A stretch of DNA of 64,000 nucleotides from Methanotorris igneus Kol 5. GTDB lineage: Archaea > AGJL01 > Methanococci > Methanococcales > Methanococcaceae. Shown here one piece after another: positions 1 through 64,000 of the stretch. The stretch covers positions 744,001 through 808,000 of the forward strand of contig NC_015562.1 in assembly GCF_000214415.1 (NCBI RefSeq), given 5' to 3'. The notes beneath the pieces were generated by a model. It ran no database searches. It had not been told where the DNA came from and saw only the letters and a list, made by a program, of their open reading frames with translations. The number at the start of each line of letters is the position of its first letter. The first letter of the stretch is position 1. Made by a program: the position numbers and the translations under genes.

Positions 1-2
1 CT

Positions 3-881
3 ACCCAAAACCCAAAAAACCCAATAGATGTTAATGAATTAATTCTTCCACCAAATATAAAACCAAATGTTGATTTATGGGTTGAAGGATATGATATAAT
101 TAATGATGAATTTGTTGAAGTTCCTGCTAACGCCGTATTTCACCCCTATGAAGGTAGGCGTCTTTTTAGGAGCAATACAAATGGCTTAGCATCTGGAAAT
201 ACAAGAGATGAAGCAATTTTTCATGGAATGTTGGAAGTTATTGAGAGAGATGCGTGGAGCATAGCAGAACTTTCAAGAAGAACATATAGGGGAGTTAATA
301 TAGAGGATGCAAAAAACCCTTTAATCCATGAACTCATGGAAAAATTTAGAAAGGCAAAGATAAATGTCATCTTAAAAGATTTAACAAGTGAGGTAGGTAT
401 TCCAACAATTGCTGCAATATCTGATGATGATGTTTTGAGAGACCCTGCCTTACTGTGCATGGGAGTAGGATGCCACATCCATCCAGAGATTGCTGTTTTA
501 AGGGCATTGACGGAGGTTGCTCAAAGTAGGGCAACGCAAATCCATGGAGCAAGGGAAGATGCTGTGAGGGGAGATATTGTTAGAAAAGTTAGTTATGAAA
601 GAATGAAGAGAATACATAAGAGATGGTTTGAATACAAAGAGGAAATTAGCATTTCAGACATTCCAAACAATGCAAAACTAAACCTGAAAAAGGACATGAA
701 ATTTGTTAAGAAGAGGTTAGTTGAGAGCGGCTTTGAGAGGGTTATTGTTGTAGATTTAAATAAAGTTGGGGTTGATGTTGTTAGAGTTATAATCCCAAAA
801 ATGGAAGTTTATTGCATAGATAGAGACAGAATTTCCCCATGGGCAAGGGAGAGAATAAGAAATATGGTAGATAAAAGGTGA
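3..881 (+). CDS. YcaO-domain protein (methanogenesis marker 1 type), 5' end outside window
   Basis: The reading frame is open from the window edge, so the N-terminus is missing. The visible part contains the YcaO ATP-binding signature, a Ser-Asn-Thr-Asn-Gly-Leu-Ala-Ser-Gly run followed by [16 protein letters not shown], and ends with acidic and Arg-rich segments. YcaO enzymes use ATP to activate a backbone amide. In methanogens the marker-1 family member works with TfuA in thioamidation of the McrA glycine of methyl-coenzyme M reductase, so that is the likely role here. TfuA is not in the window. The gene ends 4 bp before the next ORF, so the two may be co-transcribed. Assignment to YcaO is firm; the McrA role is family knowledge. 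Confidence 0.85.
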
Positions 882-885
882 GACA

Positions 886-1893
886 ATGTTAGTTAATGAA
901 ATTAAAAACATTAAAGAATTTAAGGGGATAAATAAACTTAAAAAACCATTAGGTTTGGGAAAATTTAATATCTTAATTGGAAAAAACAACTCTGGAAAAA
1001 CAACAATACTTGAAAGTTTATTTTTATTTCCGAGTCCTGGAAGAGTTTATAAACTAACACCACATAATAAAACTATTTTAAACTTTATTTCAGGTGGGAG
1101 AAGTGGTATAAAAAGTTTAGTTTACAAATATGAAGGAAAGGGGAATATTGAACTTAATGTAAATTTAAATAAAAAATCACACAGATGGAAGATTACTATA
1201 TTTTCAGAAGGAAATTTTGAGGTTTTTAAAGATGGTAAAAAATGTGTGGGCATATATGGTGATTATTTAGAATTTCTAAAAGATAATCAAAAGCCAATAC
1301 ATGGTGGCAATATAGAAAAAATATCCTTAGATAGTTTGGAAACAGTTTATTTTCCTTATGACACAACTTTCATTAGAACATTGGACAATTTTCTATCACA
1401 TAATGAAAAAAGAATAATAAAAGAGAATATTCACATAAAAGTGGCTAATACAATAAGTGAGGTTTTAGATGAGAAATTTACCGAGATTGTCTTAAAAAAA
1501 GATGGTTGGTATTTGAGGAGGGAAGACGCATCTTACATTCATGTAGATGATATGGGAGATGGAGTTAAAAAAGTTGTAAGAACTATGCTTATTTTAGAAT
1601 TGTTAAAGCCAAAATTAATCCTATGGGACGATTTCGATACTGCAATGCATCCGTCAATGGTTAAAAATCTCTTAAACTATCTCATAAAAAAGGACTGGCA
1701 AGTTGTTATTTCAACACATAGTATTGATGTCCTTTACTATATTTTAGATATGGATGAAGATATACGAGTCATTACATTGAGAAAAACGCAAAGTGACATC
1801 TTAGAGCATAATACCTTCTCAATTGAGGATATTGAGGACATAATTGATGCAAATCTTGATCCAAGATATGTTTGCCAGAACTTTGAGATTTAG
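886..1893 (+). CDS. AAA/ABC-type ATPase, OLD/RecF-like
   Basis: A 335-residue ATPase with Walker A GKNNSGKT (about residues 32-39), Walker B-like LILWDDFD (about 244-251) and a switch-like STHS (about 276-279). This is the layout of single-protein SMC/OLD-type ATPases. The usual acidic pair after Walker B is DD rather than DE. It starts 4 bp after the YcaO gene and its stop touches the start region of the next gene, which has TOPRIM-like features, so the two probably act as a pair. ATPase plus TOPRIM pairs are common in phage defence (OLD, PARIS, Gabija-like), but I cannot assign this one to a named system. The substrate is unknown. Confidence 0.75.
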   Translation: MLVNEIKNIKEFKGINKLKKPLGLGKFNILIGKNNSGKTTILESLFLFPSPGRVYKLTPHNKTILNFISGGRSGIKSLVYKYEGKGNIELNVNLNKKSHRWKITIFSEGNFEVFKDGKKCVGIYGDYLEFLKDNQKPIHGGNIEKISLDSLETVYFPYDTTFIRTLDNFLSHNEKRIIKENIHIKVANTISEVLDEKFTEIVLKKDGWYLRREDASYIHVDDMGDGVKKVVRTMLILELLKPKLILWDDFDTAMHPSMVKNLLNYLIKKDWQVVISTHSIDVLYYILDMDEDIRVITLRKTQSDILEHNTFSIEDIEDIIDANLDPRYVCQNFEI

Positions 1894-1899
1894 GTGAAA

Positions 1900-2517
1900 A
1901 TGATGCTTGTTAGTGAGGAATCAAAAGATAATTTTATTGCTTTTGTAATAACAGGGAATGGAAGGTGGGAGCAAGTAATTTTAAAAAGTATCGCAAAGAG
2001 ATATAATGGAAGGGATAAGGTTTTGTACTTCCCAAAAAGTCCATTTAAACATTCAAGGAAAACGGGTTTAAGTTGTTTGGATATTTTGAGATTGGAAAAA
2101 GAAAAACTTAATATTATTAAAAAATGTGGTAAATTGTTGGTTCTTATTGATAAGGAGCACATTTCCAGTGTAGATGATATAACCAAAAAACTTGAGAGTT
2201 TAAGGGTTTTTGAAGATTTTGAAATGGAAAATAATGGAGACATAGTTAAAATCATTGGAAACTTGGGAAACAGGGAAATTGTCATCCACATTGTTATTTT
2301 TGGAAAAGAAAAATGTATTGAAGAAGATGTATCGGAGTTAATAAAACTTGAATTTGGTGAAAATATATATCCAGATAAAAATGCCATCAAGGACTTTTTA
2401 AAATCAAAAGGACTTAAAAGGAAAGATTTAATTGAAGATGCAAAAATTGAAAACTTAGAAATTGCCTTTAATCCATTGATAAGAGTAATCAAATTTTTAG
2501 AAGGTGAAAAATTATGA
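1900..2517 (+). CDS. TOPRIM-like partner of the upstream ATPase (putative)
   Basis: About 205 residues. I chose ATG 1900 over GTG 1894 because AGGTG overlaps the GTG. Spaced acidic residues resemble a degenerate TOPRIM/OLD nuclease fold: a Glu in GNGRWEQ near the N-terminus, a Leu-Ile-Asp-Lys-Glu strand end in the middle, and CIEED further on. The gene overlaps the last bases of the ATPase operon unit and its own stop overlaps the start of queD (ATGA), which indicates tight translational coupling. Function is inferred only from this layout. A plain hypothetical protein remains possible. Confidence 0.5.
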   Translation: MMLVSEESKDNFIAFVITGNGRWEQVILKSIAKRYNGRDKVLYFPKSPFKHSRKTGLSCLDILRLEKEKLNIIKKCGKLLVLIDKEHISSVDDITKKLESLRVFEDFEMENNGDIVKIIGNLGNREIVIHIVIFGKEKCIEEDVSELIKLEFGENIYPDKNAIKDFLKSKGLKRKDLIEDAKIENLEIAFNPLIRVIKFLEGEKL

Positions 2518-3014
2518 TTTTAGAGTTAAATGGACTTCATGCTGGGTTGAGGTTTTCCTCTGCACATATTGTGTTTGGTCATGAGACGTGTGGAGTGATT
2601 CATGGGCATTCTTACTATGTGGATGTTAGAATTTGTGGGGAACCAAGTGGAGAGTTTGGATTTGTGTGTGATTTTAAGGTTATAAAATCTATTGTAAAAG
2701 AGATATGTGAAACATTAGACCACAAACTGATGATTCCAAAAAACCATCCGCAAACAGAATATAAAATAGATAACGATTCAATATATTTAAAATACTGTGG
2801 AGATGGAAAAATCAAAGAATACAAAATTCCCTTAGAGGATGTAGTATTATTACCATTAAAATCCACAACTGCTGAAGAACTATCCCAATTTTTTTCAAAA
2901 TGCATAGTTGATAAATTGAAAGATATGGGGTTAATAGATAACATTAAATGGGTTGAAGCAGTAGTAAATGAGGGTATTGGTCAAGGAGCATGTTATAGAT
3001 TAAACATAAAATAA
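2514..3014 (+). CDS. queD: 6-carboxy-5,6,7,8-tetrahydropterin synthase family (QueD / PTPS)
   Basis: The 166-residue protein carries the PTPS-fold zinc ligands: a His in SSAH and the CxxxHGH motif (Cys26, His30, His32) typical of QueD rather than eukaryotic PTPS. A later Glu lies in VNEGIGQG. QueD converts dihydroneopterin triphosphate to carboxytetrahydropterin on the route to 7-deazaguanine bases, the precursors of archaeosine in tRNA. That fits the archaeosine synthase gene present elsewhere in the window. The start overlaps the previous stop (ATGA). The next gene is bpsA, the same neighbour I recall in M. jannaschii (MJ1272-MJ1273). Confidence 0.8.
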   Translation: MILELNGLHAGLRFSSAHIVFGHETCGVIHGHSYYVDVRICGEPSGEFGFVCDFKVIKSIVKEICETLDHKLMIPKNHPQTEYKIDNDSIYLKYCGDGKIKEYKIPLEDVVLLPLKSTTAEELSQFFSKCIVDKLKDMGLIDNIKWVEAVVNEGIGQGACYRLNIK

Positions 3015-3040
3015 AAATAAAAAATAACAACTAATTTCGT

Positions 3041-3057
3041 CGAAAAATATATATAAA
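3041..3057 (+). promoter_or_regulatory. BRE/TATA promoter of bpsA
   Basis: CGAAAA followed by an ATATATATA stretch matches the archaeal BRE plus TATA box. The predicted start site would be near 3082, giving a leader of about 70 nt before the bpsA ATG and its GGGAGGG ribosome-binding site. Confidence 0.55.
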
Positions 3058-3152
3058 AAGATATAAAAAAGATATAGTTAAATTAAATCAACAAAAACAA
3101 AAAGTTTTGAAAAAACCTTGCTAAGTTTCAGTGAAAAAGGGAGGGAAGCAAA

Positions 3153-4208
3153 ATGAAAGAAATAGTAGCAAAGGTAAAAGAAAGAACATCAATCCCAGTC
3201 TACGAGCGCAGTGTAGAGAACGTTATAAGCGCTATAATGACAAGTGGCGATTTTTGGAGCATTGTTGATGTAAGCGAGGAACCATTACCGTTAGTTTGTG
3301 ATATTATTGATGTTTTGAAGGAAAATGGTTATGTAGAAATTAAAGAAAACGAGATTGTTTTAACAAACAAAGGAGAAGAATTTGCAAAAGAACTCGGAAT
3401 CGGTCCAAAAATTAACGCTACATGCAAATGTTGCGAAGGAAGAGCAGTAAGTTTAGATGACTACAAGGACTTATTAGAGAGATTCAAAGAAATCGTCAAA
3501 AACAGACCACAACCATTACATGAATTTGACCAAGGTTATGTTACCCCCGAAACAACAGTTTCAAGAGTCATTTTGATGCACTCAAGAGGAGACCTCTTAA
3601 ACAAAGAAGTATTTGTCCTTGGAGATGATGATTTAACAAGTATTGCATTAATGCTCTCTGGATTACCAAAGAGAATTGCAGTTGTTGATATAGATGATAG
3701 GCTAATAAAATTCATAGAAAAAACTGCAGATGAGATTGGTTATAACAACCTTGAAATATTGACACTTGATATCAGAAAACCATTACCAGATTACTTGGTT
3801 GGTAAGTTTGATACATTCATAACAGACCCTCCAGAAACATTAAATGCGGTAAGAACTTTCATCGGTAGGGGAATAGCTACATTAAAAGGGCCAAGATGCG
3901 CAGGATACTTTGGAATAACAAGAAGAGAATCTTCAATTGACAAATGGAGAAACCTTCAAAAGATTTTAATTAATGAATTCAATGTTGTTATAACAGATAT
4001 TATAAGGAATTTCAACCACTACATAAATTGGGGATATGAAAAGGAAACAAAGGCATGGAGATTGGCACCAGTTAAAGTTCTTCCAAAGGATATTTGGTAT
4101 AGATCATATATGTATAGAATTGAAACATTAGAAGGCTCAAAAGGTTTAATGGAAGAGATGAACGTTGGGCAGGAGTTGTATGATGACGAAGAAAGTTCAA
4201 CAACATAA
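3153..4208 (+). CDS. bpsA: N4-bis(aminopropyl)spermidine synthase
   Basis: A 351-residue protein with an N-terminal winged-helix-like part, a Cys-rich TCKCC segment (about 90-94), then a Rossmann methyltransferase-like core with GDDD, a VDIDDR acidic strand and the TDPPET active-site loop. This matches BpsA, which transfers aminopropyl groups from decarboxylated SAM to spermidine to make branched polyamines that stabilise nucleic acids in hyperthermophiles. The C-terminal tail is acidic (DDEESS), as in known BpsA proteins. GGGAGGG precedes the ATG at a good distance. The gene has its own TATA promoter and no close downstream partner. Confidence 0.9.
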   Translation: MKEIVAKVKERTSIPVYERSVENVISAIMTSGDFWSIVDVSEEPLPLVCDIIDVLKENGYVEIKENEIVLTNKGEEFAKELGIGPKINATCKCCEGRAVSLDDYKDLLERFKEIVKNRPQPLHEFDQGYVTPETTVSRVILMHSRGDLLNKEVFVLGDDDLTSIALMLSGLPKRIAVVDIDDRLIKFIEKTADEIGYNNLEILTLDIRKPLPDYLVGKFDTFITDPPETLNAVRTFIGRGIATLKGPRCAGYFGITRRESSIDKWRNLQKILINEFNVVITDIIRNFNHYINWGYEKETKAWRLAPVKVLPKDIWYRSYMYRIETLEGSKGLMEEMNVGQELYDDEESSTT

Positions 4209-4349
4209 CCCACTTTTTATCTATTTTTATGCACTATTATTTGAACATTTTTTAAATTAAAATTATAAAAATTAAAATTATAAAAAGAAAAATTTAAAAA
4301 GGTTTAAACTATAAGTTTCAACAGTTATTTAGATTATGTGGTGATATTT

Positions 4350-4892
4350 ATGGAAGTTAATATGGTTGTTAGTGATGCAATGAGTACTCCAGTTATAACA
4401 GTCGATACCAACACAACCGTCTATGATGTGGCAAATATAATGAAAGAGAAAAAAATAGGTTGTGTGGTTGTTGTTGAAAAAGATTCAAAACCTTTGGGTA
4501 TTGTAACTGAGAGGGATTTAGTTATAAACATAGTAGCAAAGAATTTAAAACCAAAAGATGTTTTGGTAAAAGACATAATGACCACAAAATTAATTACAAT
4601 AAGTCCTAATGCAACACTAATGGACGCCGCAAGAAAAATGGCTGAAAAAAATATTAAGAGGCTTCCTGTTGTAGAGGGGGATAAATTACTTGGTATAATA
4701 ACAGTTAGTGACATAACAAAAATCTCTCCAAAGATTTTCGAAATTATGTATGAGATGAGTAAGATTGGCGGGGAGCTTCCATATCGTGGGGATGAATATA
4801 TTGAAGGTATTTGCGAAGTTTGTGGTAGCCAAGGTTCTGTAAGACTTGTAAATGGAAGATACATATGCGACAATTGTATTGATGAATTATAA
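4350..4892 (+). CDS. Tandem CBS-domain protein with C-terminal zinc ribbon
   Basis: About 180 residues. Two CBS motifs span residues 5-60 and 70-125, each with the GIVTERD or GIITVSD type end. A short linker leads to a CEVCG...CDNC zinc ribbon at the extreme C-terminus. CBS pairs bind adenosine nucleotides or SAM and act as metabolic sensors; the ribbon may bind DNA, RNA or protein. The frame could begin at GTG 4338, but GTGGTGAT is a ribosome-binding site for ATG 4350, so I use that. It is monocistronic and is followed about 20 bp later by a short inverted-repeat element. Confidence 0.85.
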   Translation: MEVNMVVSDAMSTPVITVDTNTTVYDVANIMKEKKIGCVVVVEKDSKPLGIVTERDLVINIVAKNLKPKDVLVKDIMTTKLITISPNATLMDAARKMAEKNIKRLPVVEGDKLLGIITVSDITKISPKIFEIMYEMSKIGGELPYRGDEYIEGICEVCGSQGSVRLVNGRYICDNCIDEL

Positions 4893-4911
4893 TTATAATT
4901 TTTAGGTTCTC

Positions 4912-5016
4912 TATAGTCGTTTGTATTATAAATTACTACAATCTTCCAATGAAATGAAGAAATAGAAATAATTTATTATACCTAAATAAGTGCAAAAAAT
5001 TCCATAAATGACTATA
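4912..5016. repeat. Short terminal-inverted-repeat element, TATAGTCGTTTG family
   Basis: It begins TATAGTCGTTTGT and ends ATAAATGACTATA, an imperfect inverted pair. The internal end (AAATAAGTGCAAAAAATTCC) is related to the end of the element at 6251-6409. No ORF is present. It looks like a non-autonomous element. Confidence 0.6.
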
Positions 5017-5477
5017 TTTTCACTTTCCAACTTTATGAGCCCAATATACAACTTATTTTAAAAGCTTTTAATTAAAAATGGCTCATATACACATATTTTA
5101 GGCAAACATTTATTAAAAATAAAGCACCATATTGAATATTTATAGTTAGTTTATCAACTTATGCACTAATCATACCTTTTTCATAAGTATGCGGTAAAAC
5201 CTTTTAGGTTTTGCCGTAATATTAAAAGACTCATCAAAATAACCATTAAAAAATAAAAAATTTGGTTTTTATCAAATAAATCGCATCAACATACATTAGA
5301 ACCTTAGAGATTTTGCTAAAAGAAACAATAATAAAAAACATTAGAAACATAATACGGTAAAATCTTTAAGGTTTTGCTAAAAAATATAGAAAGGTAGTCA
5401 GTTAAAATATACAGATGAGCCATTAAATATATTGTTTAAATATACCATTGTTTTACAAAACTATATTTAGTGAGAAA
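5017..5477. repeat. Gene-free repeat-rich intergenic stretch
   Basis: No credible ORF. About 55 bp at 5094-5147 (containing GGCAAACATTTATTAAAAAT) recur at 63385-63441. Two short hairpins built from GGTAAAACC.. and GGTTTTGCC lie at 5190-5217 and near 5352-5380. The next gene has no clear TATA box here. Confidence 0.6.
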
Positions 5478-6248
5478 ATGGTCAATCCAATAATTACATT
5501 AACAACAGATTTTGGAAGTAATGAAGGTTATGTTGGAGCAATGAAAGGTAAAATATTGTCCATACTAAGAGAACATTCAAAATCAGCAGAAATTATTGAT
5601 ATAACACATGAAATAAAACCATTTAACATTTACCATGGAGCCTATGTTCTATTAACATTCGTCCCATATTTTCCCCCATCAATACACGTTGCTGTTGTAG
5701 ATCCCACTGTAGGAAGTGAGAGAAACCCAATAGTTGTAATAACAAAAAACGACCACTACTTAATAGGGCCAGATAATGGCTTGTTCCACCATGTTGTTGA
5801 GAGATTGGGCATAAAAAGAATAATAAAAATAGATGAAGAAAAATATGCCCCATCATCAACATTTCATGGAAGGGATATATTTGCAGTAGTTGCAGCAGAA
5901 ATAGCGGTTGGGAAAGACATTGAAGGGGAGGAATTGGACTCAATAGTTAAACTAAAAACAGAACCATGTATCATACATATAGATAGATTTGGGAACATAA
6001 TTACCAACATCAAAAAAGAAGATGTTAACTTTGAGTATGGAGAGAAGGTTAAGATAAAAATTAAAAGAAACAATAAAAAAGAAAAGATTATTGAATGCAA
6101 ATTTGTTAAGTCATACTATGAGGAAGAAGATGAGTTTTTATGCCTAATAAATAGTGAAGGATTCTTGGAGATTTCAAAATTTATGGATAATGCTGCTGAA
6201 TTACTTGGAGTGGACTATTTAGATGAAATTGAAATTTTAAATGAATGA
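5478..6248 (+). CDS. SAM hydroxide adenosyltransferase (DUF62 family)
   Basis: The protein opens with ITLTTDFG and contains VDPTVG and LIGPDNG, the hallmarks of the DUF62/duf-62 family that hydrolyses S-adenosylmethionine to adenosine and methionine (related to fluorinases). The length of about 256 residues fits. A TTG at 5448 would add ten residues, but ATG 5478 lies directly before the conserved N-terminal strand and follows GTGAG, so I use it. The C-terminal half is a small beta-barrel domain as in the family. The stop codon lies 2 bp before an inverted-repeat element. Physiological role in methanogens is unclear. Confidence 0.85.
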   Translation: MVNPIITLTTDFGSNEGYVGAMKGKILSILREHSKSAEIIDITHEIKPFNIYHGAYVLLTFVPYFPPSIHVAVVDPTVGSERNPIVVITKNDHYLIGPDNGLFHHVVERLGIKRIIKIDEEKYAPSSTFHGRDIFAVVAAEIAVGKDIEGEELDSIVKLKTEPCIIHIDRFGNIITNIKKEDVNFEYGEKVKIKIKRNNKKEKIIECKFVKSYYEEEDEFLCLINSEGFLEISKFMDNAAELLGVDYLDEIEILNE

Positions 6249-6250
6249 TT

Positions 6251-6409
6251 TATAGCCGTTTGCATTATAAATGGCCACAACCCCTAATAAAATTATAACA
6301 AGGAAATGGCATTATTTGAAATTTTAACCATAATTTAGTCCCCCTTTCAAAATTCCATTATGATTCCATTATGCCTGAATATATGCAAAGAATTTCACAA
6401 ACGGCTATA
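6251..6409. repeat. Terminal-inverted-repeat element, TATAGCCGTTTG family
   Basis: TATAGCCGTTTG at the left is matched by CAAACGGCTATA at the right, a perfect 12-bp inverted repeat. The interior is AT-rich and non-coding. The right third resembles that of the 4912-5016 element. It begins 2 bp after a stop codon. Confidence 0.65.
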
Positions 6410-6539
6410 TTTCATATTTTATGATTTAGGTTTTTGCTTATAATGTTTTTCTCTCTTCTTTCTCCTAAATTTAAAAACAAAAATCTAACTTTTTTGAAAA
6501 ATTAAATTTGAAAAAATTAAAAATTTACGGGGTGTTTTT

Positions 6540-7649
6540 ATGAAAGGATTTTGTTATAGATGTGGTATTGAGGATGAATTAATTGAAGGTTTGTGTCCAG
6601 TTTGTTATGCAATGGAGAATCCTTTAATAGATGTGCCAGATATTGTTGAGATAGAAGTTTGCCACATGTGTGGGTCATATAAGAGGAGAGTTTGGCAAAA
6701 TCCAAAAGGAAATGACGTATATGAAATTTTAGATGAAATTGCATACTTTGCAACAAAAGATAACATAGAGAAACATCATCCAGATATTGACGTTGAGATA
6801 ATCCCACATGAACCAAGACAGCTTCCAGGAGGTAAGCGTTCAAGGGTTGAGATTCCAGTTACAGTAATAGCAACTGGAAAATTGGCTGGAGAAAAACAAG
6901 AAAGGGAAGAAAAGAAAGACATAGTCGTGCATTTAAAAATGGTTCAATGTCCAAGATGCTCAAGATACAAATCAAACTACTATGTGGCAACACTTCAAGT
7001 TAGGGCAATGAATAGGTTTTTAACTGATGAGGAAGTTGAAGAACTCGATAAGTTCATAAGAGAAGAAGTAGCAAAAAGATTGGAAAAGGATAGAATGGCA
7101 TTTATAACCAAATTTACAAGATTAAAGGAAGGAATTGATTACCAAATGGGTTCAATGGGTGGAGCAAGAAACATTGCCCAAGCAATAAAGGCAAGATATG
7201 GAGGTAAAATAACGGAAACTGCAAAATTGGTTGGAGTTGACAAAGATACTGGAAAAAATCAATATAGGATAACCATTGTTGTAAGAATTCCAGAGTATAA
7301 AGTTGGGGATGTTGTGGAGTATAATGAAAAATTGCACGTTGTCACTTCAATGAATGAAAACAAATTATATATGCTCACCATGGACAATAGAAGAGATAAA
7401 ATTTCATTATCATGGAATGAAGTTGAAAAACATACAAAATTGGTAAAAAAAGGAGATGAGTGTAGCACATCAACAGTTATCTCAGTAACAAAGGACAACA
7501 TCATAGTAATGGATGATGAAACATACGAGGTCTATGAATTAGATAAAGTCATGGAGATAAAAGAAGGGGATAAGGTTAAGATATTTAAAAAAGATAATGT
7601 AGCATACTTCATAGGCAAAATTGAAGGGAAAAAGTTGATTTTTAGTTAA
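6540..7649 (+). CDS. NMD3-family ribosome biogenesis protein
   Basis: The 369-residue protein begins with a zinc-binding N-terminus (CYRCG, CPVC, CHMCGS) followed by another Cys pair CPRCSRY near residue 138. This is the archaeal NMD3 N-terminal zinc region. The C-terminal half has two small beta-barrel segments (the eIF5A/OB-like part of NMD3), for example [17 protein letters not shown]. Eukaryotic NMD3 exports the 60S subunit; the archaeal form is presumed to act in large-subunit maturation. A GGGGTG ribosome-binding site lies 8 bp before the ATG. No operon partner is evident. Confidence 0.8.
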
Positions 7650-7670
7650 AAAATTAATTTTGGTAATATT

Positions 7671-7857
7671 ATGGTAAAAGTTGAGGATTACACATCTGGG
7701 AGGATATTAAAAAGACCAAAATTACATTTTTTCTCTTAAAATTTATTAATTATACAATTTCATCAGAACTTATTCATCAGAACTTGCTATTAAGGAGATA
7801 AATACGTTTGAATCCATTGTTAAAGTTCAAAAATTAAAAAATGAAATTATTTGGTGA
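7671..7857 (+). pseudogene. Decayed small ORF with internal duplication
   Basis: An ATG at 7671 opens a 22-codon frame (MVKVEDYTSGRILKRPKL...) that stops near 7739. In another frame the next 100 bp still reads as plausible protein ending KNEIIW. Between them a segment containing TCATCAGAACTT is present twice in direct repeat with a 1-nt difference, which explains one frame change. I do not recognise the family. It may be a broken small gene of about 57 residues, or chance. Confidence 0.3.
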
Positions 7858-7861
7858 TGGT

Positions 7862-9028
7862 ATGGTTAAAATTGAGATAGATAAAAGAGCATACAACTCA
7901 ATACAAAATTTTTCAAGGTTAATTTATACAAACGCAGTTGTTAATAAGGAGGACTTACCAGACAAGGAGGACATAATAACACTAACCTATAAAGGAAAGT
8001 TTGTTGCAAAGGCCATTTATAGCCCAAAATCAGTAATTATTAAAGTTTTAACAACAAAAGATGAAGAAATTAACAAAGAATTTTTTTATAATAGGATAAA
8101 GAAGGCAAATGATTACAGAACAAAAATCCTCAACTTTAAAGACACCTATAGAATGATTTATGCTGAGGCAGATGGATTACCAACAATAATTTTGGATAAA
8201 TACAATGAAATAGGAGCAATGCAGGTGAGTTCAAAGGTTATGGAAAGATATTTGGATATTATTGTTGAGTGTTTGGAGGAATTTGGCTTAGAGACCATTT
8301 ATGTCAAAAGAGGGAAAAAAGGAGATAAAATTAAGGAGAGGGTCTATGGAGACAAAAGTAAATTTGAGACAATAATCGAGGAGGGATACGAAAATCAAAA
8401 ACCTGCAAAATTTAAGGTTAATGTCAAAGGACATAAAACTGGATTTTTCTTAGACCAAAGGAATAATAGATTAGATCTTAGAGATTACATAAAAGAGGGG
8501 GATAGAGTTTTGGATATTTGTTGCTATACTGGAGGCTTTTCAGTCCATGCGGCATTGGAAGGGGCAGAGGTCGTTGGAGTTGACATCTCAAATAAAGCAA
8601 TAGAGGTTGCAGAGGAAAATATGGAGCTAAATGGCATTCCAAAAGATAAATACGAGTTTATTGTCGGAGATGCGTTTGCGGTCATGGAGGAGATGATTGA
8701 GGATGGAGAGAAATTTGATGTTGTTATCCTCGATCCACCCGCATTTACAACTACAAAGAAAAATTTAAAGAATGCATTAAGGGCATATAGCACTTTAAAT
8801 TATTTGGGTATTAAATTGGCAAAAAGAATACTCGTTACATGTTCATGCTCCCATCACGTAGATAGGGAAACATTTAGAAAAACTGTTGTATCCTCTGCAT
8901 ATAGAGCAAAAAAAGAACTCAGACAAATTGGAGGATATAGAACCCAATCCCCAGACCACATAATAACTATGGCAAACAAAAACTTAGAGTATCTAAAATG
9001 TCTATTTTTCCACATAAATGAACAATAA
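7862..9028 (+). CDS. Class I SAM-dependent rRNA cytosine methyltransferase (RlmI-like)
   Basis: About 388 residues. An N-terminal PUA-like domain (residues 1-70) precedes a THUMP-like linker and a Rossmann methyltransferase core with SAM motif VLDICCYTGGFSVHAA, acidic VVGVDIS, the catalytic loop VILDPPAF and a TCSCSHH segment. This arrangement matches the RlmI/YccW family of 23S rRNA m5C methyltransferases and the M. jannaschii homologue MJ1653. ATG 7862 follows GGTGATGG and is preferred over ATG 7841. The last Cys-containing motifs are typical of m5C enzymes. Exact target base unknown. Confidence 0.85.
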   Translation: MVKIEIDKRAYNSIQNFSRLIYTNAVVNKEDLPDKEDIITLTYKGKFVAKAIYSPKSVIIKVLTTKDEEINKEFFYNRIKKANDYRTKILNFKDTYRMIYAEADGLPTIILDKYNEIGAMQVSSKVMERYLDIIVECLEEFGLETIYVKRGKKGDKIKERVYGDKSKFETIIEEGYENQKPAKFKVNVKGHKTGFFLDQRNNRLDLRDYIKEGDRVLDICCYTGGFSVHAALEGAEVVGVDISNKAIEVAEENMELNGIPKDKYEFIVGDAFAVMEEMIEDGEKFDVVILDPPAFTTTKKNLKNALRAYSTLNYLGIKLAKRILVTCSCSHHVDRETFRKTVVSSAYRAKKELRQIGGYRTQSPDHIITMANKNLEYLKCLFFHINEQ

Positions 9029-9057
9029 AATAATAAGAAAATGATAATTTAGAAAAA

Positions 9058-9287
9058 TATAGTTGTGTGCGTTAGAAGTTTAGGCGAAAACTCCTGCGGA
9101 GTTTTCGCTGCTCGAACCTTCGCTTCGATGAACATAACTTCAATAAAATTTATGGGGTATTAAATACTCAATTTCAAAATTTAAAGGAGGAAAAATGACC
9201 ACTTAAAATTTTATAAGTTTTTATAATAAGTTTAAAAATTAATGGCAAAACCCCTAGGTTTTGCCGTATATTTCGCACACAACTATA
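9058..9287. repeat. Hairpin-module inverted-repeat element, TATAGTTGTGTGCG family, type A
   Basis: Perfect 14-bp ends TATAGTTGTGTGCG and CGCACACAACTATA. Inside are hairpins GCGAAAACTCC/GGAGTTTTCGC, a Ser-codon-like CTTCGCTTCG loop and GGCAAAACC/GGTTTTGCC. Close relatives lie at 32165-32387 and, inverted, at 59643-59879. Non-coding. Confidence 0.75.
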
Positions 9288-9328
9288 ATTAAAGTAACAA
9301 AGAGCAAATAAGGAATTTGAAAAAGAAT

Positions 9329-10144
<816 letters not shown>

Positions 10145-10303
10145 TTAGATGTTTAATCAAGACAAATTAAGGAATGTAAGCGTAAAAATTCAATAATGAA
10201 AGATAATTATATTATGAAAGATAATTAATAAATAATATTAATAAAGATAATTATATATTATAATCATAATTAATCTCATTTTAATCTCATTGAAGTTTAT
10301 GCC

Positions 10304-10561
10304 GTTCAAAACTGTTTAGTTTTTTGTGAGTATTTGTGAGGATATGTGTGTTTATGAGTTTTAGATATATTTATATAGGACTTTATAAAGATAAAAACAT
10401 AGATGGGTGGAGCTCGGGGTCATCTCGGAGCGAAGCGACGAGAACTTAAAAACCGTTAGGTTTTTATGTCCACGACAGGGGCAGAGACACTCTTGTGTGG
10501 CTGATGACGCCCAAGTCCAATATGGGTATTTACTCACCAATACCCATATTGGACAGACCCC
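10304..10561 (+). mobile_element. IS605-type short element (258 bp) with omega-RNA-like right end
   Basis: The left end GTTCAAAACTGTTTAG follows TGCC and the right end is ACAGACCCC. The right half, from about 10405, carries the same conserved segment that encodes the TnpB C-terminus in the full element (SERSDENLKTVRFLCP) and is probably the omega-RNA scaffold. A 16-bp perfect palindrome with arms GTCCAATATGGGTATT lies at 10515-10554. No transposase. It sits 3 bp beyond the SufBD stop codon. Confidence 0.75.
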
Positions 10562-10564
10562 CAA

Positions 10565-11801
10565 TTATAATGCATTTTCTAAGGTCATATCCATAATTCT
10601 TTTTATACGGGATGCAAGTTCTTGAGGTAATCCTTTAATGTCCATGCTTAGGAATCCTTTTATTATTAAAGACGTTGCTTCATCCTCATTCAAACCTCTC
10701 GCCATTAAATATTGAACCTGTTCTTCTGCAATTTTACCCACTGCTGCCTCATGGGATAACTCTAAGTTATTTTTATATGCATCTAATGTTGGAATTGCAC
10801 TCATGTGGGCGTTATCTGACAGTATAAGGCCTCTGCACTCCAAATGACCCTTAACATTTTCTGTTTTACCAACCAAATGTCCTCTTGCAATCACTTCCGC
10901 GTTGTCATCAACAACGACTCTTGAAATTATCTCTGCACTGCTACCTTTTCCTTCCAATATGGCTCTTGAACCAACATCCATTTTTGTCTTCTCTTTACCA
11001 TACAATATTGTTTGGAAGGAAACCTTTGAATTTTCCCCTATGCAATGTGCAGTAGGATACATCTGCATGGATTTAAATGGCTGCATGGTTACGTAGTTGT
11101 TTATGGCAACGGCATTATCCTCAAGCACAAATCCAGTTCTTGGCCTAACATGGACATTTTTCCCCCCAATTGTGTATCATTGTGAATGTTAATTTTCCGT
11201 TCTTTTTTATGTAAAATTCTGATATTCCAATATGCAATCCTGATTTTACATGGGGGGCTGTTGCACATCCTGTTATAACATGCAGCTCTGCATTTTCTTC
11301 AACTATAATTATATTATGCACATTTTGGGATGTATTTTCACTACCTATAAACAAACATGCCTGCACAGGCATTTTTACCTTTACTCCTTTTGGTACTCTT
11401 ATAAAGTAACCATCTGTCCTTTCCAATTCAGCCCTTGCAGTGTATTTATCCATATCAACCTTTACAGCTTTCCAGTAGTAGTTTATTAACCAATCATACT
11501 TTTCCAAGGCCTTACTTATTGGCATAATCTCAACATTATCAAAGGCCTTTGAATAAATTACCTCATTATCTATTTGCAAGTAGGAACCAGACCTCTCCTT
11601 TTCTTCAATATCAATCCCAGCATTTAAAAGGGATTTTTTATAATCGTCATCAATATCTTTTATAGATGATATCTTTCCATACTCAGTATCTTCTTTTGTA
11701 GGGTATTTACTTAAATCAATGTCCTCCCCAAATGCAGCAGGTTTATCAATTGCCTTTTTAGCCAGTTCCTTAAGTTCTTTTAATCTATCTTGTAGAATCA
11801 T
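10565..11801 (-). CDS. SufB/SufD Fe-S cluster scaffold, apparent frameshift
   Basis: Two adjacent frames together make one SufB/SufD-family protein of about 410 residues. The first (11801 down to 11145) ends in a wrong-frame tail after FTMIHNW; the second continues with [19 protein letters not shown] and runs to 10565. The break lies in a G6A5 run near 11156-11167: removing one base restores a continuous frame. SufB/D is the scaffold on which SufC ATPase helps build Fe-S clusters. The start ATG 11801 follows GAGGGTG and overlaps the end of sufC by 17 bp. Because Fe-S assembly is essential, a sequence error or slippage is more likely than a dead gene. Confidence 0.8.
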
Positions 11802-12516
11802 TATAAACACCCTCATACCCTTCTTCCACGATCCTATTCAAAATTTCTTTTGGTTTTCCAGACAGGATAATTTTCCCATTATACAGCACATGGGCTTTGT
11901 CAGCATCTATGAAATTTAAAATATATCCCAAATGCGTAACTATTAAGCCGGATTTTCTCCTCTCATCCGGTTCTTTGTTTTTGTCGAGCATTTCATTTAT
12001 TATTCTTCCAATTAGCTCCACATTCTCAACATCAACTCCAGAATCTGGCTCATCAAACATTATAAAGTCAGGATTTTGGGCATATAATTGCAAAATTTCA
12101 GATTTTTTCCTTTCACCACCAGAGAACCCAACATTCACATCCCTATCTAAGAAATTTTCAAATTTTAATCTCTTTGCCATTTTTAAGATTTCCTTCTCAT
12201 CACGCTTTGCTATAATTTTTAACAAATCCAACAACTTAACACCTTGAATTGCTGGAGGAGTTTGAAATAATATTCCAATTCCCCTCTTAGCCCTCTCATG
12301 CATTGGAAGATTGGTTATATCCTCCCCTTTAAAGATCATCTCCCCACCAACAACTTCATATTTTGGATTTCCCAATATCGTACCTATTAACGTTGATTTT
12401 CCAGTACCATTGGGCCCAAATAGAACATGCACCTCTCCTTCATTAATTTTTAAATTTAAATCTTTTAATATTGTTTTATCCCCTATTTTTACGGATAAAT
12501 CATGAATCTCCAACAT
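11785..12516 (-). CDS. sufC: Fe-S cluster assembly ATPase SufC
   Basis: An ABC ATPase of about 243 residues with Walker [10 protein letters not shown] (residues 34-42), the [11 protein letters not shown]-loop region typical of SufC, signature FSGGERKK and Walker [13 protein letters not shown]. SufC forms a complex with SufB/SufD and powers Fe-S cluster assembly in the cytosol. The frame extends upstream to 12567, but GGTGG followed by ATG 12516 gives MLEIHDLSV, the normal SufC N-terminus. It is the first gene of a two-gene sufCB unit on the minus strand and its 3' end overlaps the next gene. Confidence 0.95.
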
Positions 12517-12572
12517 AAAAACCACCAATGTAATCTTTAAAAGATTAAATGAGATGAGATTAGGCAAATTGA

Positions 12573-13493
12573 TTACTTTACACTTAACATCCTCTCTATT
12601 GCAATTCTTGCTTTTTTGATTATTTTCTCATCGAGTGTTATCTCGTATTTTTCCTCTCTTAAGCATCTTTCAACCTTCTCTAACGTTATTCTCTTCATTG
12701 GGTCACAAATAGCATCCTTCCTTAATGGAATTAATACCTTCTCTTCTCCAGTTTTTTCGAGTTCGAGTTTTATCCTCGTAATCAACTCACACTCAGTGCC
12801 TATAATAAACTCTTTCTTATCAGAATTCAAAACATGCCTTATCATTCCACCAGTGCTAAGAACATAATCTGCCAAATCCTGAACTTCTGGATCACACTCA
12901 GGATGCACAAGAAGTTCCGCATTCGGATACTCTCTCCTAACCCTCTTAACATCCTCGACAGTGAACTTCTTATGCACATAACAATGCCCATCCTCAGGAA
13001 TTGGAATAATCTCTTTGTCAGTTCTTTTTGAGACAAAGTATGCGAGATTTCTATCCGGACCGAATAAAACTTTGTCACAATCGAGAGAGTTAACTACCCT
13101 ATCCGCATTCGCTGAAGTACATGTTGCATCCGCAAGAGCCTTTGTCTCAGCAAGCGTATTAACATAAACAACAACCATCGCATCAGGATGCTCCTCCTTC
13201 GCCTTCCTTACAACCTCAGCCGGCAACTGATGAGCCATAGGACACTCGATATCTTTTATTTCTGGTATGAGAACTTTTTTGTCACTATTCAAAATTTTAG
13301 CAGTTTCCGCCATAAAATCTACTCCACAAAAGACAATAATATCAGCATCCGTCTCCTTCGCCTTTATACAAAGCTCCAAAGAATCCCCAACAAAATCCGC
13401 AATCCTCTGAATTTCCTCTCGTTGGTAGTTATGAGCTAAGATAACAGCATTCTTCTCTTCCTTTAACTGACTAATCCTCTGAACTATGTCCAT
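12573..13493 (-). CDS. nadA: Quinolinate synthase A
   Basis: A 306-residue NadA. It condenses iminoaspartate with dihydroxyacetone phosphate to make quinolinate for NAD biosynthesis, using an oxygen-sensitive [4Fe-4S] cluster. Visible features are [10 protein letters not shown] near the N-terminus, the Cys-containing segments [16 protein letters not shown] and [11 protein letters not shown], which fit the three cluster ligands, and the paired pseudo-symmetric domains. The length is normal for the family. It lies about 55 bp upstream of the sufC start on the same strand, so the Fe-S-dependent enzyme is next to Fe-S assembly genes, although I cannot show co-transcription. Confidence 0.95.
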
Positions 13494-13531
13494 TTAATCA
13501 CCCCATCTATTTTTTCTTTTTGTTGAATGGA

Positions 13532-13933
13532 TTAGATACTCTCAGAAATTTTTATAGCTTTAACCACACATGCCTTAATGCAGCTTTTACATCCTATACA
13601 TTTTTCATCGTCAAACACAACATTAAACTCCTCATCCATTTTAATAGCATCTACAGGACAGAGGGATACACATGAACCACAATCAATGCATTTTTCTTCA
13701 TCTTTTTGTATGACTTTTTGAATTTCTACAACTTCCCCATATTTGCTAAAGAAATCTAATGTTTTATTTATCTGCTCTTCTGTACCCTCCAATTCCAAAA
13801 CCAAATGTCCTTTTTGTGACTCTATTTTTGCCCTGAGTATGTTTAGGCTAATTTTTGTATTCAATATTGCCTTTGAAATCAAAGGTTTGTGGACATTTTC
13901 TGGAGGCACATTGAGTATGATTTTCTTTTTCAT
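13532..13933 (-). CDS. NIL-domain plus 2x[4Fe-4S] ferredoxin of homocysteine biosynthesis
   Basis: About 133 residues. An N-terminal NIL-like domain (VPPENVHKPLISKAI...) is followed by two ferredoxin motifs, CIDCGSCVSLCP and CIGCKSCIKACV, each of CxxCxxCxxxC type. In methanogens this protein (MJ0099/MA1822 family) works with the adjacent aspartate-semialdehyde sulfurtransferase to make homocysteine from aspartate semialdehyde and sulfide, giving the electrons. ATG 13933 follows GGTGGTC and is preferred over the GTG four codons upstream. It starts about 20 bp after the sulfurtransferase gene ends, so the two form an operon. Confidence 0.85.
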   Translation of the reverse strand: MKKKIILNVPPENVHKPLISKAILNTKISLNILRAKIESQKGHLVLELEGTEEQINKTLDFFSKYGEVVEIQKVIQKDEEKCIDCGSCVSLCPVDAIKMDEEFNVVFDDEKCIGCKSCIKACVVKAIKISESI

Positions 13934-13955
13934 AGTGACCACCATAACTCTTATT

Positions 13956-15494
13956 TTATTGGAATGTAATTGAATAACCGACTAATTTCGATAAATCTTC
14001 GGAGGTTACCATTCCTACGACTTTGTTTTCTTTGTCTACGACTGGGACTCCTGAAATATTGTACTTATCCATTTTTCTTGCTACAACGTCAACTGGCTCG
14101 TTTACAGTAGTAGTAATCACATTCCTCGTCATAATCTCCTCTATAGACTTCTTGTTCTGAGCAATAGCTCTCGCTATATCCCAAGAAGTTATAATACCAA
14201 CCAACCTTCCAAACTCATCCACAATAGGCAAGTGATTTATATTATTCTTAATCAATATCCTAGACGCTTCTTCAATAGTTATGCCAATTGGAGCAACAAT
14301 TGGTGGTTTGCTTAATATTTCTCCAACAAGCTTCACATCTGACTTCATCGGTTTTGCAGAACCCTTTCCAAGAACATCAACCCTCTCAGTTAAGAAAAAC
14401 TCTCCTTTTAAAATCCAATCCTTCAACTCCTTAGCAATCTCTCTGGACATTTTATAGCTTGAGACGGATGATGTTTTTATCGTCTTCTCAACCTTCTTAC
14501 CATCAATTTCAACTTCGATGGTGATTTTTCCTTTTCTTAACTCTTCGTAATTAGTCCTTGCTACGACAGGCCTATCCCTCCTTGGAACTCCGTAATCTAT
14601 AATCGACACTTCGATATCTCTATCCCTTATAGCACAACACTTTGCAACCTCCGCATTCAATACTGGAATCGGTACACCAACACCAACAAACAAAGTACTT
14701 CCATAGTTTGGTATAGTTGCTGCCCTCAAGTATTTCCTATCCATCTGCTTCAAATCCCCTTTAACCATTAACGTTCCAAATGCATTATCTGGATTATGTT
14801 GCGTTCCTTCCCCAATTATATAACCAATTCCCCCACCTAAGAAGATTCTTGTTCCAATTCCAATAGTATTGTAGGTTTTGGTTTTTCTATTGTAATCGTT
14901 TTGTAGTGGGTTTAACTGCCCAGCCCCAGAGTAGTTTATGTTTCCAAACTCTGGAAGGAGTGTTCCCATGTAGGTGTAAATCTTTTCATCCCTACTATTT
15001 GTTGCAGCATTGTAGGTTTGGTAGGAGTTCCTTGGGTTTACCAATATTGCTTGGTTTATATCATCCAAAGTTATTGTTGTTCTAACTTTCTTTCTTGGGT
15101 AGCAATCAGTTGTATAGCCCTCTGCAACGAGTTCAACCTCTTTCCCAGCGACTAAATCCTCTATAACGTGAGCTCCTCCATAGTCGATGTCTATATCTGG
15201 GTCTGAGTTTGGTTGTGTTGCTCCTATGTAGGTATCTACAGCCGCAAGTCCTCCATAGCACTCAACACCATTCAAATAGATTTTTAGCATTTTTATTGGC
15301 GGGTCTGCATGTCCAAAGTTTAAGAAGACCCCACTCGAGCACATTGCTCCGAACGTTCCAGTTGTAACAACATCAACTTCTTCAGCCGCCTTCTCAGACC
15401 CAACATCCTCAACAATCCCAATCATCTCCTCCGCAGTAACAACTACAACATCACCACTCCTTATCTTTTCATTGATCTCCTTAATTGTTTTCAT
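13956..15494 (-). CDS. L-aspartate semialdehyde sulfurtransferase (DUF39) with CBS pair
   Basis: The 512-residue protein has an N-terminal DUF39 domain and a C-terminal pair of CBS domains (about residues 395-510, with GIITSWD and GMVTSEDL ends). Cys52 in FGAMCSSG and Cys131 in TTDCYPRKK are the conserved pair implicated in persulfide chemistry in the Methanosarcina homologue. The enzyme converts aspartate semialdehyde to homocysteine and replaces the usual homoserine route in methanogens. The CBS pair probably senses SAM or a nucleotide. It is first in an operon with the ferredoxin gene, and two operator-like palindromes precede it. Confidence 0.88.
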
Positions 15495-15507
15495 ACTAAC
15501 ACCTCAT

Positions 15508-15562
15508 TTAACGGTGTTAAGTATTTGATTATTAAAATCATATATATACTTAACGGTATTAA
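15508..15562 (-). promoter_or_regulatory. Two 13-bp palindromes flanking the TATA box of the sulfurtransferase operon
   Basis: TTAACGGTGTTAA (15508-15520) is a perfect TTAAC-GGT-GTTAA palindrome and TTAACGGTATTAA (15550-15562) differs by one base. Their starts are 42 bp apart, four helical turns. On the minus strand a TATA-like GTATATATATG lies between them (15539-15549), so the downstream copy would cover the transcription start. This looks like a repressor operator pair. Confidence 0.6.
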
Positions 15563-15773
15563 TCAAAAAATTTGTATATTCCAAGGTATTTTGCATGTCA
15601 TAGTATTTTTCCAGATTCTCGAAAAGTATTTATAACTACACCGACACAATTTAAAATAGTGTTTACAAAGTTTTAGAAATTATTTTTAGAGTTTGTTTTT
15701 TGTTAGCGTTTAGATTTTGATGTTTATTTTAACTTAAATTTTTGACCTAAATTAATGTATAAAGTGGGAGAGT

Positions 15774-16163
15774 ATGGACAAAGAGATTTACAGGCTTATT
15801 TATGATTTAAGTCCGCGATTTAAAAGGAAAACTTTAGGAGAACTTTTAAATGAAGATAAGCCATATATTATTGTAAATGGTAAAAGACATAGGATTAAAA
15901 AGAGGGAACTTTTAAAATTAAAAGAAATTGCCAGTGAAGATTTGGAAATACCAATAGTTTTAGAAGTTGATGCTTCATTAGAAAGTGGAACTATAAAGGT
16001 CTCGGGAAAAGAGGCGGTTAAAGTTGTATCAAAGATACTTGGGAGAGAATATAACCCATTTTCAGAGGAGGATGTTTTATACATCTACAAACCAGAACTC
16101 AGAATTTTAAGGAGAGAACTGCCAACAACAACACAGTTATTGTTTAGGTTGTCTATGGATTAA
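15774..16163 (+). CDS. UPF0216 (DUF61) family protein
   Basis: The 129-residue protein has the DUF61 features: FKRKTLGELLNEDKP near the N-terminus, a basic KRHRIKKREL stretch and the C-terminal LPTTTQLLFRLS. The family is archaeal and uncharacterised. GGGAG precedes the ATG at 5 bp. It starts a run of four small genes in the same direction that I recall in M. jannaschii as MJ1224 to MJ1222. Confidence 0.8.
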   Translation: MDKEIYRLIYDLSPRFKRKTLGELLNEDKPYIIVNGKRHRIKKRELLKLKEIASEDLEIPIVLEVDASLESGTIKVSGKEAVKVVSKILGREYNPFSEEDVLYIYKPELRILRRELPTTTQLLFRLSMD

Positions 16164-16175
16164 TATGGTGGTTTT

Positions 16176-16352
16176 ATGCTAAAAAGGAAGAAATATTATG
16201 GTAGAGACCCTCTAAAAAAAATTATGAACGACCCAGAAAAAAGAGAAAAAATATATAAAATGCTATTCATATTAAATATATGGGTTTGGTTTTCAATGTT
16301 TCTTGGAGCAATTATTTTTATAGTTTTGATGTATTACTCACTCAAAGGGTGA
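16176..16352 (+). CDS. Small basic single-pass membrane protein (58 aa)
   Basis: ATG 16176 follows GGTGG at a good distance and opens a 58-codon frame. The first 28 residues are highly basic and acidic (MLKRKKYYGRDPLKK...), followed by one hydrophobic segment of about 24 residues (MLFILNIWVWFSMFLGAIIF) and a short tail. The stop lies 4 bp before the next ATG, which uses the end of this gene (GGGTGA) as its ribosome-binding site, so the two are coupled. Too short for automatic ORF lists. Family not recognised. Confidence 0.65.
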   Translation: MLKRKKYYGRDPLKKIMNDPEKREKIYKMLFILNIWVWFSMFLGAIIFIVLMYYSLKG

Positions 16353-16356
16353 TTTA

Positions 16357-16638
16357 ATGCACGAATATGTGATATATTTCACACTGTTCTCGTTGGCAGT
16401 TGGAGCATTAGCGTCTTTAAAATTGTCATTTAAGAAAAATACTGCCAATGTTCTTGTTGGGGAAGGATTATTGGCAGTTATAGTAGCAACATTCATAGTT
16501 GTTGTTTCAAATTATTATGGAATCTCTTTTGGAGAGACGATAGCACTTTTATTGCTTGTTAGTGGCCCAATTGGAACAATAGCATTCTCAAAAATTATGA
16601 AAAAAAGTAATTCTATTTCTAATTCTAATAAATGTTAA
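16357..16638 (+). CDS. Small multi-pass membrane protein
   Basis: A 93-residue protein with three hydrophobic segments (about 5-23, 32-52 and 58-78) and a polar Ser/Asn-rich tail. The layout, with LLLLVSGPIGTIAFSKIMKK in the last segment, is reminiscent of small subunits of Mrp/Mnh antiporters and energy-converting hydrogenases, but no catalytic motif proves it. It is translationally coupled to the 58-residue gene before it and is followed by a glycosyltransferase gene 70 bp later. Function unknown. Confidence 0.65.
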   Translation: MHEYVIYFTLFSLAVGALASLKLSFKKNTANVLVGEGLLAVIVATFIVVVSNYYGISFGETIALLLLVSGPIGTIAFSKIMKKSNSISNSNKC

Positions 16639-16709
16639 TTGTTAATTTTATTAATAAATATAGTTTTATTTATTTAGTATTTTAATTTAATTTTTAATTT
16701 GGTGGGATC

Positions 16710-17402
16710 ATGAACAAGGATGATATATTTGTCGTTATCCCCGCATATAATGAGGAGAAAATGATTGGAAACACGTTGAGGAACTTAAAAAAAGAGGGTT
16801 ATAAAAATATCATTGTTGTAGATGATGGAAGTGTAGATAAAACTTCAGAAATTGCAAAAAAAGAGGGGGTTATTGTCTGTAGGCATATATTAAATAGGGG
16901 GTTAGGAGGAGCATTAGGAACTGGCATAAAATGTGCCTTATTATATAAACCAAAGATTATTGTAACTTTTGATGCTGATGGGCAACACCATCCTAAGGAT
17001 ATTGAAAAAGTCGCTAAGCCAATTTTAGAGGAAGGTTATGATGTTGTTGTAGGGAGTAGGTTGATGGATAAAAATGAAGTAAAAAACATGCCATTAGTTA
17101 AAAGAATTGGAAATTGGGGGTTGAATTTTATAACCTATCTAATGGGGGGTTATTTCACAACAGACAGCCAAAGTGGGTTAAGGGCATTCTCTTATGAGGC
17201 GGCTAAGAAAGTAATAAAGGATTTAAAGAGCAATAGGTATGAGGTTTCATCTGAGTTTATTGTATTGTTTAAAAAACATAATTTGAAATTTAAAGAAGTG
17301 CCAATAAAAACTATTTATACCGAATACTCAATGTCAAGGGGGACTAATGTTAAAACGGGCTTTAAGATTCTATTTAAGTTGATTATGCAGAAAATTACAT
17401 GA
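16710..17402 (+). CDS. Family 2 glycosyltransferase (dolichyl-phosphate hexose synthase-like)
   Basis: A 230-residue GT-A fold protein: IPAYNEE near the N-terminus, VVDDGSVDKT, the DxD in TFDADGQHHP, and the GSRL and acceptor loop regions. No membrane segments are visible, so it resembles soluble Dpm1-type enzymes that transfer a sugar from a nucleotide donor to dolichyl phosphate for N-glycosylation. M. jannaschii MJ1222 is the counterpart by position. GGTGGGATC precedes the ATG. Donor sugar not determinable from the sequence. Confidence 0.85.
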   Translation: MNKDDIFVVIPAYNEEKMIGNTLRNLKKEGYKNIIVVDDGSVDKTSEIAKKEGVIVCRHILNRGLGGALGTGIKCALLYKPKIIVTFDADGQHHPKDIEKVAKPILEEGYDVVVGSRLMDKNEVKNMPLVKRIGNWGLNFITYLMGGYFTTDSQSGLRAFSYEAAKKVIKDLKSNRYEVSSEFIVLFKKHNLKFKEVPIKTIYTEYSMSRGTNVKTGFKILFKLIMQKIT

Positions 17403-17508
17403 TTTTTTTATTTTTTATTTTTGAGTGGATTTTGTGGAATAATAGAATTAGAGTTAGGATTATTAAATAATATTAACTATTTTCTTTAATTTAATATTCC
17501 TTTATAAT

Positions 17509-17524
17509 CGAAAAATTTATATAC
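17509..17524 (+). promoter_or_regulatory. BRE/TATA promoter of the restriction-modification island
   Basis: CGAAAAATTTATATAC matches BRE plus TATA, about 58 bp before the hsdM start, giving a leader of roughly 30 nt with GGTGATGGT before the ATG. Confidence 0.55.
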
Positions 17525-17581
17525 ATGTTTTTCCAATTACATAGTGAAAACATTAAAATAACTATCTAAATTGGTGATGGT

Positions 17582-19312
17582 ATGAAATTTAGAAATATTG
17601 AGCCAAGGTTTTTGAAAGCTTATAATATATTAATGGAGAAATTTGGGCTATTTCCATTTACCTATGACATGGCTGAAAAGGTTCTTAAAGATAACTATGG
17701 AAATATAAATGAAGTTTTATCCAAGTTGGTTGATGCGGGATTATTAGAAAAGGCAGCAAAAAAGGAAGATAAAAGAAAGAAAATTTATAAAATAAAGCCA
17801 TTAACCAGTGAAAAAATTGAAAAGGCAAGTAAAGATAAGTTAATTAGCTTGCTTAAGCAGGGGGCTGATTTGATAAGAACGCAGGTAGATTATAAAGTAT
17901 TACTGTTATTTTTGTTTTTTAAGGCGATTAGTGATAAATATCTCTTAAAAGTTGATGAATTAAAAAAGGAGTTTGAAGATTTGGATGAAGAAGATATTTA
18001 TGTATTGGCAAATGAGGAAATTTTAGAACTTTATGATGTTGAGAGTAAAAAGTTGTATGTATGGCATGAAGTAGCAAATAAGCCAGAAGATTTTATAACT
18101 GCATTAAATAAAATTATTGAGATGAATAAGGAGAAATTGAGCGGGTTAGATGAGTTAATAAAAAGAACTGGACTTCCTACATTATTTGAAAATGAAAATA
18201 GGCACATTGTTCAACATTTAATTAATTTATTTAGTAGAGCAGATTTTTCAGAAGCATCTTATGATATATTGGGAGATGCTTATGAATGGACTTTAAATTA
18301 TTTCGCTCCAACAAAGGCAAAAGAGGGGGAGGTTTATACACCTATTGAAGTTAGCAAATTAATTGCTCATTTAGTAGAGCCAAAAGATGATGAAGTGATT
18401 TTAGATCCTGCATGTGGTTCTGGTTCTATGTTGATAGAACAGTATAGATTTGCAGGAAGTAATCCAAATATTGTATTAGTTGGACAGGAGAGAAACGATG
18501 TAACTGCTGTTTTGGCAAAGTTGAATTTTATACTGCATGGAATTAACTTAAAAGATGCTAAGGTGTTTATTGGAGATTCTTTACTAAATCCAAAGTTTGA
18601 GAGTTTTATTAAAGAAGTTAAAGGAACTGAAAAGGCAGATAAGGTTGTAGCAAATCCACCATGGAATCAGGATGGTTATGATGAAAACACCCTAAAAGTG
18701 AATGAAAAACATGAAGATATTTATGGATATGGCTTTCCAAACAAAAACTCAGCTGATTGGGCATGGGTTCAGCTTATAAATTATTACACTGAAAAAAAGG
18801 CAGGGATTGTTTTAGATTCAGGGGCTTTGTTTAGGGGAGGGAAAGAGAGGATAATAAGGAAGAGATTTGTAGATGATGATTTAATTGAGGCAGTTGTTTT
18901 ATTGCCTGAAAAGATATTTTATAATGCCCAGGCACCAGGGATTATTTTAGTTTTGAATAAGGACAAACCACAAGATAGAAAAGGAAAAATTTTGTTTATC
19001 AACGCCTCTAATGAATATATTAAACATCCAGAAGTTAGAAGGTTAAATAAACTATCTGATGAGAACATTGAGAAAATAGCGAAAGCATATAAAGAGTTTA
19101 AGGGTGTTGATGGCTTTTGTAAGGTTGTAGATATTGAGGAGATTAAGAAGAATGACTATAACTTAAATGTTTCTTTGTATGTTGCACCTATTGAAGAGGG
19201 AGAAGAAGTTGATTTAAAAGAGGTCTATGAAGAGCTTAATAAATTGCATAATGAGTATTTGGAGAAGTTTGAGGTTGTTAAAGGTTATTTAGAGGAGATT
19301 ATTAAGCTTTAA
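17582..19312 (+). CDS. hsdM: Type I restriction-modification methyltransferase subunit
   Basis: The 576-residue HsdM has a winged N-terminal region, a helical domain typical of HsdM (about 90-240), SAM motif I DPACGSGSM (about 275) and the N6-adenine catalytic motif NPPW (about 358), followed by the target-adenine loop. It methylates adenine in the bipartite site defined by HsdS and is required for both modification and restriction. The first 90 residues form an extra winged-helix-like extension. It is separated from hsdS by a small membrane-protein gene, the same order as MJ1220-MJ1218. Confidence 0.93.
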   Translation: MKFRNIEPRFLKAYNILMEKFGLFPFTYDMAEKVLKDNYGNINEVLSKLVDAGLLEKAAKKEDKRKKIYKIKPLTSEKIEKASKDKLISLLKQGADLIRTQVDYKVLLLFLFFKAISDKYLLKVDELKKEFEDLDEEDIYVLANEEILELYDVESKKLYVWHEVANKPEDFITALNKIIEMNKEKLSGLDELIKRTGLPTLFENENRHIVQHLINLFSRADFSEASYDILGDAYEWTLNYFAPTKAKEGEVYTPIEVSKLIAHLVEPKDDEVILDPACGSGSMLIEQYRFAGSNPNIVLVGQERNDVTAVLAKLNFILHGINLKDAKVFIGDSLLNPKFESFIKEVKGTEKADKVVANPPWNQDGYDENTLKVNEKHEDIYGYGFPNKNSADWAWVQLINYYTEKKAGIVLDSGALFRGGKERIIRKRFVDDDLIEAVVLLPEKIFYNAQAPGIILVLNKDKPQDRKGKILFINASNEYIKHPEVRRLNKLSDENIEKIAKAYKEFKGVDGFCKVVDIEEIKKNDYNLNVSLYVAPIEEGEEVDLKEVYEELNKLHNEYLEKFEVVKGYLEEIIKL

Positions 19313-19325
19313 AAGGGTGATAGAA

Positions 19326-19616
19326 ATGGATTTGACACTCTTTATTATTTACTTTATATTTTGGATAATTGTCAATACTATTGAGAGTTTTAGAAAAATT
19401 TCAGCAATCATTGGGTTATTTCTATTAATGGGAATCTTCTTAAAGTACATGGTTTTTGTTCCAACCCTATACAATACAGGAGATGTTAGTTTATGTGCTA
19501 ATTTGATAACTTCTTTAATCTATGATTTTGTTCAGTGGGCATTACCACCATGGGCAGGTTTTTTCATAGGTTCAGCACTTTCGGGTAATTATAACAATAT
19601 ACAACAAATTATTTAA
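19326..19616 (+). CDS. Small membrane protein inside the restriction island
   Basis: About 96 residues with two or three hydrophobic segments (residues 3-18, 26-45 and 65-87, the last containing WALPPWAGFFIGSAL). GGGTGATAGAA before ATG 19326 decides the start. It lies 13 bp after hsdM and 23 bp before hsdS, so it is co-transcribed with them. The same position is occupied by a small hypothetical gene in M. jannaschii (MJ1219). Type I systems do not need such a protein, so its conservation in place is curious. Function unknown. Confidence 0.7.
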   Translation: MDLTLFIIYFIFWIIVNTIESFRKISAIIGLFLLMGIFLKYMVFVPTLYNTGDVSLCANLITSLIYDFVQWALPPWAGFFIGSALSGNYNNIQQII

Positions 19617-19639
19617 TTTGAGACAAGAGGGGGATTATT

Positions 19640-20959
19640 ATGCAATTTTATAAAGAAGAGAATTTCAAAGATTCAGAGATTGGCAAAATTCCAGAGGATT
19701 GGGATGTTAAAACATTAGATGATATTAGTAAAAATATGTATTATGGAATTACTGCTAAAGCTGTTGGTGAATCTACTATATTAAAAATGATTAGGACTAC
19801 TGACATCAAAGATTATAAAATCGATTGGCAAAATTTACCATATTGTGAGATTACTGAAAAAAGAAAAAACAATATTAGTAAATATTTTATTAAAAAAGGA
19901 GATATTTTAATATCAAGGGCTGGAACTGTTGGAGTATCAGTATTGGTTGATAGAGATGTTGATAATGTAATATTTGGTTCTTATCTTATTAAAATAGACC
20001 TTAAAAATGATTATGTTAATCCACAGTTTGTATATTATTACTTACAATCTCCTTATTACTGGAATCATATAAAAAATACTTCCGCAGGCAGTACATTGAA
20101 GAATATTAACCTACCAATTATAAAATCCTTAAAAATCCCCCTTCCTTCCTTAGAAGAACAGAAGGCAATAGCAAAGGTTTTAAGTGACTTTGATAGTTTG
20201 ATAGAAACAATAAATAAACAAATTGAGACATTAAATAAAACAAAAAAAGGAATGATGCAGCAGTTATTAACTGGCAATATAAGAGTTAAAATTAAAGATG
20301 GAAAAATAACCTTCCAAAAGGAAAATAATTTTAAAGACACAGAGGTTGGCAAAATTCCAGAGGATTGGGAGGTTGTTAGGTTGGGGGATGTTGCATACAA
20401 ATTTATAAGTGGTGGTACACCTTCTACTAAAGTACCGCAATACTGGAATGGAGACATCCCATGGATTAGGAGTGTGCATATTACTAAATTCTATATTGAT
20501 AAAAACTCCATTGAGCAATATATAACAAAAGAGGGACTAGAAAACAGTGCAGCAAAGATTGTTCCTAAAGGCAATCTAATAATTGCGACAAGAGTGGGAA
20601 TTGGAAAATCTGCTGTTAACTTAATAGATGTAGCGATTAATCAAGATTTGACTGGGATTGTGCTTAATAAATCAAAAATTGAACCCTTCTTTCTTGTATG
20701 GTATCTTAATTCACCCAAAATCACGAGTTTACTTGAGTCGTTCTCAAGAGGGACAACAATAAAAGGCATTCCGCAAGATTACATTAGAAAGCTGGTAATC
20801 CCCCTCCCTCCCCTCGAAGAACAGAAGAAGATCGCCGAAATATTAAGCAATATAGATAAAAAAATAGAGATAAAAAGAAAAGAAAAAGAGCAAGTAGAGA
20901 AGGCTAAAAAGAAAGTAATGGATTTATTGTTATCTGGAAAGGTGAGGGTAAGAACATGA
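19640..20959 (+). CDS. hsdS: Type I restriction-modification specificity subunit
   Basis: A 439-residue HsdS with the usual two-fold layout. Each half starts with FKD(S/T)E(I/V)GKIPEDW, continues with a target recognition domain and ends in a conserved helix (LPSLEEQKAIAKVLSDFD and LPPLEEQKKIAEILSNID). The two halves read the two parts of the target site; the coiled coils set the spacing. The second recognition domain opens FISGGTPSTKVPQYWNG. Length and domain order are complete. The stop codon overlaps the ATG of a degenerate TIR-like sequence (ATGA at 20956-20959). Confidence 0.93.
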   Translation: MQFYKEENFKDSEIGKIPEDWDVKTLDDISKNMYYGITAKAVGESTILKMIRTTDIKDYKIDWQNLPYCEITEKRKNNISKYFIKKGDILISRAGTVGVSVLVDRDVDNVIFGSYLIKIDLKNDYVNPQFVYYYLQSPYYWNHIKNTSAGSTLKNINLPIIKSLKIPLPSLEEQKAIAKVLSDFDSLIETINKQIETLNKTKKGMMQQLLTGNIRVKIKDGKITFQKENNFKDTEVGKIPEDWEVVRLGDVAYKFISGGTPSTKVPQYWNGDIPWIRSVHITKFYIDKNSIEQYITKEGLENSAAKIVPKGNLIIATRVGIGKSAVNLIDVAINQDLTGIVLNKSKIEPFFLVWYLNSPKITSLLESFSRGTTIKGIPQDYIRKLVIPLPPLEEQKKIAEILSNIDKKIEIKRKEKEQVEKAKKKVMDLLLSGKVRVRT

Positions 20960-21257
20960 GTATAGCCATAGATGAAAAAAGATATTTAGAAGATCAAATA
21001 AAAGAAAATTAAAGGAAGAATTAGAAAAACAAATAATGCCTGCCAGCTGTGTTATCGTAATTGCGGGGATGTATGTAAATTATAGAGAATGGATTCAAGA
21101 AGAAATTAAAATTGCTAAAAAATATGGAAAACCAATTATAGCGGTAAAGCCACGCGGAAATCAAAAACTTCCAACATTTATTCAAGAAAATGCCGATAAA
21201 ATTGTTGGCTGGAATGCTAACTCAATAATTGATGCAATAAAGAAACTATGTAAATAA
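20956..21257 (+). pseudogene. Truncated, frameshifted TIR-like (MTH538/DUF1863, ThsB-like) protein
   Basis: The second half reads SCVIVIAGMYVNYREWIQEE, then IAKKYGKPIIAVKPRG, a good match to the conserved C-terminal half of TIR-like MTH538-fold proteins such as Thoeris ThsB. The N-terminal strand and first half are missing. A first frame from ATG 20956 reads 18 codons up to EDQIKEN and stops; a shift of one base near 21003 in an A-rich stretch joins it to the second frame as KRKLKEELEKQIMPAS. A relic of a defence gene once attached to the restriction operon is the best explanation. Confidence 0.65.
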
Positions 21258-21310
21258 AAACTCAAATTCTTAAATTAAATTTTTTAGCATTAATAAAATT
21301 TGGTGAAATT

Positions 21311-21679
21311 ATGCCTACAAAGATAATCATAGAGTTGCCTCAAACATTAACAAAAAAAGAAGCAATAGAAATTTTAAAAAGAGAGGCATTAAAAAAGAAA
21401 TTTAAAAAAACCAAATTATTTGAGAAATACTCAAAAAATAAAGATATTGCCTTTAAAATTGCTGAATATGTTGATAAATATTTAAAAAGATATTATAAGG
21501 ACTTAAAATATGAGATTTTATTAGATTACGATTTAGATGATGAGGTAAATATAATTAGGGTTTTTGTCAAAGGCATTGACTTAGATAATCAACTACAAAT
21601 TGAGGAAAAGTTAGATAAGATAATAAACTCAAAATTTGAAAATGCCTCACTGCACAACATTGTAATTGTTGAGGGGTAA
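21311..21679 (+). CDS. Hypothetical protein, possible partner of the HEPN-like gene
   Basis: 122 residues. It begins with a short beta strand and a Pro-Gln-Thr turn (KIIIELPQTLTKKEA), then a long basic helix and a mixed alpha/beta second half with DYDLDDEV. I do not recognise a family. Its end overlaps the ribosome-binding site of the HEPN-like gene (GAGGGGTAAAATG), so the two are translated together, as in toxin-antitoxin pairs. A copy of its first dozen codons is repeated before hsdR. Role as antitoxin is inference from layout only. Confidence 0.55.
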   Translation: MPTKIIIELPQTLTKKEAIEILKREALKKKFKKTKLFEKYSKNKDIAFKIAEYVDKYLKRYYKDLKYEILLDYDLDDEVNIIRVFVKGIDLDNQLQIEEKLDKIINSKFENASLHNIVIVEG

Positions 21680-21680
21680 A

Positions 21681-22172
21681 ATGGGGTTTAAATGCGAGGA
21701 ATTTAAAGAAATTGCCGATAATCTTCCAAATTTTAAATCTCTTCCCAACGAAGGAAGATATAGGGCAGCAATAGGAAGATATTACTATTATACTTTTTTA
21801 ACAGTAAGAGACATGATTTATAGAGTAGATAAAAGAGAAGATATTGAGAAATATTATTCATCAGGATTAATTCATAGTTTTATTAGGATATATCTCAATA
21901 AATTTTCAAAGAACATTGGCAGTGATGAGTTAAATATCGCATCAATGTTATTATCTAAATTACATTTTCTTAGAAAATTGGCAGATTACAACACTAATGA
22001 AAAAATAACCTATAAGCATGTTTTAAGAGCAAAAAGATATTCCCAATCCATTATTGAAATACTCAACAATTTAGAATACAATGGTGTTGTTGGCTTTGAA
22101 ACTATTTTAAAGCACTTAAAAGAACATGGAAAAGAAGAGGGAGATGAATATAAATACTTTCCAAGAGTTTAA
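21681..22172 (+). CDS. HEPN-like domain protein
   Basis: About 163 residues, mostly helical. The segment GRYRAAIGRYYYYTFLTVRD resembles the first signature helix of HEPN proteins (usually RxRxAxxRAYYAxF). A second Arg-rich helix HVLRAKRYSQSIIEILNNLE fits the HEPN C-terminal part. A classical RxxxxH ribonuclease motif is not obvious, so it may be a non-catalytic HEPN or have a variant site. Start at ATG 21681 after GAGGGG; the frame also opens at 21666. It sits inside the restriction island next to hsdR. Confidence 0.6.
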   Translation: MGFKCEEFKEIADNLPNFKSLPNEGRYRAAIGRYYYYTFLTVRDMIYRVDKREDIEKYYSSGLIHSFIRIYLNKFSKNIGSDELNIASMLLSKLHFLRKLADYNTNEKITYKHVLRAKRYSQSIIEILNNLEYNGVVGFETILKHLKEHGKEEGDEYKYFPRV

Positions 22173-22189
22173 GATTTTGATGAAACTAT

Positions 22190-22236
22190 TACCACAAAAA
22201 TAACCATAGAACTACCTCAAACTTTTATTTCAGGTG
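22190..22236 (+). repeat. Degenerate copy of the 5' end of the 21311 gene
   Basis: Read in frame this short stretch gives TTKITIELPQTFISGE, close to PTKIIIELPQTLTKKE of the gene at 21311. It has no start codon and stops at once. It also supplies the GGTGA ribosome-binding site of hsdR. A small tandem duplication relic. Confidence 0.5.
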
Positions 22237-22242
22237 AATAAA

Positions 22243-25200
22243 ATGCCAATTCCAGAGAATTATGTGCATAAAGATATAGAAGAGAATTTAAATAAATTAG
22301 GTTGGGGAGAATTGAAAGGATATGGGGGGGAGGCATTTAGCAACTACATAATAAAGCCAATATTAGAGGAACAACTAAAAATTATAAATGACCATATAGA
22401 AGAATACAAAGATGAATTTATTGAGAAAGCAATAAATAAACTAATGAATGAACCAAAACCAGAGGAGATTTTAGATTATATTAAAAATGGGGTATTAATA
22501 ACTTTAGATAAAGGAAGGAAGGGGCAAATTTCCAATAGAGTTAAATTAATTGATTACAAAAATATTGAGAAAAATCTTTTTAACTATGCCCACGAACTAA
22601 AATTTAAAGGAAACGACAACATTATTCCAGATTTTACCCTATTTATTAATGGCATTCCAATAGTTATAATAGAGGCAAAAAGGGAATTTTCTGAAAAAGA
22701 AACTTATGAAGAGGCAATAAATCAAATAAATAGATATGAAAGAGATGCCCCAAAATTATTTAACTATGTGCAGTTTGCCATTGCTTATGGAGATGAAAAA
22801 CTTTATGTTCCAACATATCCAAACGAAGAAAAAGAAGATAGATTTAAAAAGCCATACAAATGGAAAAATGAGAAAAAAGAGGAAGATATTTGGGATTTAT
22901 TAAAAAGGGAGAGAGTTTTAGATATAATAAAGAACTTTATATTTTTTAGTAAAGACAGGGCTGGAAGAAAAACCAAAATTATCCCGAGATATATGCAATA
23001 TTGGGCAGTAAAAAAAGCTTATGAAAGAATAACCAACTACCTAAACAATAAAGATTATAAAAATAGAGGGTTAGTTTGGCATTGGCAGGGAAGTGGAAAG
23101 ACCTTTGAAATTTTATATTTGGCAGAACTATTTTATAATGAATTTAAAAATAAAGACCCTATTGTTTTTATAATGGTGGATAGGAGAGAATTGGAAAATC
23201 AATTTAATGATGATATTATAGCTTTACAAAATGCAACTTTTAAAGATAACTTCAAAAAAATTAACAGCGTTGAAGAACTTAAAGAAGTTTTAGAGAGAAT
23301 AAAAAAGTCAGAAGAAAATCCAAATATTTCAGAGAAGGGCGTTTATTTAGTTATGATGCACAAATTTGATAAAAATAAATTAAAGGACTTTATAGAATCT
23401 TTTGGCTCAATTGATAAAAAAGAAATTTTGATTTTGAGGGATGAAGCCCACAGAACTGAATCAGGTAAATTTGCCACTTTAAGAAATAAGATTTTAAAAA
23501 ATGCCATTGCTATTGGTTTTACAGGAACTCCAGTTCATAAAAAGGATATGAGCACATTTAAAGAATATGCCTATCCAAAAGAAGGAGAGTTTTATTTAGA
23601 TAGGTTTTTTATTGAAGAATCGATAAAAGAGGGCTTTACTTTACCTTTAATTTGGAGAGTTGTCAGACCGAGGGATATAAAAGATATCTCAGAGGTAGAA
23701 ATAAAAAACATTATAGAAAAATTGTTTGTTGATGAAGAAGATGCAGATAATATTGTTGTATCTAAAAAGGAAATTGCTGAGAAAATAAAATTATCTGATT
23801 TATTGAAAAGTGAAAGCAGTATAAAAGAGGCATCAAAATACATAGCAGAGCATATTTTAGAAGACACTGAAAACTTTAAATTTAAGGCGATGGTTGTAGC
23901 TCAAGATAGAAAATCATGCATTTTGTTTAAAAAATATTTAGACAAATATCTTAAAGAAAAAATAAAAGAGTATAATGAAGACTGGACTCAGGTTGTTATT
24001 ACATATCTTCACAATGATGAGGTAGAGATTGAAAACTACAAAAAAATGGTTGAAGAGAAATATGGTAAAAATATAGAGGAATTAAATAAAGAATGGGCTG
24101 ATAAATTTAAAACTTCAGATGAACCAAAAATTTTAATTGTCAATAGAAAATTATTAACCGGTTTTGATGCTCCAATATTAAAAACTATCTACATCCACCA
24201 ATTTCTTAAAGATTATCTCTTACTTCAAGCGTCTGCAAGAGCCAACAGACCAGCAAAAAATAAAAAATATGGGCTTATTGTTGATTTAACGGGGATATTA
24301 ATTGAAAACTACAAAAAGGCAATTGAGGATTATAACCTATACAGGGATGAGGCAATAAATAAGGATATTTTAAACAACTTATTTGTTGAGACATCAAAAA
24401 TCTGGGAAACCTTCTTAAAGAAATTAGATGAATTTAAAGAGTTATTTAAGTTAATTGTAGGGATTGAGTTTGATGATTTCACTGCTAATTTAAAAAAACA
24501 GAAAGAAGCAGAGAAAGAATTTAAAAAAATTATAAGCAAAATTATTTTAAGTGATAAATTTGATTATTTCTATGCAAAACTTAGAGAACTTATTCAATTA
24601 TTTGAGGCTGTTGGAGCTTATGGGGAAAAACTAAATTATTATGAAACCTATGAATGGCTGAAAATAATATCTGCTGGAATAAATAAGCAGATGAGACCTA
24701 AAAGTTATAAAATTCCATATAATCAAATAAAAAAGGAAGTAATAAAATATTTAGAGTTTGATAATTATACAGATATTGCCTCAATCTTAATAAATCCTCA
24801 ACTATTGGAGAATTTAAAAAATAAAGATGAAATTAACATAATAGTTGCGGATATGATTTATTATGCTTTAGATACACTTCAAAATAAAAGAGAGCCAATA
24901 TATAGGATGATATACAACAGGATAAACGAGCTAAAAAACGCATATATTTCAAAAACTAAAAAAAGCGAGCATGTAATTAATGAGCTAATAAATTGCTTAA
25001 ATACATTAAAAACCTATGAAGAGGAAGAAAAAACATTATCAAAATCAGAAAAGGCAATAAAAAATATACTATTTTATTTAAAGAATGTAGAGAACTACAA
25101 TATTAAAAAACTTCCATTAACTGAAAAGACCTTAAAAAATTTGGAAGATAAAAAATTAATAAAACCAAGTGATTTTGATAAAATTAAAAGATTTTTATTC

Positions 25201-25293
25201 GTTGATTTGAAAAATGCTATTAAAGAAACTGAAAAAAGAAGAAAAGTATCAAGCAAAATAGTTGAAGAGATTATTAAACCAATTTTTACTTAA
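22243..25293 (+). CDS. hsdR: Type I restriction endonuclease motor/nuclease subunit
   Basis: About 1016 residues. The N-terminal nuclease domain shows the PD-(D/E)xK signature with Asp130 in IPDFTLF and Glu144-x-Lys146 in IIEAKRE. The helicase part has Walker A WQGSGKT (about 281), the DEAH box RDEAHRT (about 399) and TGTPVHKKD, then motif VI QASARANRP. This is a complete HsdR that translocates and cuts unmodified DNA with HsdM and HsdS. The frame opens at GTG 22234, but that GTG is part of CAGGTGA, the site for ATG 22243. The C-terminal 300 residues are helical and lysine-rich. Confidence 0.93.
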   Translation: MPIPENYVHKDIEENLNKLGWGELKGYGGEAFSNYIIKPILEEQLKIINDHIEEYKDEFIEKAINKLMNEPKPEEILDYIKNGVLITLDKGRKGQISNRVKLIDYKNIEKNLFNYAHELKFKGNDNIIPDFTLFINGIPIVIIEAKREFSEKETYEEAINQINRYERDAPKLFNYVQFAIAYGDEKLYVPTYPNEEKEDRFKKPYKWKNEKKEEDIWDLLKRERVLDIIKNFIFFSKDRAGRKTKIIPRYMQYWAVKKAYERITNYLNNKDYKNRGLVWHWQGSGKTFEILYLAELFYNEFKNKDPIVFIMVDRRELENQFNDDIIALQNATFKDNFKKINSVEELKEVLERIKKSEENPNISEKGVYLVMMHKFDKNKLKDFIESFGSIDKKEILILRDEAHRTESGKFATLRNKILKNAIAIGFTGTPVHKKDMSTFKEYAYPKEGEFYLDRFFIEESIKEGFTLPLIWRVVRPRDIKDISEVEIKNIIEKLFVDEEDADNIVVSKKEIAEKIKLSDLLKSESSIKEASKYIAEHILEDTENFKFKAMVVAQDRKSCILFKKYLDKYLKEKIKEYNEDWTQVVITYLHNDEVEIENYKKMVEEKYGKNIEELNKEWADKFKTSDEPKILIVNRKLLTGFDAPILKTIYIHQFLKDYLLLQASARANRPAKNKKYGLIVDLTGILIENYKKAIEDYNLYRDEAINKDILNNLFVETSKIWETFLKKLDEFKELFKLIVGIEFDDFTANLKKQKEAEKEFKKIISKIILSDKFDYFYAKLRELIQLFEAVGAYGEKLNYYETYEWLKIISAGINKQMRPKSYKIPYNQIKKEVIKYLEFDNYTDIASILINPQLLENLKNKDEINIIVADMIYYALDTLQNKREPIYRMIYNRINELKNAYISKTKKSEHVINELINCLNTLKTYEEEEKTLSKSEKAIKNILFYLKNVENYNIKKLPLTEKTLKNLEDKKLIKPSDFDKIKRFLFVDLKNAIKETEKRRKVSSKIVEEIIKPIFT

Positions 25294-25312
25294 ATAAAAA
25301 TTCTGTGATAGA

Positions 25313-25657
25313 ATGAAAGATAGAAAAATGTTAAATGAAATATTGAGCGATACAATAAATGAACTAAACCTAAATGACAAAAAAACAAATATAAAAATTA
25401 AAATAAAGCCACTTAAAAGAAAAATCGCTTCTATCTCATTAACCAATAAAACAATTTATATAAATAAAAACATACTGCCCTATTTAAGTGATGAAGAAAT
25501 AAAATTTATTTTAGCCCATGAACTTCTACATCTAAAATATGGAAAATATCATATAAATGAATTTGAAGAAGAACTTTTATTTTTATTTCCAAATAAAGAA
25601 GCAATTTTAACAAATCTTATAAACAAACTGCATCAGAAAAATAATAACAAGGAGTAA
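25313..25657 (+). CDS. Small zinc metallopeptidase-like protein (YgjP/SprT-like)
   Basis: A 114-residue protein with a HELLH zinc-binding motif (FILAHELLHLKYGKYH) and a following F-EE segment where the third ligand may lie, as in YgjP/DUF45 and SprT minimal metallopeptidases. GTGATAG precedes the ATG. It lies 20 bp after hsdR, and M. jannaschii also has small genes here. YgjP-type proteins are often carried with type I restriction operons. Enzymatic activity has not been shown for most of the family. Confidence 0.65.
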   Translation: MKDRKMLNEILSDTINELNLNDKKTNIKIKIKPLKRKIASISLTNKTIYINKNILPYLSDEEIKFILAHELLHLKYGKYHINEFEEELLFLFPNKEAILTNLINKLHQKNNNKE

Positions 25658-25703
25658 AATGTTATGTGGAAGGAATATATACTGAAGATGAGAGGAAATT
25701 ATT

Positions 25704-26006
25704 ATGAACGAAGAAAAAGCAATAAAAGAGTTCGTGAATGCATTAAAATCAAAATATAAAGGCAGAATTAAAAAAATTATATTATTCGGCAGTTATGCAA
25801 GGGGGGACTATACTGAAGAAAGCGATATTGACATTTTGATAGTTGGAGATGTGGATTTTGATTATGTCATTGATTTATGCACTAAACTGCTGTTAAAATA
25901 TGGAGTTGTTATAAATGCAATTATTGAGAGTGAAGAGGTGTTTAACAAAAAAATAAACTGGTCATTCCATAGAAATGTTTTAGAAGAGGGGAGAGCGTTA
26001 TATTAA
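25704..26006 (+). CDS. Minimal nucleotidyltransferase (MNT)
   Basis: 100 residues with the nucleotidyltransferase signature GSYARGDYTEESDIDILI (Gly-Ser, then two Asp). This is the MNT antitoxin fold that normally pairs with a HEPN toxin and inactivates it by AMP transfer. The usual adjacent HEPN gene is not directly downstream; the nearest HEPN-like gene is 3.5 kb upstream beyond hsdR. The ribosome-binding site is AGAGGAAATT. M. jannaschii MJ1215 is the counterpart by position. Confidence 0.8.
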   Translation: MNEEKAIKEFVNALKSKYKGRIKKIILFGSYARGDYTEESDIDILIVGDVDFDYVIDLCTKLLLKYGVVINAIIESEEVFNKKINWSFHRNVLEEGRALY

Positions 26007-26025
26007 ATAACTTTAGGTGAGGGAT

Positions 26026-26247
26026 GTGGAGAAGAAAGTTATAACAAATAAAGAATTTATTGATAGATTTGTTAAATGTTTGAAAAATGGAACAAAATTT
26101 GAATTAAAGGATTATGTTGTTGATGGGAATGTTGATATTTTAGAGATTTACAAAAAGATTAAAGAAGAAATCAAAGATAAGGAAAAATTAAAAGAGTTGA
26201 TTGAAGAAAAAGATGATGTAATTTATGTTAAAATTAATATTGAAATA
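26026..26247 (+). pseudogene. 5' fragment of the pentapeptide-repeat membrane protein, split by IS
   Basis: The frame from GTG 26026 (after GGTGAGGGAT; GTG 26017 is an alternative) reads about 74 residues to VKINIEI and then runs into the insertion sequence. Removing the element and one copy of its 9-bp target duplication joins it in frame to NIENVVFNGNF and on into the ORF at 27264. The fragment is lysine- and glutamate-rich with no recognised domain. It was the N-terminus of the pentapeptide-repeat protein. Confidence 0.65.
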
Positions 26248-27218
26248 CGCTCATCTTCGTTTAGGGTTACATATATAAATGATAAACTTAATATTGTAAT
26301 CTTATGAGCGTCGAGGTATATAAATTATTCATACCAAAGGATGAAGAATGTATTGAAGTTATAAGAAGGGTTCGATGGGGTAATGGATATATTTGTCCAT
26401 ACTGTGGTTCGAAAGATGTTGTTTTAAAAGGTAAAGAAAGACGCAAACCCTACATCCAAAGATACAGATGTAACTCGTGTAAAAGACACTTCAACGATTT
26501 AACTGGAACGATATTTGCTAAAAAAACGAATAACTTTGGGAGAAATGTTTTATATAGCCAAAAATTTAGGAAACTCCTCAATCAATCAAATGTCTAAGGA
26601 ATTGGGAAGAGATTATAGAACAGTTCATTCGTTTGCAAAAGAAATTATGGAGTTATCTGAAAAGGACAATCTTTTAAAAAAATTACTGGAAAAGAATTGG
26701 AGATAGATGAATTCTACGTTAATGCTGGAGATAAAGGCATTAAAAAAGAAAATAGTCGAAAAAGAGGTCTAAAAAGAAAAGGCAGAGGTACGTATAAAAG
26801 TGAAAGGCCTCCAATAATAACCCTATATAATCGAACGGACAAAAGAGTACTTACTTCCGTTGAAACGAATTTAAGCAAGACCAAAATTTGGAAAATGATT
26901 AGCGAGGTTAATTCAGACGATTTAATTGTTAATACAGACGAATATACCATTTACGAAAATTTAGAATCCCATCCAAAAGTATTTAAACATTTGACAGTTA
27001 ATCATGCATCGAAAGAATACTCTAACGGCATCTCCCACGTTAATAACTGCGAATGCTTCCATTCGATAATCAAACCCCATTTAAGAAAACATCGAGGCAT
27101 TAGTCGAAGAAATCTCCACTTATATGTAAGCTTCCATACATTTATCTATAACTATAAATCGAACTGGTTCTCTAAATTACTATCGCTTATATTATGTAAT
27201 GATACTTGAAGATGAGCG
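26248..27218 (+). mobile_element. IS1595-like insertion sequence (971 bp)
   Basis: 11-bp terminal inverted repeats CGCTCATCTTC and GAAGATGAGCG bound the element, and ATTGAAATA is directly repeated on each side (26239-26247 and 27219-27227) as target duplication. The single transposase coding region inside is broken twice. It interrupts the pentapeptide-repeat gene. The intact duplication suggests a recent insertion. Confidence 0.85.
26304..27209 (+). pseudogene. IS1595-family transposase, two compensating frameshifts
   Basis: The N-terminus has a zinc ribbon (CPYCGS...YRCNSC) followed by [11 protein letters not shown], typical of IS1595 transposases. The middle ([20 protein letters not shown]) is in another frame, and the C-terminal part with the acidic catalytic residues (IDEFYV, NTDEYT, ECFHSIIKPHLRKHRG) returns to the first frame. 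Both shifts fall at runs of seven A (about 26520 and 26676). With both corrected the protein is about 300 residues and looks complete. Sequencing error, decay or slippage at the A7 runs are all possible. Confidence 0.75.
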
Positions 27219-27263
27219 ATTGAAATAAATATTGAAAATGTTGTATTTAATGGTAATTTCATA

Positions 27264-28883
27264 ATGTTCAAGATAGTAGAAAAAAATATAAGAATTAGAA
27301 TTGTATTTGAGAAAAATGTTAATTTTAGGTATTCAATATTTAAAGGAGGAATTGATTTTAGGTGTTCAACATTTGAAGGAGAAGTTGATTTTTGGGGTTC
27401 AACATTTGAAGGAGGAGTTTATTTTATTTTTTCAACATTTAAAGAAGGAGTTTATTTTATTTTTTCAACATTTAAAGAAGGAGTTTATTTTATTTTTTCA
27501 ACATTTAAAGGAGGAGTTTATTTTTGGGATTCAACATTTGAAGAAGAAGTTTATTTTTGGGGTTCAAAATTTAAAGGAGAAGTTGATTTCAGCAATTCAT
27601 CTTTTAATATAGCAAAATTTGAAAAATCAACATTTAAATCCATAACTAAATTTACAGATATTTCATTTGGTCAGTTATCCTTTTTAGAAACAATTTTTGA
27701 GGACATTGTCTTTTTTAAAAAGAAAGAAAAAGATAAAGATAAAGGAATAGTAATTTTCAACTTGGTTAATTTTAAAGAGCCAGAAAATACAACATTTATC
27801 AATTTTTCGTTATCAAAAACATCTTTTTTATTAACGGATGTAAAAGACATAACAATAATTGCAGAAGCGGAGAAAATTTTAGATGATTATTTATTAAAAT
27901 TTATAAAGGAAGAAAAAGAATTGTTTGACAAATTTAAAAATCTATTAAATGATATTAATGAATTAAATAATAAAAAGAATTATCCTTTTACTAATGAAAA
28001 AGAGTTGCAGGAATGCGAAAATAAACTAAAAGAAAAAAATCAAGAATTGGATGAATTAACCAACAAAATAAAAGAAAAAATAGACAAAAAATATGTTAAT
28101 TTTGATAATACTAATCAATATAAGGAATTTTTAAGGGCTTTGGTAGATATTATTTCACCATATTTAAGAGAGGAAACAGTCCTAAAAGAATATAGAAATA
28201 TAAGAAAATCTTTTGAGAACAATAGGACATTTGTTGAAGCTTCTGAATTATTTATTTATGAAATGGAGTTAATGAGAAAAATAGTTGTGCCAAATTATGA
28301 AAAATATAAAATTATTATTTGGATTTTAATAATTTTAATATCTGTATCATTACTATTTGGTTTGTATTTTACAATGATGCTAACACTATTAGTAATCTCG
28401 CTACTGGTGATTTCGTATATAGTCGCATACTTGGGGATTACAAAATATTTATTAAAAATCATAAAATATCTAAAAGAGCTTTTAGAAGGAATTTCATTTG
28501 ATATATACAAAATAACATCAAACTATGGAGAATCAATAACAAAACCAATAATAATATCATTAATTTTTGTGTTGTTTGTATTTCCTATTTTACTACCGAA
28601 CATTGACTTAAAAGCTTTTGATTCAGTAGGTTTGTATATCTATAATCACACACCAGAACCATTAAAAACTACAATGGCACATTATAATGAATTACTTGGG
28701 CAGACATTAAGAGCATTTTTCCAATTAGGAATAGATAAAGATATCATAAATTCAACTACTAATCCAATACAAAAAGAACAATTACAAACATTAGCAAGTT
28801 ATGAATGGTTTATAAGAATCATCTCATTAATCCTACTCGGTAGTTTATTCATAGCAATTAAAAGAAGATTAGAAAGAAAGTAA
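27264..28883 (+). CDS. Pentapeptide-repeat (Pentapeptide_3-like) membrane protein, 3' part of split gene
   Basis: 539 residues. Residues about 22-115 consist of eight or nine 11-residue repeats of the type STFKEGVYFIF, as in the Pentapeptide_3 family with phenylalanine at alternating 5 and 6 spacing. A coiled-coil region (about 215-290) follows. Four to five hydrophobic segments (about 350-395, 427-447 and 514-531) make a C-terminal membrane domain. Such proteins elsewhere carry ion-channel domains; here ALRAFFQLG before the last helix could be a pore-like loop, but I cannot confirm it. The original start was upstream of the insertion sequence. The ATG 27264 has no clear ribosome-binding site. 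Confidence 0.65.
   Translation: MFKIVEKNIRIRIVFEKNVNFRYSIFKGGIDFRCSTFEGEVDFWGSTFEGGVYFIFSTFKEGVYFIFSTFKEGVYFIFSTFKGGVYFWDSTFEEEVYFWGSKFKGEVDFSNSSFNIAKFEKSTFKSITKFTDISFGQLSFLETIFEDIVFFKKKEKDKDKGIVIFNLVNFKEPENTTFINFSLSKTSFLLTDVKDITIIAEAEKILDDYLLKFIKEEKELFDKFKNLLNDINELNNKKNYPFTNEKELQECENKLKEKNQELDELTNKIKEKIDKKYVNFDNTNQYKEFLRALVDIISPYLREETVLKEYRNIRKSFENNRTFVEASELFIYEMELMRKIVVPNYEKYKIIIWILIILISVSLLFGLYFTMMLTLLVISLLVISYIVAYLGITKYLLKIIKYLKELLEGISFDIYKITSNYGESITKPIIISLIFVLFVFPILLPNIDLKAFDSVGLYIYNHTPEPLKTTMAHYNELLGQTLRAFFQLGIDKDIINSTTNPIQKEQLQTLASYEWFIRIISLILLGSLFIAIKRRLERK
27333..27600 (+). repeat. Tandem 33-bp repeats in the pentapeptide-repeat gene
   Basis: Eight 33-bp units, each encoding an 11-residue repeat. 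Three consecutive units near 27417-27515 are nearly identical in nucleotides (TTTAAAGAAGGAGTTTATTT core), which indicates recent expansion by slippage or unequal exchange. The repeats create a long shadow ORF in a second frame. Confidence 0.75.
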
Positions 28884-28892
28884 AGTGGGAAT

Positions 28893-29495
28893 ATGTTCAG
28901 CATAAGGAAAATAATAACCATCTCTGATTATGTTACAATGGCAAACATCATATTTGGACTTTTAGCAATATTGTTGCATGATTTTAGGTTTATCTACTTA
29001 TCCATTATTTTTGATGCCATGGATGGTTTTGTTGCAAGGAAAACAAATACCGTCTCTGACTTTGGGGCTGAGTTGGATAGTATTTGCGACGTTGTAAGTT
29101 TTGGTGTTGCCCCTGCGTATTTGCTTTATTATAATTTTGAAAGTAACTTTGCCTTAATCTCTGCGTTGATTTTTGCTCTATGTGGGGCTTTGAGGTTGGC
29201 AAGGTTTGGAATATTGAATGTTAAGCATTTCGTTGGCTTGCCCATTCCAGCAGGTGCTTTGGTTTTGGCATCATTTTGTGAGGTTTTGGATAATAAAGTT
29301 TTAATTTCAATTATTGCAATAATTGTGGGGTTGTTGATGATTAGCGACATAAGTTATCCAAAATATCCACATAAAGTGTTGATTGGAGTATTTTTTGTGT
29401 CTTTGGTATTGGCAATGTGGGGCTTTGTGTATCCAGTATTGCTGTGTGGGGTTGGTTATGTGTTATACGGCATTTTTAAAACAAAATCACATTAA
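28893..29495 (+). CDS. pssA: CDP-alcohol phosphatidyltransferase (archaetidylserine synthase)
   Basis: A 200-residue membrane protein with the CDP-alcohol phosphatidyltransferase signature: DAMDGFVAR, then about eight residues, then FGAELDSICD, which supplies all four aspartates of DxxDGxxAR...GxxxDxxxD. Six hydrophobic segments follow the usual layout. In methanogens this enzyme joins CDP-archaeol with L-serine to make archaetidylserine. The position matches M. jannaschii MJ1212, at the edge of the restriction island. The ribosome-binding site is GTGGGA. Substrate specificity for serine is inferred from the closest family. Confidence 0.85.
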   Translation: MFSIRKIITISDYVTMANIIFGLLAILLHDFRFIYLSIIFDAMDGFVARKTNTVSDFGAELDSICDVVSFGVAPAYLLYYNFESNFALISALIFALCGALRLARFGILNVKHFVGLPIPAGALVLASFCEVLDNKVLISIIAIIVGLLMISDISYPKYPHKVLIGVFFVSLVLAMWGFVYPVLLCGVGYVLYGIFKTKSH

Positions 29496-29544
29496 ATCAT
29501 ATTAAATTGAATTAGCATTTAAAAACAACAAAACTGGGAAAACC

Positions 29545-30198
29545 ATGCTTGAGATTAAAGGATATAACGAAATTATAAAAAACATTTTAAATGAGGAAAT
29601 CCTTAAAAAACTTATAGATGAGGGTGTAGTTTTTAAAGAAGTTGTTGGTAAAGGACATAGGGGGGTTGTTTTAAGAGGAGAGTTTGATGGCAAAGATGTA
29701 GCCATAAAAATACCAAGGAAAGACACCCCAAAAAATACTGTCCTCCATGAAGGAAAGATGCTGGAAATTGTTAATAAGGTGAGCGTTGGGCCAAAGGTTT
29801 ATAGATACAGCAATGATTATTTAATAACTGAGTTTGTTGATGGTGTGGCATTGAAGTATTATGTTGAAAATCTAACAAAAGACGATAAAGAAAAACTGCT
29901 AAAAATTGTAGAAGAAATTTTTAGGCAGTGTGTTAGGTTAGATTTAATTGGTATAGACCACGGGGAAATTCAAGGGGGGAAGCATATCCTTATTAACGAC
30001 TCAAAAAATAAAGTATGGATTATTGACTTTGATAAAGCAGATATAAGATTCCCAAGGAACTTTACAAGTGCAATATCTTTATTATTTGGTGAAAGTCCTT
30101 TATCAAAGAAAATTAAAGAAATCTTGGATGTTTCTGAGGAAGAAGTTATGATGTTGAGAAAGTTTGCAAAGATGTATAAAAAGAAACTTAAAAAATGA
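29545..30198 (+). CDS. Small protein kinase-like protein
   Basis: 217 residues with kinase-fold elements: a glycine-rich VGKGHRGVV loop, the VAIKIPRK lysine (about residue 55), a catalytic-loop-like GIDHGEIQGGKHILI and the DFD in VWIIDFDKA. It lacks the large C-lobe of classical kinases and resembles RIO/Bud32-type small archaeal kinases. Position matches M. jannaschii MJ1211. Substrate unknown. The start codon has a GGGAAAACC context only, so the exact start is less certain. The gene is followed by a PAC2 family gene 50 bp later. Confidence 0.75.
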   Translation: MLEIKGYNEIIKNILNEEILKKLIDEGVVFKEVVGKGHRGVVLRGEFDGKDVAIKIPRKDTPKNTVLHEGKMLEIVNKVSVGPKVYRYSNDYLITEFVDGVALKYYVENLTKDDKEKLLKIVEEIFRQCVRLDLIGIDHGEIQGGKHILINDSKNKVWIIDFDKADIRFPRNFTSAISLLFGESPLSKKIKEILDVSEEEVMMLRKFAKMYKKKLKK

Positions 30199-30247
30199 GT
30201 GACTATAAATATTATTAATAATAAAAATAATCTGAGGAGGGTTATCT

Positions 30248-31015
30248 ATGGTAAAGATTATAGAAAGAAAAATAAGGGATGTTGAGCCATTAGAAAATGC
30301 CATTCTTGTGGAGGGGCTTCCTGGTATTGGACATGTTGGGAGGATTGCGGCAGAGCATATTGTCCGTGAGTTTAAGGGGGAGAAGTTCTTAGAGTTGTAT
30401 TGTTATGACTTCCCACCACAAGTTTTGGTTAATGAGGATGGAACTGTTGAGTTCATGAACAATGAATTTTACATAATAAGAGAGCCAATTCCAATGATCG
30501 TTGTTTTAGGAAATACTCAAGCATTGTCCCCAATAGGTCAATACTACCTCGCAGAAAAACTCGTTGAGATTGGAATTAAGTATGGGGCTAAGATGACGTA
30601 CACATTAGGGGGATTCGGTGTTGGAAAAATAACTGATGTTCCAAAAGTCTATGCTGCGGCAACGTCAAAAGAACTTGCTGAAAAGTTGAAGGAGTATGGA
30701 GTTGAATTCAGAAAGGATGGTGGAGGAATTGTAGGGGCTGCTGGGTTGATGCTCACATTCTCAAAATTGAATGGTATTGAAGGAGTTTGTTTGATGGGGG
30801 AGACACCAGGGTACTTGGTTGACCCAAAATCAGCAAGGGCAGTTTTAGAGAAATTCTCAAAGATAGTTGGGTTTGAAATTGACATGAAAGAATTGGAAGA
30901 GAGGGCAAAAGAAATGGAGAAATTCCTTGAAAAGATTAGAAAGTTTGAAGAAGAAGTTATGATGCAACAACAACCAAAACCACCAAGTGATGAAGACTTA
31001 AGATACATTGGATAA
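30248..31015 (+). CDS. PAC2-family protein (proteasome assembly chaperone-like)
   Basis: 255 residues, with VEGLPGIGHVGRIAAEH near the N-terminus, LGGFGVGKITDVP in the middle and LMGETPGYLVDPKSA further on. These are the conserved blocks of archaeal PAC2/COG2047 proteins, which resemble the purine nucleoside phosphorylase-like fold of the eukaryotic proteasome assembly chaperone 2. A helical C-terminus with a PPSDEDLRYIG tail is typical of the archaeal form and could dock on the proteasome. GGAGGG precedes the ATG. A 343-bp mobile element begins 7 bp after the stop. Confidence 0.8.
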   Translation: MVKIIERKIRDVEPLENAILVEGLPGIGHVGRIAAEHIVREFKGEKFLELYCYDFPPQVLVNEDGTVEFMNNEFYIIREPIPMIVVLGNTQALSPIGQYYLAEKLVEIGIKYGAKMTYTLGGFGVGKITDVPKVYAAATSKELAEKLKEYGVEFRKDGGGIVGAAGLMLTFSKLNGIEGVCLMGETPGYLVDPKSARAVLEKFSKIVGFEIDMKELEERAKEMEKFLEKIRKFEEEVMMQQQPKPPSDEDLRYIG

Positions 31016-31022
31016 ATTTGCC

Positions 31023-31365
31023 GTTTGAAACTATAAAACTATATATACTATAAATGTGTAGTTATTAATTGTGTTTAATCTTGTAAGTCAATACGATTTC
31101 GGTTGGAAGTTTGTTTTTATACCCCTGCCCAGATGCGGGAGTAAAATGGAGTCCCAAGAGGGCAGGGTTAAAACCATAGCATAGGCGGAGCTGGAGTTCT
31201 CCCGGAGCGAAGCGACGGGAACTTAAAAACCGTTAGGTTTTTATGTCCGTGACAGGGATGGAGACCGATGATATGTTCCCGATGAACCTAGAGGGAACTG
31301 AGGCTGATGACATCCAAGTCCAACGTAGACATTATGTCTATGATTGTTCACGTTGGACAGACCCC
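31023..31365 (+). mobile_element. IS605-type short element (343 bp) with omega-RNA-like right end
   Basis: Left end GTTTGAAACTATAAAAC follows TGCC (31019-31022); right end is ACAGACCCC. The conserved scaffold segment (GGAGCGAAGCGACGGGAACT and GTTAGGTTTTTATGTCC) is at about 31195-31250 and an RE hairpin with arms GTCCAACGT at 31318-31358. Nearly identical to the 58056-58404 copy. No transposase. Confidence 0.75.
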
Positions 31366-31617
31366 TAACAATAGTCCTACTTACTCTATTTTTAGTTTAG
31401 TTCTGTTTCTTAATACGTGTAATTAATTTTATTGTAATTCTGTTTTTTAAGTTTCTATTGCCAAAATTTTAACCCAAGCCAATATTTTGAAATGTTATCC
31501 GACTAAATTTAAATATTGGATATTCAAACATTCATTATCCGTAAATTGAAATTTTAAAATTAAAGATTATATATTACTCGTCACAAAATGATTTTGAACA
31601 CAAACGGAGGGATAAAT

Positions 31618-32067
31618 TTGGGGAATGTAAAACCTAAGAAGAAACTTGCAATAGTTACTTGTATGGATGCTCGTCTTGTAAATTTCCTATCTGAAAAATT
31701 AGGAGTAAAAAGAGGAGACGCTAAAGTTATCAAAAATGCAGGGAACATAATAACTGATGATGTAATAAGGTCTCTTGTTGTTGCAATTTATTGTTTAGGT
31801 GTAGAGAAGGTTATGGTTGTTGGGCATACGGATTGTGGAATGAAATCCATTGATGTTGAAGAAATTAAAAAGAAGATGATTGAGAGAGGGGCTAACCCTT
31901 ACTTCACCCCAAACCTCAAATGTTGGTTAGGTAAGATTGACGATGAAGAAAAAAATGTAATTGAAGGTGTAAATATAATAAAAAACCATCCTGCAATTCC
32001 AAAGGACATAACTGTTGAAGGATATCTGATAGATGTTGAAACTGGAGAACTCAAAAAACTTTGCTAA
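31618..32067 (+). CDS. Beta-carbonic anhydrase-like protein
   Basis: About 149 residues with the beta-class zinc ligands: Cys15, the Asp17/Arg19 pair in CMDARL, then His70 and Cys73 in GHTDCGM. The enzyme interconverts CO2 and bicarbonate, and methanogens use it to supply CO2 for carbon fixation or methanogenesis. I chose TTG 31618 because GGAGGGAT lies directly before it; ATG 31588, ten codons upstream, has no ribosome-binding site but is the alternative. The fold is the short, single-domain cab type of methanogens. Confidence 0.8.
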   Translation: MGNVKPKKKLAIVTCMDARLVNFLSEKLGVKRGDAKVIKNAGNIITDDVIRSLVVAIYCLGVEKVMVVGHTDCGMKSIDVEEIKKKMIERGANPYFTPNLKCWLGKIDDEEKNVIEGVNIIKNHPAIPKDITVEGYLIDVETGELKKLC

Positions 32068-32164
32068 TATCAATTTTCATTTTTCATCCAATTTTCTATA
32101 AATAAAATTAATATTCTAATATTTTTAATCTTTAATCCTATATTTTTGAATCTTTTATTTATTT

Positions 32165-32387
32165 TATAGTTGTGTGCGCTAAGAGTTTAGGCGAAAACTC
32201 CTGCGGAGTTTTCGCTGCTCGAAGCTTCGCTTCGATGAACATAACTTCAATAAAATTTATGAGGCATTAAACACTCAATTTTAAAAATTTAAAAGGGAAT
32301 AATGACCACTTAAAATTTTACAAGTTTATAAATTAATTTAAAAATTAATGGCAAGATCCATAGGATTTTGCCGTATATATTTTACCA
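32165..32387. repeat. Hairpin-module inverted-repeat element type A, right end lost
   Basis: It starts with TATAGTTGTGTGCG and follows the 9058-9287 element module by module, including GCGAAAACTCC/GGAGTTTTCGC and GGCAAGATCC/GGATTTTGCC with compensating changes. The right terminal repeat is missing: the sequence turns directly into the fdhA leader. Confidence 0.7.
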
Positions 32388-32402
32388 TTAGTCGCTCTAC
32401 TC

Positions 32403-32468
32403 CATGGCACCCGCCACTCTGCGAACCCTCTTGGGAGCAGGTGGCGAAAAAAGACCCAAAGGCTTCCC
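32403..32468 (+). promoter_or_regulatory. SECIS element of fdhA in the 5' UTR, flanked by segments complementary to the Sec codon region
   Basis: The hairpin 32412-32446 has a lower stem CGCCAC/GTGGCG, a TGC/GCA stem, the GAA versus A internal loop (32423-32425 and 32436) and an upper CCC/GGG stem with TCTT loop. That is the archaeal SECIS consensus. A run of A follows. Flanks CATGGCACC (32403-32411) and GACCCAAAGGCTTCCC (32453-32468) are perfect complements of 32933-32941 and 32916-32931 in the coding region. Archaeal fdhA is known to use a 5'-UTR SECIS. Confidence 0.85.
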
Positions 32469-32494
32469 AATTACAAAAATAATGGTGATGGATT

Positions 32495-34573
32495 ATGAAC
32501 TTAAAATTTGTCCATACAATTTGCCCATACTGTGGAACTGGTTGCGGGGTAGATTTAATTGTAAAGGATGGGAAAGTTGTAGGAACTTATCCATTTAAAA
32601 GGCACCCTATAAATGAGGGAAAAACCTGCATTAAGGGGAGTTATTGCTATGAATTTATTCATAGCAAAGATAGATTAAAAAAACCATTAATTAAAAAGAA
32701 TGGAGAATTTGTTGAAGTTACTTGGGATGAAGCATTGAATTTGATTGCAAGTATGTTAAAAGAATATTCCCCAGACGAAATTGGATTTTTCTCATCTGCA
32801 AGATGTACAAATGAAGACAACTATATTTTCCAAAAATTTGCGAGGGCAGTTATAAAAACTAACAACATAGACCACTGCGCAAGGCTTTGACACTCTGCGA
32901 CTGTTGTAGGTTTAGGGGAAGCCTTTGGGTCCGGTGCCATGACAAACTCAATTGAAGATATTGAAGATGCAGACTGTATATTAATAATTGGTTCTAATAC
33001 CTTTGAACAACACCCATTAATCGCAAGGAGAGTTGTTAGAGCAAAGGATAAGGGAGCTAAGGTAATAGTAATTGACCCAAGAAAAACACCTACCGCAAAA
33101 AATGCCGATCTATTCCTCCAAATAATCCCAGGAACAAATGTAGCGCTTATAAATGCAATGATGCATGTAATTATAAAAGAGGGACTAATTGATGAGGAAT
33201 TCATAAAAAATAGAACAAAAGGATTTGAAGGGTTAAAAAAAGTTGTGAAAAAATACCCTCCTGAATATGTTTCAAAAATCTGTGGAGTTTCTCCTGAGTT
33301 AATCATAAAGGCAGCAAAAATGTATGGAAGTGCTGAAAGAGCATCAATACTTTACTGTATGGGAGTTACTCAATTCACATCGGGTGTAGATGGAGTAAAA
33401 GCATTATGCAATTTAGCAATGATAACTGGAAATATAGGGAAGAGGGGAACTGGAGTTAATCCACTAAGAGGGCAAAACAACGTCCAAGGAGCTTGTGATA
33501 TGGGTGCTCTACCTAATGTATTCCCCGGTTATCAAAAAGTAAATGTTGCCTACGAGAAATTTGAAGAATTTTGGGGAGTTGAGTTGAACCATGAGCCAGG
33601 TTTATCAATTCCTGAAATGATTGAAAATGCAGGTAAAGATATAAAATGTCTCTACATAATGGGAGAGAACCCGATGGTATCAGATCCAGATATTGGGCAT
33701 GTTGAACATGCTTTAAAATCCCTTGATTTTCTGGTAGTTCAGGATATATTCCTAACTGAAACTGCAGAATTGGCCGATATTGTCCTTCCAGCGGCATGCT
33801 GGGCAGAGAAAGATGGGACATTCACGAATACAGAGAGGAGAGTACAAAGAATAAGAAAAGCAGTAAATCCACCAGGAGAGGCATTAGAAGATTGGATAAT
33901 AATCAAAAAACTTGCAGAAAAGATGGGATACAAAGAGTTGTTTAATTACAACTCACCAAGAGAAATATTTGAGGAGATTAGAAAAGTAACACCTCAATAT
34001 GCAGGAATTACCTATGACAGATTAGTAGTTGATGGTATACAGTGGCCGTGTAAAGATGAAAAACATCCAGGAACACCAATTTTACACACTGAGAAGTTCT
34101 TAACTCCAGATGGTTTAGGAGTTATCTTCCCAGTTGAATACAAAGAACCTGCAGAATTGCCAGATAAAGAATACCCATTCATCCTAACAACCGGAAGAAT
34201 AATATTCCACTATCACACAGGAACAATGACAAGGAGAAGCAAGCACATAATAAACGAAATAAACGAAGGATTCATGGAGTTGCACCCAGAAGATGCTAAA
34301 AAATTAGGCATTAAAAATAACGAGTTAGTTAAAGTATCATCAAGAAGAGGAGAGGTTGTTGTAAAAGCGAGAATTACTGAAGATATTAAAAAAGGAGTGG
34401 TATTTATGCCATTCCACTTTGCAGAAACTACCGCAAATATACTAACAAATACTGCTCTTGATCCAAACTGTAAGATTCCAGAACTTAAAGTATGTGCTGT
34501 AAAGGTTGAAAAGGTTAATCAATCATCCAGAAAAAAAGATGTCAAACAAAACGAAACATCCTATTCATTTTGA
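32495..34573 (+). CDS. fdhA: Formate dehydrogenase alpha subunit, selenoprotein (Sec132 at in-frame TGA)
   Basis: Two frames at 32495-32890 and from 32939 are the same frame separated by one TGA (32888-32890). Read as selenocysteine it gives [15 protein letters not shown], the Mo/W active-site motif of FdhA, so the gene is continuous at 692 residues with Sec132. An N-terminal [4Fe-4S] set (Cys10, Cys13, Cys17, Cys45) is followed by molybdopterin-binding domains. The enzyme oxidises formate to CO2; in methanogens it pairs with FdhB to reduce F420, but fdhB is not adjacent. GGTGATG precedes the ATG. The C-terminal tail after VEKVNQ is hydrophilic and unusual. Confidence 0.95.
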
Positions 34574-34637
34574 TGAAACTTTATTCTAAAAGTTTCTTTC
34601 AGAATTTAAGTGTGCTGTGAAAGTTGAAAAGATTAGT

Positions 34638-34837
34638 TATAGTCGTGTGCGAAATAGTTGAATAACCTACGGTTATTCAACTTCCCTGCAACCGAAGGTT
34701 GCAGTGGATTTTTAAACTTATTTATGCATTAATGAATTTTTAAATAATCATTATCCTTCCTTAAAATTTGAAATAATGGATAAATCTTTAAGAATTTATC
34801 AATAGTATATTTCCAATTTCTAACGCACACGACTATA
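34638..34837. repeat. Hairpin-module inverted-repeat element, type B
   Basis: Ends TATAGTCGTGTGCG and CGCACACGACTATA are perfect 14-bp inverted repeats, the C/G change being matched on both ends. Inner modules are GTTGAATAACC/GGTTATTCAAC and CTGCAACC/GGTTGCAG, different from type A. Related copy at 45034-45231. Confidence 0.75.
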
Positions 34838-34870
34838 ATTTTAACCTAATTTATTTTTCAATATTTGTTT

Positions 34871-35431
34871 TTATTTCTTAACAACCTCTTCAACAAAATA
34901 CTTATAAACTCTATATCCATCCTCTGAAAGTTCTGGGTGGAAAGATAATCCTACATATTTGCCTTCTCTAACTCCCACAATCTTATCATCATCCATTGCA
35001 AGAACTTCAACATCATCGCTCAATATTTTATCAACAACTGGAGCTCTTATAAACACAGCGTGGATTTTCCCTACACCTTTCATCTCAAGGTCTTTTTCAA
35101 AACTTTCCCTCTGACTTCCGTAAGCATTTCTTTTTATAGTTACATTCATTAACTCCAATAATGGTTGTTTTCTACCAGTTCCTTTCGATAAGAGAACCAT
35201 ACCTGCACAGGTTCCCAATATTGGTAAATCAGAATTCTTTAATGCATCCATAAACCCGTATTTAACCATTAACTTACCCATTGTTGTGCTCTCTCCACCT
35301 GGAATAATTAACGCATCTATGTCTTTTAAATCTTCAACAAATCTAACTCTTTTTGCTTCATAACCTGCTTTTTTTATCGCTTCTTCGTGTTCTTCAATAG
35401 CCCCTTGAATTCCTAAAACACCAATTATCAA
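34871..35431 (-). CDS. pdxT: Pyridoxal 5'-phosphate synthase glutaminase subunit
   Basis: A 186-residue class I glutamine amidotransferase. The catalytic triad is visible: Cys75 in LGTCAGM, and His165 and Glu167 in [15 protein letters not shown] (about 44-49) is typical for PdxT. It releases ammonia from glutamine for the PdxS synthase to make pyridoxal phosphate from ribose 5-phosphate and glyceraldehyde 3-phosphate. The partner pdxS is not in the window. The gene is monocistronic and lies between an inverted-repeat element and the tRNA-Leu gene. Confidence 0.95.
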
Positions 35432-35547
35432 ACTCTCACCTTCAGTTTTAATTCAATTTAAAAAACGCTAAAGGTGTATAAAAATTTTAGCAAAAAAAGA
35501 ACGATATATCTAAATTTATCAATTTAGATGCCTAAAATTAAAAATGG

Positions 35548-35632
35548 TGCAGGGGAGGGGATTTGAACCCCCGAACCCCTTCGGGACCGGATCTTAAGTC
35601 CGGCGCCTTTGGCCAGGCTTGGCGACCCCTGC
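35548..35632 (-). tRNA. tRNA-Leu (anticodon TAA)
   Basis: The minus strand folds as a type II tRNA: acceptor GCAGGGG/CCCCTGC, an anticodon stem CCGGA/TCCGG with loop CTTAAGA (anticodon TAA), a long variable arm and the GTTCAAATC T-loop. CCA is encoded at 35545-35547 just after the discriminator A. The 85-nt length and long variable arm support leucine. Confidence 0.93.
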
Positions 35633-35843
35633 ACAACCCATGTCGGCACAAATACAATACTCAAAACTATTATATATACTTTTTGGTTTTGTGTGCTTTT
35701 ATAACACAACTGTAAAATTTTTTAGCTCAATTCAATTGAATACATTGATTATAGTAGTTCTGCAATTTAAAAACACATAACAAACTTTGAATTTAAATTA
35801 GAATTTGTTAAACAATCTTCAAATTGAAATTTACGCTAAGTAT

Positions 35844-35912
35844 TATAGTCGTTTGCTGAATTTTGTTAGCTATTTAAACATAATATATCAGAAAGTTTTG
35901 TCACTGACTATA
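35844..35912. repeat. Very short TATAGTCGTTTG-family element (69 bp)
   Basis: TATAGTCGTTTGC at the left pairs loosely with GTCACTGACTATA at the right. Only about 45 bp lie inside, the smallest copy seen. The rest of the 35633-36024 intergenic region is AT-rich and shows nothing else. Confidence 0.45.
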
Positions 35913-36024
35913 TAGTAACATTCACAGAACAACTATACACAAAATAGAAAAATTGTAAAAACATATAATTTTAGGAATATCTACGTATTTTCTATATTAT
36001 CTATCATTTTAAAAATCTAAAAGA

Positions 36025-36423
36025 TTAACCCTCTATGACCTTGACATAAAAATTCCTATGTCTTGGACCGTCAAATTCACAGAAATAAATGCCCTGCCAT
36101 GTTCCTAAGAGCAATTTCCCATTTGTAATTATAACCGTCAAAGAACATCCAAATGTGGAACTCTTTATATGAGCATCAGAGTTCCCTTCTATGTGTGTAA
36201 ATGGATAATCCCTTGGGATTTTATCTTTTAGGAATGCTATTATATCCCTCCTCACAGAAGGATCGGCATTCTCGTTTATAGTTATGGCTGATGTTGTGTG
36301 GGGAGTAAATACTACTACCACCCCTTCCTTTACATTTGCTTTTTTAACACTTTCCTCAACATAACTTGTTATATCAATCATCTCTTCTCTTGAATTTGTT
36401 TTTATCGAATATTTGAAGAGCAT
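36025..36423 (-). CDS. YjbQ family (UPF0047) protein, secondary thiamine-phosphate synthase-like
   Basis: 133 residues with FTPHTTSAITINENADP, the THIEGNSDAHIKSS segment and a C-terminal LLLGTWQGIYFCEFDGPR. These are the conserved blocks of YjbQ/UPF0047. Members have weak thiamine phosphate synthase activity in bacteria, but the true role is unclear. ATG 36423 follows GAGGGATAGT and is preferred over the M four codons upstream. The start overlaps the end of dph2 by 2 bp, so the two are co-transcribed. Confidence 0.85.
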   Translation of the reverse strand: MLFKYSIKTNSREEMIDITSYVEESVKKANVKEGVVVVFTPHTTSAITINENADPSVRRDIIAFLKDKIPRDYPFTHIEGNSDAHIKSSTFGCSLTVIITNGKLLLGTWQGIYFCEFDGPRHRNFYVKVIEG

Positions 36424-36424
36424 A

Positions 36425-37384
36425 CTATCCCTCAAAATCCTCTTTCTTTATTTCATCAAATACATACTCAAATTCTCCCTTTATTAGCATTTCTAACTCC
36501 TTTGGAGTTAGTATTGGTTTGTCATATAGAGCAGAATCATCCATCACAATTCTCGGACATGCAACTATTACATACGCATCAACATCATAAATTAAGGATT
36601 GGGGAGATAGACTATTTACAACAATCGATATATAATCAATACCAGCATTTTTTAATAAATCCTTCACATATTCAAAGATTTTCTTTCTACATTGTCCTTT
36701 TTTTGTAGATAAAACGATACCAATTTTCTTTGGGGGATTTATCACCAACTTTGAGATTATGCCAATTCTCCTCTTAATCAATTTGTTTATCTCATCCTCT
36801 TCAATGGACGAAATTTCCCTTGTTGCTGGGTTGTAAATAGTTACTGACTTTTTTATTTTGTATGCAATCATCAGCGGATGAAACCTCCCAGTTCCAACAA
36901 ATAAAACATTGCCTTCTTTATTTATTTCTGCTCTACATCCCAATATAATGGTAGGGTTGTATTTTTTTAGAAGTTCTTTGTATTGGATTGTTGTTGCTAC
37001 AGTGGTGATGTTTTTCTCTTTTATAATATCCTCAATATCTTTTAGTATTTCATTTTTCTCTTCTTCATCAAAAATATGATAAACTGGGACAAAAATCGTT
37101 GGGATTGAAGGTTTTGCATATTCTAACTCCTCATGCCCATAGTGGATAATCAAATCAATTCCTAAATGTTTAACTTCATTATCAACCAAATCACAACCAC
37201 CAAAGCACGTTCCTCCCCAAATCATCAACTCCAAACTTTTTCCCTTCTCATCAAAATATTTTTTTATTTTCTCAATCTCTTTCTCAACATCCTTCTTTAA
37301 TCCTTCTGGAGCTTGGAATAAAATTCTTTTTGCATTTCTTTTTTCTATCTCGTTAATGATTCTTTCAGTTTCTAAGTTCCACAT
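36425..37384 (-). CDS. dph2: Diphthamide synthase (2-(3-amino-3-carboxypropyl)histidine synthase)
   Basis: 319 residues with the three conserved cysteines that bind the noncanonical [4Fe-4S] cluster: Cys60 in GGTCFGGCD, one in LGCRAE, and one in VACPRIVMDD. Dph2 transfers the 3-amino-3-carboxypropyl group of SAM to a histidine of elongation factor 2 as the first step of diphthamide formation. The archaeal enzyme works as a homodimer. The gene is followed by the YjbQ gene with a 2-bp overlap. Position upstream of thiC with a 330-bp gap that holds only promoter-like AT-rich sequence. Confidence 0.9.
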   Translation of the reverse strand: MWNLETERIINEIEKRNAKRILFQAPEGLKKDVEKEIEKIKKYFDEKGKSLELMIWGGTCFGGCDLVDNEVKHLGIDLIIHYGHEELEYAKPSIPTIFVPVYHIFDEEEKNEILKDIEDIIKEKNITTVATTIQYKELLKKYNPTIILGCRAEINKEGNVLFVGTGRFHPLMIAYKIKKSVTIYNPATREISSIEEDEINKLIKRRIGIISKLVINPPKKIGIVLSTKKGQCRKKIFEYVKDLLKNAGIDYISIVVNSLSPQSLIYDVDAYVIVACPRIVMDDSALYDKPILTPKELEMLIKGEFEYVFDEIKKEDFEG

Positions 37385-37713
37385 TTTACCACTCCATGCT
37401 TAGGAATAACCATTGTAAAATAATCATATAGCATATGTATCAAAATTAAATGTTAAGTTTTGTTTTTTTTAATTACTTTAATAATGATTAAAAAGGTGAT
37501 AAGGATAATTCATATATGTAAATATTTAAATATATAATGAGAATTAGGTTATATTAAGGGTATAAAAATAATATTGCCAATGTTTTTATAAGTTAGATTT
37601 ATATATTTAATTTAGGGATAGTGGTAAGAGATAGAAAATTTTTATTTTTTGCCGTTTATGGGTTTTTGGTTCATTTTCTTGATTTTTCATAGGGATTATT
37701 GGAAGTGATAATT

Positions 37714-38994
37714 ATGACACAAATGATCGATGCTAAAAACGGTATAATCACAAAAGAAATGGAATTCGTCGCAAAGGAAGAAGGTATAGAAGCTGATAAA
37801 TTGAGAAGATTGATTGCAAAGGGATATGTTGTCATTCCAAAAAACATAAACAGAGACACAAAACCAGTAGGTATTGGAGAAGGGTTAAGGACAAAGATAA
37901 ATGCAAATATAGGGACTTCCCCAGATTTCGTGGATATTGATTTGGAAGTTAGAAAGGCAAAGATTGCCGAAAAGTATGGGGCAGATGCAATAATGGACTT
38001 AAGCACTGGAGGAGACTTGAAAAAAATTAGAAAGGCAATAATGGAAGCAACAAACTTACCAATTGGAACAGTGCCAATTTATGAGGTTGGTGTTGAGGCA
38101 AAGAAAAAGTATGGTAGAGTTGTAGATATGGATGAGGATTTAATATTCAATGTTATAGAAAGGCAGGCAAAAGAAGGCGTTGACTTTATGACCTTGCATT
38201 GTGGAATAACAAAGGAGAGCGTAGAGACGCTTAAAAAAAGTGGCAGAATAATGGGTGTTGTTAGCAGAGGAGGATCATTTTTAACCGCCTACATACTATA
38301 TCATGGAGAAGAAAATCCACTCTATAAGAACTTTGATTATTTGTTGGATATACTCAAAGAATATGACGTGACCATAAGTTTAGGAGATGGTATGAGACCG
38401 GGATGCTTGGCAGATAATACCGATAGGGCACAAATCCACGAACTCATTATATTAGGGGAATTGGTTGATAGATGCAGAGAAAGAGGCGTTCAATGCATGG
38501 TTGAAGGACCAGGACATGTGCCACTAAACAATATTGATGCAAACATAAAGATACAAAAGAGCATCTGCAGAAATGCCCCATTCTATGTTTTGGGGCCAAT
38601 TGTTACTGATTTGGCTCCAGGATATGATCACATTACTTCAGCAATAGGAGGAGCTTTTGCAGCATATTTCGGAGCTAATTTCTTGTGCTATGTAACCCCT
38701 TCTGAGCATGTTAGGATAATGACTGAGGAGGATGTTAAAGAGGGAGTTATAGCAGCAAAAATTGCCGCTCAGGCAGCAGATGTTGCAAAAGGAAATGCGA
38801 AAGCATGGGAAAAAGAAATTGCAATGGCACATGCAAGGAAAAACCACGATTGGGAAAAGCAGTTTGAGTTGGCTATTGACAAAGAAAAACCTAAGAAGAT
38901 GAGAGAAGAGATTCCTTCAGTAGATGAAAAGGCATGTAGTATTTGTGGAGAATATTGTGCATTGCTTATGGTTGAGGAATTGGGGAAGAGATAA
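37714..38994 (+). CDS. thiC: Phosphomethylpyrimidine synthase
   Basis: 426 residues of ThiC. The C-terminus has the noncanonical radical-SAM cluster motif CSICGEYCALLM (CxxCxxxxC). Active-site segments TPSEHVR, EGPGHVPLN and GDGMRPGC are present. ThiC rearranges aminoimidazole ribotide into the pyrimidine part of thiamine. The frame opens at 37699, but GAAGTGATAATT precedes ATG 37714. I see no TPP riboswitch (THI box) in the 330-bp leader. This matches M. jannaschii MJ1026, with MJ1025 next. Confidence 0.95.
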   Translation: MTQMIDAKNGIITKEMEFVAKEEGIEADKLRRLIAKGYVVIPKNINRDTKPVGIGEGLRTKINANIGTSPDFVDIDLEVRKAKIAEKYGADAIMDLSTGGDLKKIRKAIMEATNLPIGTVPIYEVGVEAKKKYGRVVDMDEDLIFNVIERQAKEGVDFMTLHCGITKESVETLKKSGRIMGVVSRGGSFLTAYILYHGEENPLYKNFDYLLDILKEYDVTISLGDGMRPGCLADNTDRAQIHELIILGELVDRCRERGVQCMVEGPGHVPLNNIDANIKIQKSICRNAPFYVLGPIVTDLAPGYDHITSAIGGAFAAYFGANFLCYVTPSEHVRIMTEEDVKEGVIAAKIAAQAADVAKGNAKAWEKEIAMAHARKNHDWEKQFELAIDKEKPKKMREEIPSVDEKACSICGEYCALLMVEELGKR

Positions 38995-39160
38995 ATGCAA
39001 ACGAAGTGAAGTAATGCATCCTTCTTAAATGAAACCTTTTTAATTAGCGATATGAGATATTTTCTTGATAAAACTTTTTACATCTTCACAATTGAAGAAT
39101 TTAAAATAGAGCTTGTATTTTTGAGAAATTTTTAAAGCATAAAAAGTATTGGTGTCCCTT

Positions 39161-40315
39161 ATGGACAAAAAAGAATTAATGACAAAAATTTTAAAGAAAG
39201 AAATTGTTAAAGCTCTTGGATGTACAGAAGTGGGATTAATTGGTTATACTATTGCTCTATGCAAACCAGAGAATCCTTATGAGATAGAAAAGATAAATTT
39301 AACTCTCGACAAGGGGACATTTAAAAACGCATTCTCTGTTGGAGTGCCAAACACAAATGGTTTTGGAATTTTGCCAGCGGTTGTTGGTGGGTTATTAGGA
39401 GATGCGGAGAAAAGATTGCTAATTTTTGATGGGATAGAATACAGCAAAGAATTGGAAGGTTATATAAAAGACAGGTTAAAAATTGATGTTGTTGATGGAG
39501 ACATATACTGCAAAGTTGTAATAAAAACCAAAAATGGAGAGACAAAATCAACTGTAATAAAAGGTAGTCATTTAAATACAAAAGAAGAGGATGAAGAATT
39601 AAAAAATGCATTTAAATCGTTGGGTTTATCTGATTTTTTGGAATATATTGAAGACATCCCAAAAGAAGTTGAGGACATAATATTAGAAACAATAGAAACA
39701 AATAAAGAACTTGCAAAGAGTGAATATTTAAAACTTGGGAATGATGAGCTTTCGTATATTGTAGAAAAAACTACATCAGCATGCTATGAGAGGATGAAAG
39801 GAACTAACAAACCAGCGATGGCAATTGCAGGTAGTGGGAATATGGGTATAATGGCAACGATGCCAATTATTGCATATCATGAAATAAATAAAGGCAAAGA
39901 TATTGAAAGATTAATAAAATCCCTAACCTTATCTGCACTGGTAACAATCTATGCAACCTACCACTCATCCTACATCTCCTCAATGTGTGGGTGTGTGAAT
40001 AGAGGAGGTTTAGGAGCTTTGTGTGGGTTATGCTATTACATCCACGGAAATGATACAAATAAAATAACAGAGGCAGTAAAAAGCTTCACAGCAAATTTAG
40101 TGGGCATTATATGTGATGGAGGAAAAATCGGATGTGCATTAAAACTTGCCTCTGGATGCTTTGCGGTTTATAGTTCTTTATTTGCAGAAGTTCCTCCAAA
40201 TAATGGTATTGTTGGAAAAACCTTTGAAGAATGTGTCAAAAATATAAGTAGAATAGGACATGCAATGAAACCCGTTGATGATGAAATTATTAATATCCTC
40301 AAAAACAAAAAATAA
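39161..40315 (+). CDS. cyuA: L-cysteine desulfidase
   Basis: 384 residues matching the characterised M. jannaschii MJ1025 family, which breaks L-cysteine into pyruvate, ammonia and sulfide using a [4Fe-4S] cluster. Conserved features include ALGCTEVG near the N-terminus, AGSGNMGI, MCGCVNRGG and ICDGGKIGC, whose cysteines probably bind the cluster. Start ATG 39161 follows GGTGTCC; TTG 39149 is less likely. It lies 166 bp after thiC on the same strand and 9 bp before arcS, so it may share transcription with arcS. Confidence 0.93.
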   Translation: MDKKELMTKILKKEIVKALGCTEVGLIGYTIALCKPENPYEIEKINLTLDKGTFKNAFSVGVPNTNGFGILPAVVGGLLGDAEKRLLIFDGIEYSKELEGYIKDRLKIDVVDGDIYCKVVIKTKNGETKSTVIKGSHLNTKEEDEELKNAFKSLGLSDFLEYIEDIPKEVEDIILETIETNKELAKSEYLKLGNDELSYIVEKTTSACYERMKGTNKPAMAIAGSGNMGIMATMPIIAYHEINKGKDIERLIKSLTLSALVTIYATYHSSYISSMCGCVNRGGLGALCGLCYYIHGNDTNKITEAVKSFTANLVGIICDGGKIGCALKLASGCFAVYSSLFAEVPPNNGIVGKTFEECVKNISRIGHAMKPVDDEIINILKNKK

Positions 40316-40324
40316 AGTGGTAAA

Positions 40325-41944
40325 ATGCTTGAACCCATAGCTTATGATATAGGAAGAGTTTGCAAAGATAAAAGTGGAGTATTAACTCCCAACCTAATAG
40401 ATATTGAGATAAAAACACCAACAATAAAAATGCCGTTTGATACTCCAAAAGAGATTGTGGGGATTTTTGAATCATCATTTGTTGAAAAAACAACATACAA
40501 AGATGAGGAGATAACCTACCAAATTATAAATGTTGGGAAGCATGTTGATTTGTTAAAGATAGAGGACGTTGATTTGTATATAATAGCAGATAGCAGGAGG
40601 TTAATTGAAAGAAAAGAACTCTTAATCATTCCAAAAATAAGGGAAAAAATCTCTCCGAATTCAGGCATATATTTCCCATCTGCATTACCTTATGAAATAC
40701 CACTTCTTGTTTATATGGGTGTTGATTATTTTGATGACATCTCTGCAAAATATTACGCATCCCTTGGCTATAAATTTACAAAAAATCGCCTAATTAAATC
40801 CAACGATGATTTTGAAACACTCTACGCACACAACAAAAAAATAATAGACGAGGTTTTGGAGGAAGTAAGATACTGTATAAAAGAAGGGTGTTTAAGGAAT
40901 TTGGTAGAGGAAACAGTAATATCCCACCCACATTTAAGGGCAAATTACAGAAGATACAATCCAGATTTAAGGAACATCCCATTATCAAAAGGCAAAAAGA
41001 TTATCGTTTGTATAGATGAAACAAGAATCCCAGAGGTTAAAAAATACATTGAAAGAGCTAAGAACTATGAGCCATTTACAAATGTCGTTGTTCTCCTTCC
41101 ATGCTCATCAAAAAAGCCCTATTCTACATCCAAATCACACAAATTCTTTATAAATGCAATAAACTCATCTAAAATGGTTGTAGAGGAAGTTATATTAACA
41201 TCTCCTTATGGTTTAGTGCCAAGGGCATTGGAGGGCGTTGTTAATTACGATATCCCAGTAACTGGGGAATGGAGTAATGAAGAAGTAGAGTTTATAAATG
41301 AATGTCTAAAAAACTACATAAAAAAGGTTAAAGAGAAATTTGGGGATGCTATAATTATCTCCCACTTACCAGAACATTATTTGGAGATTTTGGATTTAGA
41401 TGATTACATAAATACTGCAGTTGATGGAAATCCACTCTCAGATGAATCCCTGAATAGCTTAAAAGAAACTCTCAAAAAAATAAAAGAGGAACATAATATA
41501 AACCTAAAAAAGAAAGAGCAAAAAATACACAACTACCAACAATTGGCAAAGTTCCAGTTTGGAGTCAATTTTATTCCAAACGATGTTGTTATAAAAGAAA
41601 GACCTAATAAAAGATTCCTCATAAACAAAGATGGAAAATTAGTTCAAATTTGCTCATTAAATGAAAATAATGGTCTATTTGTCTTAACTTTGCAAGGTGG
41701 AGAATTACTTTGGGAGTTGAGTAGAAAAGATTCTTTATATGTAGAAGTCAACTATGACATAAGAAAAGGAAGTTTATTTGCTCCAGGATTTAAGGACTGC
41801 AATGAGAATATATCTGTTAATGATGAGGTTATTTTAATAAAGGATGATGAAGTTGTTGGTGTTGGCAGAGCATTGATGAGCGGTTTGGAAATGAAAAAGG
41901 CTAAACATGGGGCCCTCGTTAATATAAGGCATGTTAAGCCCTGA
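40325..41944 (+). CDS. arcS: Archaeosine synthase ArcS
   Basis: 539 residues. The LLPCSSKKPYSTSKSH motif is diagnostic for ArcS, and the C-terminal PUA domain (about residues 455-535, ending ALVNIRHVKP) binds RNA. ArcS adds lysine to preQ0 at position 15 of tRNA, and with a radical-SAM partner (RaSEA) completes archaeosine; the partner is not here. QueD, an earlier enzyme of the route, is at 2.5 kb. The gene begins 9 bp after the cysteine desulfidase stop. Confidence 0.9.
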   Translation: MLEPIAYDIGRVCKDKSGVLTPNLIDIEIKTPTIKMPFDTPKEIVGIFESSFVEKTTYKDEEITYQIINVGKHVDLLKIEDVDLYIIADSRRLIERKELLIIPKIREKISPNSGIYFPSALPYEIPLLVYMGVDYFDDISAKYYASLGYKFTKNRLIKSNDDFETLYAHNKKIIDEVLEEVRYCIKEGCLRNLVEETVISHPHLRANYRRYNPDLRNIPLSKGKKIIVCIDETRIPEVKKYIERAKNYEPFTNVVVLLPCSSKKPYSTSKSHKFFINAINSSKMVVEEVILTSPYGLVPRALEGVVNYDIPVTGEWSNEEVEFINECLKNYIKKVKEKFGDAIIISHLPEHYLEILDLDDYINTAVDGNPLSDESLNSLKETLKKIKEEHNINLKKKEQKIHNYQQLAKFQFGVNFIPNDVVIKERPNKRFLINKDGKLVQICSLNENNGLFVLTLQGGELLWELSRKDSLYVEVNYDIRKGSLFAPGFKDCNENISVNDEVILIKDDEVVGVGRALMSGLEMKKAKHGALVNIRHVKP

Positions 41945-41958
41945 TTACGAGGGAAATC

Positions 41959-42420
41959 ATGGAAGAGATGGACCTTAAAAAAATAGCAGAGCTAATTATA
42001 CTAAAAGATAAGGATTTTGAAGAAAAGGACAAACTAAAAGAACTGCTTGTTAAATACGTAAAAATCCGTGATGAAATTGGAATACTCGAAAGTATCCTTG
42101 AAGATTTTGAAGAATTGGACATTAAACTTAAGAACTTAGCAAAAGACATTGAGATAACTGAAAAACTTTTAGATAAGTTGAATAAAAATATAAATATTTC
42201 AAATTATAATGAAATTAAAAAACTTTTTAAAAAATTTAAAAGTATTGAAATTAGTTTAGATGAATCTTCAAGATGGGATATATACCATAAAATTGAAACT
42301 TTAAAGAAAGACCTCGAAGATGTTGAAAGACAATTAGAATTTGCAATTCTAAACTATGCCATAGCAAAAACTGGTAATGATAATTATTTAGAGCTTATGA
42401 GGTATTTAGAAGAACGTTAA
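41959..42420 (+). CDS. Hypothetical coiled-coil protein
   Basis: 153 residues, almost entirely charged helix with heptad-like Leu/Ile spacing (about residues 18-75 and 105-145). The acidic N-terminus and basic middle suggest a coiled-coil oligomer. No domain is recognised. It begins 14 bp after arcS and ends 17 bp before the marker-11 gene, so it belongs to that operon. In M. jannaschii this place is held by a similar small gene near MJ1021. Function unknown. Confidence 0.75.
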   Translation: MEEMDLKKIAELIILKDKDFEEKDKLKELLVKYVKIRDEIGILESILEDFEELDIKLKNLAKDIEITEKLLDKLNKNINISNYNEIKKLFKKFKSIEISLDESSRWDIYHKIETLKKDLEDVERQLEFAILNYAIAKTGNDNYLELMRYLEER

Positions 42421-42437
42421 GGTCGATGGTGATTTTT

Positions 42438-43337
42438 ATGGAGGATTTGTATTATAAAAGGATTGTTGCAATGGTTGATAAAGGACTCAACTTAGTGGAA
42501 TTAGTTGAAGAACATCCCTGCCCAAATGGAGCAGAGTGGGTCGTCTATCAGTATCAAAGAACATCTCCCTTAATTGTCTCAGCATGGAGAGAGGGAAATA
42601 AGCACCATTTTGTCACAAAGATTGGAAAAGCAGAGTTAAATTTAATTCCCTCACTATCTGCCGCTGGTATTGAGGAAGTGTTTTTAAAGGGTGATAATGT
42701 CCACATAGTCCATGCTGGATTAGCTGGAGCTGGAGTAGGGGCGGAGATGAGAAAGAAGGCAGAGAACGTAGTTGATGTAATAATCCACCAAAAGGGTGGA
42801 GGTTCAAAATTAGGAAAAGCAGAAGTTATAACACCAAAAATGGAAAAGGTTATTGTTGGGATAGATGATACTGATACAAAAGAGGAAGGAGCCACATGGG
42901 TTTTAGCTAATGAAATTGGTAAGGTCGTTGAAAAGAAGGGTTATGGGTATTATATGGACCATACAATTGTTCAACTCTATCCAGGAAATCCAAACAAAAC
43001 ACAAAATTGTGTCTCTATTGCTTTAACCTTTGCTGTTTATCCTAAATATAAATACAAAATTGATGATTTAATAAAAAAAGAGTTAAAGGAAAAGAGTTTG
43101 TCTGATGATACTGCTATGGCAATATACTATGGGATAACCCCATCAAAGAGTATGAAGTTATTTACTTTGAGAGCAAAGAGGGAATTGGTTTCAATAGAGG
43201 ACGCGAGAGCAGTTGCAATGCAAAATGACATAAGAATTATTAAAGTTAATGGTGAAGGCGGAATTATTGGGGCAGTTGCTGCCTTAGGTCTTGCTGAACA
43301 CCATGACATTGCTGCAAAATTGCCTGAAGATATATAA
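42438..43337 (+). CDS. Methanogenesis marker protein 11
   Basis: 299 residues with GIDDTDTKEEGATWVLANEI, the TiaS-like catalytic core motif, and HAGLAGAGVGA and NPNKTQNCVSIA blocks. It matches the archaeal family named methanogenesis marker 11, found in essentially all methanogens, whose role is unknown; the core is shared with tRNA(Ile2) agmatinylcytidine synthase. GGTGAT before ATG 42438 decides the start over 42426. It is the last gene of the arcS operon. Confidence 0.85.
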   Translation: MEDLYYKRIVAMVDKGLNLVELVEEHPCPNGAEWVVYQYQRTSPLIVSAWREGNKHHFVTKIGKAELNLIPSLSAAGIEEVFLKGDNVHIVHAGLAGAGVGAEMRKKAENVVDVIIHQKGGGSKLGKAEVITPKMEKVIVGIDDTDTKEEGATWVLANEIGKVVEKKGYGYYMDHTIVQLYPGNPNKTQNCVSIALTFAVYPKYKYKIDDLIKKELKEKSLSDDTAMAIYYGITPSKSMKLFTLRAKRELVSIEDARAVAMQNDIRIIKVNGEGGIIGAVAALGLAEHHDIAAKLPEDI

Positions 43338-43835
43338 GAAACCTTTAAAAAAGGTTTCATCCAAATCGGATGCATTGCTTCGCTTCGCTCAGCAATGCCT
43401 CTTAGATATATTATTTGGCAAAACTGAAAGTTTTGCCGTAATTGTTGTAAATTCTTAAAGATTTATACCTTATTTCAAATTTTAAAGATGGATAAATGTT
43501 ATCTTAGAAATTCATTAATGCATAAATATAATGGCAAAACGTTTTACCGTATATCAAACAACCATAACCAAAATAAATTTTTTAGACGTTTGATGAAACA
43601 CAATAATTACATAAGTTAAAAAATATTCAAAAACAATCTTGTTGAAAGCAAATAATCATTCCTAATGCGCAACTATACCCGTTTCGCTCGGTGATGCCTC
43701 GTAAATTGCTTTATAACTGTTATCACTTTGCTTGGCATCTCTCCTTATAGTATTTCCATTGATAATATTTTTCTATATTCCTATAACCAATAAAACACAC
43801 CTTTTTTAGATTAAAAATTAATTAGAGGTGGAACG
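43338..43835. repeat. Gene-free stretch built of hairpin modules
   Basis: It holds GAAACCTTTAAAAAAGGTTTC (43350-43370), an ATCC/GGAT hairpin, GCATTGCTTCG.. AGCAATGC, and two GGCAAAAC.. hairpins. A fragment of the TATAG family end (GCGCAACTATA) lies near 43667-43677. No gene. The last 50 bp contain the trpS promoter and GAGGTGG site. Confidence 0.55.
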
Positions 43836-44939
43836 TTGATAACTCCATGGGATGTCTCAGATAACATCGACTACAAAAAAACTATGGAAAACTTTGGGAT
43901 AAAGCCCATAAATGAAATCATTAAGAACATTGAAAATCCCCACTACCTAATGAGAAGAGGGATTATTTTTGGGCATAGGGATTTTGAAAGAATCATTGAC
44001 GCAATGAAAAATAAAAAGAAATTTGCCGTTGTTAGTGGAATGATGCCATCTGGTAGAATGCACTTTGGGCATAAGATGATTGTTGACCAACTCCTCTACT
44101 ATCAGGATTATAACGCAGAGATCCACATTCCGATAGCAGATATGGAAGCGTATGCAGCAAGGGGTATGGACTTTGAAACCACAAAAAAACTTGCGGTTGA
44201 GGAATATATAACAAACTACATTGCACTTGGATTAGATCCAGAGAAGATAAATGTTTACTTACAATCAAAATACAACAAAGTTAAGGATTTAGCATATATA
44301 CTATCAAAAAGAACAAATTTAAGTGAGATGAGGGCAATTTATGGGTTTGGTGGAGAGACAAATATTGGACACTTATTTGCTCCTTTAATTCAGGTTGCAG
44401 ACATATTGCATCCGCAGTTGGAGGACGACCTAAAAACAAGTAGGGGAATTCCTGTTGTTGTGCCAGTTGGTATTGACCAGGACCCACACATAAGATTAAC
44501 AAGAGACATTGCAAATAGGGCAAAGGAATACAAATTCATCCCACCATCCTCAACATACCACAGGTTCATGACGGGACTCTTAGGAGGAAAGATGAGTTCA
44601 TCAAAACCAGACACTGCTATATTCTTAACAGATGATGAGAAGAGTGTTAAGAAGAAAATCATGTCATGCAAAACAGGAGGAAGATCAACATTAGAGGAAC
44701 ATAAAAAACTTGGTGGTATTCCAGAAGAATGTGTGGTTTATGAACTCTATGCATACCATTTAATAAAAGATGACAAAGAACTCTTAGAAATCTATGAAAA
44801 ATGTAAAAAAGGAGAACTAACCTGTGGAAAATGTAAAAAATACTGCTATGAGAAAATTGTTGAGTTTTTAAAGGACTTACATGAGAAAAGAGAAGCGGCA
44901 AAAGAAATTGCATACAAGATCATCAATAACCAACTATAG
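43836..44939 (+). CDS. trpS: Tryptophan--tRNA ligase
   Basis: 367 residues of class I synthetase. The HIGH-like motif is GRMHFGHKM and the KMSKS motif is KMSSSK, both in archaeal TrpRS form. C-terminal CGKCKKYC suggests a zinc-like cluster. The start is TTG 43836, chosen because GAGGTGG lies at proper distance and no ATG is available before the conserved N-terminus. The stop codon TAG belongs to the TATAG start of a repeat element (TATAGCCGTTTG), so the gene end is set by that element. Confidence 0.92.
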   Translation: MITPWDVSDNIDYKKTMENFGIKPINEIIKNIENPHYLMRRGIIFGHRDFERIIDAMKNKKKFAVVSGMMPSGRMHFGHKMIVDQLLYYQDYNAEIHIPIADMEAYAARGMDFETTKKLAVEEYITNYIALGLDPEKINVYLQSKYNKVKDLAYILSKRTNLSEMRAIYGFGGETNIGHLFAPLIQVADILHPQLEDDLKTSRGIPVVVPVGIDQDPHIRLTRDIANRAKEYKFIPPSSTYHRFMTGLLGGKMSSSKPDTAIFLTDDEKSVKKKIMSCKTGGRSTLEEHKKLGGIPEECVVYELYAYHLIKDDKELLEIYEKCKKGELTCGKCKKYCYEKIVEFLKDLHEKREAAKEIAYKIINNQL

Positions 44940-45033
44940 CCGTTTGTGTTATAAATTAGATGAAAACCTTAGGTTTTAGTTGAATAATTTATGATTATTC
45001 AACTTCCCTGCAGCTATAGGTTGCAGTGGACAT
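44935..45033. repeat. Truncated TATAGCCGTTTG element that supplies the trpS stop
   Basis: It starts with TATAGCCGTTTGTGTTATAA, then contains GAAAACC/GGTTTT, GTTGAATAA/TTATTCAAC and CTGCAGC../GTTGCAG hairpin modules. No right end: the next element (45034) begins directly. It appears cut by that insertion. Confidence 0.55.
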
Positions 45034-45231
45034 TATAGTTGTGTGCGTTAGAATTTAAATATACCTATTAAATAAATTTTTGGAAAATTTAGGGATTATT
45101 TCAAATTTTAAAGAAGAATAACTACCATTTGAAATTCATTAATGTATGGATAATTTCAAAAATCCACTGCAACCTTCGGTTGCAGGGAAGTTGAATAACT
45201 ACGTTATTCAACTATTCCGCACACAACTATA
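45034..45231. repeat. Hairpin-module inverted-repeat element type B, copy 2
   Basis: Perfect ends TATAGTTGTGTGCG and CGCACACAACTATA. The CTGCAACC/GGTTGCAG and GTTGAATAAC/GTTATTCAAC hairpins lie near the right end, reversed relative to the 34638-34837 copy. Non-coding. Confidence 0.75.
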
Positions 45232-45365
45232 CTCAAACCTTCGTTCGATAACTACAATCCATAATGAAATTAAAAGTACAAATAGACTTTATACTTTGAA
45301 TTATAACTAATAATTTGTTGCCCTTTAAAAAATTTGTTATGTTAAAATAACTAACAGTGGTCAAA

Positions 45366-45415
45366 TATAGTCGTGTGCGGAAATGATATACGGCAAAACT
45401 ATGTTTTGCCGTTTA
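45366..45415. repeat. Partial TATAGTCGTGTGCG element
   Basis: TATAGTCGTGTGCGG is followed by a single hairpin GGCAAAAC/GTTTTGCC. No right terminal repeat. Lies just before the rpl10e promoter. Confidence 0.5.
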
Positions 45416-45432
45416 TATTTATTTCGACAAAA

Positions 45433-45448
45433 GAAAGATTTATATATC
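45433..45448 (+). promoter_or_regulatory. BRE/TATA promoter of rpl10e
   Basis: GAAAGATTTATATATC is a strong BRE/TATA match about 110 bp before the start codon, leaving a leader of about 85 nt. Confidence 0.55.
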
Positions 45449-45558
45449 AAAAAATTAATAATGATGGCGATTAGGAGTTTGACATTTGAGATACATTAAA
45501 TTTAAATAAAATCATAACTTTAATAGTAAACACGTAACAAAAGTATGGAGGAATGATT

Positions 45559-46080
45559 ATGGCATTGAGACCAGGTAAATGCTACAGAGGTGTAGATAAA
45601 CCACCATACACAAGAAAAGAATACATAAGAGGGGTTCCACAACCAAAAATCGTCCACTACATAATGGGAGATCCAAGAAGAGACTTCCCTATACAAATGA
45701 GCTTAGTTGTTAAGGAACCTGTCCAAATAAGACACAATGCCTTAGAAGCTGCAAGGGTCGCAGGAAACAAATACTTGATGAAAAAATGCGGTAGAATGGG
45801 ATACAGATTCCAAATTAGAGTTTACCCACACCAAGTTTTAAGAGAGCACAAAATGGCATGTGGAGCTGGAGCAGATAGGATTTCAGATGGAATGAGGTTA
45901 GCATTTGGTAAACCAATTGGAACAGCAGCGAGAGTAAGAAAGAACCAGCCAGTCATAACAGTTTGGGTAGACCCTGACAAAGTCAACGATGCAAAAGAAG
46001 CTTTAAGAAGATGTGCAATGAAACTCCCTGTTTCATGTAAAATAGTAATTGAAAAAGGGAAAGAATTAATTAAACAATAA
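45559..46080 (+). CDS. rpl10e: Ribosomal protein L10e (uL16 family)
   Basis: 173 residues, beginning ALRPGKCYR after the start methionine, with the GAGADR and GKPIGTAARV segments of L10e/uL16. It is a component of the large ribosomal subunit near the peptidyl-transferase centre and tRNA sites. GGAGGAATGATT precedes ATG 45559; the upstream ATG 45553 is within spacing range and is the alternative. The neighbour downstream is ppsA, as in M. jannaschii (MJ0543-MJ0542). Confidence 0.96.
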   Translation: MALRPGKCYRGVDKPPYTRKEYIRGVPQPKIVHYIMGDPRRDFPIQMSLVVKEPVQIRHNALEAARVAGNKYLMKKCGRMGYRFQIRVYPHQVLREHKMACGAGADRISDGMRLAFGKPIGTAARVRKNQPVITVWVDPDKVNDAKEALRRCAMKLPVSCKIVIEKGKELIKQ

Positions 46081-46307
46081 AATCAATATTTTATTATTTT
46101 TTATCTTTTTTGTTTTTAATTTAATTTTCAAATTAATTTTCATTATCCCTAAATGATTTTTACATTTTATAATATTTTATATATTTATATATTTAGATTT
46201 ATAAATTAACTAAAAATAAAAATAACAATTGCCAAAAATTTATAACGAACTTTACAAAAAATGTCAAAATGATAAAATAATAAATTCGAGAAATCCGATT
46301 AAATTAG

Positions 46308-46329
46308 GCACAAAAAATATATATAAAAC
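46308..46329 (+). promoter_or_regulatory. BRE/TATA promoter of ppsA
   Basis: GGCACAAAAAATATATATAA lies about 60 bp before the ppsA start and matches BRE/TATA. The rest of the 300-bp region after rpl10e is AT-rich and unremarkable. Confidence 0.5.
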
Positions 46330-46380
46330 TTGAAGAAATGATTAACCATAATAACAAAAACTCTCAGGTAGGGATACTAT

Positions 46381-48672
46381 ATGAAACTAATCGCGTGGTT
46401 AGATGAACTCTCAAATAAGGATGTTAGCATAGCAGGAGGAAAAGGAGCTTCATTAGGAGAAATGTGGAACGCTGGCTTGCCAGTTCCACCAGCATTTGTG
46501 GTTACTGCAGATGCATACAGACACTTTATTAAAGAGACCGGACTGCAAGATAAAATAAGAAAATTATTAAGTGGGCTTGACATCAACGACACCGACAAGT
46601 TAATCAAAGCATCAGAAGAAATAAGAAAGTTAATTGAAAGTGTTGAAATGCCAGAGGATTTGAAGTTGGCAATTATTGAATCATACAACAAATTGTGTGA
46701 AATTAGTGGGGAAGAGGAGGTTTTCGTTGCTGTAAGAAGTTCAGCAACCGCTGAAGATTTACCTGAAGCAAGTTTTGCTGGACAGCAAGAAACATTCTTA
46801 AACGTTAAAGGGGCAGACAATGTTGTTAAATACGTCCAAAAATGTTTCTCATCATTATTCACCCCAAGGGCAATATTCTATAGGGAAGAGAAAGGCTTTG
46901 ACCACTTTGAAGTAGCTCTTGCTGCTGTAGTGCAAAAGATGGTAAATGCCGATAAGGCAGGGGTAATGTTTACGGTAAACCCAATAAACAAGGACTACAA
47001 CCAATTGGTCATTGAGGCAGCTTGGGGATTAGGAGAGGGGGTCGTAAGTGGGACTGTTAGCCCAGATACATACATCGTCGATAAGACCACATTAGAAGTT
47101 ATAGACAAGCACATAGCAAGAAAAGACACTATGTTTATAAAAGATGAAAATGGAGAAACTAAAGAAGTTCCAACACCAGAAGATTTGAAAGAGAAGCAAG
47201 TTTTAGAAGAAAATGAAATAAAAGAATTGGCAAAAACTGGAATGAACATAGAGAAACACTATGGAATGCCAATGGACATTGAGTGGGCAATTGAGAAGGG
47301 GAAAATATACATGCTCCAAGCAAGACCTATAACAACACTTGGAGAAGGGGAGAAAAAAGAAGAAAAAGCAGAAGAATTCGAAGGAAAAATCCTCGTTAAG
47401 GGTATTGGAGCGTCTCCAGGAATTGCATCTGGAAAAGTTAAGGTTATCTTCGATATAAATGAAATTGGAAAAGTTGAGGATGGAGATGTTTTAGTTACAA
47501 AGATGACAACTCCTGATATGGTTCCAGCAATGAGAAGGGCAAGTGCGATTGTTACTGATGATGGTGGGTTAACCTGCCACGCTGCAATTATCTCAAGGGA
47601 ATTAGGAATTCCTTGTGTTGTAGGGACAAAAGAAGCAACAAAAGTGCTTAAAGATGGTATGATTATTACTGTTGATGGGGAGAAAGGAATTGTCTATGAA
47701 GGAGAGCTTAAGAAAAAAGAAGAGAAAAAAGAAGTCGTAACAGCAACAACAGTCATCCAAGAAGTGCCAATAATCACCGCCACTGAAGTTAAAGTAAACG
47801 TAAGTATGCCAGAAGTTGCAGAGAGGGCAGCAGCAACAGGAGCAGATGGTGTTGGGCTTTTAAGAGCAGAACACATGATACTTGGAACTGGAGTACACCC
47901 AAAGAAGATATTAGAAGAGCAAGGAGAAGATGCATTAGTTGAAGTATTTGCAGAAGGTATAAGAAAAGTTGCAGATGCTTTCTATCCAAAACCAGTAACT
48001 TACAGAACATTAGATGCTCCAACAGATGAGTTTAGGGGATTAAAAGGAGGAGAAGACGAGCCAATAGAACACAACCCAATGTTGGGTTGGAGAGGAATAA
48101 GAAGAAGTTTGGATGAGCCAGAAATATTGAAGTGTGAGTTAAAGGCAATTAAAAAATTGAGAGAAGAAGGTTACAAAAACATAAACATTATGATTCCACT
48201 TGTTACACACCCAGATGAAGTTAGAAAAGTCAAAGAAATTGCAAGAGAAGTTGGTTTAGAGTTAGGAAAAGACATAGAATTTGGTATAATGGTTGAGACA
48301 CCAGCAGCAGCGTTGATTATTGAAGAGTTTATAAAAGAAGGTATCGACTTCGTAAGTTTGGGAACAAATGACTTAACCCAATACACCATTGCAATAGACA
48401 GAAACAACGAGTTGGTCTCAAAATATTATATGGAGCATCATCCAGCAGTGATGAAGTTAATTGAGTATGTTATAAAAACATGTAAGAAACATGGGGTCAA
48501 GACCTCAATCTGTGGACAAGCAGGAAGCAGACCACACATTGTTGAGAAGTTGGTAGAATGGGGAATAACAAGCGTCTCTGCAAATATAGATGCTGTTGAC
48601 ACAATTAGAAAGGTTGTTGCAAGAACAGAGCAGAAGATTATCCTTGAAGCAATTAGAAATAAAAAACTATAA
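46381..48672 (+). CDS. ppsA: Phosphoenolpyruvate synthase
   Basis: 763 residues. An N-terminal ATP-grasp-like pyruvate/ATP domain, the phospho-histidine domain with His400 in TCHAAIISRE, and a C-terminal PEP/pyruvate barrel with catalytic Cys711 in SICGQAGS. PpsA converts pyruvate plus ATP to PEP, AMP and phosphate for gluconeogenesis. The M. jannaschii protein contains an intein; here the sequence is continuous. A lysine/glutamate-rich linker (about 322-335) joins domains. AGGTAGGGATACT precedes the start. Confidence 0.95.
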   Translation: MKLIAWLDELSNKDVSIAGGKGASLGEMWNAGLPVPPAFVVTADAYRHFIKETGLQDKIRKLLSGLDINDTDKLIKASEEIRKLIESVEMPEDLKLAIIESYNKLCEISGEEEVFVAVRSSATAEDLPEASFAGQQETFLNVKGADNVVKYVQKCFSSLFTPRAIFYREEKGFDHFEVALAAVVQKMVNADKAGVMFTVNPINKDYNQLVIEAAWGLGEGVVSGTVSPDTYIVDKTTLEVIDKHIARKDTMFIKDENGETKEVPTPEDLKEKQVLEENEIKELAKTGMNIEKHYGMPMDIEWAIEKGKIYMLQARPITTLGEGEKKEEKAEEFEGKILVKGIGASPGIASGKVKVIFDINEIGKVEDGDVLVTKMTTPDMVPAMRRASAIVTDDGGLTCHAAIISRELGIPCVVGTKEATKVLKDGMIITVDGEKGIVYEGELKKKEEKKEVVTATTVIQEVPIITATEVKVNVSMPEVAERAAATGADGVGLLRAEHMILGTGVHPKKILEEQGEDALVEVFAEGIRKVADAFYPKPVTYRTLDAPTDEFRGLKGGEDEPIEHNPMLGWRGIRRSLDEPEILKCELKAIKKLREEGYKNINIMIPLVTHPDEVRKVKEIAREVGLELGKDIEFGIMVETPAAALIIEEFIKEGIDFVSLGTNDLTQYTIAIDRNNELVSKYYMEHHPAVMKLIEYVIKTCKKHGVKTSICGQAGSRPHIVEKLVEWGITSVSANIDAVDTIRKVVARTEQKIILEAIRNKKL

Positions 48673-48732
48673 TTAAAATTCTCTTTTTTATTTTTTTGAT
48701 TCAATTTCAATTTAAAATTTTGACGTGGGATC

Positions 48733-49893
48733 ATGAAATTTGAATTTTATAATATTGGATGCATAGAAAATGTAGAATTGGAATTAAAACCATTTACACT
48801 AATTGCTGGCGTAAATCAAACAGGAAAATCGTTTATTTTAAAATGTATTTATGGAATTTTAAACTCACATGGTTTCAATATAAGTGAATTAGATAAAGTA
48901 TTGGAAGACATACTAAAAAAATCAAATATAAAAAAGGAAGAAGTAAATAAACTTCTTGAAGAATCAGATTTAGTTGGTGCTATAGTACTCTTTCTTTTGG
49001 GTTTAGGTTTGTCTTATAAACTAATAAAAAGAAACAGAGAAGGTCTCCAAAATAAGCTAAAATGGATATTCCAACAAAAAAATTTAGGGAATATTGTTAA
49101 TAAATTTTCTAATTCTAATGAAGGAATCATTAAAATAATAACTAAAGATGAAGTGTATACAATAAAAATACCAAAAGATAAAGATGAGATTAAAACTGAT
49201 AAGGATGAATTGATTTTGAAAGCAGGATGGGCAAATTTTATTTCATCGCCGATTCTTTTAGATTTAGAAAAAGGAATTGCGACATATAGGGAATATTATC
49301 CAAATAACTATGGAATTCCAGACATTTATTGGGATATTTTAAGAGATATAAGAAACGTGGGAAAAGCAGAAAAAATTGAATTAATAGACATTTACAAAAA
49401 AATTGAAAATATTATTGGAGGTAAATTTGAATATGAAATGGGAAAAGGATTTGTGTATAAAAGGGGAGATAAAGAGTTTCACATAAATTTAGTTGCATAT
49501 GGTATAAAGATATTTGGTATTATTCAGATGTTAATAGAGAGAAATTTAATAACTAAGGGCTCAGTTTTAATACTCGAAGAACCAGAGGTACATTTACATC
49601 CATCATTAAGGTTTAAACTCGTTGATTTATTGAAAGATTTGGCAAACTCTGGAGTTTATGTTGTTATTTCAACGCATAGTCCAGAGATTGTTAGATATGT
49701 GGAATATCTGATAAACACTAAAAAAATGGATATCAAAAATTGTTCATTTCTGCATTTAAAACTTAATGAAAAAACTCTAACATCCTATGGAAAAAGTAAG
49801 GGTGATTATAAGGAATTGAATGAAATTATGAAATCTTTAACAGAGGACTATTTTGATATTGTAGTTAGAGAAGAGCTAGAGATGGAGGACTAA
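48733..49893 (+). CDS. AAA ATPase, OLD/RecF-like (second pair)
   Basis: 386 residues: Walker A GVNQTGKS (26-33), a hydrophobic stretch (about 78-96), Walker B SVLILEEPEVHLHP (about 276-289) and STHSPEI (about 313). This is a classic ABC-ATPase without nuclease domain. The GTGGGATC site precedes the ATG. It overlaps closely with the next gene (1 bp gap), so they form a two-gene unit between ppsA and coaD. In defence islands such ATPases pair with nucleases or toxins. It is not closely similar in sequence to the 886 ATPase. Confidence 0.75.
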   Translation: MKFEFYNIGCIENVELELKPFTLIAGVNQTGKSFILKCIYGILNSHGFNISELDKVLEDILKKSNIKKEEVNKLLEESDLVGAIVLFLLGLGLSYKLIKRNREGLQNKLKWIFQQKNLGNIVNKFSNSNEGIIKIITKDEVYTIKIPKDKDEIKTDKDELILKAGWANFISSPILLDLEKGIATYREYYPNNYGIPDIYWDILRDIRNVGKAEKIELIDIYKKIENIIGGKFEYEMGKGFVYKRGDKEFHINLVAYGIKIFGIIQMLIERNLITKGSVLILEEPEVHLHPSLRFKLVDLLKDLANSGVYVVISTHSPEIVRYVEYLINTKKMDIKNCSFLHLKLNEKTLTSYGKSKGDYKELNEIMKSLTEDYFDIVVREELEMED

Positions 49894-49894
49894 T

Positions 49895-50392
49895 ATGAGA
49901 ATAAATAATAATATAAACCTTAATGATTTCAAAACCAATAATTTCTCAAAAGAACATGAGTCATTAAAAAACTTACCAAAAGAATTTATAAATTTTGATG
50001 AAATTGGGAAAGGTTGTTGGTCTCAGTTAAGAACTGTTGATATGTTGGATGTTAAAGATAACTCTTTTATTTTGATGGAGATAACCAATTTAAAGAATAC
50101 ACTTTACAATAAATCGAAAAAATTTAAAATAAGTGTGGAGATTGCAAAAGAATTTATAAAATCAGAATATAGAGAAAAATTAATGGAATCATTGCTTTTA
50201 TTGTCTTTGCTAACGAATAACCTAAATAACAAAAGAATAACTTTCAAACTTATATTATATGACAAAAAAGAAGATATTTTTGCTTACGAATATTTAAAAT
50301 CCTATTTAAACAGTATTTTGCAAGAAGGGGACAAATGCAAAATAACACACATTGAAGATTTTATAAAATATTTAAATAAACAAATTAAGTGA
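49895..50392 (+). CDS. Partner protein of the ATPase, possible nuclease fold
   Basis: 165 residues. The central part, [27 protein letters not shown], looks like the strand pattern of a PD-(D/E)xK-type nuclease (an Asp before a strand ending in Glu, with a Lys soon after), but the match is weak. The C-terminal half is helical, with [24 protein letters not shown] lies just before the ATG. It ends 4 bp before coaD. Function unknown; the nuclease idea is inference. Confidence 0.5.
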
Positions 50393-50396
50393 TAAT

Positions 50397-50849
50397 ATGC
50401 CAAATAAAGTTGTTGTTGGAGGAACGTTCGATATTTTACATGAAGGGCATAAAAAACTCATAATCTTTGCTTCAAAATTAGGAAAATTGTTTATTGGAAT
50501 TACAAGTGATGAATTTGCAAAAAAATATAAAAAACACGAGATAAATCCATTAAATATAAGAATAGAGAACTTAAAAAAATTTTTAGAGGAAAATAATATT
50601 GATTATGAGTTGAAAGTTATTGATAATCCCTACGGGGATGCCACAGAAGAGGATTATGATGCCATTGTAGTATCGCCCGAAACCAAAAAAACTGCTGAAA
50701 AGATAAATGAAATTAGGATAAAAAAAGGATTAAAGCCTTTAAAGATTTATGTTTATGATTATGTTCTTGCAGAAGATGGAAAACCCATATCAACAACACG
50801 AATAAGAGAAAAGATAATAGATGAAAAAGGCCATTTACTCAAAAAATAA
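50397..50849 (+). CDS. coaD: Phosphopantetheine adenylyltransferase
   Basis: 150 residues of archaeal CoaD (COG1019). Nucleotidyltransferase signature [14 protein letters not shown] (about 8-21) and ISTTRIREK near the end (ISSTRIR in others). The enzyme adenylates 4'-phosphopantetheine to dephospho-CoA, the penultimate step of CoA synthesis. The start is set by AAGTGATA before ATG 50397. It matches M. jannaschii MJ1030, with MJ1031 next. Confidence 0.93.
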
Positions 50850-50937
50850 TAAAATAATAAATAATATCCACCTACTATTTTTTACAAAGGGAATTAAATT
50901 TTATTTTGCTTTTTTAAAAGTTTCTTGGGGGATTTAG

Positions 50938-51849
50938 ATGGATGTAATAATTATTGTAATGAATTTGATATTGATTGGTTATCTGTTAAAATATTTAAAA
51001 TTGTTAAAAGAAACCGATAGGATTGCATTAAACAACATTGTTGTTTATATAACAATGCCCGCAACGATATTCCTTACAATAATGACAAAGGTATCCTCAT
51101 CCGATTTATTTGAATTCTTAAAATTGCCATTTGCAATAATCATAACTGATTTAATTTGTGGAATTTTGGCTTATTTTGTTGGGAAATCGTTTTTAAAGTT
51201 GAATAATAAATCATTGGGTGGGTTTATTCTTGTTTGTATGCTTGGAAATACGGGATTTTTGGGTTATCCTATAGCGTATGGACTTTATGGGGATGATGGA
51301 TTAGCAAGAGCAATATTTTGCGATATGGGGGGAGTTTTTGCAACCATGTTATTTGGAACCTATGTTGGGATAAAGTTTGGGAAAAATTCGGGGAATATAT
51401 TAAAAGAACTCTTAAGATTTCCCCCACTAATAACTGGAATTTTTACAATAATTTTGGTATTTTTTGGGGTAGAGTTGGATTATTTTCCTTCATTTATAAT
51501 AAAAACGCTTGAATACTTATCAAGTGCAACCATACCATTAATTATGCTCTCTCTTGGTCTGTCTTTGTCTCCATCAGCAGCAAAATTTGGGATTTTTTAT
51601 GGAATGTTGGTGTCTTTATTTAGGTTTGGTGTTTCTCCAGCCACAGCGTATTCATTGTCTGAGGTATTTTTAATAAGTGGATTAGAAAAAAAAGTCCTTA
51701 TTATTGAGAGCGCCATGCCATCTGCATTGATGACTTTGGTTTTATCTACGCTCTATGAGTTAGATGTTAAGTTGGTTGCATCATGTTGCTTTATAACTAC
51801 TGTATTGTCACTTGCAGTCATACCCATTATACAATATTTAAAATTTTAA
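50938..51849 (+). CDS. Auxin-efflux-carrier (AEC) family transporter
   Basis: 303 residues with about ten hydrophobic segments, the layout of the AEC family of the BART superfamily: NNIVVYITMPATIF in helix 2, GNTGFLGYPIAYGLYG and, in the second half, SATIPLIMLSLG and MPSALMTLVLS. Members carry dicarboxylates or similar anions across the membrane. Substrate not predictable. It follows coaD as MJ1031 follows MJ1030. A GGGGGATTTAG site precedes the ATG. Confidence 0.85.
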   Translation: MDVIIIVMNLILIGYLLKYLKLLKETDRIALNNIVVYITMPATIFLTIMTKVSSSDLFEFLKLPFAIIITDLICGILAYFVGKSFLKLNNKSLGGFILVCMLGNTGFLGYPIAYGLYGDDGLARAIFCDMGGVFATMLFGTYVGIKFGKNSGNILKELLRFPPLITGIFTIILVFFGVELDYFPSFIIKTLEYLSSATIPLIMLSLGLSLSPSAAKFGIFYGMLVSLFRFGVSPATAYSLSEVFLISGLEKKVLIIESAMPSALMTLVLSTLYELDVKLVASCCFITTVLSLAVIPIIQYLKF

Positions 51850-52023
51850 ATAAAAAATTAATTTGGGTTTATAAATATTTAAAATAAAAAATTATATATA
51901 TGGGTAATGCAAAATATAAATTATATAATATAGAGATATAACTATATATTTTAATTGGAGTTCTCAATGTTTATAATGTTTATTTTGAAAAGTTTTTGGT
52001 ATAAAAATATTTTGGTGATTATC

Positions 52024-52626
52024 ATGAAAAGAGGTCAACTTACCCTTGAGTTAATTCTTCTTCTTTTAGGCGTTGTGGTTGGGGGAACCGTTGTAGCAAC
52101 CCAAATAAGTAATCCAAATATTGGCAGTGGAAGTGAGGTAAAAGAGTTTAAAAACATTTCAATGGTTGCCTTTAGTTCTCCAGTACCAATTACAACTACT
52201 GATAATAACCAAAATGATGTTCAAATAAGATCTCACACCGTATATGCAAAGAACATTAACATTAATTCAACAAGTTCCGAAAGAAATAATGAACTTACAA
52301 TTTATGATATTAACGGGCACATATACAAATTGTATAAGAAAGAGAATAGAAAAGGGTTAATTGATAAAAATGATGGTAACATAATATATATTGGCGAGGG
52401 AGAATCATTTTCAGGAAAGGCAACTAAAATAATATTTAGGTGGAAAAGAGGTAATTCCATTACGTTGTTAATAGATGGAACCAATCGTACGCTTAAATGC
52501 AAAAAAGTAACTCTCATAGCAAACAATATCGAAAATCCAATTAAATATACAATTTCCCATGAATCTGGATCAGGGAACTTCTACTTGTCATTTAATGCTA
52601 CAAACGCAACCGTAATTGTAGAATAA
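52024..52626 (+). CDS. Class III signal-peptide (pilin-like) protein
   Basis: 200 residues. MKRG-QLTLELILLLLG is a euryarchaeal class III signal peptide: processing by EppA peptidase is expected between Gly4 and Gln5, with the hydrophobic stretch (about 8-26) remaining as the N-terminal assembly helix of the filament. The rest is a beta-rich domain with Thr/Asn-rich segments, typical for adhesion-like or structural pilins. The longer frame from 51955 has no ribosome-binding site; TTGGTGATTATC precedes ATG 52024. It is not next to secretion genes. Confidence 0.8.
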   Translation: MKRGQLTLELILLLLGVVVGGTVVATQISNPNIGSGSEVKEFKNISMVAFSSPVPITTTDNNQNDVQIRSHTVYAKNININSTSSERNNELTIYDINGHIYKLYKKENRKGLIDKNDGNIIYIGEGESFSGKATKIIFRWKRGNSITLLIDGTNRTLKCKKVTLIANNIENPIKYTISHESGSGNFYLSFNATNATVIVE

Positions 52627-52761
52627 GAACAAAATAAAAAAAGTTAATTCAATATACCATTGCAATAATAAAGAAAATTATTAATCTAATTGTACCTTAA
52701 AATAATTTTTGATATATTTTTAAACTAAAAGATTTATTTTTTTAAATTAATTTTTTAATTT

Positions 52762-52824
52762 TGTCAGACAGTGCTGGTTTCTTCATCCCACAAAGGTCAG
52801 TGGGGGTAACTGTCATCATCCACT
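52762..52824 (-). ncRNA. C/D box guide sRNA
   Basis: On the minus strand the order is C box ATGATGA (52813-52819), a 12-nt guide CAGTTACCCCCA, D' box CTGA (52797-52800), 9-nt spacer region, C' box GATGAAG (near 52783-52789), a guide AAACCAGCACTGT and D box CTGA (52764-52767). Spacing is ideal for an archaeal C/D sRNA guiding 2'-O-methylation. The first guide is complementary to a GGGGTAACT sequence, which I recall from helix 69-71 of archaeal 23S rRNA; the second target is unknown. Confidence 0.7.
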
Positions 52825-52929
52825 TTTTTATTACATACTCAATAATATTATTTTAATGTTTGCGTTGCATTTAAATATTATTTTTAACATCTTATTTTTG
52901 AGAAAAAACTATTTTTTATTGGTGATATT

Positions 52930-53790
52930 ATGATACTTTTGGATGAAAATACAAGAGCAGTAGTGCAGGGGATTACAGGAAAGCAGGGGAGTTTCCACAC
53001 AAAGAAAATGCTCGAATGTGGGACAAACATAGTAGCAGGAGTTACACCCGGTAAGGGAGGAATGGAAGTTCATGGAGTGCCTGTTTATGACACCGTTTGT
53101 GAGGCAGTTGATGAGCACGATGCAAACGCATCAGTAATTTTTGTCCCAGCACCATTTGCAAAGGATGCTGCTTATGAGGCAATAGATGCTGGTTTGGATT
53201 TGATAGTTATTATAACAGAACACATTCCAGTGCATGATGCAATAGATATTGTTGACTATGCTGAGAGTGTTGGGGCGAAGATTATAGGACCTAACACTCC
53301 AGGGATTGCATCCCCTAAGGTCGGTAAATTGGGGATAATCCCAATGAGCATATTAAAAGAGGGAAGCGTAGGAATGGTTTCAAGAAGTGGAACTTTAACA
53401 TATGAGATAGCAAGTCAAATAACCAATGCTGGCTTTGGGCAGTCAACATGTGTTGGAATTGGTGGAGACCCAGTAACGGGACTTAGATATGTTGAAATAT
53501 TGGAAATGTTTGAAAAAGATAAAGAAACTGATGCAGTTGTTATGATTGGAGAAATTGGGGGAAGTGCAGAGGAGATTGCAGCAGAATATATCAAAAAAAT
53601 GAAAAAACCAGTTATTGGTTATATAGCAGGGCAGTCAGCACCAGAGGGTAAAAGAATGGGACACGCAGGGGCTATTATTGAGGGAGGTAAAGGAACAGCA
53701 GAAAGTAAAATGAAAGCATTGGAAGAAGCAGGAGCTTATGTCGCTAAAAAGATATCAGACATTCCTAAGATTTTGAAAGAAGTGATTTAA
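52930..53790 (+). CDS. sucD: Succinate--CoA ligase alpha subunit
   Basis: 286 residues with the CoA-binding Rossmann N-terminus ([16 protein letters not shown]), [17 protein letters not shown] and the phospho-histidine His245 in MGHAGAI. The enzyme links succinyl-CoA and ADP to succinate, CoA and ATP in the partial reductive TCA cycle of methanogens. The beta subunit sucC is not adjacent. GGTGATATT precedes the ATG. The length is normal for the family. Confidence 0.95.
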
Positions 53791-53852
53791 TTATTTTTTA
53801 ATTAATTTTTTCTTTTTTTATTTTTTAGTTAAAACCAATTTAAAGTGAAACT

Positions 53853-56800
53853 ATGGTTGCATTGATAATTTGCGAAAAGCCATCTGTCGCAAAAAAGATA
53901 GCAGAGGCGTTAGGAAAACCAAAGAAAAAATCCATATACGGCGTGCCTTATTATGAATTAGAAAGAAATGGGAAAAAAATTTTAGTTGCAAGTGCAGTTG
54001 GACATCTTTTTACATTGGTTGAGAAAAAAGAGGGTAAATTTGGAGAATATCCTGTTTTTGATATTGACTGGGTTCCAGCATCAATAGAGGAAGGGAAAAA
54101 ATACGTAGAGAATTATATAAAAGCACTAAAAAAATTGTCAAAAGAAGCGGATGAGTTCTATGTAGCTACCGATTGGGATATTGAAGGGGAGTTGATTGGT
54201 TACCATGCTTTATACTATTGTTGTGGGAAGAAGAATGCAAAAAGAATGAGATTCTCATCATTAACAAAAAAAGAAATAGTAAAGGCATTTGAAAATCCAG
54301 ATACCATTGATTTTGGGTTGGTTGATGCGGGGGACAGTAGGCATAAGGTTGATTGGTATTTTGGGATTAATGTTTCAAGGGCTTTGATGGAGGCAATTAG
54401 GGCAGTGAAGAGATGGAAAACAATGAGCACAGGAAGAGTTCAGGGTCCTGCATTGGCGTTTTTGGTTGAAAGGGAATTGGAAATTAAGAGGTTTGTCCCA
54501 AAACCTTACTGGGTAATAAGTGCTTTGTTAGATGAAAAACTAAATGCAACTCACGAAAAGGAAAAGTTTTGGGATGAAAAAGAGGCAAATCAAGTATATA
54601 AAAAAATAAAGGATGTAAAAGAGGGTATTGTCGTTGAGGTAAAAAAGAGAAAGAAGAAGATAAAACCAAATCCACCATTTGACTTAGGAACTCTGCAGAG
54701 GGAGGCTTATAGAATATACAAATTCTCCCCTAAAAAAACGCAGGAAATTGCTCAGAGGTTGTATGAAAAAAGCCTTTGCTCTTATCCAAGAACATCATCC
54801 CAAAAATTACCAAAAGATAAGAAATATTTAGAGGATGTTTTAAGCATAATTAAAAATCATCCTATATATGGAAAGTATGCAGAGAGAATATTAAAAGAAA
54901 ACCTAAAGCCAATTGAAGGGAAAAAGGAGGATCCAGCACACCCAGCAATACATATCGTTGATATCCCAAAGGAAAAATTGTCAGAGGAAGAGGAGAAGAT
55001 ATACGATTTAATTGCAAGGAGGACATTGGCAGCGTTTTGGGATGATGCAGAGAGAGAATATTGCAACATAACCATTGACATTGGAGGAGAAAAATTCAAA
55101 CTCAGCGGTTCAAGGACAGTTAAAGAAGGTTGGCATGAGATTTATTACTTCACGAAGTTTGATGAGATTGAACTCCCACCATTAAAGAAAAATGAAAAAA
55201 TAAAAGTGGAAAAAATCAACATAGAAAGGAAAGAAACAAAACCACCAAAGAGATATACTGTTGCAAGTATTATAAAGGAACTTGAAAGCAGAAAGTTAGG
55301 AACTAAATGTTTAACACCAAATACCTTAATTAAAGTTGAAATTGATAATATAATCAAATATATAAAAATTGAGAATTTGTTTGAGTTGTTAAATGATAGA
55401 TTTAAAGATGGAAATGTTGAGTTTGCAATAAACAATAAGAATATTAAATGTTTCTCTTATGACACTGATGAAATTAAAAGCATATTTAAATATATAAGTA
55501 AAAGAAAATTGGAAAAAAATGAAAGTGTTTATAAAATTGAGTTTGAAGATGGGAGTTTTATTGAAGTTACAGAAGAGCATCCAATTTTAATATATGACGG
55601 TGATGGGGAGTTTAAATACATCAGAGCCAAAGATTTAAAAAAAGGGATGAAAACTATATCATCTATAAAGTATGATGATAAAGAAGGGGATGTTATATGC
55701 ACGTGGGAAAAATTTATTGAAATATGTAATGAAAAATCAAAATTATATGGAATATCAGAAGATATTGGAAAAATTAGAGAAAAACTAGGAATGTCTAAGT
55801 ATAAATTTGCGAAAAAATATGGATTAAGCTGTTCAAGTGTTTGGAAATATGAAAAAAACAAAAGAATTCCAATATATTTATTTAAAAAATTGGATTTAAA
55901 AAAGCCCAATTATATAGCATCAACAAATAAAAATGTTATAATAAAAAATCCATTTCCTTTAAAAATTTCAAGTTCATTGGTTAGAATACTTGCCCATTTA
56001 ATTGGTGATGGTTCAATAGACAAAGAAAAAATAAAAAGAGAAAATTGCTATGATTTCAGATACCACAACACAAATATTGATTTAATAAAGCAATTTGTTG
56101 AAGATATTGAGAGGGTATTTGGTATTAAATTAACAATAAAAAAGGCAAAGAAAAGAAAAAATCAAAAGTTAAAATACTACGTTCAAGTTCCAAGTGTTGT
56201 TGGAAGGATAATATCAATCCTATTTAAAGAAGTTATTGAAAAAAATGCCCCAAAAATACCAAAAGAATTCTATCCCGAATTTATTGGAGCATTATTTGAT
56301 GATGAAGGATGTGCTATTGAAAAAGAAGGTAAAGCATTTATCTCGAATACTAATTTAGAATTACTTAAGGATGTTAAGGAAATGCTTTTAGAACTTGGAA
56401 TTAAATCAAGAATTGATGAAAAACAATTTAAGTTGTTTATTAAAGGAAGAAAAAACATTCAGAAGTTTTTAAATATTATTCCATTTATATCAGTTGATAA
56501 AAAGCAAAAATTAATTAATGCTCTTTCTAATAAATATAAATGGAAAGATTGTTCAGTAGTAAAAAAAGAAAAAGAGATTATAAAAGTTTTGGGTTTATAT
56601 GGTGCTATAGATTTAAATGAATTAAGCAAAAAAACAAAATTGCCAGCAAGTGTTGTTAGGGAATATATAAAAGAATTTATTAAAAATGGGATTGTTGAAG
56701 AAATTGTTTCTGACAATAAAAAAATTGTTTATACATTAAAAATTCCTCCACATAAGACATTTTATAGGTATATTGGTGAAAAAGTTATTAACAAAGATTT

Positions 56801-57746
56801 CATCACAAAAACAATCTCAAATATTAAAAAAATCAACTATAATGGATATGTTTATGATATTATTAACTCTGAATACTCAAATTTCATAGCAAATAATATT
56901 GTAGTCCATAACTCAACTAGGGCAGAAATTATTGACAAATTAATTAGTAGAGGTTATGTTGTTGATGATGGTTCCTTAAGAGTTACAGATTTAGGAATTG
57001 CAGTTATAGAAACATTGAAAAAATTCTGTCCAGAGATTATAGATGAAAAGATGACAAGAGATTTGGAAGAGAAACTTGAATTAATACAAAGTGGCAAAAT
57101 TAAAAAAGAAGATGTTTTAAAGGAGGCAGAAGAAAAATTAAGGGAAATACTAAAAAAATTCAAAGAAAAAGAAAAAGAAATTGGTAAAGAATTGGTCAGC
57201 AAAATAGATAGCACAAACAAAAAGTTAAAAACTATTGGGAAGTGTAAATGTGGGGGAGATTTGGTAATTATAAGAACAAAGGACAAAAAAAGATTTGTTG
57301 GATGCACAAATTATCCTGAATGCAATATAACCTACTCACTACCAAAAAAAGGACGAATAAAGGTTTTAAATGAAACCTGCGAGAGTTGTGGACTTCCAGT
57401 TATAGGCATTGATGGGCAGAAACTCTGCATAAATCCCGAATGCCCGTCAAAGATGCCAAAAGAAAACATTGAGGACTTAAAAGAAAGCATAAACAATGGA
57501 AAAAAAATATGTCCAAAATGTGGTGGAAAATTAGTAATTAAAAATGGCATCTATGGGGCGTTCTTAGGGTGTGAGAACTATCCAAAATGTAAATATACCG
57601 AGAAGATTAAAAAGAATAATGGTGAAGTTGTTGGAAAATGTCCAAAATGTGGAGGAGATTTAGTAAAGAAAAATGGAAAATACGGGGAGTTCATAGGTTG
57701 CAGTAATTATCCAAAATGCAGATATACTGAGAAATTTAAAAAATGA
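53853..57746 (+). CDS. topA: DNA topoisomerase I (type IA) with intein
   Basis: 1297 residues as translated. The N-terminal TOPRIM domain has CEKPSVAKKI and the metal residues of TDWDIEGE (Asp107, Asp109, Glu111, Glu113); the catalytic Tyr311 is in CSYPRTSS. An intein occupies residues 486-1020; removing it joins GTK with STRAEIID, the conserved motif of the family, leaving about 762 residues. The C-terminus has four zinc-ribbon repeats of the CPKCGG...GCSNYPKC type. The enzyme relaxes negative supercoils. M. jannaschii topA (MJ1652) has no intein as far as I recall. Confidence 0.95.
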   Translation: MVALIICEKPSVAKKIAEALGKPKKKSIYGVPYYELERNGKKILVASAVGHLFTLVEKKEGKFGEYPVFDIDWVPASIEEGKKYVENYIKALKKLSKEADEFYVATDWDIEGELIGYHALYYCCGKKNAKRMRFSSLTKKEIVKAFENPDTIDFGLVDAGDSRHKVDWYFGINVSRALMEAIRAVKRWKTMSTGRVQGPALAFLVERELEIKRFVPKPYWVISALLDEKLNATHEKEKFWDEKEANQVYKKIKDVKEGIVVEVKKRKKKIKPNPPFDLGTLQREAYRIYKFSPKKTQEIAQRLYEKSLCSYPRTSSQKLPKDKKYLEDVLSIIKNHPIYGKYAERILKENLKPIEGKKEDPAHPAIHIVDIPKEKLSEEEEKIYDLIARRTLAAFWDDAEREYCNITIDIGGEKFKLSGSRTVKEGWHEIYYFTKFDEIELPPLKKNEKIKVEKINIERKETKPPKRYTVASIIKELESRKLGTKCLTPNTLIKVEIDNIIKYIKIENLFELLNDRFKDGNVEFAINNKNIKCFSYDTDEIKSIFKYISKRKLEKNESVYKIEFEDGSFIEVTEEHPILIYDGDGEFKYIRAKDLKKGMKTISSIKYDDKEGDVICTWEKFIEICNEKSKLYGISEDIGKIREKLGMSKYKFAKKYGLSCSSVWKYEKNKRIPIYLFKKLDLKKPNYIASTNKNVIIKNPFPLKISSSLVRILAHLIGDGSIDKEKIKRENCYDFRYHNTNIDLIKQFVEDIERVFGIKLTIKKAKKRKNQKLKYYVQVPSVVGRIISILFKEVIEKNAPKIPKEFYPEFIGALFDDEGCAIEKEGKAFISNTNLELLKDVKEMLLELGIKSRIDEKQFKLFIKGRKNIQKFLNIIPFISVDKKQKLINALSNKYKWKDCSVVKKEKEIIKVLGLYGAIDLNELSKKTKLPASVVREYIKEFIKNGIVEEIVSDNKKIVYTLKIPPHKTFYRYIGEKVINKDFITKTISNIKKINYNGYVYDIINSEYSNFIANNIVVHNSTRAEIIDKLISRGYVVDDGSLRVTDLGIAVIETLKKFCPEIIDEKMTRDLEEKLELIQSGKIKKEDVLKEAEEKLREILKKFKEKEKEIGKELVSKIDSTNKKLKTIGKCKCGGDLVIIRTKDKKRFVGCTNYPECNITYSLPKKGRIKVLNETCESCGLPVIGIDGQKLCINPECPSKMPKENIEDLKESINNGKKICPKCGGKLVIKNGIYGAFLGCENYPKCKYTEKIKKNNGEVVGKCPKCGGDLVKKNGKYGEFIGCSNYPKCRYTEKFKK
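55308..56912 (+). other. Intein with DOD homing endonuclease in topA
   Basis: 535 codons. It starts with Cys (CLTPNT) and ends VVHN before Ser (+1), the standard splice junctions. Block B is TEEHP; the two DOD endonuclease motifs are LAHLIGDGS and IGALFDDEG. A helix-turn-helix KYKFAKKYGLSCSSVWKYEK lies before the endonuclease core and a winged-helix-like segment after it. All expected splicing residues are present, and the frame is intact, so both splicing and homing may be active. Confidence 0.93.
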
Positions 57747-57788
57747 AAAATAACAAAAATGAACATAAAAGCGAAATGGAGGCCCACT

Positions 57789-58518
57789 ATGAAAGTTAAA
57801 GAGATTATGAATCCGGATATATATAAAGTAGGTGAAAATGAAAATTTGTATAAGGCATTTAAGGTTATGCACGATAGGGGGATTAGAAGAGTTTTTGTTG
57901 AAAAAGACGGAAAAATTGTGGGGGTTATTAGTTATAGAGATTTAGTTAACGTGTTCGTTAGTAGAGGGTTATTTGAATTGATTGAGACAAAAGTTGGAGA
58001 TATAGCAACAAAAAACATCCTTAAAATTCATGAAGATGATGATATCAAAGATGCCGTTTGAAACTGTTTAATTTTTCATTGACGAATGTGGACATTAATG
58101 TATTTTCGTTTTCGAAATTTTTATATATGCATTTATATACATGTAAATATAAGGATGATGCCTCTGATGAAGGTGGATACTGGAGACCTAAGGAGGCGGA
58201 CTTTACTGAGTGTTAAACCTATGGGCGGAGCTGGGGTTCTCCCGGAGCGAAGCGACGGGAACTTAAAAACCGTTAGGTTTTTATGTCCGTGACAGGGATG
58301 GAGACCGATGATATGTTCCCGATGAACCCAGAGGGAACTGAGGCTGATGACATCCAAGTCCAACGTGGACATTTGTCTATGATTGTTCACGTTGGACAGA
58401 CCCCGCAAAAATCATGATTCATGCTGACGTTTCTGCTTTATTGGTTGTTGACAGTGAGGAAAATCCAGTAGGTGTTGTATCTCAAACAGACATTCTTAGG
58501 GCGTTTATTAAAGGATAA
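57789..58518 (+). pseudogene. CBS-domain protein gene split by an IS605-type element
   Basis: The 5' part (ATG 57789 after GGAGG) encodes MKVKEIMNPDIYKVGE to HEDDDIKDA; the 3' part from 58405 reads AKIMIHADVSALLVVDSEEN to LRAFIKG, stop 58516-58518. Removing 58056-58404 joins them as DDIKDA-AKIMIH in frame with no gained or lost base, a complete two-CBS protein of about 126 residues. The gene begins 42 bp after topA. As it stands the protein stops at 58061 after a one-residue tail, cutting the second CBS domain. Confidence 0.85.
58056..58404 (+). mobile_element. IS605-type short element (349 bp) inside the CBS gene
   Basis: Left end GTTTGAAACTGTTTAA follows TGCC; right end ACAGACCCC. Same scaffold segment as the 31-kb copy and an RE hairpin with 10-bp perfect arms GTCCAACGTG at 58358-58397. 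No target duplication, as expected for single-strand transposition. Confidence 0.8.
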
Positions 58519-58577
58519 TACTTTTTTCTTTTAATTTTTTATTTTTCAGAATGTTTAGTTAATTTAAAGGTGATTAT

Positions 58578-59594
58578 ATGGATTTGTATGCAATTGCAGA
58601 GTATCTTGTTCATAACTACGGTTATTTGGGGATATTTTTAGTTGCATTTACGGAGGCATTTATTCAACCAGTTCCACCGGATATATTTATAATGGGGGCT
58701 TCATTATTTGGGTTAAATCCATTAATTTCTGCCTTAACTGCTACAATCGGTTCTCTGTTTGGGGGCTTATTTGGATATTTTCTTGGTAATAAGTTGGGGC
58801 ATCCAGCATTTATAAAGTTGTTTGGAGATAAGTATTTAATAAAGGGAGAGGAGTTTTTTAATAAATATGGTTTTTGGGGAGTTGCTCTTGCTGGTTTTAC
58901 CCCAATCCCATACAAAGTTATAGCGTGGCTTGCTGGAATTTTTGAAATGAGCAAGTTTCCATTTAGCATTGGAACTTTTGTTGGAAGATTACCGAGGTTT
59001 TTAGCAGTTGCCTATTTTGGGAATATTTTGGTAAGTTTTGATTATACAGCGTTAATTGAAACTTTAAATAAAATCAACATTCAGTTATTTTATACCATAA
59101 ATTCCCACTACAACGTGTTTTTAGATATGACTATGACAATTATAACGCATTCTGCCTATCCAATGGCAATAACTGTGTTGGTGTTATCATTTTTAAAAGA
59201 CAGAAATTTTGGGAATAAAGTGTTGATTGCTCTAACATTGGCATTTTTAGTGGCATTCTCATTAAAATATATAATAAATGAGCCGAGACCATATTTGATT
59301 TTGAAAAATATTCATTTGTTATCCTATGAAGGGTACGAACCATCATTCCCGAGTGGACATACAACATTTGCATTTACTGTCTCTACACTCCTCTATTCAT
59401 ATTCAAAAAAAATGGGTTTAATTTTCTTAATTTGGGCAATCTTAGTTGGGTATAGTAGAGTTTACGTGGGTGTACATTATCCATTTGATGTTCTTGCTGG
59501 GGCGATTATAGGCATTGTTTGTGGATATTTAGTTGTGAACAAAAAAATAGAGAAACTATTAAAGTTATTAGGAAAATATAGCAATTTACGTTAG
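58578..59594 (+). CDS. DedA/VTT-domain plus PAP2 phosphatase fusion protein
   Basis: 338 residues. The N-terminal half (about 1-165) is a DedA/VTT membrane domain with [24 protein letters not shown] and [10 protein letters not shown]; the C-terminal half has the PAP2 signatures K...RP (about 228-236), PSFPSGHTT and [16 protein letters not shown]. Such fusions probably flip and dephosphorylate lipid carriers such as polyprenyl diphosphate. About nine or ten membrane segments. GGTGATTAT precedes the ATG. Not seen in a recognisable operon. Confidence 0.88.
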
Positions 59595-59642
59595 AATGAA
59601 ATTAAGAAGATTAATTGAACTTTATTTGGAATTCTTTATGTT

Positions 59643-59879
59643 TATAGTCGTGTGCAGAATTAATATAACGGCAAAATCCTATGGATTTTGCCATTAATTT
59701 TTAAACTTATTATAAAAACTTATAAAATTTTAAGTGGTCATTTTTCCTCCTTTAAATTTTGAAATTGAGTGTTTAATACTCCATAAAATTTATTGAAGTT
59801 ATGTTCATCGAACCGAAGGTTCGAGCAGCGAAAACTCCGCAGGAGTTTTCGCCTAAACTTCTAACGCACACAACTATAA
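59643..59879. repeat. Hairpin-module inverted-repeat element type A, inverted copy
   Basis: It is the reverse of the 9058-9287 element: TATAGTCGTGTGC at the left, CGCACACAACTATA at the right, the GGCAAAATCC/GGATTTTGCC hairpin now on the left, and GCGAAAACTCC/GGAGTTTTCGC on the right. It ends 1 bp before the stop codon of the next gene. Confidence 0.75.
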
Positions 59880-59880
59880 A

Positions 59881-60315
59881 TTACATCCACGAAATTTCTT
59901 CTTCCTCGTTATCTTCTCCTAAGTCTAAAGTAATGTTTAAAAATTCCTCTGCCCATAGGGCGTATTTTGTAAATGAATAAACAATATCATCCTTAATCCA
60001 AAACATTGTAAAAACTGCAACCTTATTGATGTATTTTTCAAATGACCTAATTTTGCTGTTGTATTCTACTATTCTTTTATCCCCACGTTTTTCTGGGTAT
60101 AGGTTTGATTCTATGTGTTCTTTTGTAAATAAATCCTTTTTTATGAACATCGTTTTTACACCCTCATATTTAGCAACCATGATGAAACTCTTCCAATCAT
60201 CCCCTCCCCATCGAATTTCTGGGAAATTTTCTAAGGTATCTGAGGTTGGATAGATTAAAAACCCTTCTTTTTTCAAAAAATCCTCTACCATTGTGATAAA
60301 TTCTTCTAACTCCAT
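59881..60315 (-). CDS. Hypothetical protein (144 aa)
   Basis: An acidic protein with a helix-rich N-terminus (ELEEFITMVEDFLKKEGFL), a central RWGGDDWKSF segment and alternating strands ending in a Glu/Asp-rich tail (EDNEEEEISWM). No family recognised. The start follows an ATATAATGG context without a strong ribosome-binding site. It is monocistronic and separated from its neighbour by 83 bp. Confidence 0.65.
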   Translation of the reverse strand: MELEEFITMVEDFLKKEGFLIYPTSDTLENFPEIRWGGDDWKSFIMVAKYEGVKTMFIKKDLFTKEHIESNLYPEKRGDKRIVEYNSKIRSFEKYINKVAVFTMFWIKDDIVYSFTKYALWAEEFLNITLDLGEDNEEEEISWM

Positions 60316-60398
60316 TATATCAACCCAAAAACATTTAAATTAACCTACAAAATACAAAATAAAATTGAAGCAAAACAAAAAATAGATGTGATGCTTAA

Positions 60399-60986
60399 TT
60401 AATTTTTCCCTTTAATTAATTTGACAACTTCAGCTACTTTTTTACCCAAGTTTCTTGCAGTTTCTATTCCATCCTCATCGTTTTTACAATCATCCACAGC
60501 AGCACCTACACCAGTTCCTCCATAGTGGGCTGTTGGTTCTTTGTCCCCAACAACAATCATTGAGTGGATAAAGTAGAAGTTGTGGATTTGTTGGATTGTT
60601 GTCTCTTGTCCTCCGTTTCTTGATGCTCCAACTGCTATTGCACCACCAACTTTATTGCTCATTTGGAAGCCTCTTCTCAATGGTCTTGATCTGTCCATCA
60701 ACATTTTTAATTGAGCAGAGACTCCACCAAAGTAAACAGGAGAACCAATGATAATACCATCTGCTTCTTTCATTTTTTGCAATATCTCATCAACATCATC
60801 CAATATAGCACATTCTCCTGTTTCTTTACAAACATTACATGCTATACATGGGTTTATTTCCTTTTCAGCAAGGCTAATGAACTCTGTTTCTACACCTTCT
60901 TCTTCTGCAGCCTTTAACGCCTCTTTAACAAGAAATGTTGTGTTCCCTTCCTTCCTTGGAGAACCGCTTATACCAAGAATTTTCAT
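60399..60986 (-). CDS. Iron-sulfur flavoprotein (Isf), NADPH-dependent FMN reductase family
   Basis: 195 residues with the flavodoxin-like FMN-binding [10 protein letters not shown] (about 7-16), [13 protein letters not shown] and the compact cluster motif [13 protein letters not shown] (Cys47, Cys50, Cys53, Cys59) typical of methanogen Isf. Isf moves electrons between ferredoxin and FMN and may act in oxidative-stress handling. ATG 60986 follows GGTGATATAT and is preferred over the M four codons upstream. Confidence 0.87.
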
Positions 60987-61095
60987 ATATATCACCAAAT
61001 TTTCTTAATATTTCATTATTATATCTCCAAATTTTTTGGTATCATAAGATTTATTACTTATATTATTTAAGTTTTATTTTTTAAGATATTTTTAT

Positions 61096-61770
61096 TTATT
61101 TCAAAAATAAATCATATAAATTGACATTTTTTCTCATTCTTGGAATCATGGCCATTATCACAGCATCTCTACACAAATCCAACCTCGTTATGTTGTCATC
61201 TGTTAAATATCCAATTAATCCATTCTTTTTTCCAATATCTTTAATTCCAGAAATTTTCTCTGCAATAATTCCTCCTTCAATACCTTTTTTTATTGCTTCT
61301 GCAACTTCCTTTGGATACTCAAAACCTTGGGATGTCCCAACGGTTGCAGTTAACCCATCAAAAACCACACAAACGTGGATATCCAAATAATGCCCATCAA
61401 CCTCGATTAATCCTGCCTCAATTCCCACACCATACAAAGCACTCTGCTTATTAAGTGCGTTCTTAGCCCTATTCAATGCTCCCCTATAAGTTTCCTCAAA
61501 GCCAATAGGATGTTTTGAAACCCCACTATCCACATCAACTCCAACAACCTCTACACTCCCCAAAATCTTTCTCATTCCCTCCTCAACTGCCCTAATCTTT
61601 ACTGGATTTGTTGAACCTACTGCAATAACCCTCAATTTATGCCCTGCAGGACCCCCTCTCAGCCGTCTCGCTTCTTCTATGCATTTTTCATCCAAACACA
61701 AAAATCTCCCGAACATGAACGTTTCTGCTTTTTTCCCGCAGATCTCACATTTTTTGTCCTTAAAGTCCAT
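61096..61770 (-). CDS. DUF84 inosine/xanthosine triphosphatase with zinc ribbon
   Basis: The first 30 residues form a zinc ribbon (CEICGKKAETF...FLCLDEKC). The rest is a DUF84/YjjX NTPase: VGSTNPVKIRAVE, SGVSKHPIGFEETYRGALNRA, GIEAGL. YjjX removes inosine and xanthosine triphosphates from the nucleotide pool. ATG 61770 follows GGTGA; the longer frame begins in the right end of the TnpB element. Zinc-ribbon fusions are seen in some archaeal members. Confidence 0.8.
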   Translation of the reverse strand: MDFKDKKCEICGKKAETFMFGRFLCLDEKCIEEARRLRGGPAGHKLRVIAVGSTNPVKIRAVEEGMRKILGSVEVVGVDVDSGVSKHPIGFEETYRGALNRAKNALNKQSALYGVGIEAGLIEVDGHYLDIHVCVVFDGLTATVGTSQGFEYPKEVAEAIKKGIEGGIIAEKISGIKDIGKKNGLIGYLTDDNITRLDLCRDAVIMAMIPRMRKNVNLYDLFLK

Positions 61771-61792
61771 ATTTTCACCATTATTTGTATAC

Positions 61793-63225
61793 GGGGTTCT
61801 CCCAACGTGGTCAAATATGGACAATTATGAACATTTAAGATATTTACCATTTAAATCTACATAATAGACCACGTTGGGATTGGGCGTCATCAGTCTCTTA
61901 ACAGAGACCTCTGCCCCTGTCATGGACATAAAAACCTAACGGTTTTTAAGTTCTCGTCGCTTCGCTCCGAGATAACCCCCGAGCCACCCATAAACCTTTT
62001 GATTACACCCAAACCTCGTTTAAAAATATTAAAACAGCCAACTACTTGGCGATTAAAAGAGTTTGAACAATTATAGCAAACAACCTGCCCTTCTTGGGAC
62101 TCCATTCTACTCCCGCATATAGGACAGGTCGTTGAAGTGTAGGCAGGATTAACTAAGATAACAATCGCCTTATAACTTATTTTTTCGATTATTCCATTCC
62201 AATTCGCTCTATCTATTCTTCTATTGAAGTATTTATTTTTATACATACTTCTCTTATTCAAATCCTCAAAAACAAAAATTGCATTTGGAAATAGTCGAGA
62301 TAATTGTGTTGTAAGTTTGTGTAAAAAGTCCTTAACTCTATTTCTTCTCCTTTCGAATAACCTATTTATCTTTCTCAAAACTCTTAAAGGACATTTTTTG
62401 AGCAGTTTTTTAAGGAAATCGATTTTCCTATCATAAACTTCTTTAAGTCGGTGTAATTCGGTTAAATCTATCCTTATCCAACCCTCTATCGGATGGAATA
62501 AGTCGAGGGATTTTAGATTGCTATCTACTCCAACGATTATATCTTTGTCTGAATAGTTTAGATTATCTTTGAAGGTTAAGAATGCTTCATTTTCCTTTAA
62601 AATAATTTCTCCAATTGTTAAGTCCTTAACCTTATCAAAGAACCATTCATTTTTGATGTTTAAGGTTAAATACTCTTTTCTTGGTTTTATCGTTATTCTT
62701 ATCTCCGCTCTTTCTTTGTCGTATTTTATTAGAGTTGTTTTAACTCTAACGAATAACCTCTCTACTACCGGTTTTGTTTTAGTTCTATAACCTCTTTTGT
62801 AGTTCGAAGCCCAACTTTGTAGGATGGAATAGGCGGTTTTTATAATCCCATCGATGTAGTGGGAGGCATAACTCCAATTTTCTAAGAGTTTGTTTCTTAG
62901 GTTTCTTTTGAATTCGTTTGATTTTGGTAGTTTTGGTTTATCTTTTTTAGTGTATTCTATGTTATTCCAAATCATGTCTATGCATTCGTTTAACTTATCT
63001 TTACATTCGATTAAGAACGTTTTAAGTGGATAGTTATGACTAACTTTATAGGATAGAACGACTTGATAGGATAATTCCTGATTCTCTTTTGATTTTGTTT
63101 TATTTGACATAGTAATCGTTGTTTGTTTTTAATAGAACTATCCTATCATCAAATATTTAAAAGTTTCTTCAATATTTATTCACAAATGTTCATAAATGTC
63201 CATGTATAATTAAACAGTTTCAAAC
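61793..63225 (-). mobile_element. IS605-type element with tnpB (1433 bp), no tnpA
   Basis: Left end at 63225 (GTTTGAAACTGTTTAA following TGCC at 63229-63226 on the minus strand), right end AGAACCCC at 61793. An RE hairpin with 13-bp arms TCCCAACGTGGTC lies at 61800-61812 and 61867-61879. It carries tnpB only, so movement needs a TnpA supplied elsewhere. Confidence 0.82.
61920..63110 (-). CDS. tnpB: TnpB RNA-guided nuclease, third catalytic Asp replaced by Asn
   Basis: 396 residues with the TnpB layout. RuvC-I Asp196 is in GVDSN, RuvC-II Glu282 in FVFEDLN, and the zinc finger Cys329, Cys332, Cys345, Cys348. The RuvC-III motif, normally DRQVV or DRDVN, reads NSFNRQVVGC with Asn353 (codon AAT) at the catalytic position, so DNA cutting is probably lost. 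The C-terminal 22 codons overlap the omega-RNA scaffold. TnpB binds RNA from the right end and cuts at the element target. Loss of the Asp hints at a TldR-like role or decay. Confidence 0.85.
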   Translation of the reverse strand: MSNKTKSKENQELSYQVVLSYKVSHNYPLKTFLIECKDKLNECIDMIWNNIEYTKKDKPKLPKSNEFKRNLRNKLLENWSYASHYIDGIIKTAYSILQSWASNYKRGYRTKTKPVVERLFVRVKTTLIKYDKERAEIRITIKPRKEYLTLNIKNEWFFDKVKDLTIGEIILKENEAFLTFKDNLNYSDKDIIVGVDSNLKSLDLFHPIEGWIRIDLTELHRLKEVYDRKIDFLKKLLKKCPLRVLRKINRLFERRRNRVKDFLHKLTTQLSRLFPNAIFVFEDLNKRSMYKNKYFNRRIDRANWNGIIEKISYKAIVILVNPAYTSTTCPICGSRMESQEGQVVCYNCSNSFNRQVVGCFNIFKRGLGVIKRFMGGSGVISERSDENLKTVRFLCP

Positions 63226-64000
63226 GGCAAAATCCAAAGGATTTTGCCAAAAGGGGCATTGCTGAGCGAAGCGAGGTGTGCATCCGATTTGGATGAAATC
63301 GAACCGAAGGTTCGAGCAGCGAAATCTTTGTAGGAGTTTTCGCCTAATCGAACCGTAAGGTAAAACCGATAAGGTCTTACTTAAATATTTTAGGCAAACA
63401 TTTATTAAAAATAAAGCATCATATTGAATATTTATAGTTATTCTGTCAACTTCTACACTATTTCAAGATCTTTTTCACAAGTTTGAGTATTACTATAAAC
63501 AAAAAATCTCTCAAAAAATACGGCAAAACCTAAAAGGTTTTGCCAAAAATTTTTGGTAAAGCCATTTGGATTTTGCGTATATTTTTTGGCAAAACCTTAG
63601 GTTTTGCCGTATATTTTTGATGTTAAAGAATAACCACATATTTAAATTTTTTAATTATGCACTACCCTCAAAAAGAGTATTTTTAATAATGATTAACTTA
63701 AAGACTCTCCCAAAAATATAGGTTATTTATAGTTAGTTTTCCAATTTCTGCACTATTCCAATACCATTTCATAGATTGAGTTCAGCTAATATAAAAGTTC
63801 CATCAAAATCAGCCACTAAAAAAGCAAAAATCTTAACACTAGCATGATATTGCGAGAGTTCCTTCTGATAAACTAACATCATTTAACCCCTTAGCAATGA
63901 CTGATTTTTCTACCATTCTGTTTCTTTTTAGAATGGATATTTTCATTTCTATTTTTACAATATCTTTTGAAATAAATATTGTGCTTTTAAATTCAACAAT
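63226..64000. repeat. Repeat-rich right end of the window without genes
   Basis: Contains hairpin modules found elsewhere: GGCAAAATCC/GGATTTTGCC, GCATTGCT.. AGCAATGC, CGAACC/GGTTCG and GGCAAAACC/GGTTTTGCC. A ~55-bp sequence at 63385-63441 recurs at 5094-5147, and a related ~60-bp unit follows at 63716-63780. I see no credible gene. Confidence 0.6.

What the first reader, a model, noticed from the sequence alone, without database searches (positions are those of the whole stretch)
61920..63110. TnpB with Asn in place of the RuvC-III aspartate
The frame is intact and Asp196 and Glu282 are present, but the third catalytic residue is Asn353 (NRQVV in place of DRQVV). The protein probably binds its omega RNA and target without cutting. 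Nuclease-dead TnpB relatives (TldR) are known to act as RNA-guided repressors. With three short elements in the same window carrying the matching RNA end, this protein could in principle be guided to several places.
Basis: partly seen in the sequence, partly recalled or inferred. Interest (0 to 1): 0.62.

Follow-up and report, generated by a model that had tools for sequence, protein, structure and literature searches.

The report
Mobile TnpB clade lacking RuvC-III aspartate
This RNA-guided transposon protein belongs to a family of jumping-gene proteins in methane-making archaea in which one of three DNA-cutting residues was replaced once, long ago, by glutamine, yet the family kept spreading and stayed under selection, so it may cut DNA in an unusual way or bind without cutting.

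Summary
The gene is real, intact and TnpB-like, and it lacks the RuvC-III Asp. The catalytic position (ISDra2 D361) is Gln355. It is not a private mutation. All 10 full-length copies in this genome, and every intact relative aligned from other genomes of the order, carry F(N/D)RQ..G..NI. The change arose once in the tree, and the family has stayed under strong purifying selection since (dN/dS about 0.08-0.10), with D196 and E282 invariant and the RuvC motifs among its most conserved parts. The copies sit in IS607-type elements (CC/GG core, no target duplication, a proven empty site in the sister species). Four intact serine-recombinase TnpA genes lie beside a sister subfamily, and 24 tnpB-less short elements share the ends and RNA-like 3' region, each with its own flank/guide. 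This looks like a working mobile family, not a domesticated TldR repressor: no fixed neighbour, no trans target for its guide. Best reading: an RNA-guided transposon protein with a remodelled RuvC site. Whether it cuts is undecided; I lean slightly to retained, altered cleavage over binding only.

The parts
61920..63110 (-). tnpB gene, 396 aa, subfamily SF1 (one of 4 near-identical full copies in the genome)
   Evidence: TnpB/Cas12f fold
62046..62048 (-). Gln355 codon (CAA), at the position of the catalytic RuvC-III Asp (ISDra2 D361)
62052..62054 (-).
62523..62525 (-). Asp196, RuvC-I catalytic Asp, present and invariant in the clade
62265..62267 (-). Glu282, RuvC-II catalytic Glu, present and invariant (codon wobbles GAG/GAA)
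62502..62504 (-). Asp203, acidic residue on strand beta2 next to Asp196, invariant in this clade and A/L/V in ordinary TnpBs; candidate surrogate ligand (inference)
61793..63227 (-). whole element, CC to CC, 1435 bp, no tnpA inside
61793..61990 (-). RNA-like 3' region (omegaRNA scaffold candidate): 3' end of tnpB to the right end
   Evidence: shared by 24 short elements; covarying terminal hairpin; transcription not tested
61801..61878 (-). terminal hairpin; arms 61867-61878 and 61801-61812 covary across copies
61926..61972 (-). 47-nt hairpin insert that truncates the C-terminal tail; in 6 of 10 tnpB copies and all 24 short elements
61773..61792 (-). right flank = expected guide (GTATACAAATAATGGTGAAA); only its own site matches in the genome
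10302..10561 (+). short tnpB-less element, 260 bp, RNA end closest to this tnpB copy (97% over 71 nt)
31021..31365 (+). short tnpB-less element, 345 bp, SF2-like RNA end
58054..58404 (+). short tnpB-less element, 351 bp, inserted in a CBS-domain gene; empty site seen in relatives

Best explanation
The gene encodes the TnpB of an IS607-type mobile element family in Methanococcales. Its RuvC site was remodelled once, at the base of the clade: catalytic RuvC-III Asp -> Gln355, with D196 and E282 kept. SHOWN: the substitution, its single origin, its presence in every intact copy, purifying selection, IS607-type insertion, and short elements sharing ends and RNA-like 3' regions with varied flanks. 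INFERRED: the protein binds an RNA made from the right end plus the flanking host sequence, and is led to the unoccupied donor or target site. There it either still cuts or nicks DNA with an altered metal site (Gln355 as neutral ligand, perhaps helped by the new clade-specific Asp203 on the strand beside D196), thereby aiding retention of the element, or at least binds it. I commit to the version in which the remodelled site is still functional in DNA cleavage, as slightly more likely than binding only.
For: Clade-wide and single origin. Purifying selection: dN/dS 0.083 within SF1, 0.099 within SF2, 0.084 among the 4 own SF1 copies; Q355 invariant although its codon wobbles CAA/CAG. Conservation between subfamilies is highest in RuvC-I (0.78), RuvC-III (0.80), TNB (0.78) and RuvC-II (0.71), against 0.48-0.59 elsewhere, much the same order as in D-type TnpBs: not what relaxation of a dead site predicts. 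Asp203 is clade-invariant where D-type TnpBs have A/L/V. Mobility: 10 full copies, 24 short elements, CC core, no duplication, proven empty site, 4 intact TnpA. Tolerance at the last RNase H-fold ligand elsewhere: X of DEDX is D, H or K in Argonautes (PMC6299218); FnCas12a D1255A decreased rather than abolished trans-cleavage (PMC5939048).
Against: D371A, the equivalent position in the IS607 TnpB of ISFba1, abolishes cleavage and interference (PMC11061315). A DRQ.NA motif is almost absent among other TnpBs (1 hit against at least 120 for DRD.NA in viral contigs). Conserved RuvC motifs can also serve DNA binding without cleavage, as in Cas12m (PMC10442227). Asp203 is only one of 7 clade-specific invariant acidic positions. 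No coordinates were available to measure distances, and nothing here shows expression.
Confidence: 0.45

Rival explanations
1. Nuclease-dead but functional RNA-guided DNA binder that still belongs to the transposon: it sits on donor or empty sites or element ends and regulates transposition or nearby transcription, without being domesticated.
For: The RuvC-III Asp is absent in every copy; D371A kills the IS607 TnpB of ISFba1; Cas12m shows that a non-canonical RuvC site can be kept for tight DNA binding; ISDra2 TnpB has been reported as a negative regulator of transposition (cited within PMC6188088).
Against: D196, E282 and all three RuvC motif segments remain among the most constrained parts; no obvious benefit that would drive spread.
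Confidence: 0.37
2. TldR-like domesticated repressor: nuclease-dead TnpB exapted by the host to repress chosen genes, with the short elements supplying guides.
For: Third catalytic Asp missing; several RNA-like ends with different guides in the window; this element lies just upstream of a gene start, so its guide covers that ribosome-binding region.
Against: 10 dispersed copies plus 24 short elements at unrelated sites with different flanks; transposon ends and TnpA intact; no second target for the window copy's guide with up to 2 mismatches; the whole clade shares the change, so there is no domestication event at this locus.
Confidence: 0.06
3. Decaying hitch-hiker: TnpB is a functionless passenger and elements spread only through TnpA.
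For: tnpA alone suffices for IS607 transposition (PMC6188088); 24 short elements spread without tnpB; one fragment and several broken copies exist.
Against: dN/dS of 0.08-0.10 within subfamilies and 0.084 among recent own copies; ten open full-length frames in one genome.
Confidence: 0.12

Closest known systems
IS607-family TnpB (e.g. ISFba1 TnpB; ISDra2 TnpB for residue numbering)
   Same: Same fold and domain order, RuvC-I Asp and RuvC-II Glu, CCCC zinc ribbon, RNA-like right end with guide in the flank, GG/CC-core insertion
   Different: RuvC-III catalytic Asp replaced by Gln in the whole clade; xNAA replaced by VVG (VVG is shared with sister D-type archaeal TnpBs); no Rfam RNA family matched at gathering score
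TldR (TnpB-like nuclease-dead repressors)
   Same: A catalytic residue of RuvC is lost while the protein stays under selection
   Different: Mobile and multicopy, ends and TnpA intact, guides vary, no fixed host-gene partner; two of three catalytic residues invariant
Cas12m (HDD RuvC site, binds without dsDNA cleavage)
   Same: Natural non-canonical RuvC site in a TnpB descendant
   Different: Cas12m changes RuvC-I (His) and RuvC-II (Asp) and keeps the RuvC-III Asp; here only RuvC-III changes; no CRISPR link
TnpB/Fanzor with E-alt rearranged RuvC-II glutamate
   Same: Precedent for a moved catalytic residue in active TnpB relatives (PMC10711439)
   Different: There the Glu moved; here the Asp is lost and no replacement is shown

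Membership tests
TnpB (RNA-guided endonuclease family) | Family profile and fold | tested here: met
   NF040570 123.6 bits over cut-off 100; Foldseek best matches Cas12f/TnpB
TnpB (RNA-guided endonuclease family) | DED catalytic triad | tested here: not met
   D196, E282 present; third position is Gln355
TnpB (RNA-guided endonuclease family) | Zinc-ribbon CxxC...CxxC between RuvC-II and RuvC-III | tested here: met
   C329, C332, C345, C348 invariant
TnpB (RNA-guided endonuclease family) | RNA from the right end with guide in the flank | tested here: inconclusive
   Conserved 3' region with covarying terminal hairpin and variable flanks; no transcript data
IS607 family element | GG/CC dinucleotide at both ends, no target duplication | tested here: met
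   All 28 elements analysed are CC...CC (one reads CT at the right end), G before in 27; empty site with one CC position, ungapped, in sister species G021; rule from PMC6188088
IS607 family element | Serine-recombinase TnpA | tested here: inconclusive
   4 intact copies in the genome, upstream of SF2 tnpB; absent from SF1 elements such as this one, which would need mobilising in trans
IS200/IS605 family element | Y1 HUH TnpA in the genome | tested here: not met
   PF01797: no match in own genome, controls positive
TldR | Loss of RuvC catalytic residues | tested here: inconclusive
   One of three lost, two invariant
TldR | Stable partnership with a non-transposon gene | tested here: not met
   Copies at unrelated sites with different flanks
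TldR | Guide matches a host promoter away from the gene | tested here: not met
   CC+15 nt of this copy's guide, <=2 mismatches: only its own site; other copies' guides not tested
TldR | Repression of the target | not testable with these tools
   Needs expression experiments

The most novel reading that the evidence does not exclude
A whole clade of mobile archaeal TnpBs cleaves DNA with a rearranged RuvC site in which the third carboxylate is replaced by Gln355, with Asp203 on the neighbouring strand as a new ligand, so the DED triad is not required for an active TnpB.
Probability: 0.3. Interest if true: 0.68.

Novelty: new variant of a known kind. Interest (0 to 1): 0.5.

Why it matters
Active-site intactness is the criterion used to sort TnpB relatives into nucleases and nuclease-dead repressors. 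A transposon clade that lost the RuvC-III Asp once, kept everything else and still multiplied is a natural test of that criterion. Either TnpB can cut without this Asp, or a binding-only TnpB can be kept under selection by a mobile element. Both answers bear on how TldRs and Cas12m-type binders arise.

Tried and rejected
Private point mutation or sequencing error: rejected, all 10 copies and other genomes agree. Asn353 as the catalytic position: rejected by alignment and by natural N/D variation. IS200/IS605 element: no Y1 TnpA. Viral relatives of the Q-clade: none found. Named RNA family: nothing at gathering score; a sub-threshold SNORD70 match over the terminal hairpin (34 of 50 bits) is taken as chance. 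Phylum-wide search reached only the 36 genomes of this order, so occurrence beyond the order is tested only by the single genome-contig scan and the viral scans. The first DRQ pattern scan was out of frame and was repeated. Wiegand 2024 and Altae-Tran 2023 are not held, so TldR criteria rest on PMC13418256 and on my knowledge.

Full report
OBSERVATION. The ORF at 61920-63110 (-) is intact, 396 aa, and is a TnpB by profile, sequence and fold. Against ISDra2 TnpB the window 'SFNRQVVGCFNI' aligns with 'THDRDENAALNI'. Counting back from residue 373 of the 408-aa chain, N353 faces D359 and Q355 faces D361. The catalytic set of ISDra2 is D191, E278, D361 (PMC10097598). In the AF2 model (mean pLDDT 80, about 90 in RuvC) Q355 is the second residue of the last helix, matching D361. 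At position 353 Asn is ordinary: three close relatives (L067, L070, L083) have Asp there with Gln355 kept, and other TnpBs carry NAD.N motifs with Asn at that place (L045, L051, L178).

HOW WIDESPREAD. The own genome (1,854,197 bp, one contig; the size fits Methanotorris igneus from memory, not tested) holds 10 full-length copies and one fragment, in two subfamilies: SF1 (4 copies, 95-98% identical to the window protein) and SF2 (6 copies, about 60-64%). All share FNRQ. Across 36 genomes of the order, the motif F[N/D]RQ.VG occurs 28 times in 13 genomes, control 0. The nearest other archaeal TnpBs (L049, L089, L085, L055) have DRD. A 49-protein tree gives one change of state, with the Q-clade at 100/100. 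Elsewhere the motif is rare: in viral contigs DRQ.NA scored 1 hit against at least 120 for DRD.NA (a pattern count, not a census).

SELECTION. Nei-Gojobori dN/dS medians are 0.083 (SF1), 0.099 (SF2) and 0.084 among the four own SF1 copies. D196, E282, Q355 and the four zinc cysteines are invariant in 21 sequences; codons for E282 and Q355 vary silently. About 40% of columns are invariant, so invariance of any one residue is weak evidence alone. More telling, identity between SF1 and SF2 is 0.78 in RuvC-I, 0.71 in RuvC-II, 0.78 in the zinc domain and 0.80 in RuvC-III, against 0.59 in the N-terminal half, 0.57 in the helices and 0.48 in the segment after RuvC-II, much as in D-type TnpBs. A dead site should have relaxed. 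A new acidic residue, Asp203, is invariant on the strand next to D196, where D-type TnpBs have Ala, Leu or Val. It is one of seven clade-specific invariant acids, so its role as a surrogate ligand is only a suggestion.

ELEMENT. The window element spans 61793-63227. All 28 SF1-type and short elements analysed begin CCGTT and end ACCCC (one reads GATCCT), with G before the first CC in 27. No duplication is seen, and joining the flanks with one CC kept restores the reading frame of the CBS-domain gene at 58 kb. The sister species has that site empty and ungapped. This is IS607-type insertion (GG core, no duplication; PMC6188088). No Y1 transposase exists in the genome. Four intact serine-recombinase tnpA genes sit upstream of SF2 tnpB copies. 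The SF1 elements have none, so they are presumably mobilised in trans (inference).

RNA-LIKE END AND SHORT ELEMENTS. Twenty-four tnpB-less elements, three of them in the window, share ends and the 3' region. Their right flanks, the expected guides, all differ. The terminal hairpin keeps pairing through compensatory changes (CCCAACGTGGTC/GACCACGTTGGG, CCATCGTGAGGG/TCCTCACGATGG, CCAATATGGGTA/TACCCATATTGG, CCCGACGTGATT/AATCACGTCGGG). A 47-nt two-hairpin insert lies in 6 of 10 tnpB copies and all 24 short elements, accounting for all 30 genome occurrences of its core. It truncates the C-terminal tail of the window protein. In ISDra2, stops after residue 376 are tolerated (PMC11844463), so this should be harmless. 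The guide of the window copy matches only its own site.

MECHANISM. Shown: loss of Asp at 355 once, retention and selection, mobility, shared ends. Inferred: RNA-guided binding to empty sites. Open: cutting. For death: ISFba1 D371A is inactive. For an altered but working site: constraint on the RuvC motifs, D196 and E282 kept, the spread of the family, and the known tolerance at the last ligand position (Argonaute DEDX with X = D, H, K; FnCas12a D1255A decreased rather than abolished trans-cleavage). I put retained altered cleavage at about 0.45, binding-only within the transposon at about 0.37, a passenger at 0.12 and a domesticated TldR at 0.06.

VERDICT. A new variant of a known kind; worth a bench test.

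Noticed in passing
61926-61972: 47-nt two-hairpin insert found only inside these elements (30 copies in the genome), present and absent within both tnpB subfamilies at the homologous place; its stem differs compensatorily between subfamilies (CTCG..CGAG against CCCG..CGGG). Suggests exchange of RNA-end modules between subfamilies.
   Followed up: partly
L100, L102, L104: Three short elements carry a further nested insert inside the 47-nt hairpin module, with ATAGTTGTGTGCG...CGCACACAACTAT ends.
   Followed up: no
58054-58404: Short element interrupts a CBS-domain protein gene; intact in the sister species.
   Followed up: yes
9058-9271, 32157-32378, 59674-59886: Another repeat family of about 200 bp, three copies in both orientations, 85-97% alike, not related to the tnpB element.
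   Followed up: no
5093-5168 and 63385-63460: A 76-nt repeat, 92% alike, one copy just beyond the left end of the tnpB element.
   Followed up: no
63200-63620: Palindromic GGCAAAAnCC..GGnTTTTGCC-like units; several elements of the family (window, L100, L109, L112) are inserted at the GCC end of such units.
   Followed up: no
27305-27601: 33-nt tandem repeats typical of a pentapeptide-repeat protein gene; tnpB copy L002 appears inserted in a similar repeat gene elsewhere.
   Followed up: no
61801-61878: Sub-threshold Rfam match to SNORD70 (C/D box) over the terminal hairpin, 34 of 50 bits; GATGA-like boxes recur in the RNA end. Probably chance.
   Followed up: partly
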